Source: Pseudomonas sp. BN411 (GTDB taxonomy: Bacteria > Pseudomonadota > Gammaproteobacteria > Pseudomonadales > Pseudomonadaceae). From it: a stretch of 64,000 bases of DNA. The DNA is taken from the NCBI RefSeq assembly GCF_029871235.1, contig NZ_SSOM01000069.1, positions 1 to 64,000 of the forward strand. The letters are read 5' to 3'. The notes under the pieces are model-generated. The model saw only the letters and a program-made list of their open reading frames with translations, was not told the DNA's origin and ran no database searches. A program made the translations under genes and the position numbers. Below are positions 1-64,000 of this stretch, one piece after another; positions within the stretch are counted from its first letter, which is position 1, and every line of letters begins with the position of its first letter.

Positions 1-62
1 TACAGCGCGAAGCGCTGGCCGGATAGACCTAAACCGGTGTCCAGTTTTACTTGACCACTTCA

Positions 63-255
63 GAATTCCTTCGCCAAGGGCTGCGCAGCAGCCCCGTAGG
101 TTGGTCCGAGCGCAACGAGGCCCAACGATTCCGGCCTCGGCTACGAAACGTTGGGTTTCGTTCCTCTACCCAACCTACGAGAACTCCGGGGGGTGAATTC
201 CTTCGCCAAGGGCTGCGCAGCAGCCCCGTAGGTTGGCGCTGAGCTTGCGAAGCCC
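63..255. repeat. REP-like cluster with 42-bp exact direct repeat
   Basis: The first 293 bases contain no gene I can support. A 42-bp stretch at 63-104 recurs exactly at 195-236; both copies end in GTAGGTTGG. Between them, CCAACCTAC near 169-178 pairs with the first GTAGGTTGG and encloses CCCAACG/CGTTGGG arms, so this is an imperfect hairpin of the same family as 7046-7130. An open frame across 51-242 is only the repeat read through. Confidence 0.8.
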
Positions 256-293
256 AACGCGTCGGTCGCCTTGGCTACGGGCATCGGCGCGGA

Positions 294-884
294 TCAGGCG
301 GTGATGCCGAACACTTCTGCCAGGTGCTCTTCATAGCGCTGAACATCGGCCGCGATGTTCGGCTGCTTCATCACATCCACGCAGAGGAAGGTGGGCAGGG
401 CGCTCATACCGAGGAACTGATTGGCCTTGTGGAAGGGCAAGTAGACCGCATCCACGCCCTTGGCCTCGAAGAAATCGGTGGGATCGTCGAACGCCTGCTG
501 CGGCGCGTTCCAGGTCAGCGACAGCATGTACTGCTTGCCCTGGATCAGGCCGCCGCTGCCGTATTTCTGCGAGGCGTCGGAGCGGGTACGGCCGTCGTTG
601 GCGTAGAGGCTGCCGTGACCGGCGGTGAACACTTCGTCCAGGTAGCGCTTCACGGTCCAGGGGGCGCCCATCCACCAGCCGGGCATCTGGTAGATCACCA
701 CGTCGGCCCAGAGGATTTTCTGTACTTCTTCGGCCACGTCGTAGCCGCCGTCGATGAAGGTTTCCTTCACGTCGAAACCGGCGCGGTCGAAGAAGGCCAG
801 CGCGGCCTCATGCAGGGTGGCGTTGTAGCGGCCGTCGGAGTGGGCGAACTTCTTGCCGCCGTTGAGCAACAGGACTTTTTTCAT
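294..884 (-). CDS. mdaB: NAD(P)H:quinone oxidoreductase, MdaB family
   Basis: A 196-residue cytoplasmic flavodoxin-fold enzyme predicted to reduce quinones by two electrons using NADPH and FAD. The N-terminus reads MKKVLLLNGGKKFAHSDGR, typical of MdaB, and the QMPGWWMGAPW segment near residues 66-77 is the expected active-site region. The length matches E. coli MdaB (about 193). The Met at 884 is preferred because the in-frame extension upstream (to 974) is low-complexity and unlike the family. It is divergent from a YgiN-type monooxygenase at 1043; in E. coli mdaB and ygiN are neighbours and are thought to cycle quinone and quinol, so the pairing supports both calls. Confidence 0.88.
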   Translation of the reverse strand: MKKVLLLNGGKKFAHSDGRYNATLHEAALAFFDRAGFDVKETFIDGGYDVAEEVQKILWADVVIYQMPGWWMGAPWTVKRYLDEVFTAGHGSLYANDGRTRSDASQKYGSGGLIQGKQYMLSLTWNAPQQAFDDPTDFFEAKGVDAVYLPFHKANQFLGMSALPTFLCVDVMKQPNIAADVQRYEEHLAEVFGITA

Positions 885-1042
885 GGCAGTAGCCTCCGTA
901 AATCGATGTGGCGGCAGACTACCGGTCGCGCCCCCGCGGAAAAATCCGCGCAGGCGCAATTGATATTTGCTCAAAAGTCATTAATTCAGGTCTTTGCCTT
1001 GCTATAGGGTTTATAAAACTTATCACCTGCAAGGCCATCGCC

Positions 1043-1357
1043 ATGACCCAGCCCTACGGCTTCATCCTTCATGCCCATACCCGACCCGAGAAGGCGGACG
1101 AGTTTGAGGCACTGTTCCGCGCCTATGTCGAACCCAGCCGCGCGGAAGAGGGCTGCATCGAGTACCACATGCTGCGGGATGCCCGGGACCCGAGCCTGTT
1201 CATCTTCTACGAGGTCTGGAAAAGCCGCGCCCATCTGGCTATCCACAGCGCGCTGCCGCACATGCGGCGCTTCCATGAGCAGCGCATGGAGTTTCTGCAA
1301 CGGGATTTTGAGATCCGCGAGATCGAGATGCTCAGCACGTCCTCGGCCCGCGCCTAG
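1043..1357 (+). CDS. YgiN-type quinol monooxygenase (ABM domain)
   Basis: A 104-residue antibiotic-biosynthesis-monooxygenase (ABM) fold protein, the same length as E. coli YgiN. The pattern HAHTRPEKADEFEALF...EEGCIEYHMLRD...FIFYEVWKS is characteristic of the dimeric ferredoxin-like ABM family. It lies divergent from mdaB with a 158-bp gap. The ATG at 1043 is chosen because residues upstream in the same frame do not resemble the family. Its TAG stop overlaps the stop of the convergent alpha/beta hydrolase through a shared CTAG. The role in quinol oxidation or redox cycling is inferred from family and neighbour. Confidence 0.8.
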   Translation: MTQPYGFILHAHTRPEKADEFEALFRAYVEPSRAEEGCIEYHMLRDARDPSLFIFYEVWKSRAHLAIHSALPHMRRFHEQRMEFLQRDFEIREIEMLSTSSARA

Positions 1358-2118
1358 AACGCGTCGCGGATCAGCCGCAGGTACTCCGGCCGTCCGCCGA
1401 TGTCGTTGTGCCCCGCATTGCTAATCACCTCCCGCCGAGCCACGCCTGAGCGGAATTGGGCGAAGAGCTTTTCGCTGCTCCAGCGCGGAATCACCTCGTC
1501 GTGCCCGGCGACGATCAGCAGGGTGGGAGCGGTGATGGCCGGGGCGTAGCGCCAGGACTCGTACTTGTCCTGCAGCATCCAGCGAACCGGATAGATCGGG
1601 AACTGCCGCTGGGCCAGTTCAAGCACGCTGTTATAGGGCGTAACCAGCACCAGGTGCGCCACCGGACGCTGGCTGGCCAGGCGGATGGCAACGCCGCTGC
1701 CCAGGCTGCGGCCGACCACGGCCACGTCGCCGTGCAGGGCATGCACCTTGTCGAACAGCTCCAGGGCGTCGTGTTGGATGGCCTCCTCGGTGGGCTTGCC
1801 GGTGCTGTCGCCGAAACCCCGGTAGTGCAACAGGTAGAGCGCGTGGTCGGGGAAGGCTTCGGCAAAATCCGGCAGGCTGCGGGACACATCCTCGGCATTG
1901 CCGCCGAAGTAGATCAGCGCCCTGGAACTGGCCAGCGGACGCACGGTGACGACGATCTGCTCATCCGTCACCGGCAGCATCAGCTGCCGGTCCGGGCCGC
2001 CAATGGCGCGCGGCTGCGGGAAGTAGATCAGTGAACGCTGGAACACCATGAGCAGCACGCCCACGCCGAGGTAGAGCGCAAGTGCGATCAGGACGACGCC
2101 GACCAGGCTGCGGCTCAT
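1354..2118 (-). CDS. Membrane-anchored alpha/beta hydrolase (YfhR/ABHD13-like)
   Basis: A 254-residue serine hydrolase. Residues about 5-25 form one hydrophobic N-terminal helix, suggesting an inner-membrane anchor with the catalytic domain outside or at the surface. The catalytic triad can be read as Ser138 in GRSLGSG, Asp207 in GHDEV and His237 in AGHNDI; the HYRGFGDSTG segment (98-107) is typical of this subgroup. The substrate is unknown; relatives are annotated as peptidase- or thioesterase-like. The gene lies 45 bp downstream of the SDR gene on the same strand and may be co-transcribed with it. Confidence 0.8.
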   Translation of the reverse strand: MSRSLVGVVLIALALYLGVGVLLMVFQRSLIYFPQPRAIGGPDRQLMLPVTDEQIVVTVRPLASSRALIYFGGNAEDVSRSLPDFAEAFPDHALYLLHYRGFGDSTGKPTEEAIQHDALELFDKVHALHGDVAVVGRSLGSGVAIRLASQRPVAHLVLVTPYNSVLELAQRQFPIYPVRWMLQDKYESWRYAPAITAPTLLIVAGHDEVIPRWSSEKLFAQFRSGVARREVISNAGHNDIGGRPEYLRLIRDAF

Positions 2119-2163
2119 GGCAGCCCAGCCGGCGAAAATCGCCCGATTGCCCTGAGCAAGGGC

Positions 2164-2952
2164 TCAGAACGCCGAACGGACCACGCCACCATCCACCCGC
2201 AGCGCCGCGCCATTGGTGGCGGAGGATGCTTCCGAGCAGACATACACCACCAGGTTGGCGACCTCGTCGGGCCTGGCGAAGCGCTTGATGAGGGAGCTGG
2301 GGCGTGCGGTTTCGAAGAACTCCTTCTCGAACGTCTGGAACGACTGACCACCGGACAGCTTCTCGACGAACTCCTCCACGCCTTCGGAACTGGTCGGGCC
2401 GGGCAGCACGGAATTGACCGTCACCCCGGTGCCCGCGCAGCTCTCGGCCAGCCCGCGTGACAGGCCGAGTTGGGCGATCTTGGTGACGCCGTAGTGGATC
2501 ATCTCCACCGGAATCTGCACGCCGCTTTCACTGCTGATGAACACCACGCGGCCCCAGTTCTTCGCCTTCATCTTCGGCAGGTAAGCGCGGGACAGGCGCA
2601 CACCGGACATCAGGTTGATGTCGAGGAAGCGCAGCCAGTCCTCGTCCGGAATGTCCTCGAAGGGCTTGGGATCGAAGATGCCCAGGTTGTTCACCAGCAC
2701 GTCCACCGCCGGGTAGCGCGCCGTCAGGGCGTCGATCTGCGCCGGGTCGGCCAGGTCGCCGGCGAAGCCTTCCACCCTGGCCCCCGGTTGCGCCGCGAGC
2801 AGCCGGGCAATGGCCTCGTCCACCGAAACCTGGGAGCGGCCGTTGACGATCACCCGCGCGCCCTCCCGCGCCAGTCCCTGCGCGATGGCGAAGCCGATGC
2901 CCTTGGTCGAACCGGAAACCAGGGCGAGTTTGTTCGAGAGTCTGAAGTCCAT
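2164..2952 (-). CDS. Short-chain dehydrogenase/reductase (SDR)
   Basis: A 262-residue classical SDR oxidoreductase. The cofactor motif GSTKGIG spans residues 14-20, the structural NNLG motif lies at 88-91, and the catalytic set is Ser141, Tyr154 and Lys158 (YGVTK). Cofactor discrimination cannot be read with certainty, although Asn-Gly-Arg at 37-39 after the second strand hints at NADP(H). A GGAG ribosome-binding site sits about 10 bases upstream of the ATG. The substrate is unknown and the neighbours do not identify it. Confidence 0.85.
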   Translation of the reverse strand: MDFRLSNKLALVSGSTKGIGFAIAQGLAREGARVIVNGRSQVSVDEAIARLLAAQPGARVEGFAGDLADPAQIDALTARYPAVDVLVNNLGIFDPKPFEDIPDEDWLRFLDINLMSGVRLSRAYLPKMKAKNWGRVVFISSESGVQIPVEMIHYGVTKIAQLGLSRGLAESCAGTGVTVNSVLPGPTSSEGVEEFVEKLSGGQSFQTFEKEFFETARPSSLIKRFARPDEVANLVVYVCSEASSATNGAALRVDGGVVRSAF

Positions 2953-3126
2953 CGAGGGAATCTCCGCATGGGAAAAAGCGGCCAGGCAATGCCCGTTTGT
3001 TTCCGGGCGGAGACGCCTGGCACCGAATATCCACGGATTCGGTATAGACGCCCCGCGTGGATTGGCCAGGTCCCCGGGCCGAAAGCTTTCCTAAGCTGAA
3101 AGGGCATGTCCCAGCGAGGTGGTCCC

Positions 3127-3450
3127 ATGGAACGCAAACACGGTCTCGATACCTACAAGCGCCTGAAGAAACAGCACCCGGCGTATTTCCAGGCGGTGGA
3201 AACCCTTGGCGCCGTGGTGCGCCAGGTCGGCCCCCTGGACGAGCGCAGCTTGCAGCTGATCCAGCTCGCCGCCGCTGCCGCCGTCCACTCCGAAGGCGCC
3301 GTCCACAGCCATACCCGCCGCGCCCTGGAAGCCGGCGCCACCCCCGAACAGATCCACCACGCCCTGCTGGCGCTGACCAGCACCATCGGCTTTCCAACCG
3401 TGGTCGCCGCCCTGAGCTGGGCGGGGGATGTGCTGGAGGGTGGGGAGTAG
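3127..3450 (+). CDS. Carboxymuconolactone decarboxylase-family protein without CxxC
   Basis: A 107-residue all-helical AhpD/CMD-fold protein. The segment HSEGAVHSHTRRALEAGATPEQIHHAL aligns with the family core, but the redox CxxC of AhpD-type members is replaced by Ser-x-x-Ala, and the protein has no cysteine, so a peroxidatic or disulfide-reductase role is unlikely. The ATG at 3127 has GAGG seven bases upstream and is preferred over the ATG at 3106 seven codons earlier. This matches the YurZ-like subgroup, whose function is not established. Confidence 0.75.
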   Translation: MERKHGLDTYKRLKKQHPAYFQAVETLGAVVRQVGPLDERSLQLIQLAAAAAVHSEGAVHSHTRRALEAGATPEQIHHALLALTSTIGFPTVVAALSWAGDVLEGGE

Positions 3451-3465
3451 GGCGCATTGCTTCAG

Positions 3466-3529
3466 GTAGGAGCGAGCTTGCTCGCGAAAGAGCAGGCTCA
3501 GCAGGTTCGCGAGCAAGCTCGCTCCTACA
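3466..3529. repeat. REP pair (GTAGGAGCGAGC family)
   Basis: GTAGGAGCGAGCTTGCTCGC and its inverted partner face each other across a short spacer, a classic REP doublet between the CMD gene and the convergent ABC transporter. The same family recurs at 16098, 48483 and 62169. Confidence 0.9.
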
Positions 3530-3569
3530 CGTTCGGCCATGAGCCAGGCGCAGAGATCATGCGCCAGAT

Positions 3570-3612
3570 TCGTAGGATGGGTTGAGCTCCGCGATACCCA
3601 TCACACCCTACG
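3570..3612. repeat. REP-like hairpin (GTAGGATGGG family)
   Basis: A palindrome running from CGTAGGATGGG to CACCCTACG. Its distal GTAG supplies the TAG stop codon of the ABC transporter gene read on the minus strand (3608-3610). Relatives occur at 21226, 22152, 23177, 33554 and 53126. Confidence 0.8.
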
Positions 3613-5455
3613 GCGAACCCGCCACCTCGGGCTCCTGCTGCTGGAGCATCCACATCTGCGCATAGGTGCCGCCGGCTTCGAGCAATTCGCGGTGGGTGCC
3701 TTTTTCGATCACGCGGCCGGCGTCGATCACCAGGATCTGGTCGGCGTCCATCACGGTCGACAGGCGGTGGGCGATGACCAGCGTGGTGCGGCCGACCTGG
3801 ATGCGGTCCAGCGCTGTCTGGATGGCCTTCTCCGACTTGGAGTCCAGCGCCGAGGTGGCTTCGTCGAAGATCAGGATGGCCGGGTTCTTCAGCAGGGCGC
3901 GGGCGATGGCCACGCGCTGCTTCTCGCCGCCGGACAGCTTGAGGCCGCGCTCGCCAACTTGCGTCTCGTAGCCATCGGGCAGGCGCAGGATGAAGTCGTG
4001 GATATGGGCGGCGCGGGCGGCGGCTTCCACGTCCTCGCGGCTGGCGCCGGGACGGCCGTAGCTGATGTTGTAGTAGATGGTGTCGTTGAACAGCACCGTG
4101 TCCTGGGGAACGATGCCGATGGCGCTACGCACCGAGCCCTGGGTCAGTTCGCGCAGGTCCTTGCCGTCGATGCGGATATGCCCGGCGTCGATGTCGTAGA
4201 AGCGGTAGAGCAGGCGGGCGAGGGTGGATTTGCCCGAGCCGGAATGGCCGACCACCGCCACCGTGCCACCGGGGGGAATTTCGAAGTCCACGCCGTGGAG
4301 GATTTCCCGGCGCGGGTCATAGCCGAAGTGCACATTCTCGAAGCGCACGCGTGGGCGGCTGGTCTGCAGCGCGATGGCGCCGGGGGCATCCTGTACGTCC
4401 TGGCGCTCGTCCAGCAGGCCGAACAGGCGCTCCATGTTGGTCAGCGCCTGTTTCACCTCGCGGTACATCATCCCCAGCATGAACAGCGGCGCGGAGAGTT
4501 GCAGCAGGTAGGTGTTCACCAGCACCAGGTCGCCGATGGTCAGCTCGCCGGCCACCACGCCGGCAGCCGCGCGCCACATCATGGCGGTGACGCCGATGGC
4601 GACGATGGCGGTCTGGCCCAGGTTGAGCAGTGCCAGGGACTTGGTGGCCTTGACCCGTGCGTTTTCCAGGAAGCGCAGGTTCTCGTCGTAGCGCGCCGAC
4701 TCGTGGGCCTCGTTGTTGAAGTACTTCACCGTCTCGTAGTTGAGCAGCGAATCCACGGCACGCTCGTTGGCGCGGGTGTCCGCCTCTACGGATGCGCGGT
4801 AGAAGCGGGTGCGCCATTCGGTGACGGCGAAGGTCCACAGGCCGTAGGCCACCAGGGTGCCGAGGGTGATGAAGGCGAAGCCCCAGTCATAGGCCCAGAC
4901 CAGCACAGCCGTCACCAGCAACACCTCCAGCAAGGTCGGGACGATGGTGTAGAGGGTCCAGTCCAGCAGATCGGAAATGGCGCTGCCGCCACGCTCCACG
5001 TCCCGTGCTACGCCGCCGGTGCGACGGCTGAGGTGGAACTTCAGGCTCAACCCGTGCAGGTGCTGGAACACCTTCAGGGTGATCTGCCGCGAGGCGCGCG
5101 CCATCACGCGGGCGAACACCACCTGGCGCAGTTCGGTGAACAGGGTGACGCCGATGCGCGAAGCTCCATAGGCCAGCAGCAGCGCTATCGGCAGCACCAC
5201 CAGGCTGGGCTCGACGTTGAGCTGGTCGACGATCTGCTTGAGGGCGATGGGTACGTAGAGGTTGGCCAGCTTGGCCGCGACTATCAGTCCCAGGGCCAGG
5301 GCGATGCGGCCCACATAGGGCCGCAGGTACGGCAACAGGGTGGCGATCACCGCAGCATCGCCACGGGAGCCTGCCTTGCGCGCGATGGGCGCGGAGCCGT
5401 CGTTCTTGCTGTTGACCGCGTCCTGCGGCGTGGGGTTGTTGTCCAGGGCTGCCAT
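3608..5455 (-). CDS. ABC exporter, Atm1/ABCB7-type half transporter
   Basis: A 615-residue fused permease-ATPase. Residues about 35-330 form a six-helix type I exporter domain; the NYETVKYFNNE segment (239-249) is a hallmark of the Atm1/HMT group that exports glutathione-linked or metal/sulfur compounds. The nucleotide-binding domain has Walker A GHSGSGKST at 403-411, Q-loop Gln451, signature LSGGE at 507-511, Walker B at 527-532 and switch His563. Such half transporters work as inner-membrane homodimers. The stop codon falls inside a REP-like repeat. The substrate is inferred from subfamily only. Confidence 0.88.
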   Translation of the reverse strand: MAALDNNPTPQDAVNSKNDGSAPIARKAGSRGDAAVIATLLPYLRPYVGRIALALGLIVAAKLANLYVPIALKQIVDQLNVEPSLVVLPIALLLAYGASRIGVTLFTELRQVVFARVMARASRQITLKVFQHLHGLSLKFHLSRRTGGVARDVERGGSAISDLLDWTLYTIVPTLLEVLLVTAVLVWAYDWGFAFITLGTLVAYGLWTFAVTEWRTRFYRASVEADTRANERAVDSLLNYETVKYFNNEAHESARYDENLRFLENARVKATKSLALLNLGQTAIVAIGVTAMMWRAAAGVVAGELTIGDLVLVNTYLLQLSAPLFMLGMMYREVKQALTNMERLFGLLDERQDVQDAPGAIALQTSRPRVRFENVHFGYDPRREILHGVDFEIPPGGTVAVVGHSGSGKSTLARLLYRFYDIDAGHIRIDGKDLRELTQGSVRSAIGIVPQDTVLFNDTIYYNISYGRPGASREDVEAAARAAHIHDFILRLPDGYETQVGERGLKLSGGEKQRVAIARALLKNPAILIFDEATSALDSKSEKAIQTALDRIQVGRTTLVIAHRLSTVMDADQILVIDAGRVIEKGTHRELLEAGGTYAQMWMLQQQEPEVAGSP

Positions 5456-5580
5456 CGCCCACCTGCCTTCTGTTACGGAGATGTGGCGACCTTACTCCAG
5501 CGACGGGCGCATCGCGACGTTTCCCGGCTGATACGGCTTATTGGCGCGGCTGATACCGGGGCGCTTCCGTGAAATCACGG

Positions 5581-6018
5581 TCACGCCATCGGCGGTAGGC
5601 GACGCTTCACCGGGGTCTTCTTGACGATGGCGGTGCTGGTTTCGGCGTAGACATTGATGCGGTCGAGCAGGGTGTCCAGCTGCTCCATGGAGCGCACGCA
5701 GAGGCGGGCGATGAAGCAGTCGTCGCCGGTCACCTTGTCGCACTCGGTGAACTCCGGAATTTCCTGGATCTTGCGTTCCACCACCTGCAACTGGCCGGGC
5801 AGGGGGCGGATGCGGACGATGGCCTGGAACTGGTAGCCGAACGCCTTCGGGTCCACGTCCACCGTGTAGCCGGTGAGCACGCCGCGTTCCTCCAGCTTGC
5901 GCAGCCGTTCCGCCACGCTGGGGGAGGAGAGGCCGCTGATCTGCGCCAGCGCCTTGAGGGAGCGGCGGGAGTCTTCCATCAGTGCGGAAAGCAACAACTG
6001 GTCGATATCGTCGGTCAT
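5581..6018 (-). CDS. Lrp/AsnC-family transcriptional regulator
   Basis: A 145-residue regulator with an N-terminal winged HTH (DIDQLLLSALMEDSRRSLKALAQISGLSSPSVAERLRKLEERG) and a C-terminal RAM ligand-binding domain containing GDDCFIARLCV. GAGG lies five bases upstream of the ATG. It is divergent from the DMT transporter at 6150, and the 131-bp gap is the likely operator region; Lrp-type regulators commonly control adjacent amino-acid exporters, so regulation of that gene is inferred. Confidence 0.88.
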   Translation of the reverse strand: MTDDIDQLLLSALMEDSRRSLKALAQISGLSSPSVAERLRKLEERGVLTGYTVDVDPKAFGYQFQAIVRIRPLPGQLQVVERKIQEIPEFTECDKVTGDDCFIARLCVRSMEQLDTLLDRINVYAETSTAIVKKTPVKRRLPPMA

Positions 6019-6149
6019 GGATGCCTCGTTAGGTAAACGGACGAAAGTGCCTTGATAGTAAAGGTAGATGGTTAATCAGGCCTTCGCTTTCGCATGGAGT
6101 CGCCCCAATGTGGCTCGGCATACTGTGCCCCATGCAGAGGAGCCCAATC

Positions 6150-7049
6150 ATGGACAAATCAATTCATCGCGGTTCGTTGGAAATGGTCGCCGCCATGCTC
6201 ATCTCCGGCACCATCGGTTGGCTGGTGATGCTCTCGGGACAGTCGGTGCTGGATGTGGTGTTCTGGCGCTGCCTGTTCGGCGCAGTGACCCTGCTGGTCA
6301 TCTGCGCTTTCATGGGCTTCCTGCGCCCCGGCATCCTGACCCGCACCACCTTCCTTCTGGCGGTACTCAGCGGTGTGGCCATCGTCGGCAACTGGGTGCT
6401 GCTGTTCGCCTCCTATTCGCGGGCGTCCATCTCGATCGGTACGGCGATCTACAACGTCCAGCCGTTCATGCTGGTGGGGCTGGCGGCGCTGTTCCTTGGC
6501 GAGAAGATCACCGCGCAGAAGCTGGCCTGGCTGGCGGTGTCCTTCGCGGGGATGTTGGCCATCGTCAGCGCCCACGGCGGGCAGGGCGAAAGTGGCAGCG
6601 ATTACCTGGCGGGCATTGCCCTGGCGCTGGGCGCGGCACTGCTTTATGCCATCGCCGCGTTGATCATCAAGCGGCTGAGCGGGGTGCCTCCGCACCTGAT
6701 CGCGCTGGTCCAAGTCACCACCGGCGTGCTGTTGCTGGCGCCCATGGCGAACCTGTCCAGCCTGCCCCAGGGCAGCGACACCTGGTCGATCCTGCTGACC
6801 CTCGGGGTGATCCACACCGGCGTGATGTACGTGCTGCTCTATGGCGCGATCCAGAAACTGCCGACTGCCATGACCGGCGCGCTGTCGTTCATCTACCCGA
6901 TTGCGGCGATCTTCGTCGACTGGTTCGCCTTCGGCCGGCACCTCGAACTGCTGCAGTGGGTGGGCGTGGCGGCCATTCTCGTCGCGGCGCTGGGCATGCA
7001 GCAGGGGTGGGGCTTCAACCTGCGCCGGGCGGCACAAGCTCAATCGTAG
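6150..7049 (+). CDS. DMT-superfamily transporter (EamA, two repeats)
   Basis: A 299-residue inner-membrane protein with about ten hydrophobic helices arranged as two EamA repeats (roughly residues 5-140 and 155-290). The ATG at 6150 is chosen because AGAGGAG lies about seven bases upstream, while earlier in-frame Met codons lack a site. Divergence from an Lrp-type regulator suggests export of an amino acid or related metabolite. The TAG stop is formed by the first bases of a REP-like element (GTAGGTTGG) immediately downstream. Confidence 0.82.
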   Translation: MDKSIHRGSLEMVAAMLISGTIGWLVMLSGQSVLDVVFWRCLFGAVTLLVICAFMGFLRPGILTRTTFLLAVLSGVAIVGNWVLLFASYSRASISIGTAIYNVQPFMLVGLAALFLGEKITAQKLAWLAVSFAGMLAIVSAHGGQGESGSDYLAGIALALGAALLYAIAALIIKRLSGVPPHLIALVQVTTGVLLLAPMANLSSLPQGSDTWSILLTLGVIHTGVMYVLLYGAIQKLPTAMTGALSFIYPIAAIFVDWFAFGRHLELLQWVGVAAILVAALGMQQGWGFNLRRAAQAQS

Positions 7050-7130
7050 GTTGGCGCCAGCGAAGCGCGGCCCAACGATTGGTCCGATTCCCGCATCGTT
7101 GGGCTTCGCTGCGCTCAGCCGCAACCTACG
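7046..7130. repeat. REP-like hairpin (GTAGGTTGG family)
   Basis: GTAGGTTGGCG at the left pairs with CAACCTACG at the right, enclosing CCCAACGAT/ATCGTTGGG arms. It separates the DMT transporter from a convergent small gene and overlaps the transporter stop codon. Confidence 0.85.
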
Positions 7131-7142
7131 GGCGCGGTGCGC

Positions 7143-7394
7143 TCAATGCACTTCTTTCGAAACCTGGCCGAACTGGCGATCTGCCGTGCTCAGGCGCTCC
7201 AGTTCGCGGCGCACCATGTTGGCGAACGCCGAAGGCTTGAGGTGGTAGAGCTCGGTGGCGACCCAGGCCAGCCAGCGCGGGCCCATGGCCTCGCGCTGCG
7301 CCAGCAGGCGCAACGCTTCGGCCAAGGCCTGCTCGGCATGTTCCTGGTGGAACTGCCGGCGGCCCTGGGGATCAGTCGACTTGCAGGCCGACAT
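7143..7394 (-). CDS. Small hypothetical protein downstream of YebC paralog
   Basis: A reading frame of 83 codons whose C-terminal two thirds ([20 protein letters not shown] onward, then [21 protein letters not shown]) look like a real soluble helical protein rather than a shadow. It overlaps the end of the YebC-like gene by 23 bp, which suggests translational coupling. The start is uncertain: the ATG at 7394 has no clear ribosome-binding site, and a TTG or ATG further in may be used. I do not recognise a family. The alternative is a fortuitous frame, but the composition argues against that. Confidence 0.5.
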
Positions 7395-8076
7395 AGACGT
7401 TCTGTACGTCGTCGTGGTTGTCCAGGGCTTCGAGGAAGGCTTCCACTTCCTCCAGCTCGGCGCCGGACAGGCTGACCGGGTTCTTCGCCTTGTAGCCCAG
7501 GTTGGCCGACTGCACGGTGAAACCGAATTCCGGCAGGGCCTTGCACACGGCGTCCAGGTCGGTCGGGTCGGTGTAGAACAGGGTGGCGCCGTCTTCGGCG
7601 GCTTCGAAGTCCTGGGCGCCGGCTTCGATGGCGGCCAGTTCAACGTCCGCGTCGGCGCTGGCCGGCTCGGCCTCGATCATGCCCAGGTGGTCGAAGTCCC
7701 AGGACACGGAACCGGAGGTACCCAGCTGGCCCTTGCGGAACAGCACGCGCACTTCGGCAACGGTGCGGTTCACGTTGTCGGTCAGGCACTCGACGATCAC
7801 CGGCACGCGGTGCGGCGCGAAGCCTTCATAGAGGGTGCGGTCGTAGTTGACCACTTCGCCGGAAAGGCCAGCGCCTTTCTTGATGGCGCGCTCCAGGGTG
7901 TCCTTCGGCATGGAGGCCTTTTTGGCTTGGTGCACGGCAAGGCGCAGCTTGGGGTTCATGTCCGGATCGGCGCCGTTACGCGCGGCGATCATGATCTCTT
8001 TCACCAGCTTGCCGAAGATCTTCCCTCGGGCGTTGGCGGCGGCTTCTTTAGGTTTGGCTTTCCACTGGGCGCCCAT
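7372..8076 (-). CDS. YebC/PmpR-family protein (YeeN-like paralog)
   Basis: A 234-residue member of the YebC/PmpR/TACO1 family. The start [28 protein letters not shown] and the core [28 protein letters not shown] are family hallmarks, and the C-terminus [22 protein letters not shown] is well conserved. The N-terminus lacks the SKW(A)NIKH-type form of canonical YebC, so it resembles E. coli YeeN, a second paralog. Members bind DNA as regulators or assist ribosomes at difficult sequences; which applies here cannot be told. A small gene overlaps its 3' end. Confidence 0.85.
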
Positions 8077-8170
8077 GTCGGCTCTCTCGCAGGTTCGGAT
8101 TGGAGACGGGCGACGATTCTACTGGGGCGGCGGGGGAGGCTGCCAGTTGGCTCGTCGGGTCGGGTCTGCC

Positions 8171-8236
8171 TGTAGGGTGCGCTGTGCGCACCAAGTACCT
8201 CGCACGAAGGTTCTGGTGCGCATGGCGCACCCTACA
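8171..8236. repeat. REP-like hairpin (GTAGGGTGCGC family)
   Basis: TGTAGGGTGCGCTGTGCGCACC and an inverted copy ending GGCGCACCCTACA flank a short spacer. A related element lies at 41604-41646. Confidence 0.85.
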
Positions 8237-8276
8237 ACCAGCCGCTGCGAAGCAGGCGGAAGGCCGCAACGTCGCG

Positions 8277-8753
8277 CTAGCGATGCCGCTGATACCGGCC
8301 GATCAGTTCCGCCTGGGCGAGGATGTGCCCGTCCATCGAGTGGATCAGCATCGCCTTGGTGGGACGGCGCATGTCGGGCAGCGTCTTGTCCAGGGCGAAC
8401 AGCTTGTGGAAGTAGCGGTGATTGCCGATCGGTGGGCAGGGGCCGCCGTATCCCGTGCGTTGCCAGTCGTTCAACCCTTGCAGGGTGCCCGGTGGCAGGG
8501 CGTTGTCCTGCACGCCTTCAGGCAGGATGCCGGCGGTGGGCGGCAGGTTGTAGAGCACCCAGTGGGTCCAGGTCATCTTCGGTGCGTCGGGGTCCGGAGC
8601 GTCCGGGTCGTCGACGATCAGCACCAGGCTGCGGGTGCCTGCTGGCGGTTCGGTCCAGGTCAACGGGGGCGAGAGGTCGCGGCCGTCGCAGGTGTGCAGG
8701 GCGGGAATCGTCTCGTTGTGGGTGAATGCGGTGGAGCCAAGTCGGAAGGTCAT
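8277..8753 (-). CDS. YbhB/YbcL-family (PEBP/RKIP-like) protein
   Basis: A 158-residue phosphatidylethanolamine-binding-protein fold. The conserved ligand-site motifs are visible: LVLIVDDPDAP near residues 43-53, THWVLYNLP near 62-70 and GYGGPCPPIGNHRYFHKLFALD near 101-122. There is no signal peptide, so it is cytoplasmic like E. coli YbhB. GGGAG lies about seven bases before the ATG. The physiological function of bacterial members is unresolved. Confidence 0.88.
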   Translation of the reverse strand: MTFRLGSTAFTHNETIPALHTCDGRDLSPPLTWTEPPAGTRSLVLIVDDPDAPDPDAPKMTWTHWVLYNLPPTAGILPEGVQDNALPPGTLQGLNDWQRTGYGGPCPPIGNHRYFHKLFALDKTLPDMRRPTKAMLIHSMDGHILAQAELIGRYQRHR

Positions 8754-8961
8754 GGCCGTATCTCCCAGGTTGCCAGGTGGATTCAGCAGCTGACCGCAAC
8801 GGCAACGGCCATTCCGCCGCCGTTGCTACCTCAAAGCATAGTGAATCGCGTCTGGCGGACGGATGGGGCGGATGGGGCGAGAGGGTCTGCCTAGACTGTT
8901 CAGGCACGGATTCCGTGCTCGTGAGGGCTCCGGCCCATCCACCTGAAGGTTCGACACGGCC

Positions 8962-9711
8962 ATGCTGCAGGCGGTTCTTCTCGACATCAGCGGCGTCTTG
9001 CATGTGGACGACCAGCCCCTGCCGGGCGCGCTGCAAGCGGTTCGACTGCTGCAAGCGCGGGGCGTGCCATTGCGCCTGATCACCAATACCTCGCGCCAGG
9101 ATCGGGCGGCGGTACATCGGCAATTGACGGCGATGGGCTTTGCCGTGGACCCCGAGCAGATCTTCACCGCACCGCGAGCCGTGCTGCGTCATGTACGGGC
9201 CCAGGGCCTGAGGCCGTATTGCCTGATCCATCCGGGGCTGGAGGAGGAGTTCGCCGACCTGCTGGACCTGCCCGATCCCAACGCGGTGGTTCTTGGCGAT
9301 GCGGAGCTGCGCTTCGACTATGCCCACCTCAATCGCGCCTTCCAGTTGCTGATCGAAGGTGCGCCGCTGATCTGCATGGGTGACAACCGCTACTTCCGCA
9401 GCCAGGGCGCCCTGCACCTGGATGCCGGCCCCTTCGTGCGGGCGCTGGAGTACGCGGCGGGAACGTCGGCGCTGGTGCTGGGCAAGCCTTCCGCCGCCTT
9501 CTTCGCCAGCGTGCTGGATGACTTGGGTACAAGCGCGGCTTCCACATTGATGATCGGCGACGATGTGATCGCCGATGTGCTGGGTGCCCAACAGGCCGGG
9601 CTGCCCGCCTGCCTGGTGCGCACGGGCAAGTACCGCGCGGGCGACGAGGCACAGGCGCCGTCTGCCTGGGTAGCGGCGGATCTGGCGGAAGCGGTAAAAC
9701 ACTACTGCTGA
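8962..9711 (+). CDS. HAD-superfamily hydrolase, subfamily IIA
   Basis: A 249-residue phosphatase-like protein. Motif I is DISGVLHVD with nucleophile Asp8, motif II is ITNTSR near residues 40-45, the Lys motif is GKPSAAFF near 174-181, and motif IV IGDD follows near 194-197. The large C2 cap between motifs II and III and the HDHD2/LHPP-like start place it with NagD-type or phospholysine/phosphohistidine phosphatases. The Ser at nucleophile +2, where many HADs have Asp, is usual for the LHPP/HDHD2 branch. The substrate is unknown. Confidence 0.82.
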   Translation: MLQAVLLDISGVLHVDDQPLPGALQAVRLLQARGVPLRLITNTSRQDRAAVHRQLTAMGFAVDPEQIFTAPRAVLRHVRAQGLRPYCLIHPGLEEEFADLLDLPDPNAVVLGDAELRFDYAHLNRAFQLLIEGAPLICMGDNRYFRSQGALHLDAGPFVRALEYAAGTSALVLGKPSAAFFASVLDDLGTSAASTLMIGDDVIADVLGAQQAGLPACLVRTGKYRAGDEAQAPSAWVAADLAEAVKHYC

Positions 9712-9852
9712 GCCGGGTGCCGCATGGCGAATCCGCGCAAGGCCCGCTGTAATGGTGATGTGATGCTGGATTGCCATTATGGATAGACTGCAATTCCCCA
9801 TGAACGATCATCGCCAGGTGTCGTCCGAAGTCCTGGCACGGCCGGAGTCCGC

Positions 9853-11619
9853 ATGCAGCCGCTGTACTCTCTCAAGGCGTCAGAGAGCGCCAACGATGAG
9901 CGATTCGATGGTCTGACCCGCCTGGCCCGGAGCCATTTCGGGGTCATGGCCGCATTGCTGACGACAGGCGCCGGGGAGAGCCAGCAGGTCCTGACCTGCG
10001 ATGGCCTGGCTCTGGGTAATGCCTCCGGGCTCTATCCCCTCGACCTGGCCTGGCGCCGCACCGACACGGTGCTCGTGGTGCCCGATGCCCATTGCGATGA
10101 ACGCTTCCGCGATCACCATCTGGTGGTGGCTTCGCCCCATGTCCGCTTCCTCGCGGCGTGTCCGCTGCCGGCTCCGGACGGGGCGATACTCGGCACGATC
10201 TGCCTGCTGCACGACCAGCCGCGCGAGCTGGACCCGAGCCAGCAGCAGGTGCTTCGCGAGTTGGCCGGGCTCGCTGCCAGCCTGCTGGCGCGGGAGCAGG
10301 CTGACGCTCATCTGGAACGGGAACTGGATGCGCTGCGCGTGAGCGAAAAGCGCATGGCCCTGGCCATCGCCGGAAGCGGCACCGGAATCTGGGACCGCAA
10401 CGCAGCCACGGGCGAAATCCACTACTCCAACGGCTGGAAAGCGTTGCTGGGCTACGCCGAGCACGAAGTGGGCAACCGCATCGAGGAAAGCTACACGCGC
10501 GTCCATCCGGCGGACCTGGAATACGTCAAGGCGACCATCCAGGCCCACTTCGAGCAACGAACCGAGTCATACGAGGTTGAGCATCGCCTGCGCTGCAAGG
10601 ACGGCAGTTACAAGTGGGTGTGCAGCCGGGGCAAGGTGGTCGAGCGTGATGCGGCCGGCAAGCCATTGCGCATGATCGGAACGACCACTGACATCACCGC
10701 CATGCGCTTGATGTCTGAGCAGGTGCAGCAGACCGCCGCGCTGATGACCGACCTGACCAATGAGATTCCGGGGATGGCCTTCCAGTATCGGCGCCTGCCG
10801 GATGGCAGATCCTGTTTTTCCTACGTCAGTGCCGGGGTTCGGGACATCTACGGCTTGACCCCGGAACAGCTGGCGGCCAACGAAGACGCATTGCTGGAGA
10901 TCATCCACCCCGACGACCTGTGCCGATACCACGCGTCCTTCGATGAGTCGGCACGCACGCTGGCACCCTGGCACCTGGAATATCGGGTGCAATTGCCGGG
11001 GCAAGGCGACGCCTGGCGGCAGGGCGATGCACGCCCCAGGCGGCTGGAGGACGGCAGCGTGGTCTGGCACGGTTTCATCACTGATGTGACCGAGCGCAAG
11101 CAGATCGAAGCCGAACTGCAGGTGTTCGCCACCACGGACTCCCTGACCCAGCTGTCCAACCGTCGGCACTTCATGCAGCAGCTCGATGCCGAGCTGGCTC
11201 GGGTGCAGCGTACAGCAGGCCACTGCGCGACGATCCTGATGTTCGACCTGGACCACTTCAAGGCGATCAACGACCGCTGGGGACATTCCGTGGGCGACCA
11301 GGCGCTGCGGCATTTCGCGGCGATCCTCTGCTCGCAGCTGCGCAAGACCGACGCAGCGGGGAGGATGGGGGGCGAAGAGTTCGCGGTGGTGCTGAGCGAT
11401 GCCAGCATTGACCAGGCCGTGACGTTTGCCCGACGCATCCAGAACGAACTTGCCAATGCACCCGTGCTACACGCCGAGGCACGAATCTCCCTGGCCGTCA
11501 GCGTCGGAATCGCCGCCATCAACGCCTCGGATGTGAACACCGAAACCACGTTGTCGCGTAGCGACATGGCGCTGTACCGCGCCAAGCGGGGCGGCCGCAA
11601 CCGAATCGAGTGCCATTGA
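9853..11619 (+). CDS. GAF-PAS-PAS-GGDEF diguanylate cyclase
   Basis: A 588-residue soluble protein predicted to make cyclic di-GMP. A GAF domain covers about residues 15-155, the first PAS/PAC about 170-290, the second about 300-420, and the GGDEF domain about 427-588. The catalytic motif is GGEEF at 506-510, and the allosteric I-site RKTD at 497-500 is intact with the usual five-residue spacing, so product inhibition is expected. There is no EAL domain and no transmembrane segment, so it should sense a cytoplasmic signal. CCGGAG precedes the ATG by five bases. Confidence 0.9.
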   Translation: MQPLYSLKASESANDERFDGLTRLARSHFGVMAALLTTGAGESQQVLTCDGLALGNASGLYPLDLAWRRTDTVLVVPDAHCDERFRDHHLVVASPHVRFLAACPLPAPDGAILGTICLLHDQPRELDPSQQQVLRELAGLAASLLAREQADAHLERELDALRVSEKRMALAIAGSGTGIWDRNAATGEIHYSNGWKALLGYAEHEVGNRIEESYTRVHPADLEYVKATIQAHFEQRTESYEVEHRLRCKDGSYKWVCSRGKVVERDAAGKPLRMIGTTTDITAMRLMSEQVQQTAALMTDLTNEIPGMAFQYRRLPDGRSCFSYVSAGVRDIYGLTPEQLAANEDALLEIIHPDDLCRYHASFDESARTLAPWHLEYRVQLPGQGDAWRQGDARPRRLEDGSVVWHGFITDVTERKQIEAELQVFATTDSLTQLSNRRHFMQQLDAELARVQRTAGHCATILMFDLDHFKAINDRWGHSVGDQALRHFAAILCSQLRKTDAAGRMGGEEFAVVLSDASIDQAVTFARRIQNELANAPVLHAEARISLAVSVGIAAINASDVNTETTLSRSDMALYRAKRGGRNRIECH

Positions 11620-11694
11620 AGCGAGCTGATCGGGCTAGTCCGTTTCCTTTCAGGTCGCCGTTTCCGGCCTGATAGCGTGTCCGACAAGCTGATT

Positions 11695-11798
11695 TCTGTG
11701 GGGGCGAATTCATGCGCGAAGGGCAACGCAGTTGCCCCCTGCGCCTCCCACGGGCAGCCCTTCGGGCTGCTTGGCGATTGAAATCGCCCCCACAAGGT
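11695..11798. repeat. REP-like element (TGTGGGGGCGAATTC family)
   Basis: The 363-bp gap after the diguanylate cyclase gene (11620-11982) contains no supported gene. It holds a long palindromic element from CTGTGGGGGCGAATTCAT to ATCGCCCCCACAAGG with inner hairpins such as CAGCCCTTCGGGCTG. Relatives lie at 33356-33635, 37491 and 45435. The diguanylate cyclase terminator may be one of these hairpins. Confidence 0.8.
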
Positions 11799-11982
11799 TG
11801 AGCGTCACCCACGTCTGCTTCCGCAGCGGTGGGGAACCGGAGAGCAGCACGGGGTAACAAAGCCTTATCCAGGGCGTAGTAGGGTGAAGAACCGACCTGC
11901 GCGCCGCCAATTGCCACGGAGAGTGCACAGGATGGGGCGGAATCGCGCATCATTGGGCGCAGTCAGTTCGAGGGAGGTTTCC

Positions 11983-12834
11983 ATGGAGGTCATGTCATCC
12001 GTTCTGCGCCTTGCCGCGCTGTCGCTGGGAGTGGCGCTCGCCAGCACCGCAGTCGCCAGTGAAGAGACGCAGCTGGTGGAGTCCATCAACGCCTATCGCA
12101 GCCAGGCGCAGCCCTGCGCCGGCCAGGCCTCGATGGAGCTGCCTCCGCTCAAGCCCGATCCACGCCTGATCCTGCCGGCCGGCAGCATCGGCGACCTGCA
12201 ACAGGCGCTGACGCGCACGGCCTATCCCCTGGTCAACGTGCAGGCGGTCAACCTTTCCGGCCCGCGCGATGCGCAGGCGGCGATGAAGGCCTTGCAGGAA
12301 AGCTTCTGCCAGGTGGTGCTGGACCCGCAGTTCGTCGATGTCGGCGTCAGCCGCGAGGGCCAGGACTGGCGCATCGTGCTGGCGCGGCCGCTGCTGGCCG
12401 GTGGCCTGGGCGACTGGCAGGTCGAAGGGCAGAAGCTGCTGGATCAGATCAACACCGCCCGGGGCCAGGCTCGCCAGTGCGGCTCCCAGTCCTTCTCGGC
12501 CGCAGGGCCGCTGACCTGGAACGCCACCCTCGCCGGTGCCGCCCAGGAACACACCCGTGCCATGGCCAACCAGAACTTCTTCGACCACAAGGACCGCGAC
12601 GGCCGCACCCCCGGCGACCGCGCCGAACTGGCCGGCTACACCGCCCAGCTGATCGGCGAGAACATCGCCGCCGGCCTGGATAGCGCCAGCAAGGTAGTGG
12701 AAGGCTGGCTGGCCAGCCCCGGCCACTGCGCCAATCTGATGAACCCGCAGTTCCGCGAACTGGGCGCCGCCTACGCGGTGGACCCGAAAAGCGATGCGGG
12801 CATCTACTGGACGGCGATGTTCGGGGCGCAGTGA
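11983..12834 (+). CDS. Secreted CAP-domain (SCP-like) protein
   Basis: A 283-residue protein with an N-terminal signal peptide (hydrophobic about residues 6-25, cleavage likely after TAVAS). The C-terminal half is a CAP/CRISP-like domain: NTARGQARQCGSQ, AAQEHTRAMANQNFFDHKDRDGRTPGDRA, GENIAAG and GWLASPGHCANLMNP carry the expected His, Glu, Glu and His of the CAP cavity. The N-terminal half (AYRSQAQPCAGQ) looks like a degenerate repeat of the same fold. The ATG at 11983 has GAGGGAGG about six bases upstream. Function is unknown; envelope or extracellular location is inferred. Confidence 0.8.
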   Translation: MEVMSSVLRLAALSLGVALASTAVASEETQLVESINAYRSQAQPCAGQASMELPPLKPDPRLILPAGSIGDLQQALTRTAYPLVNVQAVNLSGPRDAQAAMKALQESFCQVVLDPQFVDVGVSREGQDWRIVLARPLLAGGLGDWQVEGQKLLDQINTARGQARQCGSQSFSAAGPLTWNATLAGAAQEHTRAMANQNFFDHKDRDGRTPGDRAELAGYTAQLIGENIAAGLDSASKVVEGWLASPGHCANLMNPQFRELGAAYAVDPKSDAGIYWTAMFGAQ

Positions 12835-12848
12835 GCGCGACGGGGCGA

Positions 12849-14177
12849 TCAGTTAAGGCTGTTCTTGACTCGTTCGCCGAGAATGTAGGCCTTGCCCCGG
12901 TCGGGGGCTACCACGACCGGTAGCAGCGAGTAGCTGCCTTGCGGATAGTTGCCGCCACCACCGGCGCCATACTGGATAACCAGCGTCACCTGATAGCGAC
13001 CGTTTATGCCGTCCTCCCTCAGTTCCGAGCCATCGGGCGCTTTGGCTATCCAGGCGGTGATGGGGATTTCCGGGTCGCCGTGGGGCTGGAAGGCACTCGC
13101 CATCTCGCCGTCATGGATCCGGACAAAGGGCGCTCCATCGCCTTCGTATTCGTAGGTGCCCTTGATTGGCGCCGGAAGGCTGGGACTCACGCTGTAATCC
13201 ACACCATTGACCGTTTTGGTGAGCAGGCCATTGGCTGCCGGGGCTGGGGCTTCCGTGCTCGCAGGCGTGGGTTGGCTGGCGGCGTTCTCCTGCTCGATCT
13301 GCGCCAGTATCTCGGCCGCTTCGGCGTTCACCTCTTCCTCGATTCCCATCTCCTGAATCATCGCCTGGTGCTGGGCCATCAAGGCGGCTACCTGGGCGTC
13401 TTGTGCAGCGCTATCCGCACTGGCTGTCGGCAGACTGGACTGAGTTCCGACTGATTCAGGCGGAGCGGGCTCGGAGGTGGTTGGCGCATCGGTCGAGATG
13501 GAGTGGATCGGCTCCATGGCGGGGACCGATTGCTCGCTGTGGGTTAGCGTCGGGGATGGGGCAGCCTGCTCAGCGACCAGTTGCTGCTCTGCCGGCACCG
13601 GCGGGGTGGGCTGGGCAATCACCGGCTTGGGCGCGTTCTCTTCCGGATAGGGCGTGGAGAACAGGACTTTCGTCACCTTGCCGTCAGCGTCCGCTTCGAC
13701 GATCTCATGTACATAAGCGCCATCGGCGGACTGGCGGATACGGTAGGGCGCGACGCCCAGGAACAGCACGGAACCATCGGCTTCGAGGCTGCCCAGCCAT
13801 TCGACTCCATACAGGTTGCTGATCAACTGGCCCGGCCTTGCTCCGGGGCGAATGGTTCGGCTGAACAGCACATCGCCAGCGGGGCTTCGCGCCGTTTCGC
13901 GGATTTCCTGGCCGGGCTTGCTCCAGGACAGTTCGTAGCCGGGCACGTCCTGCTGCTGGGGCGTGAAGCGATGTCCCACGAGAGAGGCGTACGCGCCCCA
14001 CACCGCTGGGTCTGCATTGACGCGGATGCTGAAGTCCGCTGGCGGTACTGCTTGCGTAAAGCCGGACTGGGGCGGCACGGGCGCACACGCGGCCAACAGG
14101 CTGACCGCGAACCAGAGGGCAAGGCTGGATGCCGCACGGGCGCGGGGTACGGCCGATGGCGATGTCGTGATTTTCAT
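12849..14177 (-). CDS. Hypothetical lipoprotein with Pro/Ala/Glu-rich linker
   Basis: A 442-residue protein starting at the Met at 14177, with AGGAG about 12 bases upstream. A signal peptide ends in the lipobox LLAAC, so it should be a lipoprotein. A folded N-terminal region (to about residue 175) is followed by a long Pro/Ala/Glu/Ser-rich segment (about 180-300) and a compact C-terminal domain ending in GGGGNYPQGSYSLLPVVVAPDRG. The layout suggests two envelope domains joined by a flexible linker. I do not recognise either domain. It is convergent with the CAP-domain gene with a 14-bp gap. Confidence 0.65.
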   Translation of the reverse strand: MKITTSPSAVPRARAASSLALWFAVSLLAACAPVPPQSGFTQAVPPADFSIRVNADPAVWGAYASLVGHRFTPQQQDVPGYELSWSKPGQEIRETARSPAGDVLFSRTIRPGARPGQLISNLYGVEWLGSLEADGSVLFLGVAPYRIRQSADGAYVHEIVEADADGKVTKVLFSTPYPEENAPKPVIAQPTPPVPAEQQLVAEQAAPSPTLTHSEQSVPAMEPIHSISTDAPTTSEPAPPESVGTQSSLPTASADSAAQDAQVAALMAQHQAMIQEMGIEEEVNAEAAEILAQIEQENAASQPTPASTEAPAPAANGLLTKTVNGVDYSVSPSLPAPIKGTYEYEGDGAPFVRIHDGEMASAFQPHGDPEIPITAWIAKAPDGSELREDGINGRYQVTLVIQYGAGGGGNYPQGSYSLLPVVVAPDRGKAYILGERVKNSLN

Positions 14178-14329
14178 TGTTGTTATTCGCTCCTGTCCCT
14201 TGTTGGTCGTGCTCCACGGCAACCCGGTGTTTTTACCGGAAGCCTAGACGGATGGACAGCAGGCGCGCGGCGATCGGACCCGCAGTGCGGAGCGCGGCTG
14301 GCGCCCCTTCTCGGGCATTCGCCGAATTT

Positions 14330-15112
14330 TCAGTCCTGGTCGAGATGGGCTCCGAAGCCACTCTGACCTTCGGCGAGCTCTGCGCGAAGGGTGAGGGCAG
14401 GAATCTCGTAGTCGCCTGCGTTCTGCTTGCGGTAGGGAATGGGGGCCGTCTGCCAGAGGTTATCCAGGCGCTGGCCCAGTTCTTCACGTACGGCCGCGAA
14501 GCGGACTTCGTCCATGCGGCTGGTCCGGTAGACCAGGAACGGCGGCAGCACGTCGAAGCCGGGGTAGTGCAGGACGCCGTGCTGGATGGGGAACAGCAGG
14601 TCATCCATGGGGCCATTGATGCCGCGAGGGCTGTAGTGGGAGTCCCAGCCACCCGTGGTGACGATCAGCATGGCGCGCTTGCCGGCCAGGTTGCCCTCGC
14701 CGTAGCGGTTGCCCCAGCGGCTGTCGGAGTGCTCGCCCACGCCGTAGGCGAAGCCATAGGCGTAGACCCGCTCGACCCAGCCCTTAAGGATCGCCGGCAT
14801 GGTGAACCACCACATCGGGAACTGCAGGATCAGCGCATCGGCCCAGCGCAGCTTGTCCTGCTCGCGGGCGATATCGTCACTCTGCCGGCCATTGGCGAAG
14901 GCCTGCTTCGAATCCCCGGACGGGGAGAACGGGGCGGAGGGCTGGTAGTCGAGGTGGTCATCGGCATCCAGCGTGGCCTTCCAGCCCATGGCATAGAGAT
15001 CGCTGACTTGCACCTGATGACCGGCGGCTTCGAGGCGTTGTACGGCGAAATCCTTGAGGACGCCGTTGAGGGAGCGGGGTTCGGGGTGGGCGAAAACGAT
15101 CAGGACATTCAT
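14330..15112 (-). CDS. NAD(P)H-dependent flavodoxin-fold oxidoreductase
   Basis: A 260-residue FMN/FAD flavodoxin-like quinone reductase related to KefF, MdaB and mammalian NQO1. The N-terminus MNVLIVFAHPEPRSLNG is the flavin-phosphate loop, and LILQFPMWWFTMPAILKGWVERVY (about residues 95-118) is the family active-site strand and helix. It is divergent from a LysR regulator, with a palindromic operator candidate in the 86-bp gap, so induction by an electrophile or quinone is a reasonable inference. The Met at 15112 is chosen because the upstream extension does not match the family. Confidence 0.87.
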   Translation of the reverse strand: MNVLIVFAHPEPRSLNGVLKDFAVQRLEAAGHQVQVSDLYAMGWKATLDADDHLDYQPSAPFSPSGDSKQAFANGRQSDDIAREQDKLRWADALILQFPMWWFTMPAILKGWVERVYAYGFAYGVGEHSDSRWGNRYGEGNLAGKRAMLIVTTGGWDSHYSPRGINGPMDDLLFPIQHGVLHYPGFDVLPPFLVYRTSRMDEVRFAAVREELGQRLDNLWQTAPIPYRKQNAGDYEIPALTLRAELAEGQSGFGAHLDQD

Positions 15113-15161
15113 GGGGAAAACCTCCAGTGCGGGATAGGCGCAGGATGGTGATCCGCCAGGT

Positions 15162-15178
15162 ATATTGGAAATGAATAT
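15162..15178. promoter_or_regulatory. Candidate LysR operator (ATATT-N7-AATAT)
   Basis: A perfect inverted repeat ATATT-GGAAATG-AATAT with the T-N11-A geometry of LysR-family sites. It lies between the divergent flavodoxin-fold oxidoreductase and the LysR gene, 21 bp before the LysR ATG. Confidence 0.55.
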
Positions 15179-15198
15179 CCAGTATTCCAGGTATTTCA

Positions 15199-16092
15199 AT
15201 GAATAATCTCAGGCGTCTGGACCTCAACCTGCTGGTGACCCTGGACGTGCTGTTGGCTGAGCACAACGTCACCCGCGCGGCGGAGCGGCTGAACTTCTCC
15301 CAGCCCTCGGTGAGCGTGCACCTGGCCAAGCTCAGGGAGATCTTCGACGACCCGCTGCTACTGCCGGGGCCGCGCGGCATGCGCCCCACCGCCCGTGCCG
15401 AGGAACTGCGTGAACCCCTGCGCCAGGCACTGGAGGCCCTTGAGCTTGCAGTGGCGCCGGCCAGCGCCTTCGATCCCGCCCAGGCGCAACAGACCTGGCG
15501 CGTCGCCGCGACCGACTATGGGGAGTCGTCCATCCTGCTGCCGGCCATGGCCGGGCTGCGGGCGCGGGCACCGGGGACCCGGGTGGCGGTGGTGGAAATG
15601 GTGCCGGCGCGTATCGCCCGGCAGGCAGAGCAGGGCGAAATCGACCTGGCTTTCCACACCGCCGAAGGCTCGCCGCCCAACCTGCGGCGCCGCACCCTGT
15701 TCGCCGAGCGCTATGTGCTCGCCGGCCGTGCTGGCCATCCGGCATTGAAACGACGACCGACCCTGAAGCAGTTCTGCGCGCTGGAGCAGGTGATCGTCTC
15801 TCCCGATGGCGGTGGCTTCTTTGGCATCACCGACGAGATGCTGGCCGAACGGGGTCTGGAGCGGCGGGTGGTGCTGTCGGTGCCGCACTTCCTCTTCCTG
15901 CGCTCGGTTCTGGAGAACTCTGACCTGGTGGCCATGCTGCCTGAGCGGCTGGCGCGGGGCAGTCACGCGCTGCAAGTGGTCGAGCCTCCCGTGGAGGTGC
16001 CGGGCTACGAGATGGCCATGCTCTGGCACGAACGCTCCCACCGCGACCCGGCGCATCAGTGGCTGCGGGAGCAGATCGTTCAGGCGGTGTGA
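15199..16092 (+). CDS. LysR-family transcriptional regulator
   Basis: A 297-residue LTTR. The N-terminal HTH reads LDLNLLVTLDVLLAEHNVTRAAERLNFSQPSVSVHLAKLREIFDDPLL, close to the NodD/LeuO-like branch, followed by the periplasmic-binding-protein-like effector domain from about residue 90. The ATG is 86 bp from the divergent oxidoreductase start, which is its probable target. The effector is unknown. Confidence 0.88.
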   Translation: MNNLRRLDLNLLVTLDVLLAEHNVTRAAERLNFSQPSVSVHLAKLREIFDDPLLLPGPRGMRPTARAEELREPLRQALEALELAVAPASAFDPAQAQQTWRVAATDYGESSILLPAMAGLRARAPGTRVAVVEMVPARIARQAEQGEIDLAFHTAEGSPPNLRRRTLFAERYVLAGRAGHPALKRRPTLKQFCALEQVIVSPDGGGFFGITDEMLAERGLERRVVLSVPHFLFLRSVLENSDLVAMLPERLARGSHALQVVEPPVEVPGYEMAMLWHERSHRDPAHQWLREQIVQAV

Positions 16093-16097
16093 GGCTT

Positions 16098-16160
16098 GTA
16101 GGAGCGAGCTTGCTCGCGAACCTTCTGAGCCGATCTTTCGCGAGCAAGCTCGCTCCTACA
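16098..16160. repeat. REP pair (GTAGGAGCGAGC family)
   Basis: GTAGGAGCGAGCTTGCTCGC and its inverted copy ending GCTCGCTCCTACA lie between the convergent LysR and allE genes. Confidence 0.9.
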
Positions 16161-16219
16161 CAAACCCTCGAAGGCAGAAACGACAACGGGAGCCCTAAGG
16201 CTCCCGTCGAGGTGAATCA

Positions 16220-17056
16220 TCAGTGCGGCTGGTTCAGAGTCAGGCGCATGTGACGGTTCACATCCTTGTACAGCAGGTAGCGGAAGCGACCAGGGCCGCC
16301 CGAGTAGCAGGCCTGCGGGCAGAAGGCGCGCAGCCACATGAAGTCGCCAGCTTCCACTTCGACCCAATCCTGGTTCAGGCGGTACACCGCCTTGCCTTCC
16401 AGCACGTACAGGCCGTGTTCCATCACGTGGGTTTCAGCGAAGGGAATCACGCCGCCCGGCTCGAAGTTCACGATGTTCACGTGCATGTCGTGGCGTATGT
16501 CGCTCATGTCCACGAAGCGGGTGGTGCTCCAGCGGCCTTCGGTATCCGGCATCACCTTCGGCTCGATGTCCTGCTCGTTGGTGACGAAGGCTTCCGGCAG
16601 CGGTACGCCGTCGACTTTCTGGTAGTGCTTGCGAATCCAGTGGAAGCGGGTGTGCTGACCAGTGGTGTTGCGCACCTTGTAGTCCGCGCCCGGCGGAATG
16701 AAGGCGTAGCCGCCCGGCAGCATGGTGTGGACCTGGCCCTGCAGGGTCAGGGTCAGTTCACCTTCCACGATGAACAGCACGGCTTCGGCGTTGACGTCCT
16801 GCTCCGGCTTGTCGCTGCCGCCGTTGGGGGCGAGTTCAACGATGTACTGGGAGAAGGTTTCAGCGAAACCGGACAGCGGGCGGGCGATGACCCACATGCG
16901 CATGTTGTCCCAGAAGGGCAGGTGGCTGGTGACGATGTCACGCATCACGCCCTTCGGGATCACGGCATAGGCTTCGGTGAACATCGCGCGGTCGGTGAGC
17001 AGCTCGGTCTGTGCCGGGTGCCCGCCGTGCGGCGCGTAATAGGTGGATTTGGCCAT
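16220..17056 (-). CDS. allE: (S)-ureidoglycine aminohydrolase
   Basis: A 278-residue bicupin that converts (S)-ureidoglycine to ureidoglycolate and ammonia in allantoin (purine) catabolism, using Mn2+. Two cupin barrels are visible: the first with GELTLTLQGQVHTMLPGGYAFIPPG and the second with PGGVIPFAETHVMEHGLYVLEGKAVYRLN, where the His and Glu residues of ETHVMEHG are metal ligands. The start MAKSTYYAPHGGHP and the length fit AllE/UGlyAH. Other allantoin genes are not in the window. A LysR gene lies upstream on the same strand. Confidence 0.88.
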   Translation of the reverse strand: MAKSTYYAPHGGHPAQTELLTDRAMFTEAYAVIPKGVMRDIVTSHLPFWDNMRMWVIARPLSGFAETFSQYIVELAPNGGSDKPEQDVNAEAVLFIVEGELTLTLQGQVHTMLPGGYAFIPPGADYKVRNTTGQHTRFHWIRKHYQKVDGVPLPEAFVTNEQDIEPKVMPDTEGRWSTTRFVDMSDIRHDMHVNIVNFEPGGVIPFAETHVMEHGLYVLEGKAVYRLNQDWVEVEAGDFMWLRAFCPQACYSGGPGRFRYLLYKDVNRHMRLTLNQPH

Positions 17057-17242
17057 GGGGTATTTCCTCATTGTTGTCTTGCTGCCTGGCGCGCGGCGCC
17101 AGGTCGAACAATTCGTGCAGATCGGTGCGCCACCGGGGGCGCTGGCCGTCGCTGGGAACCACCATATCCAGCGATGAGTTCATGCACAAATTAAATGTTG
17201 GAATCCACCATATTCGGTTTTCAAATGCGAGATTGGCACCGC

Positions 17243-18127
17243 TCAGGCCCGTGTGTCCTGGGCCAGAACCCGCGAAAGCACGCGAGCGAGTTCCTTCACC
17301 ATTGGGTCTGCTGCGGGGCGGTGCAGCAGCGCCACCTCGAACACATCCACTGACGGCAAGCCGGTGTTCTTCGGCACCACGGCGTGGCCCGCCGTCACTG
17401 CGCGCAGTGGCAGCAGGCCGATGCCCATGCCGTCGGCAATGGCCGACTGGATGCCGGAGAGGCTCGAACTGGTGAAGCTGATGTGCCAGCGCCGGCCCAC
17501 GGCTTCCAGGGCGGCGATCATCTCGTCGCGGTAAACCCCGCGCGGCGGGAAGGTAACGATGGGCAGTGGGTCGAGGTCGATGCAAGGGTTCTTCGCGCTA
17601 TCCACCCAGCGCGTCTTCTCCGGCCAGCAGGCCACCGCCTCGCGGCTGTTCTGGCGTTGCTTGAGCAGTACCAGGTCCAGCTCGCCACGGTCGTAGCTGG
17701 CGGAAAGATCGCGGCTGAGGCCGCTGGTGACCTCCAGCTTCACCTGCGGGTAGCGCCGGTTGAAGGCGGCCAACTGCTCGGTGGTGCGTCCGCTGGCGAA
17801 GTCATCCGGCACGCCGATGCGCACCGTCAGCGCCACCGTGGCGCCGGACAGCGCCTCGACCATCTCATCGTTCAGCGCCAGCAATCGCCGCGCATAGCCC
17901 AGCAGTGTCTCGCCGGCGTCGGTGGGCAGTACGTCACGGTTGCCGCGCTCCAGCAGGCGATGCCCGGCCATCTCTTCCAGGCGGCGGATCTTCTGGCTGA
18001 TGGTGGATTGGGTCGAATGTAGGCGCGTCGCGGCGGTGGTGAAGCTGCCGCAGTCGGCCACCGTGACGATGGCCCGGAGCAGGTCGAGGTCGAACAGGCG
18101 GGTATTCGATTTGTCACTTTCGCTCAT
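17243..18127 (-). CDS. LysR-family transcriptional regulator
   Basis: A 294-residue LTTR with the HTH FDLDLLRAIVTVADCGSFTTAATRLHSTQSTISQKIRRLEEMAGHRLL and a substrate-binding domain from about residue 100. The Met at 18127 is chosen over one 20 codons earlier because it gives the usual LTTR N-terminal length. It lies 186 bp upstream of allE on the same strand, so control of allE is a plausible inference rather than something the sequence shows. Confidence 0.87.
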   Translation of the reverse strand: MSESDKSNTRLFDLDLLRAIVTVADCGSFTTAATRLHSTQSTISQKIRRLEEMAGHRLLERGNRDVLPTDAGETLLGYARRLLALNDEMVEALSGATVALTVRIGVPDDFASGRTTEQLAAFNRRYPQVKLEVTSGLSRDLSASYDRGELDLVLLKQRQNSREAVACWPEKTRWVDSAKNPCIDLDPLPIVTFPPRGVYRDEMIAALEAVGRRWHISFTSSSLSGIQSAIADGMGIGLLPLRAVTAGHAVVPKNTGLPSVDVFEVALLHRPAADPMVKELARVLSRVLAQDTRA

Positions 18128-18257
18128 GGCGGTATCGATTTTCTGAATGTCGATTCCGCTTTTATCAGCTCGCTTGAACGTCGGCAATGTGTTGGCCGGC
18201 GGTAATGCAAAGGGCCTGAATGCGTTGGCGCGTCCAGGCCCTTTTGCTGGTTGGGGT

Positions 18258-18767
18258 TCAGCGGGTTTCCAGGCGGCTCAGGGAGTGGCCGGCGACGAAT
18301 ATGGAAGCGGCGAGCAGCCCCAGGTCCTTGAGGAGGAACTGGCCCGGCGCGACGCTGATGCCGGGGAAGCCAACGCTGGGCTCAATCACGCCGGGCGTCG
18401 AGAACATGAAGCTCAGCGTGGTGAAAAACAGCCCGGCGGAGAGGGCACCACCCACCAGCGAAAGCTTCGGCGACAGCAACCGCCCCGCAATCAGGAGGCC
18501 GATGGACACCTCGAGGAAACCGAGCAGGGTGGAGAAGGTCCGCACGCTGAACAGATCGTACAACCAGCCCAGCAGCGGACTGTTACTCACGAGGGGAACC
18601 AGCCCCTCTGCTTCGTACTGCGTGAACTTCATGCCGCCGAACCAGAAGTAGATGACGGCGAGGGCGAAGTAGATGCCATAGGTTCCGATTGCGGTGGTGA
18701 AAGCCCCGAGGGACAGGTTGTTCGACTGAGCGGTGTTGGCATTGCCGGTGATGTTCAAAGTATTCAT
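18258..18767 (-). CDS. DUF417 (YkgB/RclC-like) inner-membrane protein
   Basis: A 169-residue membrane protein with four hydrophobic helices. The segments YFALAVIYFWFGGMKFTQYEAEGLVPLVSNSPLL and LLGFLEVSIGLLIAGRLLSP are typical of the DUF417 family, related to DoxX and including RclC of the reactive-chlorine response. The Met at 18767 is chosen because the upstream extension is not hydrophobic and does not match. It may be co-directional with the LysR gene but sits upstream of it, 130 bp away. Confidence 0.8.
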   Translation of the reverse strand: MNTLNITGNANTAQSNNLSLGAFTTAIGTYGIYFALAVIYFWFGGMKFTQYEAEGLVPLVSNSPLLGWLYDLFSVRTFSTLLGFLEVSIGLLIAGRLLSPKLSLVGGALSAGLFFTTLSFMFSTPGVIEPSVGFPGISVAPGQFLLKDLGLLAASIFVAGHSLSRLETR

Positions 18768-19203
18768 TTGTCGTGCTTCTCGTAACTTGGCTAGGGGCGT
18801 CCCGACGCAACTGGCTAAGCGGCCGGGGGACGATGGATCAACGTGCAACCTGCGTGAAAACAACCGAGTCGTTGTTCCGTGCCCCTCACGCCAGGGGGCG
18901 TCAGTTACCGACCACATTCGAGCCGTTGATGGGTTATCTCCCGCTGACCCCACGCGGTATGCGTTGGGCGTGGAGATAGTGTTGCCTCGCGCGCCTAGCT
19001 TTTGGGTTCAGAAAATACGAATTTTGATGCAGATCGTCTAAATGCGGCGGGGGGATGTGCTGGGCCATCCGCCGGAATGAAAAGAGTCAGGCGGGCCCGG
19101 GACGTCGTGGTTTTGGAGGGAATGTTTCGAAGCAGCGGGCTACGCACAGCCCGCTGCGTGATTTCTATTGCGTCCTTCAGGGAAGGCCATGGACCGACGG
19201 TGA
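18768..19203. other. 436-bp gap without a supported gene
   Basis: No reading frame here looks coding. The only structure I see is a 10-bp perfect stem at 19132-19141/19148-19157 (GCAGCGGGCT/AGCCCGCTGC) with a six-base loop. It lies just past the 3' end of the small gene at 19204 and could act as its terminator, although the following bases are not a clean T run. Confidence 0.5.
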
Positions 19204-19437
19204 TCAGAGATCGGTGCTCTGACTCCAGGGATCGCTGCTCTTCGCGCGCCGGTCGACCTGGCGGCGGTCCTGCTCGAAGCGGATCGACTGACGACGATCA
19301 GTGCCCTTGCGCCGATCACCCCCTCCACGGGTATCGATCTTGAACACCGCTTTACCTCGGGAAGAAGGCGCAGCTGCAGTTGGCGCAATGGGCTCAAGGT
19401 TGAGTTCGTCGGGGTTCAGTTTGTCGTCAGTGTTCAT
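19204..19437 (-). CDS. Small charged protein with DRR repeats (paralog at 22194)
   Basis: A 77-residue hydrophilic protein. The N-terminus MNTDDKLNPDELNLEPIAP is followed by SSRGKAVFKIDTRGGG and then a run of DRR motifs (GGDRRKG, TDRRQ, QDRRQ, VDRRA). GGAG lies eight bases upstream of the ATG at 19437. A second copy of the N-terminal half and of the upstream DNA occurs at 22194-22452. There is no signal peptide or membrane segment. Arg-rich repeats suggest nucleic-acid or acidic-partner binding, but this is only inference. I do not recognise the family. Confidence 0.7.
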   Translation of the reverse strand: MNTDDKLNPDELNLEPIAPTAAAPSSRGKAVFKIDTRGGGDRRKGTDRRQSIRFEQDRRQVDRRAKSSDPWSQSTDL

Positions 19438-19520
19438 CTCTGTGCTCCGGTGGATCGACTTCTGAACTGAGGGTAGATCGGGGTTTTTCCCCGTACTTGG
19501 GGGATGGAACGAGCGGGCGA
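19438..19520 (-). promoter_or_regulatory. Upstream region shared with the 22194 paralog
   Basis: Three blocks recur upstream of both small paralogs at nearly identical distances from the ATG: CTCCGGTGG (19445-19453, containing the ribosome-binding site), TAGATCGG (19474-19481) and GGGATGGAA-GAGCGGGCGA (19501-19520), written on the plus strand. The conservation points to a common promoter or leader. Confidence 0.55.
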
Positions 19521-19883
19521 TTACGGGGGGCTGACGGGCAGGGAGGGGCACGAATGATCCGGAGGGGGCAGACGGCCTTGCCAGTCTTCCTGAATGTTCA
19601 CGCCCGGTTTGCTGCGTGAGTGGCTTGTCTGGATGAAAGAGGTATGGGGATTAGAGAAGCCCTTGCTTTTTGATGGTCAGGAAACTTCTGCCTTTTTGCA
19701 TGAATATTCCCAGTTTCTTGTCATTTAGATAATTCGAGAAGAAGTATTGTAAGAGATTTCTGATTTTGAGTTTCCCTAAGAGCTATTTCTGCGTGAGGAG
19801 GGGTTAGGAATCTAATGGTTGGTTCTTGTTGGATTTGAGTTCAAGTGCTCTGCTCTAGGTGCTCTAAGAATGGAGGAAGAGTG
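19521..19883. other. AT-rich gap at the start of a low-GC island
   Basis: From about 19600 the base composition drops sharply below the flanking genes. I see no supported gene. A 31-codon frame at 19633-19728 (starting MKEVWGLEK) lacks a good ribosome-binding site and is not called. The stretch probably carries the promoter of the radical SAM gene. Confidence 0.5.
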
Positions 19884-20285
19884 ATGAGCGAACGTGAGGG
19901 GCCAAATAAGAGGTTTGAAGATGTAAGGCAAGAAGTGAAGAGTATGCGGTCCTCCTTGTATCATCTTACGAACAAGTGCAATTCGCGCTGCAAGGGTTGC
20001 TGGTTCTTCGAGTTTGAATTTGATACTCGAGTTCACGAATTGGATGATATAGAGGTTTGGCAAGAACGGGGGCGACAAGAGGCTGAGCGTGGAATAAATG
20101 CTCCGCTTCTAATTAGCGGTGAACCGTCAATTTTTCTTGATTGGGTCAAGTTTTTCATGGAGTACATGCCAATGGTTACGGTCTCAACCAATGGGCTAAA
20201 AAAGATACCTGGTCCTATTTCAGTCAGTTTGTATGGTCACGATATCATCCGAGAAATCGAGGCCACCTCCCTGTCGAGGAGGTGA
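19884..20285 (+). pseudogene. Truncated radical SAM protein
   Basis: A 133-residue product starting at an ATG with GGAGGA six bases upstream. YHLTNKCNSRCKGCW contains the CxxxCxxC cluster motif that binds the 4Fe-4S/SAM site, followed by LLISGEPS, the GE motif for SAM, and MVTVSTNGL, the third strand. The frame stops at TGA soon after ISVSLYG, about half way through a normal radical SAM barrel, so the later strands are missing. The truncated end carries the AGGAGG used by the next gene. Composition is AT-rich. It is either a decayed remnant or, less likely, a minimal functional form. Confidence 0.65.
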
Positions 20286-20290
20286 TTTGA

Positions 20291-21169
20291 ATGCGTATTG
20301 AGAAGATCGATCTATACGGCAACGGAAAATTCTTCGTTCGCGAGTTCTGTCCTATCCGCGAGCCAGTTGGTCACCTGGTGGTCATCTGTGGTGGACTCGG
20401 GATCAATGCAGTGTTCTATCAATCCTTTGCGCGCTGGCTTACTGAAAAGGGCTGTTGCGTAGTGACCTTCGATCATCGTGGTCTCGGTCTCAATGTAGTT
20501 CCCGACGAAGAGATGGCGGAGATTGATTTGGAGACCTGGCTCAGCCAAGACCTGAGTACCATCCTATATTGGCTACGCCTGAAATATCCCGATTTGCCAC
20601 TTTGCTGCGTCGGACACAGCTTCGGTGGCGCGACCCTGGGGGCGTCTCCAGCAATTGGGTTGGTGGATCGTATCGTGCTGGTGTCGGCGCAGAGTGGCTA
20701 CATGGGGCATTTCGATCCTCGCATCCGGGCGTTGCTCGGCATGTATGTGTATGTCCTGATCCCACTGCTGGTTCCAATACGAGGTTATTTTCCGGCGAAG
20801 AAGATTGGTGCTGGAGAAAACATTCCCCGAAAGGTGATTCATCGCTGGCGGCGATGGGTGCAGGCGCCGGGATACATTCAGGCTGACTACGGACTGAACC
20901 GGGAAGGATATCGGAGGTTCAAGGGAACGCTCGCGGCGCTGGCGTTCAGCGATGACCGTATGGCCCCCCTGAGCAGCGTTGCGGAGGTCGTTGACTACTA
21001 CAGCCAGGCCTCACATTCATCACTACAGAGCATTTCCCCTGAAGAGACGGGTATGAACGAGATAGGGCATTTCAAGATGTTCTCTCGCGATGCTTCGGAA
21101 GCAGTCTGGCCTCTGATTCATCAGAGTCTGGTTTCATCGCCGGACTGGCTTGGCGGCATTCGCTACTGA
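20291..21169 (+). CDS. Alpha/beta hydrolase (COG4757-like)
   Basis: A 292-residue hydrolase. After the oxyanion segment VVICGGLGINAVFYQSFARWL comes FDHRGLG, the nucleophile motif GHSFGG, Asp in FSDDRMAP and His in EIGHFKMF, completing a triad. The overall pattern resembles the COG4757/UCP037442 group. AGGAGGTGA sits five bases before the ATG and lies inside the end of the preceding radical SAM frame, so the two are probably translationally coupled. GC is lower than in the flanking core genes. The substrate is unknown. Confidence 0.78.
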   Translation: MRIEKIDLYGNGKFFVREFCPIREPVGHLVVICGGLGINAVFYQSFARWLTEKGCCVVTFDHRGLGLNVVPDEEMAEIDLETWLSQDLSTILYWLRLKYPDLPLCCVGHSFGGATLGASPAIGLVDRIVLVSAQSGYMGHFDPRIRALLGMYVYVLIPLLVPIRGYFPAKKIGAGENIPRKVIHRWRRWVQAPGYIQADYGLNREGYRRFKGTLAALAFSDDRMAPLSSVAEVVDYYSQASHSSLQSISPEETGMNEIGHFKMFSRDASEAVWPLIHQSLVSSPDWLGGIRY

Positions 21170-21225
21170 GCACTCTCAACTTCTCGACGGCTATTAGCGT
21201 TGGAGGTTGAGCAGTACAGTTTTTG

Positions 21226-21281
21226 CGATACCCATCGGTTTCGTCACGATGGGTATCGCTCCGCTCCACCTCATCCTACTC
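21226..21281. repeat. REP-like hairpin (GTAGGATGGG family)
   Basis: GCGATACCCATCG and CGATGGGTATCGC form the arms, followed by CTCCACCTCATCCTAC. The element lies between the alpha/beta hydrolase and the dioxygenase gene. Confidence 0.75.
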
Positions 21282-21457
21282 ATTGCGCCCGCTCGGCCTG
21301 CGATTCAATCCGGGCGGAGTGGTTTCCATCACACTGGCAATCCGGCCTGGCGAGGTACTGGCCTATGGCTAGACTCATCAGGCACACGCCTCGTCGTCCG
21401 GGAAGTCTGGCGTGCCGTCGTCACTGTGGCCGGGCCCTTGATGGGGAGGAGGCGGGT

Positions 21458-22117
21458 GTGGACAAGCATGCATTGGCGGGCATCTCGCGGCGTCACTTCC
21501 TGGGCGGCGGTATGGTGCTTCTGGGCGGTGGACTGTTGGCAAGGTCGGCCCTCGCGCAGCAGGGTTGCCCAATCACCCAGGGCGATATCCTCGGTCCCTA
21601 CTACCGCTTCGGTGCACCCTTCCAGTCACGATTGGCCGGGCCCGAAGAACCGGGTGAGCGTCTGGTGGTGACCGGCACCGTGTTCAGCGCGGATTGCCGC
21701 ACGCCGGTACCGAACGCGCTGGTGGAAGTCTGGCAGGCCAACGGCGCCGGCCTGTACGACACCGAAACGCCCGGCAACTACACCGACAAGGGCAACTTCC
21801 GCCTGCGCGGCATGCTCTACACCGACGCCCAGGGCAAGTACCGCATCGAGACCGTGATGCCGGGTCGCTACCCCGTGCCACCGAACCTGCCGGGGCTGGA
21901 GAAATACGGCGGGATCATGCGCCCCGCGCACATCCATTTTCGGGTCATGGAGGCGCTCCATGTGCCCGTGACCTTGCAGCTCTACTTCAAGGGCGACCCC
22001 TTCATCGCCAGCGACCCCTGGGCCCACGAGCGGACCACCAACACCATCGAACTGGAACAGGACGGCGAGTTGCGCAGAGGTGTGTTCGACATCGTGCTGG
22101 CGCGGGGCTTTGCGTGA
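21458..22117 (+). CDS. Tat-exported intradiol ring-cleavage dioxygenase-like protein
   Basis: A 219-residue protein starting at a GTG with GGGAGGAGG five bases upstream; no suitable ATG exists near the signal sequence. The N-terminus has the twin-arginine motif SRRHFLGGG followed by a hydrophobic stretch and ALAQQ, so export by Tat is expected. The mature part is a protocatechuate-dioxygenase-type beta sandwich: GPYYRFGAPF, VEVWQANGAGLY, YTDAQGKYRIETVMPGRYP and RPAHIHFRV contain the two Tyr and two His that bind non-haem Fe(III). The substrate of exported members is not known. Confidence 0.82.
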   Translation: MDKHALAGISRRHFLGGGMVLLGGGLLARSALAQQGCPITQGDILGPYYRFGAPFQSRLAGPEEPGERLVVTGTVFSADCRTPVPNALVEVWQANGAGLYDTETPGNYTDKGNFRLRGMLYTDAQGKYRIETVMPGRYPVPPNLPGLEKYGGIMRPAHIHFRVMEALHVPVTLQLYFKGDPFIASDPWAHERTTNTIELEQDGELRRGVFDIVLARGFA

Positions 22118-22151
22118 CCTCGCCTAGCGGACGTGGCCTCCGGGGGTAGCT

Positions 22152-22207
22152 CGTAGGATGGCGTGGAGCGAAGCGATACCCATCAATGGAGCGCTATGGA
22201 TTTCGTT
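22152..22207. repeat. REP-like element overlapping a small gene end
   Basis: CGTAGGATGGCGTGGAGCGAAGCGATACCCATCAATG belongs to the GTAGGATGGG family and continues into GGAGCG-TATGGATTTCG, as at 53126-53205. It overlaps the 3' end of the small frame at 22194. Confidence 0.75.
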
Positions 22208-22367
22208 CCTCGTGGTGCGCCCGATCCATTCCACTGGCTCGCCCATCACCGCTGCAGCGCGTTTCGATCTGGAACCGCGCCTTGCCCCGCGCGGACGGCG
22301 TTGGCTCTGAAGGATCGATGGGTTTCCGGCTGAGTTTGTCGAGGTTCGGCTTGTCGTTCGTATTCAT
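22194..22367 (-). CDS. Small paralog of the 19204 protein, 3' end altered
   Basis: A 57-residue frame. Its first 36 residues (MNTNDKPNLDKLSRKPIDPS, then TPSARGKARFQIETR) align well with MNTDDKLNPDELNLEPIAP and SSRGKAVFKIDTR of the 19204 protein. The DRR repeat tail is missing: after CSGDGR the frame runs into a REP-like repeat and stops at TAG. The upstream blocks are conserved too, so a locus was duplicated and the copy was truncated by repeat insertion or decay. It may be a pseudogene. Confidence 0.6.
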   Translation of the reverse strand: MNTNDKPNLDKLSRKPIDPSEPTPSARGKARFQIETRCSGDGRASGMDRAHHEERNP

Positions 22368-22741
22368 CGTTTCTCACTCCGGTGGGGCGCCAACAACCAG
22401 AGGTTAGATCGGCGATTGCTGCCTCACCTGAGGGATGGAATGAGCGGGCGAAAGGGCCTGCCGATGGGCGTTTGCGTGTTCCTGCGATACGTCGTAACCC
22501 CGGCTGCAGTCTGGGTTTCGCCACACCCTTGAGCTGGCCGTTCAGGCGCCCGATTGCCGCCAGAAAGTTGCACTTGCGTAGTAATCCTTATTGCACCTAT
22601 TGCGTTCTTTGGTAGCGGTTTTACTTCATGCGCTTGACGCGTGTGACCTGTCATTACAATTCTTGCCGCCGCAAACCCATCGGAAATAACAATAACTATC
22701 CAGCAATGCCCTTCTGTGGCTGCGGAACAAGGAGTTCTGTG
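22368..22741. promoter_or_regulatory. 374-bp gap: shared upstream blocks, then nothing evident
   Basis: CTCCGGTGG (22377-22385), TAGATCGG (22405-22412) and GGGATGGAA-GAGCGGGCGA (22432-22451) repeat the upstream region of the 19204 gene with spacing equal to within one base. The remaining part up to 22741 shows only the AAGGAG site of the next gene. Confidence 0.5.
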
Positions 22742-23146
22742 ATGCTTGGTTACTACGCGCAATACAGCAAGGAATACATCACCACCCTGATGATCGTGAC
22801 CACGCTGTTTTTTGCCCTGCCGATATTCATTGCCCCGCTAGCCTGGGCAAGAGCCATGCGCTGGACCATTCCGGAGCATAAGCACCTGGCTATCTATTTC
22901 GGCCGATGCCTTGGCGCCTTTATCCTCATCGTTGAAATAACCATGTTGCGCTCTGTCACGACTGGTACCAGTTATAGCTATGCCTTCGATATTCTCTTTC
23001 TGGTGTTCACGCTGATGTTTGTCGTGCATGTATATGGCGCAATAAAACGAATCCAGCCGATCACCGAAACATTGGAGATAGGCTTCTGGATGATCCTCTT
23101 CGTGCTCAATGTCTTGTTCTATCCGGCTGCCACTATCACACTTTGA
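22742..23146 (+). CDS. Hypothetical four-helix inner-membrane protein
   Basis: A 134-residue protein with four strong hydrophobic segments (about residues 12-32, 45-66, 76-98 and 110-131). The ATG at 22742 has AAGGAG six to seven bases upstream. Composition is less GC-rich than the core genes around it. I do not recognise a family and see no conserved polar motif within the helices that would identify transport or enzymatic function. Confidence 0.65.
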   Translation: MLGYYAQYSKEYITTLMIVTTLFFALPIFIAPLAWARAMRWTIPEHKHLAIYFGRCLGAFILIVEITMLRSVTTGTSYSYAFDILFLVFTLMFVVHVYGAIKRIQPITETLEIGFWMILFVLNVLFYPAATITL

Positions 23147-23176
23147 TCCTTGTGGCCTGCAAGTTGCTCTACCGAT

Positions 23177-23240
23177 TCGTAGGATGGGTAGAGCGGAGCG
23201 AAACCCATCAATCTTGTCGCGGTGGGCATCGCTCCGCTTG
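23177..23240. repeat. REP-like hairpin (GTAGGATGGG family)
   Basis: CGTAGGATGGGTAGAGCGGAGCGAAACCCATC followed by GGTGGGCATCGCTCCGC. It lies between the convergent membrane-protein and BRO-N genes. Confidence 0.75.
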
Positions 23241-23257
23241 CTGAGCACCGCTTCAGA

Positions 23258-23767
23258 TCAGCCGATCACAATCGGCGGGCGCTGGAGCAGGTCCGGGCAA
23301 TCGCCCAGATACAACCACGCCTTGCCCTGCCAATGCAGCACTTCGATATCCCGTTCCTGCCACTGGATCAATTCGCGGTAGGGGCCTCTGCCGTGGAAAC
23401 GTTCCTCTTCCCGCAGGCGAGGAATCACCTCGCGGGTCAGCCATTGGCGGATGCAGCGATTTTCCGGGTGGTAGTAGATGATCAGCACGGCATAGACGCC
23501 GGACTCGCTGATCAGCAATTCCTGTTCGAAGTCGCCATGGCTGTTGCGCATCCAGACGCGCTGCAACTGGTCTTCATCCAGGTTGCGCGACACACGCTCA
23601 GGCAGCGGCGCATGGTTGATCAACCGGGCCAGATCGCTGGCGGAAAACCAGGGCTCTTCATCCAGCAGCACCGCGCGCAACTGGCGCTTGTGGCGGATGA
23701 AGGTGGCGGGCATCAGGACTTCGGCGTGCGGGGGAGGGGCGGGGTGAAACTGGGGGAACTCGGGCAT
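23258..23767 (-). CDS. BRO-N domain protein (phage antirepressor-like)
   Basis: A 169-residue product from the Met at 23767, with AGAGG eight bases upstream. Residues about 20-125 match the BRO-N/antirepressor fold: RHKRQLRAVLLDEEPWFSASDLARLINHAP, LISESGVYAVLIIYYHPENRCIRQWLTREVIPRLR. No C-terminal DNA-binding or KilA-C domain follows. The frame stays open to an ATG at 23935, and the upstream residues (LAPAQNLCSVGSGLIQDPKG, then PVSGGFLSS) resemble the Ash/Icd leader peptides that precede phage antirepressors, so a 225-residue fusion is possible. No other phage genes are present. Confidence 0.78.
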   Translation of the reverse strand: MPEFPQFHPAPPPHAEVLMPATFIRHKRQLRAVLLDEEPWFSASDLARLINHAPLPERVSRNLDEDQLQRVWMRNSHGDFEQELLISESGVYAVLIIYYHPENRCIRQWLTREVIPRLREEERFHGRGPYRELIQWQERDIEVLHWQGKAWLYLGDCPDLLQRPPIVIG

Positions 23768-23813
23768 ATCCATTACCTCTGGTCGCTTCTTAGGGCTTGG
23801 TTGGAGTCGGGAG

Positions 23814-23983
23814 CTAAGAAACCCACCAGAGACGGGCCGGACGTATTCCCCTTTCGGGTCTTGTATTAGTCCACTCCCGACAGAGCAGAGGTTTTGTGCG
23901 GGTGCGAGTATGCCGCAGGCACAAAAAAGCCGCATAGCTGTCGGGTGCGGAGGACCGCTCTGGTGTTAGGCGTTTCTTAGGCG
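23814..23983 (-). ncRNA. Candidate C4-type antisense RNA with its targets
   Basis: On the minus strand, an upstream segment CTAAGAAAC-N5-ACACCAGAG (23980-23958) is complementary to CTCTGGTGGGTTTCTTAG downstream (23831-23814), and CACCCGACAG (23947-23938) is complementary to CTGTCGGG-AGTG (23883-23872). The order a'-b'-b-a in front of an Ash-like leader and an antirepressor-like gene is the layout of C4 antisense RNA systems of phages P1, P7 and P4. RNA ends are not determined. Confidence 0.5.
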
Positions 23984-24067
23984 CCGGGGACAGAGGCTAT
24001 GGGCGGAGCAGGGAAGCGGCAATGCAGTTGCAGCGTGGGATTTGGCTGATTGGGAGGCGTGAAGCCG

Positions 24068-24098
24068 TGTAGGGTGGATGACGCTCCTTTCATCCGCC
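24068..24098. repeat. Left REP of the RAYT unit (GTAGGGTGGATGACGC family)
   Basis: A 31-bp element TGTAGGGTGGATGACGC followed by TCCTTTCATCCGCC. It is inverted relative to 24692-24722 and differs from it at two positions. The 351-bp gap 23768-24118 also holds the C4-like segment. Confidence 0.9.
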
Positions 24099-24118
24099 AA
24101 GCAGAGCCAATCCCCCGC

Positions 24119-24652
24119 TCATTCACCCCAATTACCCGCATCGTTCTCCAAAGCATCACCCGCCCAATCCACCGGATAAATCCCATCTCGCACCGCTCGG
24201 TGAAAGCTCGAATACGGCCAATCCCTCACGCTTTGTACGTGACCATGTTTGACCGGATTGAAGTGGATGTAATCGAAGTGCCGCTGGTAATCGAGGTCGT
24301 CGCGAATCAGGTGTTCCCAATAGCGGCGCTGCCAGATTCCCCGTTCACCACGGGCGTGTTGGGGATAGGTGCGTGATTCGGCATTCGACAAGCGTTTCGA
24401 GAAAGCGAATTTGATCGCCTTCCAACGATCCGCAAACGCCATGTCGCCAGGAGGCAGCGTCCAGAGGCAGTGCATATGTTCGGGTAGCACAACCCAGGCA
24501 TCGATATGGAACGGGTGACGTTGTTTTACAGAACGGACCACGGTGCGCAGCAAGTCGATTTCACGCACCAGCAGGTTGTCGCGGCGGTCGCGCAGATTGA
24601 CGGTAAAGAAGTACGTGCCGCCCGGCATCCGTGCACGGCGGTAGTTGGACAT
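24119..24652 (-). CDS. REP-associated tyrosine transposase (RAYT)
   Basis: A 177-residue Y1 (IS200/IS605-like) HUH-family nuclease. MPGGTYFFTVNLRDRR, the HUH-type metal motif in VVLPEHMHCLWTLP (His-x-His) and the C-terminal YIHFNPVKHG region with WPYSSFHR are hallmarks of TnpA-REP. A Tyr in this C-terminal helix (YIHFNPV or DYQRHFDY) should be the nucleophile. AGGAGGAG lies just before the ATG. The gene is bracketed by inverted REPs at 24068-24098 and 24692-24722, so the unit is a REPtron; such enzymes are domesticated and process REP hairpins with a GTAG foot. Confidence 0.93.
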   Translation of the reverse strand: MSNYRRARMPGGTYFFTVNLRDRRDNLLVREIDLLRTVVRSVKQRHPFHIDAWVVLPEHMHCLWTLPPGDMAFADRWKAIKFAFSKRLSNAESRTYPQHARGERGIWQRRYWEHLIRDDLDYQRHFDYIHFNPVKHGHVQSVRDWPYSSFHRAVRDGIYPVDWAGDALENDAGNWGE

Positions 24653-24691
24653 GACTCCTCCTGAGTCTTTGGGCCTTGTGTCTTGGAGGGT

Positions 24692-24722
24692 GGTGGATGA
24701 AAAGAGCGTCATCCACCCTACA
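24692..24722. repeat. Right REP of the RAYT unit
   Basis: GGTGGATGAAAAGAGC followed by GTCATCCACCCTACA; the inverse of 24068-24098 with 29 of 31 positions equal. It lies upstream of the transposase gene. Confidence 0.9.
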
Positions 24723-24753
24723 CAAGCCTGAGAGTTGTACGCTTCCCGGTTAT

Positions 24754-25671
24754 CTACCTCGTTCCCTCATTATCCGTTCCGGGGTAGCGCCGGGCGAGAG
24801 TGGACGAAAGTTCTCTAAGCAGTGCTTGGTAAGTGTGAAACAATTGAATTGCCTTGAGGAGCTCCTGCCAGCAGGCATCATAGGCTTGTTGGAAGCTCAA
24901 TGGCTGGGTACCACCGAAGCCATAACATACTGCCTTCTTTGTCGGATGCTCGACAAACTGTGCAGTACCGTCAGGTTGCTTTACCAACTCGCTCCAAGGC
25001 TTGATAGAGCGTCTCACGAAGCTGGTCTCACCCTGCTCAAAACGTGGCGCAATTCCGTGGCTGGCGAGGTCACGAAAGTTGTAGCTGGCTGTGCTGAAGG
25101 CCTTGTTATCTAGGTGAGTAAGCGCCTGCAGAAAAGGAGCGAAGCTCGTGTAATTTGCGCCTATTCGCTTTAACTGCATCTCGCGCTTCCGGCGACTCAG
25201 ATACCCATGTTCGTCCTGATCCAATCGATCCTTGTAGTCTTCTTGTAATGCCAGATTGGCTTGATGCAGGGCGTTGGTTGCTATAGAGCCGAAGCGTTCG
25301 CGAGTCGAACTTGGTTGCAGCATGCAGTAGAAGGCCAAATGCTCAACATACTGCCGGCGTATAGACCATTCCTGCTCACCTTCGAACTGCTTGAGTACGT
25401 CAATCCAGAGAGACCAATCCACCAAGTATCCATACCAACTGTGAAGTTGGTTGATGGTTTCTCTCAGGTCGTTTGCTATCGCTAACTCCATAAATGCCGG
25501 TCCCCAGTAGATCTTTTGGATTTTGTCCGAGAGATCGTAGGATAGGGGATACTCAATTTTGTCTATGAAGACCTCAAGCCTTTCCAGGAATAGTAAGTGC
25601 GCCGACTCGTAGAGTTCGCGTATTGCTCTTCGAGCCTCTCTGCACGGTATCTCTTCAGTTGTTTCAGACAT
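24754..25671 (-). CDS. Orphan protein with HEPN-like Rx4H motif
   Basis: A 305-residue, mostly helical, soluble protein. GGAGGAAGG precedes the ATG by about five bases. The composition is clearly less GC-rich than nrdB next to it. Residues 198-206 read NFRDLASHG, giving Arg200-x4-His205, the signature of HEPN RNases, set between helices (about 170-200 and 255-295) as expected; the following GIAPRF fits the style of Cthe_2314-type HEPN proteins. No nucleotidyltransferase or antitoxin partner is adjacent. The family assignment is my inference; otherwise it is a hypothetical accessory gene. Confidence 0.55.
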   Translation of the reverse strand: MSETTEEIPCREARRAIRELYESAHLLFLERLEVFIDKIEYPLSYDLSDKIQKIYWGPAFMELAIANDLRETINQLHSWYGYLVDWSLWIDVLKQFEGEQEWSIRRQYVEHLAFYCMLQPSSTRERFGSIATNALHQANLALQEDYKDRLDQDEHGYLSRRKREMQLKRIGANYTSFAPFLQALTHLDNKAFSTASYNFRDLASHGIAPRFEQGETSFVRRSIKPWSELVKQPDGTAQFVEHPTKKAVCYGFGGTQPLSFQQAYDACWQELLKAIQLFHTYQALLRELSSTLARRYPGTDNEGTR

Positions 25672-25776
25672 CCTTCCTCCGTCTGGCTACCAAATAGGAG
25701 GACATAGTTCATTCTCTCCTTTAGGATTCGTCCTCTGGCTGTTATCTGTCGTCCAAGTCCGCACTTTCGGTAAAGT

Positions 25777-25806
25777 AAAAAAACCCCGCACTAGGCGGGG
25801 TTTTGT
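25777..25806 (-). terminator. Rho-independent terminator of nrdAB
   Basis: AAAACCCCGC-ACTAG-GCGGGGTTTT forms a strong stem flanked by A and T runs on both sides, so it can act in both directions. It lies 72 bp beyond the nrdB stop. Confidence 0.85.
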
Positions 25807-25877
25807 CTTTCTATTCGCTACCCCGAACTTCCATTTCAGGCAAAGCGTTTCTGTTTTCCTAATGTCTTGACCCGGAT

Positions 25878-27125
25878 TCAATCCCAGCTCAGCGCGCCGC
25901 CGGTTTGATATTCGATGACTCGTGTCTCGAAGAAGTTCTTCTCTTTCTTCAGGTCCATGATTTCGGACATCCACGGGAACGGGTTGGTCGCGCCCGGGTA
26001 TTCCTCTTTCAGGCCGATCTGGGTCAGGCGGCGGTTGGCGATGAACTTGAGGTAGTCCTCCATCATCGCGGCGTTCATGCCCAGTACGCCGCGCGGCATG
26101 GTGTCGCGAGCGTATTCGATTTCCAGCTGGGTGCCCTGCAGGATCATCTGGGTGGCTTCGTCCTTCATCTGGGCATCCCACAGGTGCGGGTTTTCGATCT
26201 TGATCTGGTTGATCACGTCGATGCCGAAGTTCAGGTGCATGGACTCGTCACGCAGGATGTACTGGAACTGCTCGGCAGTGCCGGTCATCTTGTTGCGGCG
26301 GCCCATGGAGAGGATCTGGGTGAAGCCGCAGTAGAAGAAGATGCCTTCCAGTACGCAGTAGTAGGCGATCAGGTTGCGCAGGAACTGGCGGTCGGTCTCC
26401 GGGGTGCCGGTCTTGAACTCGGGGTCGGAGATCGAGCGGGTGTACTTCAGGCCCCAGGACGCTTTCTTCGCGACGCTCGGGATCTCGTGGTACATGTTGA
26501 AGATTTCGCCTTCATCCATGCCCAGCGACTCGATGCAGTACTGGTAGGCGTGGGTGTGGATCGCCTCTTCGAAGGCCTGGCGCAGGATGTACTGGCGGCA
26601 TTCGGGGTTGGTGATCAGGCGGTACACGGCCAGCACCAGGTTGTTGGCAACCAGGGAGTCGGCGGTGGAGAAGAAGCCGAGGTTGCGCATCACGATGCGG
26701 CGCTCGTCTTCAGACAGGCCGTCCTTGCTCTTCCACAGGGCAATGTCGGCGTTCATGTTCACTTCCTGCGGCATCCAGTGGTTGGCGCAACCATCCAGAT
26801 ACTTCTGCCAGGCCCAGTCGTACTTGAAGGGTACGAGTTGGTTGAGGTCGGCGCGGGCGTTGATCATCTGCTTGTCGCCAACCTGCACGCGCGCGGCGGA
26901 GCCTTCGAGGTCGTCCAGGCCTTCCTGGATGTCGAGGGCGTCGAGGGCCTTCTTGGCGCGGGCGACGGCGTCGGAGTCGTTGGCCGATACGGCGCGGGCG
27001 TCTTCAACGGAGCCGGCGGCTTCGTCGTCGAGCTTGTCGATGTTCTTGGCTGCGGCCTGGGCAACGGCGGGGGCTGCCTTGGCTTCGGTGGGGTCTTCTT
27101 TGTCGAATTCGTCCCAGCTGAGCAT
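25878..27125 (-). CDS. nrdB: Ribonucleotide reductase class Ia, beta subunit
   Basis: A 415-residue NrdB carrying the diiron-tyrosyl radical cofactor that starts catalysis in NrdA. The helical core includes [18 protein letters not shown] and [15 protein letters not shown], which supply Glu and His iron ligands. The first 80 or so residues are acidic, Ala-rich and poorly ordered, longer than in E. coli NrdB (376) but usual for Pseudomonas. The gene is 252 bp downstream of nrdA, with twin palindromes between them, and ends before a strong terminator. Confidence 0.95.
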
Positions 27126-27304
27126 TGTTCCTCTCCTGGTCTGCGGACCGGTCTGTGCCGGCCTGGGTGTTTGGGTGCGTGGATGGATGCACGCGAAAGC
27201 GTTGGATCAAGGACGGGGCGGTGGTTTGCCCTGGCCTGTGCACACCCGGTTTGTGGGTGTGACTGTTCGGAAATCGGTGCTGCCTTTTTTACCCTCTTCC
27301 CCGG

Positions 27305-27360
27305 CCCCTCTCCCGCAAGCGGGAGAGGGGAGGGAAGAGCCCTCTCCCGGGGGAGAGGGG
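27305..27360. repeat. Twin CCCTCTCCC palindromes between nrdA and nrdB
   Basis: CCCCTCTCCCGC-AA-GCGGGAGAGGGG is a perfect 12-bp stem at 27305-27330; a second palindrome, CCCTCTCCCGGGGGAGAGGG, follows near 27341-27360. No T run follows on the minus strand, so these look like REP-type elements or mRNA stabilisers rather than terminators. Confidence 0.8.
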
Positions 27361-27377
27361 GCGGCCCGTGCGATGCC

Positions 27378-30269
27378 TTATTGGCACGCTTCGCAGTCCG
27401 GGTTGTCTATGGAGCAGGCACTCGGTACCGGAGCCGGTGCCGGCGCTGCAGCCGGAGCGGCTTGCAGGGTTTCGCTGCCGCCTGCCGATACGGCGTTCAG
27501 CTTGCCGGTGTTGATGGTCGACTTCTCGGTGCTGGTGGCGGCCAGGGCGCGGAGGTAGTAGGTGGTTTTCAGGCCACGGTACCAAGCCATGCGGTAGGTC
27601 ACGTCCAGCTTCTTGCCCGAGGCGCCGGCGATGTAGAGGTTCAGGGACTGGGCCTGATCGATCCACTTCTGACGGCGGCTGGCGGCGTCGACGATCCACT
27701 TGGTTTCGACTTCGAACGCGGTGGCGTACAGGTCTTTCAGGTCTTGCGGGATGCGCTCGATCTGCTGCACGGAACCGTCGTAGTACTTCAGGTCGTTGAC
27801 CATGACCGGGTCCCACAGGCCACGGGCTTTGAGGTCGTGTACCAGGTAGGGGTTGATCACGGTGAACTCGCCGGAGAGGTTCGATTTCACGTAGAGGTTC
27901 TGGTAGGTCGGCTCGATGGACTGCGATACGCCGGTGATGTTGGCGATGGTCGCGGTCGGCGCAATGGCCATGATGTTCGAGTTACGAATACCTTTCTTGA
28001 CGCGCTCGCGAACCGGGGCCCAGTCCAGGGACTCGGTCAGGTCGACGTCGATGTACTTCTGGCCACGGGCCTCGATCAGGATCTGCTGGGAGTCCAGCGG
28101 CAGGATGCCCTTGGACCACAGGGAACCGTCGAAGGTCTCGTAGGCGCCGCGCTCATCGGCCAGGTCGCAGGAAGCCTGGATGGCGAAGTAGCTCACCGCT
28201 TCCATGGACTTGTCGGCGAACTCGATGGCCGCGTCGGAGCCGTAGGCGATGTGCTGCAGGTACAGGGCGTCCTGGAAGCCCATGATGCCCAGGCCAACCG
28301 GACGGTGCTTGAGGTTCGAGTTGCGAGCCTGCGGAACCGAGTAGTAGTTGATGTCGATAACGTTATCGAGCATGCGTACTGCGGTCTTGACGGTCTTCTC
28401 GAGCTTGGCGGTGTCCAGCTTGCCATCAACGATGTGGTTGACCAGGTTGATCGAGCCCAGGTTGCAGACCGCGATCTCGTCCTTGTTGGTGTTCAGGGTG
28501 ATCTCGGTGCACAGGTTGGAGCTGTGGACCACGCCCACGTGCTGCTGCGGGCTGCGCAGGTTGCACGGGTCCTTGAAGGTCAGCCACGGGTGGCCGGTCT
28601 CGAAGAGCATCGAGAGCATCTTGCGCCACAGGTCTTTGGCCTGGATGGTCTTGAACAGCTTGATCTTGCCGTACTGGGTCAGGGCTTCGTAGTACTCGTA
28701 GCGCTCTTCGAAGGCCTTGCCGGTCAGGTCGTGCAGGTCCGGTACTTCGGACGGCGAGAACAGGGTCCACTGGCCATCGTCGAACACGCGCTTCATGAAC
28801 AGGTCCGGAATCCAGTTCGCGGTGTTCATGTCGTGGGTACGGCGGCGGTCGTCACCGGTGTTCTTGCGGAGTTCGATGAACTCTTCGATGTCCATGTGCC
28901 AGGTTTCCAGGTAGGCACAGACAGCGCCCTTGCGCTTGCCACCCTGGTTAACGGCGACGGCGGTGTCGTTCACCACTTTCAGGAACGGAACCACGCCCTG
29001 GGACTTGCCGTTGGTGCCCTTGATGTAGGAGCCCAGCGCACGGACCGGGGTCCAGTCGTTGCCCAGGCCACCGGCGAATTTCGACAGCATGGCGTTGTCG
29101 TGGATCGCGCTGTAGATGCCCGACAGGTCGTCCGGCACGGTGGTCAGGTAGCAGGACGACAGCTGCGGACGCAGGGTGCCGGCGTTGAATAGGGTCGGAG
29201 TCGACGACATGTAGTCGAAGGAGGACAGCAGGTTGTAGAACTCGATGGCGCGTTCTTCTTTCTGCTTCTCTTCGATGGCCAGGCCCATGGCCACGCGCAT
29301 GAAGAAGACCTGCGGCAGTTCGAAGCGGATGCCGTCCTTGTGGATGAAGTAACGGTCGTACAGGGTCTGCAGGCCGAGGTAGGTGAACTGCTGGTCACGC
29401 TCGTGGTTGATGGCCTTGCCCAGTTTTTCCAGGTCGAAGGTCTTCAGCTGCGGGTCGAGCAGTTCGAACTCGACGCCTTTTTCCACGTAGGCCGGCAGGG
29501 CCTTGGCGTAGAGATCGGCCATCTCGTGGTGAGTGGCGCTCTCGGCAACACCGAGGAAGCCCAGCGCTTCGGCGCGCAGGGTGTCCATCAGCAGGCGGGC
29601 GGTGACGTAGGAGTAGTTCGGCTCGCGCTCTACCAGGGTACGGGCAGTCATCACCAGGGCGGTGTTGACGTCCTTCTCGGCTACGCCGTCGTAGAGGTTC
29701 TTCAGGGTTTCACGCTCGATCAGCGCGCCGTCGACTTCGGCCAGGGCTTCGCAGGCTTCGCTGATGATGGTGTTCAGGCGGCCCATGTCCAGCGGCTGCT
29801 GGCTGCCATCGGCGCGAGTGATGCGGATGCTCGGGTGCGGTTGGGCGACGTCGCCGCCGGCGCTGCGCTTGGAGCGCTCCTGGGCGCGGGACTCGCGGTA
29901 GATCACGTAGTCGCGGGCGACTTTCTGCTCGCCGGCGCGCATCAGGGCCAGTTCGACCTGGTCCTGGATTTCTTCGATGTGGATGGTGCCGCCGGAGGGC
30001 ATGCGGCGCTTGAAGGTCGCGGTGACCTGCTCGGTCAGGCGGGCTACGGTTTCATGGATACGCGAAGAAGCTGCGGCAGTACCGCCTTCCACAGCGAGGA
30101 ACGCCTTGGTGATGGCAACGGTGATCTTGTCGTCGGTGTAGGCGACAACGGTGCCGTTGCGTTTGATCACGCGCAGCTGGCCGGGCGCAGTGGCGGCCAG
30201 ATCCTGATTGGAATCTGCTGCCTGCGGCGCGGTGGCCTGCGGGTTCTCGCGAGTGGTGTCGGTCTGCAT
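27378..30269 (-). CDS. nrdA: Ribonucleotide reductase class Ia, alpha subunit
   Basis: A 963-residue catalytic subunit that reduces ribonucleoside diphosphates. Two ATP-cones occupy the N-terminus (about residues 30-125 and 140-235), a feature of Pseudomonas NrdA that gives extra allosteric control of activity. The barrel contains the CNLR and SSNLCTEITLNT segments, and the C-terminus ends in DCEACQ, the mobile CxxC dithiol. The Met at 30269 (GGAG six bases upstream) gives the length I remember for P. aeruginosa NrdA, so two earlier in-frame Met codons are not used. It forms an operon with nrdB. Confidence 0.95.
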   Translation of the reverse strand: MQTDTTRENPQATAPQAADSNQDLAATAPGQLRVIKRNGTVVAYTDDKITVAITKAFLAVEGGTAAASSRIHETVARLTEQVTATFKRRMPSGGTIHIEEIQDQVELALMRAGEQKVARDYVIYRESRAQERSKRSAGGDVAQPHPSIRITRADGSQQPLDMGRLNTIISEACEALAEVDGALIERETLKNLYDGVAEKDVNTALVMTARTLVEREPNYSYVTARLLMDTLRAEALGFLGVAESATHHEMADLYAKALPAYVEKGVEFELLDPQLKTFDLEKLGKAINHERDQQFTYLGLQTLYDRYFIHKDGIRFELPQVFFMRVAMGLAIEEKQKEERAIEFYNLLSSFDYMSSTPTLFNAGTLRPQLSSCYLTTVPDDLSGIYSAIHDNAMLSKFAGGLGNDWTPVRALGSYIKGTNGKSQGVVPFLKVVNDTAVAVNQGGKRKGAVCAYLETWHMDIEEFIELRKNTGDDRRRTHDMNTANWIPDLFMKRVFDDGQWTLFSPSEVPDLHDLTGKAFEERYEYYEALTQYGKIKLFKTIQAKDLWRKMLSMLFETGHPWLTFKDPCNLRSPQQHVGVVHSSNLCTEITLNTNKDEIAVCNLGSINLVNHIVDGKLDTAKLEKTVKTAVRMLDNVIDINYYSVPQARNSNLKHRPVGLGIMGFQDALYLQHIAYGSDAAIEFADKSMEAVSYFAIQASCDLADERGAYETFDGSLWSKGILPLDSQQILIEARGQKYIDVDLTESLDWAPVRERVKKGIRNSNIMAIAPTATIANITGVSQSIEPTYQNLYVKSNLSGEFTVINPYLVHDLKARGLWDPVMVNDLKYYDGSVQQIERIPQDLKDLYATAFEVETKWIVDAASRRQKWIDQAQSLNLYIAGASGKKLDVTYRMAWYRGLKTTYYLRALAATSTEKSTINTGKLNAVSAGGSETLQAAPAAAPAPAPVPSACSIDNPDCEACQ

Positions 30270-30452
30270 GGGGTTCTCCATGTTCTGATTTATGTAAGGG
30301 CGCCTGAATCGCCTTCGTTCCCTTTTCACAACGCAATACGCACGGCAACGGCGCCGGGTGCGAACGCGTGGTGCTTCGGGGCTGAAGGACAGGACTCAAG
30401 TGCCTTCCTGGCCCTACAAGTCAATCGCCACGGTGTTAACGATCCGTGACAA

Positions 30453-30468
30453 CCACAATACCTAGTGG
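30453..30468. promoter_or_regulatory. NrdR-like box (weaker)
   Basis: CCACAATACCTAGTGG matches 12 of 16 positions of the NrdR box consensus acaCwAtATaTwGtgt, 184 bp upstream of the nrdA start. No clear second box lies three helical turns away. Confidence 0.4.
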
Positions 30469-30731
30469 TGGGCGCTGTTGGCGCCTCACCTGCTTCCGAC
30501 CCCCAGTCACGTTCTTTGTGTCCTGGGCCGGCACCACTCGCCAGAGGCGTTTGGTGGGTGAAATACCGCTTGTGACACACCGGTGGTCAGGCTCGGAAAA
30601 AGCCTTTAGCGCTTGATTCTAATTAGTGTCCGGTGGTACGCCCTCACCCCTATATGTAGGGGCTGAGCTCGATGGGGGTACAAGATAATGCGCTGTTGGG
30701 GGTATTGCAAGGCGAGCCACAACATCTAGCC

Positions 30732-30740
30732 TGTGGATAA
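30732..30740 (-). promoter_or_regulatory. DnaA box upstream of nrdA
   Basis: TGTGGATAA is the exact complement of the consensus TTATCCACA. It is followed by TTGTGGGTG and TTTGTGGGTG, which look like weaker boxes. DnaA control of nrdAB is known in E. coli. Confidence 0.6.
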
Positions 30741-30871
30741 GTTGTGGGTGATTTGTGGGTGACTGTGGGGTAACGGAGGCAAAGGCCCGGTGGCTCTAGG
30801 CTCTGCCGTTCGTCGCCGCCGAATGGGCGGTTTTCGAGGTCTGGACGTGCTGTCGATGGCGTCGCAAGCTA

Positions 30872-30887
30872 ACACAATATCTTGTGT
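30872..30887. promoter_or_regulatory. NrdR-like box (strong palindrome)
   Basis: ACACAATATCTTGTGT fits the NrdR box at nearly every position and extends to AACACAA-TATC-TTGTGTT. It lies about 600 bp from nrdA and 98 bp from the divergent response regulator gene, so it could act on either side. Confidence 0.55.
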
Positions 30888-30984
30888 TTTGGGTCGCATC
30901 TGGCATGCGCTGTGCTATCGATCCGGCATTGATACAATGCGGACCCGTTTTTCGATGGTCCTGACGCTGTCTAGGGAGTGCGTG

Positions 30985-31707
30985 GTGGAGCAAGAAGCCT
31001 GGCGAATCCTCATAGTCGAAGACGATCAGCGACTGGCCGATCTGACTCGTGAGTACCTGGAAGGCAACGGCCTGCAGGTATCCATCGAGTCCGATGGCGG
31101 CCAGGCGGTGGCGCGCATCCTCAAGGAGCGCCCGGATCTGGTGGTGCTGGACCTGATGCTGCCGGGGGAGGATGGCCTGTCCATCTGCCGCAAGCTGCGG
31201 GGCCAGTACGAGGGGCCGATCCTGATGCTCACCGCGCGCACCGACGACATGGATCAGGTACTGGGCCTGGAGTTGGGCGCCGATGACTATGTGTGCAAGC
31301 CGGTGCGCCCGCGTGTGCTACTGGCGCGCATCCGTGCCCTGTTGCGGCGTAGCGAGGTGGTCGCCGAGGTGCCCGTTGTGGAAAACCAGCGCCGCCTGGA
31401 GTTCGGTCCGTTGGTGATCGACAACGCCATGCGCGAGGCCTGGCTCAACGAGCGCAGCATCGAGTTGACCAGTGCGGAGTTCGACCTGCTCTGGCTGCTG
31501 GCGGTGAACGCTGGGCGCATCCTGTCCCGCGAGGAGATCTTCAATTCCCTGCGCGGCATCGAGTACGACGGCCAGGACCGCTCCATCGACGTGCGCATTT
31601 CGCGCATCCGCCCGAAGATTGGTGACGACCCCATGCATCCGCGCCTGATCAAGACGGTACGCAGCAAGGGCTACCTATTTGTCAGGGAGGCCGCTGAAGG
31701 CCTCTGA
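30985..31707 (+). CDS. OmpR-family response regulator (RstA-like)
   Basis: A 240-residue regulator starting at a GTG with GGGAG six bases upstream. The receiver domain has the acidic pair in IVEDDQR (residues 10-16), phospho-acceptor Asp56 in VVLDLMLPGEDG, and the conserved Lys in VCKPVRP. A winged-helix OmpR/PhoB domain follows from about residue 135. The wording LVVLDLMLPGEDGLSICRKLR and the partner kinase resemble RstA/RstB. It is divergent from nrdA across a 715-bp control region and 15 bp upstream of the kinase gene. Confidence 0.88.
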   Translation: MEQEAWRILIVEDDQRLADLTREYLEGNGLQVSIESDGGQAVARILKERPDLVVLDLMLPGEDGLSICRKLRGQYEGPILMLTARTDDMDQVLGLELGADDYVCKPVRPRVLLARIRALLRRSEVVAEVPVVENQRRLEFGPLVIDNAMREAWLNERSIELTSAEFDLLWLLAVNAGRILSREEIFNSLRGIEYDGQDRSIDVRISRIRPKIGDDPMHPRLIKTVRSKGYLFVREAAEGL

Positions 31708-31722
31708 CGCTGGCGACAGTCC

Positions 31723-33339
31723 ATGAACTCGATCTTCCTGCGCATTTACGGCGGCATGCTGGTGACCCTGGTGCTGGTGGCGCTGCTCGGCGTCTTCACT
31801 ATCCACCAGGTCAACCAGGTGCGTTCTGACCAGTACCGCGAGAGCCTGGCCCGTGGCACCTTCCGCCTGATGGCCGACAACCTCCAGCCCATGAATGAAG
31901 TGGAGCGCCGCCGCGCGGTGGTGCTCTGGGGGCGCCTGCTGGGCATTCCCCTGGAACTGCAGCCCATGGAGGGCTCCAAGCTGGACAACAGCGCGCGCAA
32001 TCGCCTGACACGCGGCCAGGTACTGGTGGAGCAGACCGGCCCCCATGCGGCACGGGTGTTCGCCCTGGTGAGTGTGGGCGAGCGGCTGCTGCTGACTGGT
32101 GACGTGGAGCAGATCAGCGAGCAGCTGGCGCGGGCCACCGTCTATCTATTGATGGATGAGCTGGTGCGCTTCCCGGTGAACGAACAGCCCCAGCGCCTGG
32201 CGTCCATCAAGGAGAACAAGCAGTTCGGCTTCGACATGCGGCTGATCCCGCTGAAAGACGCCGACCTGGACGTCGATCAGCGTCGCCGGGTGGACGAGGG
32301 CGATACGGTGATGGCCCTCGGCAAGGATGGCGACTCCATCCGCGTATTCTCCGGCATGGTGGACACGCCCTGGGTGCTGGAGATGGGCCCGCTGCATCAG
32401 ATGAACCCTTATCCGCCACAGATGCTGGTGCTGATCGGCTTTCTCGGCCTGACCCTGATTGGTCTGACCGTATATTTCCTGGTGCGTCAGCTGGAGCATC
32501 GGTTGATGGGGCTGGAGAGCGCTGCCACCGACATCGCTCAGGGCAAGCTGGATGCGCGGGTTCCTACCAGGGGCGCCGACTCAGTGGGGCGCCTGGCCGC
32601 TGCTTTCAATGGTATGGCCGAGCAGTTGCAGCGCCTGCTGATGCTGCAACGCGAACTGATCCGCGCGGTGTCCCATGAGCTGCGTACCCCGGTGGCGCGG
32701 CTGCGCTTCGGCCTGGAGATGATCGGCGACGCCGACAATGACGAGTCCCGGCGCAAATATATGGAAGGCATGGACGGCGACATCCAGGAACTGGACAAGC
32801 TGGTGGACGAGATGCTGACTTACGCGCGCCTGGAGCAGGGCTCGCCGGCCCTGCATTTCCAGCGCGTGGACCTGGATGCACTGTTCGACCAGGTGATCGC
32901 CGAACTGTCGCCCTTGCGTGCCTCGGTACGCATCGAGCGCGGCCTGTGCCTGAACGTCGGCAACGACGGGGCCTGGGTCGAAGCCGAGCCGCGTTACCTG
33001 CACCGCGCTCTGCAGAACCTGGTGAGCAATGCCATGCGCCATGCGGAATCACGGGTGCAGCTGAATTACCAGATCGGCCACAAGCGCTGCCGTATCGACG
33101 TCGAGGACGACGGCCCCGGCGTGCCGGAAAGCCAGTGGGAGAAAATCTTCAAACCCTTCATGCGCTTGGACGACAGCCGCACCCGCGCCTCCGGCGGCCA
33201 CGGCCTGGGGCTGTCCATCGTGCGGCGGATCATCTACTGGCACGCCGGCCGCGCACAGGTCGGCCGCAGCGAGTCATTGGGCGGCGCACGGTTCAGCCTG
33301 GTATGGCCGCGCCGGCAGAGCGAGGCGGAGACGCTGTAG
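31723..33339 (+). CDS. Sensor histidine kinase (RstB-like)
   Basis: A 538-residue inner-membrane kinase. TM1 spans about residues 9-30, a periplasmic sensor domain of some 200 residues follows, TM2 is at about 233-255, and HAMP runs to about 306. The H-box is SHELRTPVARLR with His318; the ATPase domain shows the N box LQNLVSNAMRHA, DDGPGVP and GGHGLGLSIV. It is larger than E. coli RstB (433), with an expanded sensor domain. It forms an operon with the upstream response regulator. Confidence 0.88.
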   Translation: MNSIFLRIYGGMLVTLVLVALLGVFTIHQVNQVRSDQYRESLARGTFRLMADNLQPMNEVERRRAVVLWGRLLGIPLELQPMEGSKLDNSARNRLTRGQVLVEQTGPHAARVFALVSVGERLLLTGDVEQISEQLARATVYLLMDELVRFPVNEQPQRLASIKENKQFGFDMRLIPLKDADLDVDQRRRVDEGDTVMALGKDGDSIRVFSGMVDTPWVLEMGPLHQMNPYPPQMLVLIGFLGLTLIGLTVYFLVRQLEHRLMGLESAATDIAQGKLDARVPTRGADSVGRLAAAFNGMAEQLQRLLMLQRELIRAVSHELRTPVARLRFGLEMIGDADNDESRRKYMEGMDGDIQELDKLVDEMLTYARLEQGSPALHFQRVDLDALFDQVIAELSPLRASVRIERGLCLNVGNDGAWVEAEPRYLHRALQNLVSNAMRHAESRVQLNYQIGHKRCRIDVEDDGPGVPESQWEKIFKPFMRLDDSRTRASGGHGLGLSIVRRIIYWHAGRAQVGRSESLGGARFSLVWPRRQSEAETL

Positions 33340-33355
33340 GTTTCGCTTCGCTTCT

Positions 33356-33635
33356 CTGTGGGGGCGAATTCATTCGCGATTGAAATCGCTCCCACAAGGG
33401 AGGGCGAACCGCCGGTGTGATTCCGATATCGGTGTGCATTGCGCCCCGTTGGCTGAGTACTTGAGGGGATGGTCTGTCTTGCAGAATTCGGGACAGCTGC
33501 GCTGTCCTCAGCGAATGAATTCGCCCCCACAGGAGTTCCGAGCGGATTCAGTTCGTAGGATGGGTGGAGCGGAGCGATACCCATCAATGCCTTGTGGGAG
33601 CGAATTTATTCGCGATTGAAATCGCCCCCACAGGG
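33356..33635. repeat. REP cluster, two families interleaved
   Basis: Two TGTGGGGGCGAATTCATTCGCG-type elements (33356-33400 and 33591-33635), an inverted half (33511-33533) and one GTAGGATGGGTGGAGCGGAG hairpin (33554-33589) fill the gap between the sensor kinase and pcpS. No gene is supported in this stretch. Confidence 0.85.
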
Positions 33636-33655
33636 TTATTTGCCAGCCGCTCGCT

Positions 33656-34372
33656 TCAGGCGGCGACTGCCACCAAGCTCAGCAACCGCCCCTGGAAGTC
33701 GCAGTGCCAGCCTTCCAGTTCACTCCCCACCTTCCATTCCGCCGACAGGTCGATCAGCAGCCGCAGACGTGCTCGTGCGTCGTCGCAGTCCACCATTTCC
33801 GCGTCATGGAAGTAGAAACGCTTGTGCACCAGGGGGTAGAGCGCCTTGAACAGGCTCTCCTTGACGGAGAAGGTCAGGGTGATGCGTTCGGCCTTCTGCT
33901 CGGGCGTGAGGCCATCCAACCGTTGCAGTTCGGCCGGGGTGAGGATTTCTTTTGCCAGGCGCAGGGCGCGCTCGGCTGTCATGCGCTCTTCCAGGTCCAG
34001 GCCCAGGCCGCGCCATTGCGTGTTGTTGGCCACCAGCGCGGTGGCCAGGCCGTGGCTGTGGCTGATGGAGCCCGTGATCCCGACCGGCCAGACCGGTGCG
34101 CGGTCTTCACCAAGGGCAGGCACATCGGCGCGGCCGGTCAGGGCGAGGAGGGCGTTACGGGCGCAGAGGCGGCCGGCGAGGAATTCCGTCTGCCGCTTGG
34201 CCACCGAACGCTGGATGTTGGCTGGTGGGGCAATGGCGCTGCGGGCAAAGTCGTCGGCGGCGAGCAGGGCCGGGTCGAAGCGGCAGGAACGCATGACCAC
34301 ACCCGGCAAGGCTTCAGGGAAGGGCCAGGTGGCGTCGAAGGGACTGCAGCAGGCGGGGTGGTTCGAAGTCAT
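33656..34372 (-). CDS. pcpS: 4'-phosphopantetheinyl transferase (PcpS/EntD type)
   Basis: A 238-residue transferase that moves the phosphopantetheine arm of CoA to carrier proteins. The substrate segment GSISHSHG is at residues 101-108, the metal motif GLGLDLEE has Asp126 and Glu128, and FSVKESLFKALYP has Glu172 and Lys176. In P. aeruginosa the single PcpS serves both fatty-acid and siderophore synthesis; its presence near oprH-phoPQ matches the order I recall there. The Met at 34372 gives the usual length. Confidence 0.92.
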   Translation of the reverse strand: MTSNHPACCSPFDATWPFPEALPGVVMRSCRFDPALLAADDFARSAIAPPANIQRSVAKRQTEFLAGRLCARNALLALTGRADVPALGEDRAPVWPVGITGSISHSHGLATALVANNTQWRGLGLDLEERMTAERALRLAKEILTPAELQRLDGLTPEQKAERITLTFSVKESLFKALYPLVHKRFYFHDAEMVDCDDARARLRLLIDLSAEWKVGSELEGWHCDFQGRLLSLVAVAA

Positions 34373-34571
34373 GGCGGCATTCTGCCCGGCGTCGTTGGAA
34401 TCGGCCAGCGGAGCGGCCGTTTACATATGTTTGCAAATGGCAAACAAAGCGAAACGGAAGCCGGGCCCTGGTTTTTGCCAGACTAGCCGGGCGTTTCTTC
34501 TGGAACGCAGGTGAGGTTGTAGTCTGGAAGCCTGGCAGTGCCGGTTCCGGACATTTTCTCTGAATTGAGTG

Positions 34572-34602
34572 CGGGAGCCCGGATGGGCTCCCGTTTTTTT
34601 TT
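34572..34602 (+). terminator. Orphan rho-independent terminator upstream of oprH
   Basis: CGGGAGCCC-GGAT-GGGCTCCCG is a perfect 9-bp stem followed by nine T on the plus strand. The nearest upstream plus-strand gene is the kinase at 33339, with the opposing pcpS between, so this hairpin ends a transcript that begins inside 34373-34570. Confidence 0.8.
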
Positions 34603-34658
34603 GCCTGCGATTCAGGGGGGGCAGGCTGAAAGTGTCTTAGGACGCTGTAAGAGGTTTC

Positions 34659-34697
34659 GTTCAGCTCAGGTTCAAGAAGGGTTCAGGAGCGGTTCAG
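34659..34697 (+). promoter_or_regulatory. Tandem PhoP boxes of oprH-phoPQ
   Basis: Four GTTCA(G/A) half-sites start at 34659, 34670, 34681 and 34692, exactly 11 bp apart, giving two adjacent PhoP boxes of the form GTTCAN-N5-GTTCAN. A possible -10 (CAATCT, about 34709-34714) follows at the right distance. The layout indicates autoregulated, low-Mg2+-induced transcription. Confidence 0.8.
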
Positions 34698-34762
34698 TGG
34701 GTGGCGAGCAATCTAGCTCCGAGTTCAGCCAACTACTCGACCACTCGAAGAGGAATCACATC

Positions 34763-35368
34763 ATGAACCCTATCTTCAGCCGTATCGCCCTCGCTTCCGC
34801 CCTGGCCCTCGCCGCTGCTGGTGCCCAGGCCGCCGACAACTTCGTTGGCCTGACCTGGGGCCAGACCAACAACAACATCCAGAAGTCCGATTCGCTGAAC
34901 GCGAACCTGAACAACCCCAAGCTGGACAAAGTTATCCACAAGACTGACACCTGGGGTGTGCGTGCCGGCCAGATGACTGATGGCGGCCGCTATTACATGA
35001 CCTACGAAAACTTCTCCGATACGGACAGCGGCAACAAGCTGCGCCAGCAGAACCTGCTCGGCAGCTACGATGTGTTCGTTCCCGTGGGTGACTACAACAC
35101 CAAGCTGTTCGGCGGTGCCACCCTCGGCCTGGTGAAGCTGGAGCAGGAAAGCAAGGGCATGAGCCGCGACAGCAACATCAACTACGCTGCTGGCCTGCAG
35201 GCCGGTATCCTCCAGGACCTGAGCAAGAACGCGTCGATCGAAGCCGGCTACCGTTACCTGCGTACCAACGTCAGCACCGACATGGGTGAACACGGCGGCC
35301 CGCGCCTGGGCTCCCTGGACCTGCACAGCAGCGGCCAGGCCTACATCGGCGCGAACTACAAGTTCTGA
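34763..35368 (+). CDS. oprH: Outer-membrane protein OprH
   Basis: A 201-residue small beta-barrel. A signal peptide (MNPIFSRIALASALALAAAGAQA) precedes the mature ADNFVGL start. Alternating strands and the terminal Phe (IGANYKF) are typical of an eight-stranded barrel. OprH binds LPS phosphates and replaces Mg2+ under limitation, contributing to polymyxin tolerance. It is the first gene of the oprH-phoP-phoQ operon, downstream of tandem PhoP boxes, with GAGG upstream of the ATG. Confidence 0.93.
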   Translation: MNPIFSRIALASALALAAAGAQAADNFVGLTWGQTNNNIQKSDSLNANLNNPKLDKVIHKTDTWGVRAGQMTDGGRYYMTYENFSDTDSGNKLRQQNLLGSYDVFVPVGDYNTKLFGGATLGLVKLEQESKGMSRDSNINYAAGLQAGILQDLSKNASIEAGYRYLRTNVSTDMGEHGGPRLGSLDLHSSGQAYIGANYKF

Positions 35369-35433
35369 GCCGCCCTTGTTCAGCATCCGGCCGGGCTTTT
35401 GCCCGGCCAACTCATAGAAAGGGAGAACTGCCC

Positions 35434-36111
35434 ATGAAACTGCTGGTTGTGGAAGACGAAGCGCTGCTGCGCCATCACCTCTACACCCGCCTGGGCGAGC
35501 AGGGCCACGTGGTGGATGCCGTTCCCAATGCCGAAGAGGCGCTCTATCGCGCTGCCGAATACAACCATGACCTGGCCGTGGTCGACCTCGGTCTGCCTGG
35601 CATCAGCGGGCTGGACCTGATCCGCCAGCTGCGCAGCCAGGGCAAGAACTTCCCCATCCTCATTCTCACCGCCCGCGGCAACTGGCAGGACAAGGTCGAA
35701 GGCCTGGCCGCTGGCGCCGACGATTATGTGGTCAAGCCATTCCAGTTCGAGGAGCTGGAGGCGCGGCTCAATGCCTTGCTGCGGCGCTCGTCCGGTTTCG
35801 TCCAGTCCACCATTGAAGCCGGGCCGCTGTTGCTGGACTTGAATCGCAAGCAGGCACAGCTGGATGGCGAGCCGATTGCGCTCACCGCTTACGAGTACCG
35901 CATCCTCGAATACCTCATGCGGCATCACCAGCAGGTGGTGGCCAAGGAGCGGCTGATGGAGCAGCTGTATCCGAATGACGAGGAACGCGATCCCAATGTG
36001 ATCGAAGTGCTGGTGGGACGTCTGCGCCGCAAGCTGGAGGGTGGCAGCGGCTTCAAACCCATCGACACCGTACGCGGCCAGGGCTACCTGTTCACCGAGC
36101 GCTGCCGATGA
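35434..36111 (+). CDS. phoP: Response regulator PhoP
   Basis: A 225-residue OmpR-family regulator. The receiver domain has VVEDEALLR at the start, phospho-acceptor Asp51 in VVDLGLPGISG and Lys in VVKPFQFEELEARL; the winged-helix output domain runs from about residue 125. It binds the GTTCAG direct repeats upstream of oprH. It lies 65 bp after oprH and overlaps phoQ by ATGA. Confidence 0.95.
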   Translation: MKLLVVEDEALLRHHLYTRLGEQGHVVDAVPNAEEALYRAAEYNHDLAVVDLGLPGISGLDLIRQLRSQGKNFPILILTARGNWQDKVEGLAAGADDYVVKPFQFEELEARLNALLRRSSGFVQSTIEAGPLLLDLNRKQAQLDGEPIALTAYEYRILEYLMRHHQQVVAKERLMEQLYPNDEERDPNVIEVLVGRLRRKLEGGSGFKPIDTVRGQGYLFTERCR

Positions 36112-37475
36112 TCCGCAGTTGGCGCAAGCTGGGATCGTCGCTGCGCCTGCGGCTGATGCTCGGCGCCGCGGCGATGGCGGTGCTGTTCATGCTCGCCCTG
36201 CTGCCGGCCCTGCGTGGGGCTTTCGTTATTGCCCTCGACCAGTCCATCCAGCAGCGCCTGGCCGCTGACGCCAGCGCGCTGATCGCTGCGGCCCGGGTGG
36301 AAAACGGTCAGCTGGAAATGCCCGACAAGCTGCCCAACGAGGAATTCGACAACCTGGAAGCCAGCCAGCTCGGCTACATCTATGACAGCGAGGGGCGGCT
36401 GGTTTGGCAGTCGCTTTCGTCGCGGGATGAGCGTGTGGAGTACAGCCCGCGCTACGACGGCCAGGGGCACGAGTTCCTCCGGGTCGCGGATGCCAGGGGG
36501 CGCGAGTTCTTCGTTTATGACGTGGAGGTGGACCTGCTGCGCGGGCAGAAGGCGGCCTACAGCGTCGTCACCATGCAACCGGTGAGCGACTACCAGTCCA
36601 TGTACGACGGCTTCCTCAAACAGCTCTATGTCTGGTTGGGTGGTGCGCTGCTGGTGTTGCTGGGGCTGCTCTGGTTCGGCCTGACCTGGGGCTTTCGCAG
36701 CCTGCGCGGGCTCAGCGCGGAGCTGGACCAGGTGGAGTCCGGCAGCCGCGACAGCTTGAGCGATGAGCACCCCCGAGAGCTGCTGCGCCTGACCAAATCC
36801 CTCAACCGCCTGCTGGACAGCGAGCGCCGCCAGCGCGAGCGCTACCGCCATTCCCTGGACGACCTGGCCCACAACCTGAAGACGCCGCTCTCGGTATTGC
36901 AGGGCGTGAGCGAGAACATCGCCGCCCGCCCCGACGATCGCGAACAGGCGCGGGTGCTGCAGAGCCAGATCGAGCGTATGAGCCAGCAGATCAGCTACCA
37001 GTTGCAGCGCGCTTCCCTGCGCAAGAGCGGCCTGGTGCGCCATCGGGTGCAACTGGCGCCTTTGCTGGACACCCTCTGTGATGCACTGGACAAGGTCTAC
37101 CGGGAAAAACGCGTGCGTGTGGAGCGGGATTTCGACAAGGCCCTGATGATCCCCATGGAGCAGGGCGCCTTGCTGGAGTTGCTTGGCAACCTGCTGGAGA
37201 ACGCCTTCCGCCTGTGCCTGGGGGAAATCCGCGTCAGTGCGCGGGTGCGCGATGGCTATTGCGAACTGAAGGTGGAAGACGACGGCCCCGGCGTGCCGGT
37301 GGACCAGCGCGAGCGCATCCTCAAACGCGGCGAACGCCTGGACGCCCAGCATTCGGGGCAGGGTATCGGCACGGCGGTGGTGAAGGACATCATCGAGAGC
37401 TACGACGGCGAGCTGTTCCTCGAAGAGTCGCCGCTGGGCGGGGCGGAATTCAGGATTCGGTTTCCGTTGTTGTAA
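36108..37475 (+). CDS. phoQ: Sensor histidine kinase PhoQ
   Basis: A 455-residue Mg2+/antimicrobial-peptide sensor. TM1 lies at about residues 17-36 and TM2 at about 172-194, with the periplasmic PhoQ sensor domain between, rich in acidic residues. The H-box reads LDDLAHNLKTPLSVLQ with His255; the ATP site shows LLGNLLENAFR, VEDDGPGVP and GQGIGTAVV. It starts inside the end of phoP (ATGA), so translation is coupled. Confidence 0.95.
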   Translation: MIRSWRKLGSSLRLRLMLGAAAMAVLFMLALLPALRGAFVIALDQSIQQRLAADASALIAAARVENGQLEMPDKLPNEEFDNLEASQLGYIYDSEGRLVWQSLSSRDERVEYSPRYDGQGHEFLRVADARGREFFVYDVEVDLLRGQKAAYSVVTMQPVSDYQSMYDGFLKQLYVWLGGALLVLLGLLWFGLTWGFRSLRGLSAELDQVESGSRDSLSDEHPRELLRLTKSLNRLLDSERRQRERYRHSLDDLAHNLKTPLSVLQGVSENIAARPDDREQARVLQSQIERMSQQISYQLQRASLRKSGLVRHRVQLAPLLDTLCDALDKVYREKRVRVERDFDKALMIPMEQGALLELLGNLLENAFRLCLGEIRVSARVRDGYCELKVEDDGPGVPVDQRERILKRGERLDAQHSGQGIGTAVVKDIIESYDGELFLEESPLGGAEFRIRFPLL

Positions 37476-37490
37476 ATACGGTCCGATTTC

Positions 37491-37588
37491 CTTGTGGGGG
37501 CGAATTCATTCGCGATGGGCAGCGAAGTTGCCCCATGGGCCGGCAGGGCAGACCTTCGGCCTGCTTGGCGAATGAATTCGCCCCTACA
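37491..37588. repeat. REP-like element (TGTGGGGGCGAATTC family)
   Basis: CTTGTGGGGGCGAATTCATT at the left faces GAATGAATTCGCCCCTACA at the right, with inner hairpins around GCAGACCTTCGGCCTGC. It separates phoQ from the convergent AraC gene. Confidence 0.85.
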
Positions 37589-37600
37589 TCCCCGGCTGGC

Positions 37601-38599
37601 TCACGCCTCCTGCGCCCGGTACGCCCCTGGCGTCAACCCCGTCCATTTCTTGAAGGCCCGATGGAAGGCAGAGGGTTCGGAGAAGCCGAGCTGTTCGGCG
37701 ATGTCTTGGATCGACAGTTCATCCCGGCCCAGGTGGTAGATGGCCAGGTCGCGGCGCAGGTGGTCCTTCAGTTCCTGAAAACTCGACCCTTCTTCACGCA
37801 GGTGGCGGCGCAGGGTCTGCGGGCTGGTGTGCAGCTGTTGGGCCACCGCTTCCAGGTCCGGCCAGGTGCGGCAGTCGCGACCGAGCAGGCGGCGGATCTG
37901 GCTGGTCAGGCTGTCGCCGCCATCCGGGCGGGCCAGCAGATCGGCTGGGGAATGTTCGAGGAAGTGCCTGAGGGTGCGTTCGTCCTGCAGCAGCGGCATT
38001 GCCAGATAGCGGGCATGGAAGCGCAGGCTGGTGCGCGGCGCAGCGAACTGGCGGCTGGTGGGAAAGAGCAGTTCGTACTCGGCGGCATGGGCCGGTTCGT
38101 CGTAGCTGAACGTGGCTTCTTCCAGGCGGATGCGCTGACCGATCAGCCAGCTGCCCAGGCGGTGCCAGATCACCAACAGGCTTTCCACGAGGAAGTGGTC
38201 CGGGTCCGACAGTGTCGCGTCGTCCACCGTCAGCACGGCGAAGTCGCCATCCCGCGCAAGGCTGATGCGCGGTGCGTCGGGAAACAGCCCGTAGAAGAGG
38301 GTGCCCCGGCCGAGCGCCTTGTCCAGGGTGCGGCAGTGGATGATGGCGTGGCACATCATGGCGAAGGTGCCGCGCTTGCTGCGCTGCAGGCCGAAGCCCA
38401 TGTACTCGTCGTCCAGCACTTCCCAGAGCAATTGCAGCAGCCGGGTGAACTGCTCGGGGGCCACCCGTGCCCGTGGTTCGTCCAGCAGTGCAGGCTGGAT
38501 GCCGGCTGCACGCAGAACGGGCGCGCAATCCACGCCCTGGCGCATGGCGCCGCGCAGGGCGGCCCGGACGAAATGGCTGGCGATGGTGCGCTCACGCAT
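37601..38599 (-). CDS. AraC-family transcriptional regulator
   Basis: A 332-residue regulator. The N-terminal arabinose-binding-like AraC ligand domain covers about residues 15-195 (GTLFYGLFPDAPRISL), and the C-terminal double HTH runs from about 230, with DIAEQLGFSEPSAFHRAFKKWTGLTPGAYR at the end. The Met at 38599 is chosen as the usual family start. It lies divergent from dctA, but the dctA control sites look like those of sigma-54/DctD, so its target is unknown. The same neighbour pair occurs in P. aeruginosa as I recall. Confidence 0.85.
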   Translation of the reverse strand: MRERTIASHFVRAALRGAMRQGVDCAPVLRAAGIQPALLDEPRARVAPEQFTRLLQLLWEVLDDEYMGFGLQRSKRGTFAMMCHAIIHCRTLDKALGRGTLFYGLFPDAPRISLARDGDFAVLTVDDATLSDPDHFLVESLLVIWHRLGSWLIGQRIRLEEATFSYDEPAHAAEYELLFPTSRQFAAPRTSLRFHARYLAMPLLQDERTLRHFLEHSPADLLARPDGGDSLTSQIRRLLGRDCRTWPDLEAVAQQLHTSPQTLRRHLREEGSSFQELKDHLRRDLAIYHLGRDELSIQDIAEQLGFSEPSAFHRAFKKWTGLTPGAYRAQEA

Positions 38600-38666
38600 G
38601 GGGGCGATCCGTGGTCGGGGAGGCCGATGGTAGGGCCCGGCCAAAGGCGGCCACAAGGGCGCAAGT

Positions 38667-38703
38667 GGCGGAAATCCCCCCGGGTGCTTGGCGGAAATCC
38701 GCC
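38667..38703. promoter_or_regulatory. Tandem upstream activator sites for dctA
   Basis: GGCGGAAATCC occurs at 38667-38677 and again at 38690-38700, where it extends to the palindrome GGCGGAAATCCGCC. The copies are 23 bp apart and about 80-110 bp upstream of the sigma-54 promoter, the expected place for a DctD-type enhancer binder. Confidence 0.55.
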
Positions 38704-38778
38704 CGATGCCGATCGGAGTGCGGCTTTTGTGTTTATTTAAGTTATTGAAATATAAAGGTTTAATTGAAAATTAAGACT

Positions 38779-38795
38779 TGGCATAGCGGCTGCAA
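38779..38795 (+). promoter_or_regulatory. Sigma-54 promoter of dctA
   Basis: TTGGCATAGCGGCTGCAA has GG (38780-38781) and GC (38792-38793) separated by ten bases, the -24/-12 pattern. An AT-rich stretch (38720-38775) between it and the upstream sites could bind IHF. Confidence 0.75.
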
Positions 38796-38922
38796 TAGGG
38801 ACTGTGCCGTCCATTCGACTGGACCGCACAACAACAAAAGTCTCCCAGACAGGGAGATCCGTCGATCACAGTGACGCCAGGCCTTACGGAACAGGTCGGG
38901 ATCACTTGAAAGGAACACTGCC

Positions 38923-40218
38923 ATGTCCCGCCAACCGTTCTACAAGAGCCTGTACGTACAGGTCATCGTCGCCATCGCCATCGGTATCCTGCTGGGTCAC
39001 TTCTATCCGGAAACCGGCGTCGCCCTCAAACCCCTGGGTGACGGCTTCGTCAAACTGATCAAGATGGCCATCGCGCCCATCATCTTCTGCACCGTGGTCA
39101 GCGGCATCGCCGGCATGCAGGACATGAAGGCAGTGGGCAAGACCGGCGGCTACGCGCTGCTGTATTTCGAAATCGTTTCTACTGTTGCCCTGCTAATCGG
39201 CCTGGTAGTGGTCAACATCGTCCAGCCTGGCGTCGGCATGCATGTCGATCCGTCCACCCTGGACACCAAGGGCATTGCCGCCTTCGCCGCCGCCGGCGAA
39301 CAGCAGAGCACCATCGCCTTCCTGCTGAACGTGATCCCGAGCACCATCGTCGGTGCCTTCGCCTCGGGCGACATCCTGCAGGTGCTGTTCTTCTCCGTGA
39401 TCTTCGCCTTCGCCCTGCAACGCATGGGTGACCACGGCAAGCCGGTACTGGAGTTCATCGACCGCATCGCCCAGGTCATGTTCGGCATCATCAACATGAT
39501 CATGAAGGTCGCCCCCATCGGTGCCTTCGGTGCCATGGCTTTCACCATCGGCCAGTACGGCGTGGGTTCGCTGGTGCAGCTCGGCCAACTGATGCTGTGC
39601 TTCTACATCACCTGCGTGTTCTTCATCCTGGTGGTCCTGGGCGGCATCGCCCGCGCCCACGGCTTCAGCATCCTGCGCTTCATCAAGTACATCCGCGAGG
39701 AACTGCTGATCGTGCTCGGCACCTCGTCGTCCGAGTCGGCCCTGCCGCGCATGCTGAACAAGATGGAAAAGCTGGGTGCCAAGAAGTCCGTGGTCGGCCT
39801 GGTCATCCCCACTGGCTACTCCTTCAACCTGGACGGCACCTCCATCTACCTGACCATGGCTGCGGTGTTCATCGCCCAGGCCACTGACACCACCATGGAC
39901 ATCACCCACCAGCTGACCCTGCTGGCCGTGCTGCTGATCGCCTCCAAGGGTGCCGCCGGTGTCACTGGTTCCGGATTCATCGTGCTGGCCGCCACCCTGT
40001 CCGCCGTCGGCCACCTGCCGGTTGCCGGCCTGGCGCTGATCCTCGGCATCGACCGCTTCATGTCCGAAGCCCGCGCCCTGACCAACCTGATCGGCAACGG
40101 CGTTGCCACCATCGTGGTCGCCAAGTGGTGCAAGCAACTGGACGAAGACACCCTGCAGCGTGAGCTGGCTTCCGGCGGCAAGGCCGAAGCACCGTCCGCT
40201 CCGCAGACCGCTGCCTGA
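38923..40218 (+). CDS. dctA: C4-dicarboxylate:proton/sodium symporter DctA
   Basis: A 431-residue inner-membrane transporter of the DAACS family for succinate, fumarate and malate. Eight transmembrane helices plus two re-entrant loops are expected. The serine-rich loop [13 protein letters not shown] and the substrate motif [20 protein letters not shown] are clear, as is [28 protein letters not shown] precedes the ATG. It sits behind a sigma-54 promoter with two upstream sites and ends at a strong terminator; dctB and dctD are not in the window. Confidence 0.95.
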
Positions 40219-40264
40219 TCGACACCTGCTACAGCGTTCTCCTCCTGGTGAGGAGACTTTCTCA

Positions 40265-40297
40265 AGCCCGGCCCCCGTAGCCGGGCTTTTTTTTGCC
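40265..40297 (+). terminator. Terminator of dctA
   Basis: AGCCCGGC-CCCCGTA-GCCGGGCT forms the stem, followed by eight or nine T. Confidence 0.88.
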
Positions 40298-40456
40298 GAT
40301 TCAACCGTCCCCGTGGGCAGGATGCTTACTGTAGGGTTCGTTGTGCGCCGGATACCTGGCCGAATGCGTCAATTCGCACTGAGCGCTTGCGTCATTGAGG
40401 GGGCGAGCGGCTGGCGCCTAACCTGCGGCACGACTTCGGCCCAGGGAGGCAACGCC

Positions 40457-41596
40457 ATGCAGCGCATTCATTTCGAAACCGAGCACAACCTGTTCCGTGA
40501 CGCTTTTCGCGCCTTCCTGCAGAAGGAAGTGGTGCCGCATCAGGAGGAGTGGGAGGCCGCCGGCGTGGTCGACCGCAGTGTGTGGCAGAAGGCGGGGGAG
40601 ATGGGCTTCCTGTTGCCCTGGGCGGACGAGGAGTATGGCGGCGCTGGGCTGAAGGACTTCCGCTACGAGCAGATCATGTGCGAGGAGCTGGCCTACATCA
40701 ACGAGCCGGGTTTCATGATTCCGCTGCATTCGGCTCTTTGCGGTCCCTACATCGCCGAATACGGCAACGCCGAGCAGAAGGCGCGCTTCCTGCCGGGCAT
40801 CATCCGTGGCGAAACCATTCTCGCCGTGGCCATGACCGAACCCTCTGCCGGTTCCGACCTGGCCGGCATGCGCACCACCGCTGTGGATAAGGGCGACCAC
40901 TTCCTGCTCAACGGCTCCAAGGTGTTCATCTCCAACGGTCTGCTGGCGGACGTAGTGATCGTCGCCGCCAAGACCGACCCGGCGAACAAGCACGCCATGG
41001 GCCTGTTCCTGGTGGAGCGGGGCATGGAAGGCTTCGAGCGCGGCCGCAACCTGAAGAAGCTGGGCATGAAGAGTCAGGACACCGCCGAGCTGTTCTTCAA
41101 CAACGTCAAGGTGCCGAAGGAGAACCTGCTGGGCGATGCCAAGGGCGGCTTCTTCTACCTGATGAACATGCTCGCCCAGGAGCGCTTGACCAACGCCTGC
41201 GGTGCGGTGGCCGGCGCCGAGGCCGCGCTGCTCACCACCATCGACTACGTGAAGGAGCGCAAGGCCTTCGACCGGCCCGTGGCGCACTTCCAGAACACCC
41301 GTTTCAAGCTCGCCGAGATGCGCACCCAGATCGACGTTGCCCAGGTGTTCACCGACCGCTGCGTGATGGACCACAACCAGAAGAAGCTCACCCCGGAAGT
41401 GGCGGCAGAGGCCAAGCTGTTCACCACCGAGTTGCTGTGCAAGGTGGTGGACGAGGGCGTGCAGCTGCATGGCGGTTGGGGCTACATGTGGGAATACCCC
41501 ATCTGCAAGATGTACGCGAACGCGCGTATCCAGCGCATCTTCGCCGGCACCTCGGAAATCATGAAAGAGATCATCAGCCGCGGGATGAAGCTCTGA
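40457..41596 (+). CDS. Acyl-CoA dehydrogenase
   Basis: A 379-residue FAD-dependent acyl-CoA dehydrogenase. The N-terminal helical domain ends with the flavin motif VAMTEPSAGSDLAGMRTTA; the middle beta domain has GSKVFISNG; the C-terminal helical domain carries RKAFDRPVAHFQNTRF and ends with QLHGGWGYMWEYPICKMYANARIQRIFAGTSEI. The ATG at 40457 has GGGAGG seven bases upstream. It leads a four-gene set with an amidohydrolase-fold protein, an acyl-CoA synthetase and a CoA-transferase, suggesting degradation of a particular carboxylic acid. Confidence 0.9.
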   Translation: MQRIHFETEHNLFRDAFRAFLQKEVVPHQEEWEAAGVVDRSVWQKAGEMGFLLPWADEEYGGAGLKDFRYEQIMCEELAYINEPGFMIPLHSALCGPYIAEYGNAEQKARFLPGIIRGETILAVAMTEPSAGSDLAGMRTTAVDKGDHFLLNGSKVFISNGLLADVVIVAAKTDPANKHAMGLFLVERGMEGFERGRNLKKLGMKSQDTAELFFNNVKVPKENLLGDAKGGFFYLMNMLAQERLTNACGAVAGAEAALLTTIDYVKERKAFDRPVAHFQNTRFKLAEMRTQIDVAQVFTDRCVMDHNQKKLTPEVAAEAKLFTTELLCKVVDEGVQLHGGWGYMWEYPICKMYANARIQRIFAGTSEIMKEIISRGMKL

Positions 41597-41603
41597 GGCA
41601 AGC

Positions 41604-41646
41604 GGTGCGCATGGCGCACCCTACCTGTGGGTGTGCCGTGCGCACC
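41604..41646. repeat. REP-like hairpin (GTAGGGTGCGC family)
   Basis: GGTGCGCATGGCGCACCCTACC followed by GGTGTGCCGTGCGCACC, inside the acyl-CoA gene set. It is related to 8171-8236. Confidence 0.75.
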
Positions 41647-41674
41647 TTCGACTGACTCCATTGAGGCAATCGTC

Positions 41675-42505
41675 ATGACTCAAGCACAAGGCGCCATCGA
41701 TGCCTGGGCCCAGTTGGCCACCGGTCGCACCCGCGAGCTGATACCCGAGGCGGTGCGGCTGTTCGAGAAGTCCGGGACCACAGCGCTGCTCGACAAGGGC
41801 CTGAGCCCGGAAGAAACCGTGGCCGAGATGGACCGCGCCGGCATCGACAAGCTGATGGTCAGCGCCTGGTGCCGGCCGGAGCGCTGGGTCAGCACTAACG
41901 ACGAGGTGGCCGAGTACACGCGTGCCTTCCCGGACCGCTTCGTCGGCGTTGCCGCGGTGGACATGAGCAAACCCATGGCCGCCTTGCGCGAGCTGGACCG
42001 AGCCGTCAACGAACTGGGCTTCAAGGCGCTGCGGGTGGTGCCCTGGCTATGGAAGCTGCCGCCCAACCACCGGCTCTACTACCCGCTCTATGCGAAGTGC
42101 ATCGAGCTGGACATTCCCTTCTGCACCCAGGTCGGCCACACCGGCCCGCTGATGCCTTCGGAAACCGGTAGGCCTGTGCCCTACCTGGATGAAGTGGCGC
42201 TGGATTTCCCCGAGCTGCGCATCGTCGCCGGCCACATCGGCCACCCCTGGACCGAGGAGATGATTGGGGTCGCCTGGAAGCACGACAACATCTATATCGA
42301 CACCTCCGCCTACCTGCCGCGCTACTACCCGCAGGCCCTGCTGCAGTACATGAAGACCTACGGCCAGGACAAAGTGCTGTTTGGCAGCAACTTCCCCCAG
42401 TTGTCGCTATCCCGCTGCATGGAGCAGGTGGCCGAACTGGGGTTGCTGGACGAGGTGCGGGATAAGTTTCTCCAGGCCAATGCGCGGAGGGTGTTCAAGC
42501 TCTAG
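41675..42505 (+). CDS. Amidohydrolase-2-fold protein lacking usual metal ligands
   Basis: A 276-residue TIM-barrel protein of the amidohydrolase_2 group (ACMSD and gamma-resorcylate decarboxylase relatives). The expected N-terminal HxH reads IDAWAQ (residues 8-13), and the expected FGSD reads FGSNFP with Asn239. His155 (VGHTG) and His187/His190 (AGHIGHPW) remain. The metal site is thus altered at two of its normal positions, suggesting changed chemistry or a hydratase-like or non-catalytic role. GAGG lies upstream of the ATG. It lies between the acyl-CoA dehydrogenase and synthetase genes. Confidence 0.78.
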   Translation: MTQAQGAIDAWAQLATGRTRELIPEAVRLFEKSGTTALLDKGLSPEETVAEMDRAGIDKLMVSAWCRPERWVSTNDEVAEYTRAFPDRFVGVAAVDMSKPMAALRELDRAVNELGFKALRVVPWLWKLPPNHRLYYPLYAKCIELDIPFCTQVGHTGPLMPSETGRPVPYLDEVALDFPELRIVAGHIGHPWTEEMIGVAWKHDNIYIDTSAYLPRYYPQALLQYMKTYGQDKVLFGSNFPQLSLSRCMEQVAELGLLDEVRDKFLQANARRVFKL

Positions 42506-42557
42506 AGTGACGGGCCATCGGAGATTGAGCCGACAACAAGAACAAGAGGGCTGAAGG

Positions 42558-44201
42558 ATGAGCGAGCAACTGCCGTTGCACTGTTTTGCCCATTGGGTGG
42601 CGACCACGCCGGACCGCGTCTGGCTGCGCCAGCCGGTGGAGCGGAGCTGGCACCCGATCACCTGGCGTGAGGCCGACGACCGGGCCCGGCGCCTGGCCAG
42701 TGCACTGCGCGCGTTGGGCTGTGAGCCGGGCGACCGGGTGGCGATCCTGGCGAAGAACTGCGCCGAGTGGATCCTGAGCGACATGGCGATCATGCTCGCC
42801 GGGTTGGTCAGCGTGCCGCTCTATCCGCTGCAATCGGCGGACAGCATCGACTATGTGCTGCGCCATTCGGCGTGCAAGGTGATCATCCTTGGCAAGCTGG
42901 ATAATGCCGAGAGTCTCGAGCCGGGCATTCCCGCCGAGGTGGTACGCATCGCCATGCCCTATCCGACCTTGCGCGCCGACCATGCCTGGGGCGAACTGCT
43001 GGCCTGCTACGCGCCGCTGCGCGAGGGACACGAACAGCGCCCCGACGACCTGCTCAGCATCCTCTATACCTCCGGCACCACCGGCCAGCCCAAGGGCGTG
43101 ATGCAGACGGCGCGGGCATTCGCCTTCGCCTCCAGCCGCTCGGTGGCGGAGACGGGGCTGGGACAGGAAGACCAGTTCTTCTCCTATCTGCCGCTGTCCC
43201 ATGCCGCCGAGCGCTTCCTGGTGGCCACCAACAGCCTCTATTGCGGCGGTGGCATCGCCTTCGTCGAGTCCCTGGAGACCTTCGCCGAGGACCTGCGGGA
43301 AATCCGCCCGACCCAGTTCTTCTCGGTGCCGCGCCTGTGGACGCGCTTCCAGCAGGGCGTGCTGGAGAAACTGCCCCAACGTCGGCTCGACCGCCTGCTG
43401 GCGATTCCGCTGCTCGGCGCCCTGGTGGCCTGGAAGATCCGCCGTGGCCTGGGGCTGGACCGGGCGCGGGTGCTGGTGCTGGTGAGCGGCGCCGCGCCGA
43501 TCCCCGTGGCACTGCTGGAGTGGTACCAGCGCATCGGCCTGACCATCTGCGAGGGCTATGGCATGACCGAGAACTTCGCCTACGGCAACTTCAACCGGCC
43601 GGGGCAGGTGCGTTTCGGCACGGTGGGACGGGTGATGCCGGACAACGAACTGCGCATCGCCGACGACGGTGAAATCCTCTACCGCAGCCCCTCGCTCATG
43701 ACTGGCTATTACCTGGAACCGGAAAAGAGCGCGGAAACCCTACGCGATGGTTGGCTGCGCACCGGTGACAACGGGCAGATCGATGCTGATGGTTACCTGC
43801 GCATCACCGGCCGGGTGAAAGACATCTTCAAGACCAGCAAGGGCAAGTACGTGGCGCCCGCGCCCATCGAAGGCGAGATTGCCAAGAGCCTCTGGGTGGA
43901 GCAGGTGTGCCTGATGGGCAGCGGCCTGGACCAGCCGCTGGCGCTGGTCGAACTGAGCCCGGCAGCCCACGAGCAGGCCCGCGCCCAGGTGGAGGCGGAC
44001 CTGCTGGCTACCCTCGCACAACTCAACGACCGGCTGCTGCCCCATGAACGCGTCAGTCATCTGCTGCTGGTGCGCGAGCCCTGGACGGTAGATAACGGCT
44101 GCATGACCCCCACCATGAAGATTCGCCGCAACGTGCTGGAAGCCCGTTACGCCCCGGCGGTCGACCGACTTGATGCGCGCCAGGCGCTGCATTGGGAATG
44201 A
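42558..44201 (+). CDS. AMP-dependent acyl-CoA synthetase/ligase
   Basis: A 547-residue ANL-superfamily ligase that activates a carboxylic acid to its CoA thioester. The P-loop YTSGTTGQPKG lies at residues 170-180, the A5 motif is GYGMTEN, the A7 motif reads LRTGDNGQIDADGYLRITGRVKDIFKTSKGKYVAP, and the lysine near the C-terminus is in MTPTMKIRRN. The long-chain-type A7-A8 region suggests a medium or long acyl substrate. It is in line with the dehydrogenase and CoA-transferase genes. Confidence 0.9.
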   Translation: MSEQLPLHCFAHWVATTPDRVWLRQPVERSWHPITWREADDRARRLASALRALGCEPGDRVAILAKNCAEWILSDMAIMLAGLVSVPLYPLQSADSIDYVLRHSACKVIILGKLDNAESLEPGIPAEVVRIAMPYPTLRADHAWGELLACYAPLREGHEQRPDDLLSILYTSGTTGQPKGVMQTARAFAFASSRSVAETGLGQEDQFFSYLPLSHAAERFLVATNSLYCGGGIAFVESLETFAEDLREIRPTQFFSVPRLWTRFQQGVLEKLPQRRLDRLLAIPLLGALVAWKIRRGLGLDRARVLVLVSGAAPIPVALLEWYQRIGLTICEGYGMTENFAYGNFNRPGQVRFGTVGRVMPDNELRIADDGEILYRSPSLMTGYYLEPEKSAETLRDGWLRTGDNGQIDADGYLRITGRVKDIFKTSKGKYVAPAPIEGEIAKSLWVEQVCLMGSGLDQPLALVELSPAAHEQARAQVEADLLATLAQLNDRLLPHERVSHLLLVREPWTVDNGCMTPTMKIRRNVLEARYAPAVDRLDARQALHWE

Positions 44202-44230
44202 CCGCTCGAACACACGCATCAGGAGTTGCC

Positions 44231-45412
44231 ATGAAAGGCCCGTTGTCCTCGCTGAAAGTCCTCGATTTCTCCACTCTGCTGCCGGGGCCGTTCGCCTCAT
44301 TGCTGCTAGCCGACATGGGCGCCGATGTGCTGCGGGTGGAGTCGCCCACGCGCATGGACCTGGTGCGCGTGCTACCGCCCCACGATGGCGGCCAATCCAC
44401 CAGCCACGCCTACCTCAACCGCAACAAGCGCAGCATCGCCCTGGACCTGAAACAGCCGGACGCGGTGGAGCTGGTCAAGCAACTGGTGCGCGACTACGAC
44501 ATCGTCCTCGAACAATTCCGCCCCGGCGTGATGGAGCGCCTGGGACTGGGCTATGAGGCGCTGAAGGCGGTCAATCCGAAGCTGATCTACGTTTCCATCA
44601 CCGGCTATGGCCAGAGCGGCCCCTATCGGGATCGCGCCGGGCACGACATCAACTACCTGGCGCTGGCCGGCATCGCTTCCTACACCGGTCGCCGTGACAG
44701 CGGGCCGCTGCCCCTGGGGGTACAACTGGCGGACATCGGCGGCGGCTCCCTGCACGGGGTGATGGGCCTGCTGGCGGCGGTGATCCATCGCCAGGCGACG
44801 GGGGAGGGGCAGCACGTGGACATCAGCATGACCGACTGCGCCTTTGCCCTGCACGGTATGGCTGGCGCCGGCTATCTCGGTGCGGGCGTGGAGCCGGACA
44901 TGGAAAACCAGGCCCTGAACGGTGGCAGCTTCTACGACTACTACCGCACCCGCGACGGCCGTTGGTTCTCGGTGGGCAGCCTGGAGCCGCAGTTCATGCA
45001 GCAGTTCTGTGCCGCCATCGGCCGTCCCGAGCTGGCGGCCAAGGGGCTGTCGCCGAAGCCCGAGGACCAGCGCGAGCTGAAACTCGCTATCGAAATCGAG
45101 TTCGAAAAACGCGACTTCGCCGAGTGGGTGGAGATCTTCGCCGCCCTGGATGCCTGCGTGGAGCCCATGCTGCCGTTGTCCGAAGCGGTGGAGCATCCGC
45201 AGATCAAGGCTCGCGACCTGGTGGTGGAGGTGCCGCGCGACGGCCTACCGCCGCAGAAGCAGATCGCCTGCCCGATCAAGTTCTCCGCCGGCCTGCCTGC
45301 GCCGCGCCATGCTGGTGGGCCCGTGGGTTCCCACACAGATGAAGTACTGGCCGGGCTCGGGTTCAACGCTGAGCAGATCGAGGCGCTGAAAGCGGCGAAG
45401 GTGGTGGGGTAG
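44231..45412 (+). CDS. CaiB/BaiF-family CoA-transferase (or acyl-CoA racemase)
   Basis: A 393-residue class III CoA-transferase. LLPGPFASLLLADMGADVLRVE, NRNKRSIALDLK, DIVLEQFRPGVMERLGLGYE and SITGYGQSGPYRDRAGHDINYLALAG are family hallmarks; the Asp in ISMTDC is in the position of the catalytic carboxylate. The same family includes alpha-methylacyl-CoA racemases, and the sequence alone does not separate the two. AGGAG lies six bases before the ATG at 44231. It is the last gene of the acyl-CoA set. Confidence 0.87.
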   Translation: MKGPLSSLKVLDFSTLLPGPFASLLLADMGADVLRVESPTRMDLVRVLPPHDGGQSTSHAYLNRNKRSIALDLKQPDAVELVKQLVRDYDIVLEQFRPGVMERLGLGYEALKAVNPKLIYVSITGYGQSGPYRDRAGHDINYLALAGIASYTGRRDSGPLPLGVQLADIGGGSLHGVMGLLAAVIHRQATGEGQHVDISMTDCAFALHGMAGAGYLGAGVEPDMENQALNGGSFYDYYRTRDGRWFSVGSLEPQFMQQFCAAIGRPELAAKGLSPKPEDQRELKLAIEIEFEKRDFAEWVEIFAALDACVEPMLPLSEAVEHPQIKARDLVVEVPRDGLPPQKQIACPIKFSAGLPAPRHAGGPVGSHTDEVLAGLGFNAEQIEALKAAKVVG

Positions 45413-45434
45413 GGCGCTCGGGTTTGTGGGACAC

Positions 45435-45556
45435 CTTGTGGGGGCGAATTCATTCGCTAAAGCAGGCCGAAGGCCTGCCCAGCGAGATTGGTAGCAGCCG
45501 TAGGGTGGGCTTCAGCCCACCACCAGGGTCACCGTGGGCTGAAGCCCACCCTACAA
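45435..45556. repeat. Two adjacent REP-like elements
   Basis: CTTGTGGGGGCGAATTCATT with an inner CAGGCCGAAGGCCTG hairpin is followed by CGTAGGGTGGGCTTCAGCCC facing its inverse GGGCTGAAGCCCACCCTACA (45499-45556). The second is a family seen only here in the window. Confidence 0.85.
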
Positions 45557-45574
45557 GAGCAGACCCATTGGGGT

Positions 45575-46066
45575 TTAGACCTGGCTCTGTTCCCCGCTGA
45601 ACACCAGCGTCACCCGGCAACGCCGGCAGTAATAGCGCCGGCCGCGCGCCACCAGGGCGTGGCGCTGGGCGGAGAAGGGGTGGCCGTCAGGGCACGCGCA
45701 GCGATAGAGGTAGCGCGTCACCTTGCGCCGGTTCACTTCATAGGTGTGGCAGCGATTGGGCGGCAGTTCGTAGACCCCGCGCATGATCAGCTGCCATTCC
45801 TCGCCATGGGGCTGGATGCGTGGGCCGAACAATTGGTGGGCGACCAGGTGCGCCACCTCGTGGGCCACGGTCTGGCGCAGGAAGTCTTCCTGGTTTTCGC
45901 GGTAGAGCTGCGGATTGAAGCGCAGCTTGTTTTCGTCCAGATGGGCGACGCCGGCCTTCTGCCCGCGCAGCTTGAAACTCACTTCGGGGCGGGTGAACCG
46001 GCATTTGAAAAAGGCTTCGGCCTGTTGATAACAGGCCTCGACGCGGGCAAGTAGCTGCTCGGGCAT
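45575..46066 (-). CDS. sprT: SprT-family zinc metalloprotease
   Basis: A 163-residue SprT-like protein. The catalytic HExxH is AHEVAH with His69, Glu70 and His73, and His87 in QPHGEEW is the third zinc ligand. A C-terminal zinc ribbon has CACPDGHPF and YYCRRC. Eukaryotic relatives (Spartan) remove DNA-protein crosslinks; the role of bacterial SprT is less clear. The Met at 46066 gives the family length; the in-frame extension upstream is not conserved. Confidence 0.9.
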   Translation of the reverse strand: MPEQLLARVEACYQQAEAFFKCRFTRPEVSFKLRGQKAGVAHLDENKLRFNPQLYRENQEDFLRQTVAHEVAHLVAHQLFGPRIQPHGEEWQLIMRGVYELPPNRCHTYEVNRRKVTRYLYRCACPDGHPFSAQRHALVARGRRYYCRRCRVTLVFSGEQSQV

Positions 46067-46157
46067 AGGGCACTCCGTTGGCGCGGAATTATGCCGTAAA
46101 GCCGGATGCTGCCGAAGTTGATGGCGCCGAGCGGTCATTCCCGGCCAAAAGAAAAGG

Positions 46158-46180
46158 CCGCCCCCAGGCGGCCTTTCTGT
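46158..46180 (-). terminator. Terminator of the Yip1-family gene
   Basis: AAAGGCCGCC-CCCA-GGCGGCCTTT is a compact stem with A and T flanks, placed between the Yip1-family stop and sprT. Confidence 0.75.
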
Positions 46181-46192
46181 CAGCGGATGTCG

Positions 46193-46792
46193 TCAGCTGG
46201 TGTACACCGGACCCAGGCCGAAGCCCCAGAGGATCACGGCGGAGGCGATCATCGCCACCAGCACTACCAGGCCCACCGCCAGCACCGAGCTGGAGAACAG
46301 GAAGCCTTCGTCCTTCGGAATATTCATGAACGTCGGTATGCCCACGTAGAGCAGGTAGACCGTGTAGCAGATGGCCAGGGTGCCCACCGTTGCGCCGAAC
46401 CAGAGGTGCGGGTAGAGCGCCGCGAGGCCGCCGATGAACAGCGGGGTCGCGCAGTAGGCGGCAAAGACGATGCACTCGGTGATGCTTGGGTTGGCGTCGT
46501 AGGTGCGCGCCATCCAGTGGATGAACGCGCCCATCACCGCCACGCCGGCCAGCATCGCCAGGTACGACATGATGGACATCTGCATCGCGCTGGCCTGGGT
46601 GAGCATCACGGGATCGCCCTTGCCCAGTACCCAGCCGACCTGGGTTGTGCCGATATAGGCGGAAATTACGGGAATTGCAGCAAGGATCAGGACGTGGGTG
46701 AGGTACATGTGGCCGACGCTTTCGTCTTCGCCACGGATCTCTTGCCACTCTTGATCGGGATGGGTGAAGAGCCCCCAAACGTGGTGAATCAT
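46193..46792 (-). CDS. Yip1-family inner-membrane protein
   Basis: A 199-residue protein with five hydrophobic helices. The N-terminus MIHHVWGLFTHPDQEWQEIR and later AAYCATPLFIGGLAALYPHLW and LLYVGIPTFMNIPKDEGFLFSSSVLAVGLV match the bacterial Yip1 (DUF1282-like) family. The Met at 46792 is used since the upstream residues are not hydrophobic or conserved. Function is unknown. Confidence 0.82.
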   Translation of the reverse strand: MIHHVWGLFTHPDQEWQEIRGEDESVGHMYLTHVLILAAIPVISAYIGTTQVGWVLGKGDPVMLTQASAMQMSIMSYLAMLAGVAVMGAFIHWMARTYDANPSITECIVFAAYCATPLFIGGLAALYPHLWFGATVGTLAICYTVYLLYVGIPTFMNIPKDEGFLFSSSVLAVGLVVLVAMIASAVILWGFGLGPVYTS

Positions 46793-46947
46793 GCTGAACA
46801 CCTCCTCATTATTATGAGGTCGCCCCCCAGCGAAGCGCCGGCAGCGCGTGGACAGCGCCGACCGGTACCCGACCGACTTATGCGACCTTATGTCGCAGTA
46901 TAGGCAGGTCATCCGGCGTCGCCTTAGAGCGAATCGAAGATTCGGCG

Positions 46948-47547
46948 TCAGCTGTAATAGCGTTGAAGTATTTCCATGGCCTTGTTGATCGATTGCAGGC
47001 GCGATGTGCTGCCGCCCCGGTCGGGGTGATGCTGGCTCACCAGTTGGCGGTAGCGCTGCTTGATCACGGCCAGGCTGAGGGGCTGGCTGCCGTTGTGCAG
47101 GCCAAACAGCTCCAGCGCCGCGAGCTTTTCCTCGCTGCCCTGCATGCGCGTCCAGAAGCTGGCCAGCAGCCGTTCCACGTCTTCCTCTGTGGTGTCCCGC
47201 AGATTCTTCAGGTCCAGGTAGTAGTCGCGCAGCGGGTCAAGTTCGCTGAGGGCCGCTGCCGTGCCGGGCGCGTAGGGCAGCAGCTGCACGCACAGCGGGC
47301 TGATGGAGAGCTGGGCGTCGCCCGAGCCGTTCAGACGGTCGCGAAGATGATAGAGGGCGTTGAACACCAGGAAGTGGGTGCGGAACAGCACCAGCTTGTC
47401 GGTGAGTTCCAGATGGGGGATGTGAGTGGAGTGGCGGGCCTTGAGGGCCAGGATCAGCTGATGCTCGCTCAGGCCTTCGGGGGCCCCGCGCAAGAGTTCG
47501 AGGAGCTGGTCGCTGAGGTCGAGAGACGGGTCGAGGTCGCTGTTCAT
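46948..47547 (-). CDS. J-domain protein (DnaJ-related)
   Basis: A 199-residue protein with a C-terminal rather than N-terminal J domain: LSLAVIKQRYRQLVSQHHPDRGGSTSRLQSINKAMEIL contains the HPD motif that stimulates DnaK. The first 130 residues match the DNAJ_related domain (LLRGAPEGLSEHQLILAL, FRTHFLVFNALYHLRDRL). It should be a cochaperone with a restricted client. It is divergent from ttcA across 100 bp. Confidence 0.87.
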   Translation of the reverse strand: MNSDLDPSLDLSDQLLELLRGAPEGLSEHQLILALKARHSTHIPHLELTDKLVLFRTHFLVFNALYHLRDRLNGSGDAQLSISPLCVQLLPYAPGTAAALSELDPLRDYYLDLKNLRDTTEEDVERLLASFWTRMQGSEEKLAALELFGLHNGSQPLSLAVIKQRYRQLVSQHHPDRGGSTSRLQSINKAMEILQRYYS

Positions 47548-47647
47548 CGGCGCAAGCCTAGCACGGCCCGTCGATGGGGCTGGGGCCGCGCCCGCTTTGT
47601 GCGTAAAATAGCCAGCTTTTCGCATCTCCCCCGGATTTCAGAGCACC

Positions 47648-48472
47648 ATGGGCACCCTTTCGGTCAACCAGAACAAACTGCAGAAACGCATCCGCCGCCT
47701 GGCCGGCGAAGCCATCGCCGACTTCAACATGATCGAGGATGGCGACAAGGTCATGGTCTGCCTGTCCGGCGGCAAGGACAGCTACACCATGCTGGACGTG
47801 CTGCTGTACCTGCAGAAGGTCGCGCCGATCAAGTTCGAGATCGTGGCCGTGAACATGGACCAGAAGCAGCCCGGCTTCCCCGAGCACGTTCTGCCGGCCT
47901 ACCTGGAATCCATCGGCGTGCAGTACCACATCATCGAGAAGGACACCTACTCGGTGGTGAAGGAGAAGATCCCGGAAGGCAAGACCACCTGCTCGCTCTG
48001 CTCGCGCCTGCGCCGTGGCACGCTCTACACCTACGCGGACGAGATCGGCGCGACCAAGATGGCCCTGGGTCACCACCGCGACGACATCCTGGAAACCTTC
48101 TTCCTCAATATGTTCTACGGCGGCACCCTCAAGGCCATGCCGCCGAAGCTGCGCGCGGACGACGGTCGCAACGTGGTGATCCGCCCGCTGGCCTACTGCA
48201 ACGAGGCCGACATCGAGGCCTACTCCATTCTCAAGGAGTTCCCGATCATCCCGTGCAACCTCTGCGGTTCCCAGGAGAACCTGCAGCGCCAGGTGGTCAA
48301 GGAAATGCTCAACGACTGGGAACGCAAGTCGCCGGGCCGCACCGAGATCATGTTCCGCGCCCTGCAGAACGTGGTGCCGTCGCAGCTGGCGGATCGCAAC
48401 CTGTTCGACTTCGTCAATCTGCGCATCGACGAAACCGCGGCGCCGCGCACCCTGGACGTCGTCAACATCTGA
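47648..48472 (+). CDS. ttcA: tRNA 2-thiocytidine(32) synthetase TtcA
   Basis: A 274-residue enzyme that thiolates C32 of certain tRNAs. The PP-loop SGGKDS lies at residues 40-45, and the iron-sulfur cysteines are Cys115 and Cys118 in TTCSLCSRL plus Cys in [35 protein letters not shown] is the conserved TtcA core. The Met at 47648 gives the family length. In P. aeruginosa TtcA is linked to oxidative-stress resistance. Confidence 0.95.
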
Positions 48473-48482
48473 CCGTGCCCAT

Positions 48483-48531
48483 GTAGGAGCGAGCTTGCTC
48501 GCGAAGGTTCGCCAGCAAGCTGGCTCCTACA
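48483..48531. repeat. REP pair (GTAGGAGCGAGC family)
   Basis: GTAGGAGCGAGCTTGCTCGC and the inverted CCAGCAAGCTGGCTCCTAC, with the arms drifted to GCCAGC on the right. It lies between ttcA and the glycosylase-like gene. Confidence 0.9.
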
Positions 48532-48561
48532 GGGAATCGTTCCGCATCGAAAGGACACTCC

Positions 48562-49233
48562 ATGCGCGATTACCGCTGGCTCCATGAGTATTGCCTGAAC
48601 CGCTTTGGCTCGGCCGAGGCCCTGGAAGCGCGCCTGCCGCAGCCGCGCAGTGATGCCGAGCTGCGGGCGTTCAGTGATGACCGCTACCTGTCGCTGATAG
48701 CGTTGCGGGTGTTTCGTGCGGGCCTCAAGCACAGCCTGGTTGATGCCAAGTGGCCGGCCTTCGAGGAGGCGTTCTTCGGCTTCGACCCGCAGAAGGTGGT
48801 GCTGATGGGGGCCGAGCACCTGGAGCGGCTGATGCAGGACACGCGCCTGATCCGCCACTTGGGCAAGCTCAAGAGCGTGCCGCGCAATGCCCAGTTCGTG
48901 CTGGATGTGGCGCGGGAGAAGGGCGGCTTCGGTGCCTTGATCGCCGACTGGCCGGCGACCGACATCGTCGGCCTGTGGAAATACCTGGCCAAGCATGGCA
49001 ACCAGCTGGGCGGATTGTCGGCGCCGCGCTTCCTGCGCATGGTCGGCAAGGACACCTTCATCCCTACCGATGACATGGTCGCGGCCCTCAAGGCCCAGGA
49101 CATCATCGACAAGGCACCCACCAGCCAGAAAGACCTGGCCCAAGTGCAGGCCGCCTTCAATCAGTGGCAAGCGGAGAGCGGCCGCCCGCTCTGCCAGCTT
49201 TCCTTGATGCTGGCGCACACCGTCAATCACTGA
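48562..49233 (+). CDS. DNA-3-methyladenine glycosylase I-like protein
   Basis: A 223-residue helical protein resembling Tag-family base-excision glycosylases: FSDDRYLSLIALRVFRAGLKHSLVDAKWPAFEEAFFGFDP and LMQDTRLIRHLGKLKSVPRNAQFVLD match the domain, and LWKYLAKHGNQLGG and RFLRMVGKDTF lie where Tag has its helical core. It lacks the N-terminal Cys of canonical Tag (RCxWv) and the C-terminal zinc snap His/Cys pattern, so activity on 3-methyladenine is uncertain. AAAGGAC precedes the ATG. Confidence 0.78.
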   Translation: MRDYRWLHEYCLNRFGSAEALEARLPQPRSDAELRAFSDDRYLSLIALRVFRAGLKHSLVDAKWPAFEEAFFGFDPQKVVLMGAEHLERLMQDTRLIRHLGKLKSVPRNAQFVLDVAREKGGFGALIADWPATDIVGLWKYLAKHGNQLGGLSAPRFLRMVGKDTFIPTDDMVAALKAQDIIDKAPTSQKDLAQVQAAFNQWQAESGRPLCQLSLMLAHTVNH

Positions 49234-49275
49234 GCCACAACTGGCACCTGATGCCGGCGGGCGGAGGAGGGAAGC

Positions 49276-50040
49276 ATGTCGGATATCCAGCGTGTGGCGG
49301 CAGCCATCAAGGCGGCTGAGCGAATCCTGGTGATCACCGGGGCCGGTCTGTCGGCCGACTCGGGGCTGCCCACCTACCGGGGGCTGGGCGGTCTCTACAA
49401 CGGTGTGACGGAAGAGGGCCTGCCTATAGAGGAAGCGCTTTCCGGCCCTATGCTGCGGCGCAATCCGGCGCTTTGCTGGAAATACCTCGCCCAGCTTGGC
49501 CGCGCCTGCCTCAGTGCCCGGCCGAACGCCGGTCACGAAGCTATCGCACAGCTGCAACAGCTCAAGCCGGAGTGCTGGGTGCTGACCCAGAACATCGACG
49601 GCTACCACCGCCAGGCGGGCTCGCCGCCGGAGCGGTTGATCGAGATCCATGGCGAACTGTCACCGCTGTTCTGCCAATCCTGCGGGGCGGAAAGTTCTGA
49701 CCTTGCCCGACATCTGGCAGGGGAAATGCCTCCCAAATGTCATGAGTGTGGTGGTATTCTCCGCCCACCCGTGGTGCTGTTCGAAGAAATGCTCCCTGAG
49801 CAGGCCATCGACAGCCTCTACGCCGAGCTACGCAAGGGATTCGATGCGGTGATCTCGGTGGGAACCACGGCGAGCTTTCCTTACATCATCGAGCCCGTCA
49901 TCCGCACCCGCCACGCAGGCGGTTTCACTGTGGAAATCAATCCGGCGCTCACCGACCTCAGCCCCGTCGTCGATGTACACCTCAGAGGAAAGGCCTTAGA
50001 AGTTTTGCAGGGACTCCTAAGTCACATTTCGGGCGATTAA
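49276..50040 (+). CDS. Sir2-family NAD-dependent deacylase, first copy
   Basis: A 254-residue sirtuin. The NAD motif GAGLSADSGLPTYR lies at about 22-35, QNIDGYH near 105-111, and the catalytic base is His125 in EIHGELS. Zinc is held by Cys133, Cys136, Cys155 and Cys158. The Tyr-x-x-Arg pair of class III desuccinylases is absent (Leu at both positions by alignment with the second sirtuin at 52383), so another acyl preference is likely. GGAGGAGGGAAGC precedes the ATG. Confidence 0.88.
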   Translation: MSDIQRVAAAIKAAERILVITGAGLSADSGLPTYRGLGGLYNGVTEEGLPIEEALSGPMLRRNPALCWKYLAQLGRACLSARPNAGHEAIAQLQQLKPECWVLTQNIDGYHRQAGSPPERLIEIHGELSPLFCQSCGAESSDLARHLAGEMPPKCHECGGILRPPVVLFEEMLPEQAIDSLYAELRKGFDAVISVGTTASFPYIIEPVIRTRHAGGFTVEINPALTDLSPVVDVHLRGKALEVLQGLLSHISGD

Positions 50041-50109
50041 ATTTGCAAATGAGTTTGATAGAGGGCATAGTTGCGCCTTCATCAAAAACTGTCCGACACG
50101 GTCGTGCCC

Positions 50110-50730
50110 ATGCTGAAGCGCTTCGCACCCCTCGTGCCTCTTACCTTCGCCCTGTTTCTCGCCGCTTGCGCAAACAACGTGCAGCAGCAACCCCAGTTCC
50201 AGACTGCGGCTCCCGTAGCCGATGGCGCTCCCGATTCGCTGCTGGCGGATCGTGAACCCACTGCCCTGGACCTGGCGAACCTCACCGATGACGAGCCGTA
50301 CCAGATGCCGTCCCTGTCGGATGGCTTGCTGGAGCGCGGTTTCGAGCTGGTGGGCACGCCCTACCGCTTCGGTGGCCGTTCCCTGAAGACCGGCTTCGAC
50401 TGCAGTGGCTTCGTGGGTTACCTGTTCAAGGAAGAAGCCGGTATCCAGCTGCCGCGCTCCACTCGCGAGATGATCAACCTGGATGCCCCGGTGATCGCCC
50501 GCAACGAGCTGCAGCCGGGCGATATCGTGTTCTTCAACAACCGTGGCCGTGGCCGCGTCAGCCACGCCGGCATCTATATCGGCGACGACCAGTTCATTCA
50601 CTCCAGCAGCAGCCGCAGCGGCGGCGTGCGCGTCGATAGCCTCGACGACCGCTACTGGAAGGCCAGCTACATGGAAGCCAAGCGCGTCCTGGCCATGAAC
50701 ACCGCGACTCGCCACCCGCTGCATCGCTGA
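50110..50730 (+). CDS. NlpC/P60-family lipoprotein, first copy
   Basis: A 206-residue envelope protein. The signal peptide ends in the lipobox LAAC (Cys20). The C-terminal NlpC/P60 domain has catalytic Cys98 in FDCSGFVGY, His152 in VSHAGIY and a third polar position around His164 in FIHSSS, so it should cut stem-peptide bonds of peptidoglycan (DL-endopeptidase type). The Met at 50110 gives a proper signal peptide; a TTG 13 codons earlier is possible. A paralog follows at 50874. Confidence 0.88.
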   Translation: MLKRFAPLVPLTFALFLAACANNVQQQPQFQTAAPVADGAPDSLLADREPTALDLANLTDDEPYQMPSLSDGLLERGFELVGTPYRFGGRSLKTGFDCSGFVGYLFKEEAGIQLPRSTREMINLDAPVIARNELQPGDIVFFNNRGRGRVSHAGIYIGDDQFIHSSSSRSGGVRVDSLDDRYWKASYMEAKRVLAMNTATRHPLHR

Positions 50731-50751
50731 TCCAGCCGGGTTCGAGACGAC

Positions 50752-50788
50752 AAGCCGAGGCGGCCTTCATGGTCGCCTCGGCTTTTTT
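50752..50788 (+). terminator. Terminator after the first NlpC/P60 gene
   Basis: AAGCCGAGGCG and CGCCTCGGCTT pair across an 11-base loop, followed by a T run. Confidence 0.85.
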
Positions 50789-50873
50789 GTGCACAATCGC
50801 ACAGCTACCTCTTGCAATATCACTGTGAGATCAGCAAATTAGCGAGCATTCTTCAAGTCAGGACTGACTTGCC

Positions 50874-51398
50874 ATGCTCGCACCGGACCGCCTTGCCATT
50901 CTTGCCCTGGCCTCGCTGCTCACCGCTTGTGCGAGCAAGGCGCCGCCGCCTTCCCCTCCTGTCGTCACCACCCCCGTCCAGCAGTTCTCGCCGGCCGCCG
51001 AAGACGTGTTGTTCCGCGCTCTCGGCCTGGTAGGCACGCCCTATCGCTGGGGCGGTAACACCCCGGACAGCGGTTTCGACTGCAGTGGCCTCATCGGCTA
51101 CGTCTACCGCGACGCCGCGGGCATCAGCCTGCCGCGCTCCACCCGCGAACTGATTTCCATGCGCGCCCCCAGCATTGGCATCAATGCCCTGCAAAGCGGC
51201 GATCTGGTGTTCTTCGCCACCAATGGCGGCGGCCAGGTCAGCCACGCCGGTATTTATGTGGGCGAAGGGCGCTTCGTCCATGCGCCACGCACCGGCGGAA
51301 CGGTGCGACTCGACAGTCTGTCGAACAGCTACTGGCAACGAAGCTATCTCAGCGCCAAGCGCGTAATCTTCGATCCACGCCTGGCGCAATCCCACTGA
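50874..51398 (+). CDS. NlpC/P60-family lipoprotein, second copy
   Basis: A 174-residue paralog of the preceding gene. The lipobox is LTAC (Cys19), a short Pro-rich linker follows, and the NlpC/P60 domain has Cys70 in FDCSGLIGY, His124 in VSHAGIY and His136 in FVHAP. The shared pattern LVGTPYR-GG---SGFDCSG and LPRSTRE supports tandem duplication. It has its own promoter region after the terminator at 50752, so it is not simply co-transcribed with the first copy. Confidence 0.88.
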   Translation: MLAPDRLAILALASLLTACASKAPPPSPPVVTTPVQQFSPAAEDVLFRALGLVGTPYRWGGNTPDSGFDCSGLIGYVYRDAAGISLPRSTRELISMRAPSIGINALQSGDLVFFATNGGGQVSHAGIYVGEGRFVHAPRTGGTVRLDSLSNSYWQRSYLSAKRVIFDPRLAQSH

Positions 51399-51405
51399 GG
51401 CATCC

Positions 51406-52056
51406 ATGACCAACCGCACGCTGAACCTGGACGACGCCCTCTACGGCTATCTCCTCAAGGTTTCGCTGCGGGAGTCGCCCCTCCTCGAACGTCTGCGCGC
51501 TGAAACGGCGGCACTGCCCATGGCCCGCTGGCAGATCGCGCCGGAGCAGGGTCAGTTCATGGCCATGCTGGTCAAGCTCACCGGCGCTCGGCGCATCCTC
51601 GAGGTGGGCACCTTCACCGGCTACAGCGCCCTGTGCATGGCCGCCGAGCTGCCTGACGATGGGCAAATGATCTGCTGTGACCTGCCCGGCGACTACAACG
51701 CCGTCGCCCGTCGTTATTGGCAGGACGCTGGCCTTGCCGGACGCATCGAGCTGCGCCTCGCCCCCGCGCTGGACACTCTCGCGGGTCTGCAAGACGGCAG
51801 TTTCGACCTGATCTTCATCGACGCCGACAAGGCCAATTACCCGGCCTATCTGGAAGAAGCCCTGCGCCTGACGCGCACAGGCGGCCTGATCCTGTTCGAC
51901 AACGTGCTGTGGAGCGGTCGGGTTCTGGAAAGACAGCCGGATGACCCCGACACCCGCGCCATCCAGGCGCTCAATCTGGCCCTGAAGAACGATCAGCGCG
52001 TCGACCTCTCGATGTTGCCGGTGGGTGATGGCCTGACCCTCTGCCGCAAGCGCTGA
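51406..52056 (+). CDS. Class I SAM-dependent O-methyltransferase
   Basis: A 216-residue methyltransferase of the caffeoyl-CoA/catechol O-methyltransferase type (methyltransf_3). Motif I is ILEVGTFTGYSALCMA, the acidic residue binding SAM is in ICCDLPGDY, and DLIFIDADKANYPAYLEEALRL contains the metal-binding Asp residues; LILFDNVLWSG follows. Members methylate catechol-like or other hydroxylated small molecules. The target is unknown. It starts 8 bp after the second lipoprotein gene, so the two may share a transcript. Confidence 0.88.
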   Translation: MTNRTLNLDDALYGYLLKVSLRESPLLERLRAETAALPMARWQIAPEQGQFMAMLVKLTGARRILEVGTFTGYSALCMAAELPDDGQMICCDLPGDYNAVARRYWQDAGLAGRIELRLAPALDTLAGLQDGSFDLIFIDADKANYPAYLEEALRLTRTGGLILFDNVLWSGRVLERQPDDPDTRAIQALNLALKNDQRVDLSMLPVGDGLTLCRKR

Positions 52057-52061
52057 AGGGC

Positions 52062-52382
52062 ATGCCCGAGCCGATCCGCCTTCCGCCCCAGCCTGATGCC
52101 TGCGAACTCTGTGGCCGCGCATCGACGCTGACCCGCCATCACCTGATCCCCAAGGCGCTGCACGACAAGCCCTATGTGCAGAAGCGCTTCGGCAAGAGCG
52201 AGCGCATCACCGCCACCCTCTGGGTCTGCCGTCCCTGCCATAACCAGATCCACAAGCTGTTCAGCGAGAAGGAACTGGCCCTGACCTACAACAACCGCGA
52301 CGCCCTGCTGGGTGACGAGCGCCTGCGCACCTTCGTCGACTGGCTGGCGGGCAAGCCGGCGGGCTTCACCCCGAGGCACTGA
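52062..52382 (+). CDS. Small HNH-type zinc protein
   Basis: A 106-residue protein with two CxxC pairs (Cys14/Cys17 and Cys56/Cys59) holding a zinc, the LTRHHLIPK motif (His26-His27) and CRPCHNQIHKLFS, the HNH pattern of a beta-beta-alpha metal nuclease. It is a stand-alone HNH protein, not linked to phage genes here. The ATG is 6 bp after the methyltransferase stop, and its TGA abuts the ATG of the next sirtuin gene. Confidence 0.82.
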   Translation: MPEPIRLPPQPDACELCGRASTLTRHHLIPKALHDKPYVQKRFGKSERITATLWVCRPCHNQIHKLFSEKELALTYNNRDALLGDERLRTFVDWLAGKPAGFTPRH

Positions 52383-53129
52383 ATGACACGCATCCCCGAC
52401 GACCTTGTCTCCCGCCTACGGAATACCCGCCATCTGGTGATCTTCACCGGCGCCGGCGTTTCCGCGGAGAGCGGAATCCCGACCTTCCGTGACGCCCAGA
52501 CCGGCCTCTGGGCGAAATACCGCCCCGAGGAACTGGCCAGCCCCGAGGGGTTCCGGGCCGATCCGCAGACGGTCTGGGACTGGTACGCCTGGCGCCGTGA
52601 GCGCTGCCTGGCGGTACAGCCCAACCCGGCGCACCTGGCTATCGCTGCACTGGAACAGCGGCTGTCGAAGGTCACCCTGATCACCCAGAACGTCGACGGT
52701 CTCCACCAGCGCGCCGGCAGCACCGCGCCCTTGGAACTGCACGGCAATATCCATCGTCTGAAATGCTTCAAATGCCGTCGCGACGGCGGCGACTGGCCAG
52801 AGGATGTCCGCACCATCCCGCGCTGCGAATGCGGTGGCCTGCTGCGCCCGGCAGTGGTCTGGTTCGGCGAGAGCCTGCCTGAAGCCGTGCTGGAGGCAGC
52901 TGCCGAGGCCAGCCAGGACGCCGACCTGTTCCTCAGCATCGGCACCTCCAGCCTGGTTTACCCGGCGGCAGAGCTGCCATTCCTGGCCAAACGCCACGGC
53001 GCCTATCTGGTGGAAATCAACCCGCAGCCCACGCCCCTCAGCGCGCGTGCCGACCTTTGCCTGCAAGGTGCGGCGGGGGAGGTGATGGCGGCGCTATTGG
53101 CAACCGCCTGGGCTGGTTCGCAGATGTAG
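52383..53129 (+). CDS. Sir2-family NAD-dependent deacylase, class III-like copy
   Basis: A 248-residue sirtuin. GAGVSAESGIPTFRD is at 23-37, QNVDGLH follows, and LHGNIHRLKC carries the catalytic His and the first zinc Cys; a second pair is in RCECGG. Tyr68 and Arg71 in WYAWRRE match the Tyr-x-x-Arg pair of SIRT5/CobB-type desuccinylases, so it probably removes succinyl or malonyl groups as well as acetyl. The stop codon TAG is the first part of a REP-like repeat. Confidence 0.9.
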   Translation: MTRIPDDLVSRLRNTRHLVIFTGAGVSAESGIPTFRDAQTGLWAKYRPEELASPEGFRADPQTVWDWYAWRRERCLAVQPNPAHLAIAALEQRLSKVTLITQNVDGLHQRAGSTAPLELHGNIHRLKCFKCRRDGGDWPEDVRTIPRCECGGLLRPAVVWFGESLPEAVLEAAAEASQDADLFLSIGTSSLVYPAAELPFLAKRHGAYLVEINPQPTPLSARADLCLQGAAGEVMAALLATAWAGSQM

Positions 53130-53205
53130 GATGCGGTAGAGCGAAGCGAAACCCATCATCGGAGCGTTGGATTTCGCTGCGCACTGGCGGAGCGCCTGCA
53201 CCTGA
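53126..53205. repeat. REP-like element (GTAGGATG family)
   Basis: GTAGGATGCGGTAGAGCGAAGCGAAACCCATCATCGGAGCGTTGGATTTCG-like sequence, as at 22152. Its first bases form the stop codon of the second sirtuin gene. Confidence 0.75.
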
Positions 53206-53225
53206 GATTCGCTTGACGCTCGACT

Positions 53226-53567
53226 TCAACGCATCAGGCAATAGTTGACGAGCTGTTCCTCGATGCTCTGCTTCTGGCGCAGGAACAGTGCCACTACGAC
53301 TCGTGCCTCGGGCTCAAGGTAGCGATAGAGGATGCGGTATTCGCCGATATGCAGTTCTCGATAATGGCGAATGCCGAGGAGAGCGGCCTGCTCGCATATT
53401 GGCGCGGCAATCGGGTGTGACTTCAGGCGTTTTTCGGCACTCCTGACCAGCTGGATCAGTCGCAACTGGGCTTCTTCGGGTCCATGGTAGGGCGTGAGGT
53501 GGTGAATCTGGGCGATCAGGCTTTCCTCGGCTGTCGAGGCGTAGGCGATCTCAATCGTTTTGCTCAT
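53226..53567 (-). CDS. RelE/ParE-family toxin
   Basis: A 113-residue toxin-like protein. The C-terminal part [44 protein letters not shown] follows the RelE/ParE pattern of strands with Arg/Tyr residues and ends in a helix. Its start overlaps the end of the antitoxin gene by 17 bp, the usual type II arrangement. The target (ribosome-bound mRNA or gyrase) cannot be decided from sequence alone. Confidence 0.8.
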
Positions 53568-53838
53568 CCTGGGCGGCTCCCGGCGTTTCCTGAGCAGCAG
53601 GGCTGCGCTGCTTGAGTCGTTCCAGCAGGGTGTCACCCGAGATCAAGCGGTCTTCTGCCACATCGCGGTCGGCGAAGGACAGCAATTTGATCAGCGCTAA
53701 CGCTTCGTCACGGCGTTGGCGCTCGGCGTAGGACTCGACCACATAGGCCGGTACGCCATTCTGGGTGATCACCATGGGCTCGCTGAGGTCCAGCGAGGCA
53801 GCATGCTGCTTCAGATAGCTGATGGTCTGGATTTTCAT
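53551..53838 (-). CDS. Phd/YefM-family antitoxin
   Basis: A 95-residue antitoxin. [41 protein letters not shown] is the Phd/YefM DNA-binding fold, where the N-terminal dimer binds the operator; the acidic, Pro-rich C-terminus ([16 protein letters not shown]) would wrap the toxin. GGGAG lies about seven bases before the ATG. It is the first gene of the pair, so autorepression of the operon is expected. Confidence 0.83.
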
Positions 53839-53987
53839 GGCATCTCCCAGGTGCTGAGGACGTCGCATCCCGGCGGGATGAAGCGCCCCAAAGAGTGTGA
53901 ATCGATCGGTCCGTTTATAGTCTGAATTCAGACTTTCATCAATTGGAAGTTCGGGCCGAAATTGCCAGTTGAATTGAATGCCGCGCC

Positions 53988-54026
53988 GTAGCGCTGGTGG
54001 AAGTGAAAGGCGACTTCCACCCTACG
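53988..54026. repeat. REP-like hairpin of the RAYT-linked family
   Basis: GTAGCGCTGGTGGAAGTGAAAGG-GACTTCCACCCTACG resembles the two REPs flanking the transposase at 24119 (GTAGGGTGGA...TTTCA..TCCACC). It lies in the gap before the cobalamin riboswitch. Confidence 0.65.
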
Positions 54027-54111
54027 ATCGATTCGTTGGGAAATTGCCTGACCTGCCGTACGCCCTGTCCGATTTGACGCTACCCCGCGCACCCTCTAAC
54101 CTTCGCCGCTG

Positions 54112-54296
54112 CCTCAGGTGCCCCTTGGCTCGTGCCGAAGGGGTGAAACAGGGAAGCCGGTCCATTCCTACGAAGATTCCGGCGCTGCCCCCGCAACGGT
54201 AGGCGAGTCGAATGCCGCAATCGGCCACTGTGCTCCAGCATGGGAAGGCGCGGCACAGGAGCACATCGCTCCACTCGCAAGCCCGGAGACCGGCCT
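54112..54296 (+). promoter_or_regulatory. Cobalamin riboswitch
   Basis: All conserved parts are present in order: GGGGTGAAACAGGGAAGCCGGT, GCTGCCCCCGCAACGGTAGGC, GCCACTG (54224-54230), and the B12 box AGCCCGGAGACCGGC (54280-54294). It precedes btuB and the cob genes and should shut off expression when adenosylcobalamin is plentiful. A GCGGA-TTGT-TCCGC hairpin at about 54314 may be part of the expression platform. Confidence 0.95.
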
Positions 54297-54377
54297 GTCG
54301 CACAAAGGGCATCGCGGATTGTTCCGCATGCAGTACCCACTGAGATGTCGCGCGGGTGGCACGACGGAGATCCAACC

Positions 54378-56267
54378 TTGATTCGCAAGCCTGTCTTCAG
54401 GCCGGCGGCGCTTGCGCTGCTCGGCGGTACTTCCATTTCCCCCTTCCTGGCCGCCGCGCCCCTGACGCTGGACGAACAGGTGGTCACCGCGAACCGTAGC
54501 GAACGGCCGGTGCGCGCCAGCCTGGCCGCCAGCACCGTGATCGAACGCGAAGAGATCGAGCGCAGCCAGGCCCGCTCGGTGCCCGAGCTTCTGCGCAGGG
54601 TGCCGGGCGTGACCCTCAGCAACAACGGCGGGCCGGGCAAGACCACCACACTGTTCATGCGCGGCACCGAATCGGATCACGTGCTGGTGCTGATAGACGG
54701 CGTCAAGGTGGGCTCGGTTAGTTTGGGCATTACCGCATTCCAAGACCTGCCGGTGGAACTGATTGACCGCATTGAAGTGGTTCGCGGTCCGCGTTCAAGC
54801 CTTTACGGCTCTGAAGCCATCGGCGGCGTGATCCAGATTTTCACCCGCAAGGGTGGGGTAGTCGGGCGCGCCAAGCCCTGGTTTTCCGCCGGCTACGGCA
54901 CCCATGACAGTTACGAGGGAAGCGCCGGCGTGGCCGGCGGTGATGACAAAGCCTGGTACAGCCTGGGTGTCAGTAGTCTGGACACCGACGGTATCGATGC
55001 GCTCGACTCGCGCAGCAGCTACCACGAACCTGATTCCGATGGTTACCGCAACTTGTCCAACACTTTGCGAGGTGGCTATCGCTTCGAAAATGGTTGGGAG
55101 CTCGATGGCACTCTGCTTCGCTCTCAAGGCCATAATGACTATGACCGGGTCGCCTCCTTCTATCCGGGGGGAGGTTTGAGTACTAACGCCGATAATGAAC
55201 AACGGGTCATCGGTGGGCGTGCCCGTTATAGCCCGATCGAGCCATGGGAGGTGACCCTGCAGGCCGGTCAGAGCGAGGATCGTTCTCGCGAAGAGATGGG
55301 CGGCCTCTTCTCGTCACGTTTCGATTCCAAGCGGAGCTCGGCCTCCTGGCTGAACGATTTGACGTTAGCCGAGGGGCATGTCTTGACCCTTGGATACGAC
55401 TGGCAGCGTGACGAGGTGAGCAGTTCCGAGGTCTTTGACAAGGACTCCCGATTCAATAGAGGCTGGTTTATCCAGTATTTGGGAGAGCATGGTCGGCAAG
55501 ACTGGCAACTGGCATTACGTCGCGACGATAACGAACAGTTCGGCACTCACGACACTGGCAATGCTGCGTGGGGATATGCGCTTTCCGACTCACTCCGATT
55601 TGGCATGAGCTATGGCACAGCCTTCAAGGCACCCACATTCAACGAGTTGTATTTCCCAAACTACGGCAATCCAAGTCTGGATGCCGAGACATCCGAAACT
55701 TACGAAGTCTCAATTTCAGGCACGCATGTTTGGGGGAATTGGTCCGTCAATGGTTTCCGCAGCCTTGTGGATGATTTGATCGTCCACGATCCCAGCTACG
55801 GCCCAATTGAAAGCTGGAGCGGTAAACCCCGCGGAGGCCCAACCAACATCGGCAAGGCACGCATCGACGGCATCGAACTGGTGCTCGGCAGCCATTGGCT
55901 GGGCTGGGACTGGCAGGCCAACGCGACCCTTCTCGATACCGAGAACCGCGCCCACGACGACAATCACGGCAATGAACTGCCGCGCCGCGCCCGCGAAGTC
56001 TTCAACCTGGACCTCGATCGCCGCATTGGGCGCTTCGGCCTCGGCGCGACCCTGCATGCCGAAGGGCGGCGCTTCGACGACGTGGAAAACGACGACCGCC
56101 TGGCCGGCTATGCCACCGTCGACCTGCGTGGCGAATACTGGCTGACCGAGGAATGGCGCCTGCAAGCCAAGGTGACCAACCTGTTGAACGCCGACTACGA
56201 AACCGCGCTGGACTTCAACCAGCCGGGGCAGGCAGTGTTTTTCACCGTCCGTTACCAAGCTCTGTGA
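54378..56267 (+). CDS. btuB: TonB-dependent cobalamin receptor BtuB
   Basis: A 629-residue outer-membrane receptor. The start is set at a TTG with GGAG about nine bases upstream because it gives a proper signal peptide (IRKPVFRPAALALLGGTSISPFLAAA); an ATG at 54345 is the alternative. The TonB box LTLDEQVVTA follows, then the plug (VPELLRRVPGVTLSNNGG, FMRGTESDHVLVLIDGVKVG, VVRGPRSSLYGSEAIGGVIQI), and a 22-strand barrel ending in an aromatic-rich C-terminus (FFTVRYQAL). The middle (about 54720-55850) has lower GC and different codon use from both ends, which suggests mosaic exchange. It lies directly behind a cobalamin riboswitch. Confidence 0.9.
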   Translation: MIRKPVFRPAALALLGGTSISPFLAAAPLTLDEQVVTANRSERPVRASLAASTVIEREEIERSQARSVPELLRRVPGVTLSNNGGPGKTTTLFMRGTESDHVLVLIDGVKVGSVSLGITAFQDLPVELIDRIEVVRGPRSSLYGSEAIGGVIQIFTRKGGVVGRAKPWFSAGYGTHDSYEGSAGVAGGDDKAWYSLGVSSLDTDGIDALDSRSSYHEPDSDGYRNLSNTLRGGYRFENGWELDGTLLRSQGHNDYDRVASFYPGGGLSTNADNEQRVIGGRARYSPIEPWEVTLQAGQSEDRSREEMGGLFSSRFDSKRSSASWLNDLTLAEGHVLTLGYDWQRDEVSSSEVFDKDSRFNRGWFIQYLGEHGRQDWQLALRRDDNEQFGTHDTGNAAWGYALSDSLRFGMSYGTAFKAPTFNELYFPNYGNPSLDAETSETYEVSISGTHVWGNWSVNGFRSLVDDLIVHDPSYGPIESWSGKPRGGPTNIGKARIDGIELVLGSHWLGWDWQANATLLDTENRAHDDNHGNELPRRAREVFNLDLDRRIGRFGLGATLHAEGRRFDDVENDDRLAGYATVDLRGEYWLTEEWRLQAKVTNLLNADYETALDFNQPGQAVFFTVRYQAL

Positions 56268-56280
56268 CGAGGAACATCTG

Positions 56281-56892
56281 ATGACCGAATCCGCCGACCG
56301 CGACACCCGCCACAAGGCCCGCATGCAACGCAAGAAGGCCGTGATCGACGAGAAGATCGCCCAGGCCCAGGATGAGTACGGCCTGCTGCTGGTGCACACC
56401 GGCAATGGCAAGGGCAAGAGCAGCTCGGCCTTCGGCATGGTCGCCCGTGCCCTCGGCCACGGCCTCAAGGTCGGCGTGGTGCAGTTCATCAAGGGCGGCA
56501 TGTCCACGGGCGAAGAGAACTTCTTCCGCCGCTTCCCTGAAGAAGTCAGCTACCACGTAATGGGCGAGGGCTACACCTGGGACACCCAGGACCGCCAGCG
56601 CGACATCGAGAAAGCACGCGCTGCCTGGGCCGTGGCCCGTGGCCTGCTGGACGATCCGCAAGTAGGCCTGGTGGTACTGGATGAGCTGAATATCGCCCTC
56701 AAGCACGGCTACCTGGAACTGGACGACGTCCTGCGGGACATCGAGTCCCGCCCCGAGCACCAGCACGTGGTCGCCACCGGCCGTGGCGCGCCCCAGGGGC
56801 TGATCGACGCCGCCGACACCGTCACCGAAATGACCCTGGTCAAGCACGCCTTCAAGTCCGGTGTGAAAGCCCAGAAGGGCGTGGAGTTCTGA
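56281..56892 (+). CDS. cobO: Cob(I)yrinic acid a,c-diamide adenosyltransferase
   Basis: A 203-residue CobA/CobO-type enzyme that adds the adenosyl group to cobalt. The P-loop is HTGNGKGKSSSAFG near residues 39-52; RFPEEVSYHVMGEGYTWDTQD and VVLDELNIALKHGYLELDDVL are family hallmarks. It starts 14 bp after btuB and its TGA overlaps the cobB ATG by one base (TGATG). Confidence 0.95.
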   Translation: MTESADRDTRHKARMQRKKAVIDEKIAQAQDEYGLLLVHTGNGKGKSSSAFGMVARALGHGLKVGVVQFIKGGMSTGEENFFRRFPEEVSYHVMGEGYTWDTQDRQRDIEKARAAWAVARGLLDDPQVGLVVLDELNIALKHGYLELDDVLRDIESRPEHQHVVATGRGAPQGLIDAADTVTEMTLVKHAFKSGVKAQKGVEF

Positions 56893-58181
56893 TGTCGCGC
56901 TCCTGCCCCGCACTGCTGATCGCCGCACCCGCCTCCGGCCAGGGCAAGACCACCGTCACTGCCGCCCTGGCCCGCCTGCACGCCCGCCAGGGCAAGCGCG
57001 TGCGGGTGTTCAAGTGCGGACCGGACTTCCTCGACCCGATGATCCTTGCCCGAGCATCCGGGGCTCCGGTCTACCAGTTGGACCTGTGGATGGTGGGCGA
57101 GGCGGAAAGCCGCCGCCTGCTCTGGGAGGCGGCGGGGGAGGCGGACCTGATCCTGATCGAGGGCGTGATGGGGCTGTTCGACGGCTCTCCCTCGGCCGCT
57201 GACCTGGCGCGCCACTTTGGTGTACCGGTACTCGGCGTGATCAATGGCGCCGCCATGGCCCAGACCTTCGGCGCCCTGGCCGTGGGCCTGGCCACTTACC
57301 AGCCGGACCTGCCCTTTGCCGGCGTGCTCGGTAATCGTGTTGGCAGCCAGCGTCATAGCGACTTGATCCGCGACAGCCTGCCGGACTGGATTCGCTGGTA
57401 CGGCGCCCTGCCGCGCAGCGCGGAAGTGGAGCTGCCCAGCCGTCACCTGGGCCTGGTACAGGCCGAAGAACTGGCGGACCTGGACGCGCGCCTCGACGCC
57501 GCCGCCGATGCCCTGGCCGCCAGCGCCGAAGTAGCCTTGCCGCCGGCTGTGAGCTTCGCCGCGCCCGAGGTTCAGGCGGTCGGTGAAGAGCTGGCCGGTG
57601 TGCGCATTGGCGTTGCGCGGGATACCTCCTTCGCCTTCCTCTATCAGGGCAACCTCGACCTGCTGCAGCGACTGGGCGCCGAGCTGGTGTACTTCTCGCC
57701 GCTGGCCGATGAGCACCTGCCCGAGGTGGACAGCCTTTACCTGCCCGGCGGATATCCCGAACTGCATCTGCGCCAGCTGGAAGGCAACCGCGCCATGGCC
57801 GAGGCCATCCGCGCGCACCATGGGGCCGGCAAGCCGATCCTCGCCGAGTGCGGCGGCATGCTCTACCTGCTCGACGCCCTGACCGACGCGAGCGGAGAAA
57901 GCGCCAAACTGGTTGGTCTGCTCTCCGGCCGCGCCACCATGCAGAAGCGCCTGGCGGCGCTGGCCCTGCAGGAAGCACCGCTGCCGGAAGGCAATCTGCG
58001 TGGTCACACCTTCCACCATTCGTTGCTGGATTCACCGCTGGAACCCCTGGTTCGCGGCCTCTGCCCGAATGACAAACCGGTGGCCGAGGCAGTGTTCCGC
58101 AGCGGCCGGCTGACCGCCTCCTACATTCACTTCTACCTGCCGTCCAATCCCCGGGCGGCCGTGGAGCTGTTCCGACCATGA
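56892..58181 (+). CDS. cobB: Cobyrinic/hydrogenobyrinic acid a,c-diamide synthase
   Basis: A 429-residue glutamine amidotransferase that amidates the a and c side chains. The ATP-binding domain begins with APASGQGKTTVTAAL; FKCGPDFLDPMILARASG and EGVMGLFDGSPSAADLARHFGVPVL are typical CobB/CbiA segments. The C-terminal glutaminase domain has the nucleophile Cys in LAECGGMLYL and the His in SYIHFYLPSNP. The name should not be confused with sirtuin CobB. It overlaps bluB by ATGA. Confidence 0.95.
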   Translation: MSRSCPALLIAAPASGQGKTTVTAALARLHARQGKRVRVFKCGPDFLDPMILARASGAPVYQLDLWMVGEAESRRLLWEAAGEADLILIEGVMGLFDGSPSAADLARHFGVPVLGVINGAAMAQTFGALAVGLATYQPDLPFAGVLGNRVGSQRHSDLIRDSLPDWIRWYGALPRSAEVELPSRHLGLVQAEELADLDARLDAAADALAASAEVALPPAVSFAAPEVQAVGEELAGVRIGVARDTSFAFLYQGNLDLLQRLGAELVYFSPLADEHLPEVDSLYLPGGYPELHLRQLEGNRAMAEAIRAHHGAGKPILAECGGMLYLLDALTDASGESAKLVGLLSGRATMQKRLAALALQEAPLPEGNLRGHTFHHSLLDSPLEPLVRGLCPNDKPVAEAVFRSGRLTASYIHFYLPSNPRAAVELFRP

Positions 58182-58828
58182 GCGAACACGCCTTCAGCCC
58201 GGATGAGCGCGCAGCGGTCTACCGGGCCATCGCCGAGCGCCGCGACATGCGCCACTTCAGCGGCGGCGAGGTAGCCCCCGAGCTGCTTGCGCGCTTGCTG
58301 GAGGCGGCCCACCAGGCGCCCAGCGTGGGGCTGATGCAGCCCTGGCGTTTTATCCGCGTCACCGCCAATGAGTTGCGGGAAAACATTCATGCCCTGGTGG
58401 AAGCCGAGCGGGTACGCACCGCCGAAGCCCTGGGCGAACGCTCCGACGAATTCATGCGGCTCAAGGTGGAAGGTATCCGCGACTGCGCTGAACTGCTGGT
58501 GGCGGCCCTGATGGATGGTCGCGAAGCCCATGTGTTCGGTCGCCGCACTCTGCCGGAAATGGACCTCGCGTCGCTTTCCTGCGCCATCCAGAACCTCTGG
58601 CTGGCGGCCCGCGCCGAAGGCCTGGGGATGGGCTGGGTGTCCCTGTTCGATCCTGCGGCCCTGGCCGAACTGCTGGGGATGCCCGAGGGCAGCAAGCCCC
58701 TGGCGGTGCTCTGCCTGGGGCCGGTGACTGAGTTCTACCCAGCGCCCATGCTTGCGCTCGAAGGTTGGGCCCAGCCACGTCCGCTGGCCGAGCTGGTGTT
58801 CGAGAACCATTGGGGGCAGCGTCCATGA
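58178..58828 (+). CDS. bluB: 5,6-dimethylbenzimidazole synthase BluB
   Basis: A 216-residue nitroreductase-fold enzyme that breaks down reduced FMN with oxygen to make the lower ligand of B12. [40 protein letters not shown] and the acidic/serine region [30 protein letters not shown] mark BluB. Its presence implies aerobic lower-ligand synthesis. It overlaps cobB and cobD by ATGA at both ends. Confidence 0.93.
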
Positions 58829-59733
58829 GTCTGGGATTGTTCACCCTCGGCGCGGTGGCGCTGGACGCCCTGTTCGGCGAGCCGAAGGGCTGGCACCCGC
58901 TGGTGGCCTTCGGCAAGTTCGCCAACCGCCTGGAGCGCCGCTTCAATCCGGGCGGCCGTGGCTGGCGTAGCCATGGCGTGAGCGCCTGGGTACTGGCGGT
59001 GCTGCCGCTGACTGTAGGCGCCTGGCTGCTCTCGGCGCTGCCTTACATTGGCTGGCTCGTGGGGGTGATCGCCCTCTATGCCGCCATCGGCCTGCGCAGC
59101 CTGAACGAACATGCCGAGCCCGTGGCCAACGCCCTGCAAACGGGCGACCTGCCGGAAGCACGCAAGCGCGTGGGTTACATGGTCAGCCGCGAAACCCGCG
59201 AGCTGGACGAATCCGCCGTGGCCCGCGCCGCCACCGAGTCGGTGCTGGAGAACGGCAGCGATGCGGTGTTCGCCGCGCTGTTCTGGTTCGCCGTGGCCGG
59301 CGCCCCGGGCGTGGTGCTCTATCGGCTGTCCAACACCCTCGATGCCATGTGGGGCTACCGCAACGAGCGCTTCGAGCGCTTCGGCTGGGCGGCGGCGCGC
59401 ATCGACGACGTGCTCAACTACATCCCGGCCCGTCTGGTGGCACTGACCTACGCGCTGCTCGGCAAGACCGCCCTGGCCCTGCGCTGCTGGCGCCGCCAGG
59501 CACCGCAGTGGGACAGCCCCAACGCCGGTCCGGTGATGGCCGCTGGTGCCGGCGCCCTGGGCGTGGCCCTGGGCGGACCTGCCGTCTACCACGGCGAGTT
59601 GCATAAACGACCGGTGCTGGGCGAAGGCCCGGCGGCCCGGGCACAAGACATCAGTCGCGCCATGGACCTGGTGCGGCAGGGCGTGATGCTCTGGTTGGCG
59701 GCACTGATCATCGGAGGCTGGTTCCTTGCTTGA
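58825..59733 (+). CDS. cobD: Adenosylcobinamide-phosphate synthase (CobD/CbiB)
   Basis: A 302-residue inner-membrane enzyme that attaches aminopropanol (phosphate) to cobyric acid. Several hydrophobic segments are evident (about 1-15, 55-90, 150-175, 195-215, 280-302). [55 protein letters not shown] and [14 protein letters not shown] are strongly conserved in the family. The ATG overlaps the bluB stop. It is followed with an 8-bp overlap by cobC. Confidence 0.93.
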
Positions 59734-60718
59734 ACATGGCGGACGGTTGCGCGCAGCGGCGCGGCGCTACGGCATAGCCGAGGCTGACTGGCTCGATCTC
59801 TCTACCGGCATCGCGCCCTATGGCTGGGACTTGCCGGCCATTCCGGCAGCCGCCTGGGCGCGCCTGCCCGAACTGGACGATGGCCTGGAAGAGGCGGCCC
59901 GCCGCTATTACGGCTGTGCATCCCTGCTGCCAGTGGCCGGTTCCCAGGCAGCGATCCAGGCCTTGCCGCGCCTGCGTGAGCGCAGCCGGGTAGGGGTGAT
60001 CTCGCCGTGCTACGCCGAGCACGCTCATGCCTGGCGCCGCGAGGGTCACGAGCTGGAAGCGCTGGATGCGGAAACCGCCGAGCGCGAACTGGAACGATTC
60101 GACGTGCTGCTGGTGGTCAACCCCAACAACCCCACCGGTCAGCGCCTTGACCGGCAGACCCTGCTGGAGTGGCGGGTGCGGCTGGAGGGGAAGGGCGGCT
60201 GGCTGCTGGTGGACGAAGCCTTCATGGACTGCACGCCGCAGGAAAGCCTGGCGGGTGATTGCCCGTTGCCGGGGCTGGTGGTGCTGCGTTCCTTCGGCAA
60301 GTTCTTCGGCCTGGCGGGTATCCGCCTGGGCTTCGTACTGGCCGAGCCGCAGCTGCTGCAGCGGCTCGAAGAGTGGCTCGGCCCCTGGACGGTGAGCGGC
60401 CCGGCGCGCGCACTGGCCAAGGCCCTGCTCGAGGATCAGTCGGGCCAGGCCCGGCAGCGGGAAACCCTGCTGCGGGACGGCCAGCGCCTGGAGAGCCTGT
60501 TGCGCGACTGCGGCCTGCCAGCCAACGGTGGCACCGCATTGTTCCAGCGTCTGCTGCGTGACGACGCGCGGGCCCTGCACGAATTTCTCGCTGCTCGCGG
60601 CATCCTCACCCGGTTGTTCGAAGCACCGCCCAGCCTGCGCTTCGGCCTGCCGCCGGACGAGGCCGGCTGGGAGCGGCTGGGCCGGGTCTTGATCGATTAC
60701 TCCAAGGAGCGTCCATGA
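59726..60718 (+). CDS. cobC: Threonine-phosphate decarboxylase-like CobC
   Basis: A 330-residue PLP-dependent aminotransferase-fold enzyme that makes the aminopropanol phosphate linker. The start is a TTG with GGAGG eight bases upstream, overlapping the end of cob[13 protein letters not shown] is the typical N-terminal segment, [13 protein letters not shown] the substrate loop, LLVDEAFMD binds PLP, and [17 protein letters not shown] contains the Schiff-base Lys. It overlaps cobQ by ATGA. Confidence 0.92.
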
Positions 60719-62172
60719 CCACCCTGATGGTGCAGGGCACCACCTCCGACGCCGGCAAGAGCACCCTGGTGACGGCGCTGTGCCGATGGCTCAAGCGCCA
60801 GGGTGTGGCAGTGGCACCCTTCAAACCGCAGAACATGGCGCTGAACAGCGCGGTGACCGCCGACGGTGGCGAGATCGGCCGCGCCCAGGCGGTTCAGGCC
60901 CAGGCGTGTGCTCTGGCGCCGCACACCGACATGAACCCGGTGCTGCTCAAGCCCAATACGGATATCGGCGCCCAGGTGATCATCCACGGCCGCGCCGTCA
61001 CCAGCATGAATGCCGCCGCCTACCACGACTACAAGAAGGTCGCGATGGCGGCGGTGCTGGAGTCCCACCAGCGCCTTTGCGGCCAGTATTCCGTGGTCAT
61101 GGTCGAGGGCGCCGGCTCGCCCGCGGAGATCAACCTGCGGGCCAACGACATCGCCAACATGGGGTTCGCCGAGGCGGTGGACTGCCCGGTGATCCTGGTG
61201 GCTGATATCGACCGCGGCGGCGTCTTCGCCCATCTTGTGGGCACCCTGGAACTCCTCTCGGAAAGCGAGCAGGCACGGGTGAAGGGCTTCGTCATCAACC
61301 GCTTCAGGGGCGACATCGCGCTGCTCAGGCCGGGGCTGGATTGGCTGGAACAGCGCACTGGCAAACCGGTGCTGGGCGTGCTGCCCTATCTCACCGACTT
61401 CCACCTGGAAGCCGAGGACGCCATTGACCTGCGCCAGGCCGCCAAGTCCGGCGAACTGCTGCGGGTGGCGGTGCCGGTGCTGCCGCGCATCAGCAACCAC
61501 ACCGACTTCGATCCCCTGCGCCTGCATCCGCAGGTGCAGCTCAGCTTCGTCGCCCCCGGCCAGCCCATTCCGCCGACGGACCTGATCATCCTGCCCGGCT
61601 CCAAGAGCGTGCGCGCCGACCTTGCGCGGCTGCGCGAACACGGCTGGGACCAGGCCCTGCAGCGCCACCTGCGCTACGGCGGCAAGGTGCTGGGCATCTG
61701 TGGCGGCTACCAGATGCTTGGCCGCAGCATCGCCGATCCCCACGGCCTGGAAGGCCCGGCAGGGGAGAGCGCCGGTCTCGCCCTGCTGGACGTGGATACC
61801 GTGTTGGAGCCGGAGAAGCAGCTGCGAAATGTCTCTGGTCACCTGCTGCCGGATGGCGCGAAAGTGAGTGGCTACGAGATCCATGCCGGCGTCACCACCG
61901 GGATTGGCCTCGAAACGCCCATGGTCGTGCTGGACGGCGGCCGCAGCGATGGTGCACGCAGTGCCGACGGCCAGGTCCTGGGCACTTACCTGCATGGACT
62001 GTTCGAATCCTCCACCGCCAGTGCCGCCATCCTTCGCTGGGCCGGTCTCGCCGCTGTCCAAACGGTGGACTACAACGCACTACGCGAACGCGATATCGAC
62101 CGTCTGGCCGATCAGGTGGAGCAGCACCTGGATACCGGGAGGCTGCGATCACTGTGCGGACTCTCTCTGTAG
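60715..62172 (+). CDS. cobQ: Cobyric acid synthase CobQ
   Basis: A 485-residue glutamine amidotransferase that amidates the b, d, e and g side chains. The N-terminal ATPase domain begins [17 protein letters not shown] and continues [26 protein letters not shown]; the glutaminase domain has the Cys in [11 protein letters not shown] and the His in [10 protein letters not shown]. The stop codon TAG is provided by the GTAGG of a REP element that starts at 62169. Confidence 0.95.
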
Positions 62173-62227
62173 GAGCCAGCTTGCTGGCGAACCTTCGGAC
62201 CACCCTTCGCCAGCAAGCTGGCTCCCA
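62169..62227. repeat. REP pair inside the cob operon
   Basis: GTAGGAGCCAGCTTGCTGGC and its inverse GCCAGCAAGCTGGCTCCCAC, separated by about 20 bases, lie between cobQ and cobP. Both sides have drifted to the CCAGC/GCTGG form. Its start overlaps the cobQ stop codon. Confidence 0.9.
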
Positions 62228-62259
62228 CGGGCGTGCCCTGCGACCCACGAGGTTTACCG

Positions 62260-62781
62260 ATGCCTGAACTCATCCTCGGCGGAGCCCGCTCCGGCAAGAG
62301 CCGGCTGGCAGAGAAGCTGGCAGCTGAAAGCGGCCTCAAGGTCGTCTACATCGCCACCAGCCAGCCGCTGGACGGCGAGATGAGCGCGCGGGTGGCGCAT
62401 CACCGCGCCCGCCGCCCCGAGCACTGGGGCTTGGTGGAAGAACCCGTGGAACTCGCCCGCGTGCTGCGCGAAGACGCCGCTGCCGATACCTGCCTGCTGG
62501 TGGACTGCCTGACCCTCTGGCTGACCAACCTGCTGATGCTGGACGACCCGGCGCGGCTGGACGAGGAGCGCGAGGCGCTGCTCGGCTGCATCGCCACGCT
62601 GCCCGGCCGCGTACTGCTGGTCAGCAATGAAACCGGCCTGGGCGTCGTGCCCCTTGGTGAGCTGACCCGTCGCTATGTCGACGAGGCCGGCTGGCTGCAC
62701 CAGGCCCTGGCCGAACGCAGCGAGCGGGTGATCTTCACCGTCGCCGGCCTGCCCATGACTCTCAAGGGAGACCCCCTATGA
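62260..62781 (+). CDS. cobP: Adenosylcobinamide kinase/guanylyltransferase CobP (CobU)
   Basis: A 173-residue bifunctional enzyme of nucleotide-loop assembly. The P-loop is [15 protein letters not shown] at the N-terminus, the GMP-accepting His lies in [13 protein letters not shown], and [14 protein letters not shown] and [28 protein letters not shown] complete the family pattern. It is separated from cobQ by a REP pair and overlaps cobT by ATGA. Confidence 0.94.
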
Positions 62782-63836
62782 CTTCACTGCATTGGTGGCA
62801 GGCGCCCTGCCAGCCGCTCGATCCGGTGGCCCGCGCCAAGGCCCAGGCCCGCCAGGACCAGCTGACCAAGCCCCGCGGCGCACTCGGCCAACTGGAAGAC
62901 CTGGCCATCACCCTGGCTGCCCAGCAAGGGCGTGAACGGCCCGCTGTCGACCGTCCCTGGTTCGCCGTATTCGCCGGCGACCACGGTGTGGTGGAGGAGG
63001 GCGTGTCCGCCTATCCGCAGGCAGTGACCGGCGAGATGCTGCGCAACTTCGTCCGAGGCGGCGCCGCCATCAGCGTGTTGGCCAAAAGCCTCGGCGCCAC
63101 CCTGGAACTGGTGGACCTGGGCACCGCACTGCCGCTGGAACCGCTGCCAGGTGTGCTGCACCTACATGTCGGGGCCGGTACGGCGAACTTCGCCCGTGAG
63201 CCGGCGATGACCGCCGCACAGTGCCTGATTGCCCTGCAGGCGGGGCGTTCGAGCGTCGAGCGCGCCCTGGGCGCCCGTGCCGACCTCTATGTCGGCGGCG
63301 AGATGGGCATCGGCAACACCACCACCGCCAGTGCCCTGGCCTGTGCCCTGCTGGAGCTGCCGGCCACCGCGCTGGCCGGCCCCGGCACCGGGCTGGATGG
63401 CAAGGGCGTGGCGCACAAGATCCAGGTGATAGAGCACGCCCTGGCCTTGCACCGGAAGGACTGTGACAGCCCGCAGGAAACCCTGCGCCGCCTTGGCGGC
63501 TTCGAGGTGGCGGCGTTGACCGGCGCCTACCTCGCCTGCGCCCAGTTGGGCCTGCCAGCCTTGGTGGATGGTTTCATCTGCAGCGTGGCGGCGCTTTGTG
63601 CCGTGCGCCTGAACCCCGCGTGCCGCGAGTGGCTGCTGTTCTCCCATCGTTCCGCCGAGCCCGGTCATGTCGCTGTGCTCGAAGCGCTGGAAGCACAGCC
63701 GCTTCTGGACCTGGGCCTGCGCCTGGGCGAAGGCAGCGGTGCGGCCATCGCCCTGCCGCTGCTGCGCCTGGCCTGTGACCTGCACGGCGGCATGGCCACG
63801 TTCGCCGAAGCTTCCGTGTCGGACCGCCCGGCATGA
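62778..63836 (+). CDS. cobT: Nicotinate-nucleotide:dimethylbenzimidazole phosphoribosyltransferase
   Basis: A 352-residue CobT that makes alpha-ribazole phosphate from DMB and nicotinate mononucleotide. [56 protein letters not shown] and the C-terminal SHRSAEPGH segment are diagnostic; the catalytic Glu is expected in [15 protein letters not shown]. Together with bluB it completes lower-ligand activation. It overlaps the next gene by ATGA. Confidence 0.95.
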
Positions 63837-64000
63837 AACTCGACCTCCTGCGCCACGGTGAAACCGAGCTGGGCGGCGGCTTTCGCGGCAGCCTGGACGA
63901 CGCCCTGACCGAAACCGGCTGGGCGCAGATGCGCGCCGGCATCGATGGTGCGGGCCCCTGGGATGTGTTGGTGAGCTCGCCTTTGCAGCGCTGCGCTGCC
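63833..64000 (+). CDS. Alpha-ribazole phosphatase, histidine phosphatase family (partial)
   Basis: The first 56 codons of a gene that runs off the window. [30 protein letters not shown] has the RHGE catalytic motif of the phosphoglycerate-mutase-like superfamily, and [10 protein letters not shown] is the second conserved block. Its place after cobT points to alpha-ribazole phosphate or cobalamin 5'-phosphate as substrate. Confidence 0.85.

What the first reader, a model, noticed from the sequence alone, without database searches (positions are those of the whole stretch)
23258..23990. Possible C4 antisense RNA / Ash leader / BRO-N antirepressor module outside any prophage
On the minus strand, segment a' (CTAAGAAAC...CACCAGAG) and b' (CACCCGACAG) are followed by complementary b and a segments inside a leader frame that reads like phage Ash/Icd peptides (APAQNLCSVGSGLIQDPKG, PVSGGFLSS), which runs in frame into a BRO-N antirepressor-like protein. 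This reproduces the c4-icd-ant immunity logic of phages P1/P7/P4, where a processed antisense RNA blocks the leader. Here it stands alone, so it may be a captured regulatory switch acting on resident prophages, a decoy, or a selfish unit. The in-frame leader-antirepressor fusion is itself unusual.
Basis: partly seen in the sequence, partly recalled or inferred. Interest (0 to 1): 0.75.

Follow-up and report, generated by a model that had tools for sequence, protein, structure and literature searches.

The report
Antisense-RNA switch before lone antirepressor gene
A bacterial chromosome carries, outside any virus, a small RNA that looks built to pair both with its own leader and with the ribosome-binding site of a virus-type switch gene; the same RNA is filed in databases as an unrelated plant-pathogen RNA, so two literatures may describe one kind of switch.

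Summary
The complementary segments are real, beyond chance, and C4-like logic is right in kind, but the parts were mislabelled. The RNA between them is not an Ash/Icd peptide leader: it is Rfam RF02221, sRNA-Xcc1 (23881-23798, minus, 68.7 bits, cut-off 53), in the place that C4 antisense RNA (RF01695) holds before five other BRO-N matches of this genome. In 44 distinct sequences a1 and a vary together (variable helix 100% paired, 74 double-sided changes, no one-sided). Copies in one genome mostly fit only themselves (a1: 48/57 own, 9/140 cross). The in-frame fusion is accidental. The module lies among ordinary chromosomal genes; phages carry it before antirepressors, other bacteria also before SymE-type toxins. 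Best reading: a chromosomal C4/CI/IsrK-type switch with sRNA-Xcc1 as antisense RNA. Rfam does not link sRNA-Xcc1 to C4, nor did any passage I saw. Direction of regulation and role of BRO-N are inferred.

The parts
24119..24712 (-). REP-associated-type transposase gene (Y1_Tnp), same strand, upstream of the module
   Evidence: Pfam PF01797 25.7 bits, cut-off 23; matches to it (some fragments) in 13 of 27 genus copies of the module, 8 of them ending 231-253 nt before the RNA
23994..24022 (-). possible weak promoter, TTGCCG - 17 nt - TAGCCT (read by eye)
   Evidence: lies in the block conserved between genus copies, which mostly starts 168-187 nt before the RNA (medians); the strict sigma-70 scan found none
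   Evidence: covariation with segment a in 44 distinct sequences, the window among them
23923..23950 (-). terminator-like hairpin CCGCA-11 nt-TGCGG followed by CTTTTTT; its loop carries most of b1 (23947-23938). An alternative hairpin GAGCGG/CCGC at 23960-23947 could compete with it
   Evidence: sequence and conserved columns in 45 rows; the strict scan (loop 3-8) does not list it
23798..23881 (-). sRNA-Xcc1-family RNA (RF02221), proposed processed antisense RNA
   Evidence: 68.7 bits, gathering 53, E 2.4e-10; E 7.6e-12
23874..23883 (-). b: mainly the 5' strand of the outer stem, complementary to b1
   Evidence: sequence; pairs together with a1:a in one predicted interaction
23814..23831 (-). 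a: hairpin-3/junction segment complementary to a1 and to a2
23802..23805 (-). UCCA directly 3' of the outer stem, acceptor-stem-like
   Evidence: CC at these two tail positions in 86 of 114 instances, background 6.5%; RNase P processing is an inference
23776..23793 (-). a2: second copy of the target, overlaps the BRO-N Shine-Dalgarno AGAGG (23780-23776)
   Evidence: sequence; sRNA:a2 -32.6 kcal/mol, shuffled -25.9 +/- 3.9, 14 of 300 as low
23258..23773 (-). BRO-N antirepressor-like gene; start ATG 23773 or, with better spacing to AGAGG, ATG 23767
   Evidence: Pfam Bro-N; PHROG anti-repressor families
23933..23935 (-). upstream in-frame ATG of the mechanical ORF; judged accidental

Best explanation
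A self-contained chromosomal switch of about 800 bp built like the C4 (P1/P7), CI (P4) and IsrK (Gifsy-1) systems, with sRNA-Xcc1 as the antisense RNA. One transcript would run a1 - b1/terminator - sRNA-Xcc1 - a2/SD - BRO-N. Most transcripts probably stop at the terminator and give a short leader RNA (a1 b1). Read-through transcripts carry sRNA-Xcc1, which is probably cut out, possibly by RNase P. Its segment a pairs with a2 on BRO-N mRNA, covers the Shine-Dalgarno site and keeps BRO-N off; a and b also pair with a1 and b1, so the leader RNA is a decoy or activator that can free a2 (as short IsrK does), or the pairing favours termination (as CI does in P4). The variable a segment gives each copy its own specificity, so several copies coexist in one genome. 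BRO-N, if made, would act as an antirepressor on resident prophages. Shown here by sequence comparison: architecture, covariation, specificity and position. Inferred: transcription, processing, direction of regulation, target of BRO-N.
For: RF02221 hit. a1:a covariation: variable helix 100% of cells paired, 5 of 7 pairs with changes on both sides, none one-sided; whole structure 97.6% paired, shuffled 84.6%. In 114 instances a perfect run of 7 or more to own a1 in 97, to own a2 in 66; to segments of other genomes in 12.8% and 6.0% of trials. In 21 multi-copy genomes own a1 48 of 57, another copy's a1 9 of 140; own a2 33 of 57, another copy's 8 of 140. C4 loci have by eye the same order a1b1 - RNA - a2 at the SD, with own-copy preference, and in the one of eight scanned C4 loci where Rfam's c4-a1b1 reached its cut-off it sits where a1b1 sits here. 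Own genome: C4 before five BRO-N matches, sRNA-Xcc1 before the window's. In four phage records looked at (of 31 with a match) an RF02221 RNA precedes a gene annotated as antirepressor. Two near-identical Xanthomonas copies differ at 11 of 300 bases, four of them the two matching doublets of a1 and a. sRNA-Xcc1 is a discrete 88-nt RNA in Xanthomonas campestris (PMC2996969, passages) and stands in a table of E. coli EDL933 RNAs with 40293 in its first count column (PMC5331693, one passage, column heads not seen). IsrK and P4 precedents (PMC4825925, abstract and sections 6, 12, 13, 21).
Against: No expression data for this organism. No consensus promoter or terminator by the strict scan. a:a2 in a fixed register is only 76.1% paired and a slide of +2 gives 81.0%; I attribute this to types that differ in register. 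Runs of 6 or more to foreign segments are not rare (36.6% of trials for a1, 20.6% for a2). Outside the family a2 is less frequent (27 of 46 at 6 or more), and in eight Xanthomonas loci no comparable a2 was found within 264 nt (best downstream runs 5-7, upstream 7-8). c4-a1b1 reached its cut-off in only one of eight C4 loci scanned. IsrK activates rather than represses, so the sign is open. No covariance-model cross-hit between RF02221 and RF01695, so common ancestry is not shown.
Confidence: 0.66

Rival explanations
1. One reading: the upstream a'/b' RNA is the C4-type antisense and represses an Ash/Icd-like leader peptide that is fused or coupled to BRO-N.
For: The complementarity is real, and the upstream segment ends in a terminator-like hairpin, so a short RNA is plausible.
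Against: No C4 hit; leader frame open in 7 of 25 and in the window's phase in 11 of 25 genus copies; ATG in 11 of 45 rows; no family match of the peptide; C4 proper occupies the other position in sister loci.
Confidence: 0.1
2. IsrK-like activator: the short terminated leader RNA (a1 b1) is the trans-acting regulator; it pairs with a and opens the a:a2 or cis a1:a fold, switching BRO-N translation on; sRNA-Xcc1 is mainly a cis structure or by-product.
For: Shown by mutants for Gifsy-1 IsrK and anrP (PMC4825925, sections 12, 13, 21); Rfam isrK overlaps a1b1 plus terminator in one C4 locus, 48.2 bits, below its cut-off of 50; a1:a is kept more widely than a:a2.
Against: isrK did not match the window at E<=5; sRNA-Xcc1 is seen as a discrete RNA elsewhere. 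Not exclusive of the best explanation.
Confidence: 0.4
3. P4-like attenuation only: sRNA-Xcc1 binds a1 and b1 in the nascent leader and causes termination; a2 is incidental.
For: b1 lies in the terminator-like loop; Xanthomonas copies keep a1:a without a comparable a2; P4 CI pairs with seqA and seqC and causes termination, as summarised in PMC4825925 section 21. Not exclusive of the best explanation.
Against: In Pseudomonadaceae 63 of 68 copies have a run of 6 or more to segment a within about 60 nt after the RNA, against 20.6% of trials with foreign segments.
Confidence: 0.25
4. A decaying prophage remnant without function.
For: A phage-type gene without other phage genes among the neighbours tested; some copies elsewhere are broken (L031, L035).
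Against: Intact gene, and coordinated changes of a1, a and a2 between copies that share flanking genes.
Confidence: 0.1

Closest known systems
C4 antisense RNA (RF01695, clan CL00128) with c4-a1b1 (RF03163), phages P1/P7
   Same: Order a1b1 - 87-position RNA - a2 over the SD - antirepressor gene; outer stem with CC tail; variable recognition segment in the third hairpin.
   Different: Separate covariance family without cross-hit; shorter outer stem (9 against 17 pairs) and larger second hairpin; different core sequence; here chromosomal.
sRNA-Xcc1 (RF02221)
   Same: The RNA itself, over the gathering score.
   Different: The passages I saw describe it as an sRNA of Xanthomonas or Xylella with predicted trans or virulence targets, or as upstream of symE in integron cassettes (PMC2996969, PMC12189769, PMC12444791); they do not mention a1/a2 pairing or C4 as its relative.
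IsrK (RF01394) / STnc1160 / anrP of Gifsy-1
   Same: Terminated leader RNA, downstream complementary processed RNA, antirepressor gene, trans pairing.
   Different: No isrK match in the window; IsrK acts through a short ORF (orf45), and no conserved ORF is seen here.
P4 seqA - CI RNA - seqC
   Same: One antisense RNA with an upstream and a downstream target.
   Different: CI works by transcription termination (as summarised in PMC4825925); P4 sequence not compared here.
SymE-SymR type I toxin-antitoxin
   Same: Other sRNA-Xcc1 modules carry SymE-family genes (7 of 71 ORFs; 3 of 5 Xanthomonas ORFs tested).
   Different: symR is a cis-encoded RNA (PMC12444791 passage); here the RNA lies upstream on the same strand and the payload is BRO-N.

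Membership tests
sRNA-Xcc1 (RF02221) | Covariance-model score over the gathering cut-off | tested here: met
   68.7 bits against 53
C4 antisense RNA (RF01695) | Covariance-model score over the cut-off | tested here: not met
   no match at E<=5 in 22800-24800
C4 antisense RNA (RF01695) | Antisense segments complementary to an upstream target and to the ribosome-binding site of the downstream antirepressor gene | tested here: met
   complementarity and covariation; a:a2 in a fixed register inconclusive; binding itself not tested
C4 antisense RNA (RF01695) | Processing of the precursor by RNase P | not testable with these tools
   only a CC tail after the outer stem, 86 of 114; RNase P processing of C4 seen here only as a title (Hartmann 1995) in a reference list
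c4-a1b1 (RF03163) | Covariance-model match of the upstream target | tested here: not met
   no match at E<=5
IsrK (RF01394) | Covariance-model match | tested here: not met
   no match at E<=5
Ash/Icd leader peptide | Homologous, conserved small peptide with start codon | tested here: not met
   no PHROG match at E<=1, no such Pfam match of the 225-aa ORF at E<=0.001, frame, phase and ATG not conserved
BRO-N domain proteins (PF02498) | Pfam match over the cut-off | tested here: met
   35.5 bits against 25.6
Prophage | Phage structural, integrase or replication genes around it | tested here: not met
   27 neighbouring ORFs from 8.5 to 45.4 kb scanned against Pfam: 17 match ordinary bacterial families or a Y1 transposase, 10 match none at the limits used, none matches a phage family; not every ORF was scanned, and these neighbours were not run against PHROGs

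The most novel reading that the evidence does not exclude
sRNA-Xcc1 and C4 are two forms of one widespread class of portable RNA guards: a processed antisense RNA placed between its own decoy and its target holds an interchangeable harmful or disruptive gene (antirepressors, SymE toxins, unknown genes) in check, each copy with a private 7-nt password that switches by matched changes. In chromosomes they would work like RNA-antitoxin modules, releasing BRO-N or SymE when transcription or RNA processing is disturbed, for instance by an incoming phage, and so inducing prophages or stopping growth.
Probability: 0.3. Interest if true: 0.82.

Novelty: new variant of a known kind. Interest (0 to 1): 0.62.

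Why it matters
It gives sRNA-Xcc1, described in the passages I saw as an orphan or virulence-associated RNA, a concrete testable partner (its own leader) and in many copies a target (the Shine-Dalgarno region of the next gene), and puts it beside C4, CI and IsrK. It shows that such switches are abundant outside prophages, with insulated specificities in one genome, and that one RNA architecture is coupled to both antirepressor and SymE-type genes. This makes the question of how C4/CI-type immunity specificities arise and stay insulated testable with natural variants.

Tried and rejected
Rejected: C4 or c4-a1b1 membership by covariance model; leader-peptide reading; exclusion of same-type copies within a genome (1 same-type pair observed, 2.45 expected, P=0.26), so 'one type per genome' is not claimed; a conserved antiterminator, because its columns do not vary in A2 and Xanthomonas copies do not show it clearly (by eye). 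The first cognate test by duplex energy used two wrong offsets (L065, L075), corrected; I rely. The 114 instances are all 68 family matches listed and the best 46 of 93 listed outside the family; all 114 were kept, broken ones included. A2 holds 45 of 114 instances, chosen by a pattern that requires the a1 core, the a core and AGAGGTA, so only its variable helix is a fair test. Pfam of downstream ORFs: 71 of 112 mechanically chosen ORFs, near-duplicates left out by me; two of the 114 instances gave no ORF. In one search eight of nine Xanthomonas loci were examined, L234 left out because it ends just after the RNA. A draft of this report said that most other copies have CAGCGG where the window has the ATG; the recount gives 17 of 45, with 11 of 45 having ATGCGG.

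Full report
What is there. On the minus strand the window reads, 5' to 3': a weak possible promoter by eye (TTGCCG-17-TAGCCT, 24022-23994; the strict scan lists none), a1 (23980-23958), a terminator-like hairpin with b1 in its loop (23950-23923), an RNA that matches Rfam RF02221 sRNA-Xcc1 (23881-23798, 68.7 bits, gathering 53), a2 (23793-23776) over the Shine-Dalgarno AGAGG, and a BRO-N gene ending at 23258 (Pfam 35.5 bits). Segments b (23883-23874) and a (23831-23814) lie in the RNA.

Chance. Leader against RNA gives -54.2 kcal/mol with both a1:a and b1:b in one predicted interaction; 2 of 300 shuffled leaders do as well. RNA against a2 gives -32.6; 14 of 300 shuffles do as well. The stronger test is comparison. 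Of 18 genomes of the genus 15 have RF02221 matches, 27 in all, two of them under the cut-off; of 248 in the family 50 at E<=1e-4, 49 over the cut-off; of 398 drawn from the phylum 55, 40 over the cut-off. I took 114 instances: all 68 listed in the family and the best 46 of 93 listed outside it (two offsets corrected). For 45 of these with the same core (pattern selection) alignment A2 gives, for the variable a1:a helix, 100% paired cells over 44 distinct rows (window included), five of seven pairs with changes on both sides and none one-sided; for the whole structure 74 double-changed cells against 19.4 +/- 3.5 in shuffles and 97.6% paired against 84.6%; slides of 1-3 columns give 35-52%. The number of pairs with a double change (5 against 4.4) and of further pair types (9 against 8.9) does not exceed the shuffles. 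The a:a2 helix in one fixed register is 76.1% paired, and a slide of +2 gives 81.0%: by eye types CACCTAG and ACCAGAG use shifted registers, so this count is inconclusive. Without fixing a register, over all 114 instances a perfect run of 7 or more is found to own a1 in 97 and to own a2 in 66, against 12.8% and 6.0% of trials with other genomes' segments; at 6 or more the foreign rates are 36.6% and 20.6%.

Specificity. Six forms of the variable a segment occur in A2. In 21 genomes with more than one copy in my set, the RNA fits its own a1 (run of 7 or more) in 48 of 57 and another copy's in 9 of 140; own a2 33 of 57, another copy's 8 of 140. A test for avoidance of equal types within a genome was not significant (P=0.26). 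Types seem to switch at one site: copies that share a flanking gene with the window (hyp172, dioxygenase or nrdB, each on one side and within the 1-1.5 kb fetched) carry different types, a1, a and a2 together; that they are one orthologous site is inferred. Two Xanthomonas copies differ at 11 of 300 positions, and four of these are the two matching doublets in a1 and a. Two related coliphage loci (L083, L084) show the same by eye.

Relation to C4. RF01695 C4 is common in the family: 78 of 119 genomes, 21 to 25 matches in each of four genomes examined, at positions spread over the chromosome. In the window's own genome there are seven C4 matches and one RF02221 match. Of eight BRO-N matches, one is a 39-residue fragment; of the other seven, five have C4 directly upstream (one of these, on C45, has a stop inside), the window's has sRNA-Xcc1, and one (C50:147285) has neither. 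In 30 C4 loci of four genomes own a2 fits with a run of 6 or more in 27 of 30 against 30 of 196 for other copies of the same genome, own a1 23 of 30 against 52 of 196. Rfam places C4 and c4-a1b1 in clan CL00128 and RF02221 in none. Neither model hit the other's locus, so I claim equal architecture, not proven homology.

Mechanism. PMC4825925 (abstract and sections 6, 12, 13, 21 read) shows that short IsrK, a terminated leader RNA, binds the read-through transcript in trans and switches on translation of the antirepressor AnrP, and compares it with P4, where CI RNA pairs with an upstream and a downstream sequence and causes termination. PMC12197685 (passages) states that c4 RNA blocks translation of ant mRNA around its ribosome-binding site. 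The window has the parts for each. I take sRNA-Xcc1 as the brake on BRO-N at a2 and the short a1b1 RNA as its decoy; the sign is inferred. A CC tail after the outer stem, in 86 of 114 instances against 6.5% background, fits an acceptor-like end; RNase P cleavage of the C4 precursor was seen here only as a reference title. sRNA-Xcc1 was mapped as an 88-nt RNA in Xanthomonas campestris (PMC2996969, passages).

Not a peptide leader, not a prophage. Of 25 genus copies counted (two of 27 dropped for a distant ORF start), 7 are open from RNA to ORF and 11 share the window's phase; the ATG is present in 11 of 45 rows of A2; no PHROG family matched the leader frame. Of 27 neighbouring ORFs between 8.5 and 45.4 kb scanned against Pfam, 17 match, among them nrdA, nrdB, a dioxygenase, LysR regulators, two-component systems and acyl-CoA enzymes, and a Y1 transposase; 10 match nothing; none matches a phage family. 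Conservation between genus copies mostly spans about -170 to +630 around the RNA start (medians), i.e. leader to BRO-N stop, and then ends, except in copies that share a site or the transposase.

Payloads. Of 71 downstream ORFs (chosen from 112), 25 match Bro-N, 7 SymE_toxin, 3 Rha, 2 P22_AR_N, 2 HTH_38, and KilA-N, ORF6N, DUF3077, Rap1a and P22_AR_C one each; the rest match nothing. Phages: a blastn search found 31 records with a match; in the four opened, the gene after the RNA is annotated Ant, AntA/AntB or antirepressor (RNA confirmed). 461 of 5426 E. coli genomes hold a relative of the phage form. In Xanthomonas nine of nine loci examined match RF02221 and have by eye a perfect 7-nt a1:a match, and three of five ORFs tested are SymE, in agreement with PMC12444791 (passages), but no a2 comparable to the a1 match was found in the eight that could be tested. 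So a1:a is the general part, and a2 at the SD a frequent, not universal, one.

Literature. I searched the open-access library for sRNA-Xcc1 (18 papers), RF02221 (2), sRNA-Xcc1 with antirepressor (0), C4 antisense RNA (17), C4 antisense RNA with BRO family (0) and c4-a1b1 (1). No passage that I saw links sRNA-Xcc1 to C4; one paper (PMC12189769) lists both among Rfam annotations of Xylella. Chen 2011, a functional paper on sRNA-Xcc1 known to me from reference lists, is not held and was not read; nor were most of the 18 papers, or the supplement of PMC2864571. So the absence of a link in print is only as strong as that.

Verdict.

Noticed in passing
window 54099-54312 +: Cobalamin riboswitch (RF00174, 107.1 bits).
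   Followed up: no
window 24119-24712 and genus loci: A RAYT-type transposase (whole or fragment) matches in 13 of 27 genus copies of the module, in the module's orientation upstream of it, 8 of them ending 231-253 nt before the RNA; a composite or mobilised unit is possible.
   Followed up: partly
L101, L069, L047, L043, L097 (another genus of the family): The module lies downstream of nrdB there too, which suggests a site older than the genus; two recognition types occur among these copies.
   Followed up: partly
genomes G082, G089, G017, G002: 21 to 25 C4 antisense RNA matches per genome, widely spread.
   Followed up: partly
L087:6134-6216: A P. aeruginosa plasmid carries the module and BRO gene beside mer genes and a Tn3-family transposase.
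   Followed up: no
L066, L110-L116 (G522), L068, L119-L122 (G628): Genomes with nine and five sRNA-Xcc1 matches; in several of these copies the a2 run after the RNA is weak.
   Followed up: partly
PMC12189769 table: Xylella fastidiosa Temecula1 has five sRNA-Xcc1 homologues about 380 nt apart; tandem modules of this kind could explain the array.
   Followed up: no
L031, L035: Copies that lost the downstream BRO-N gene or the end of the RNA, so the RNA can outlive its payload.
   Followed up: no
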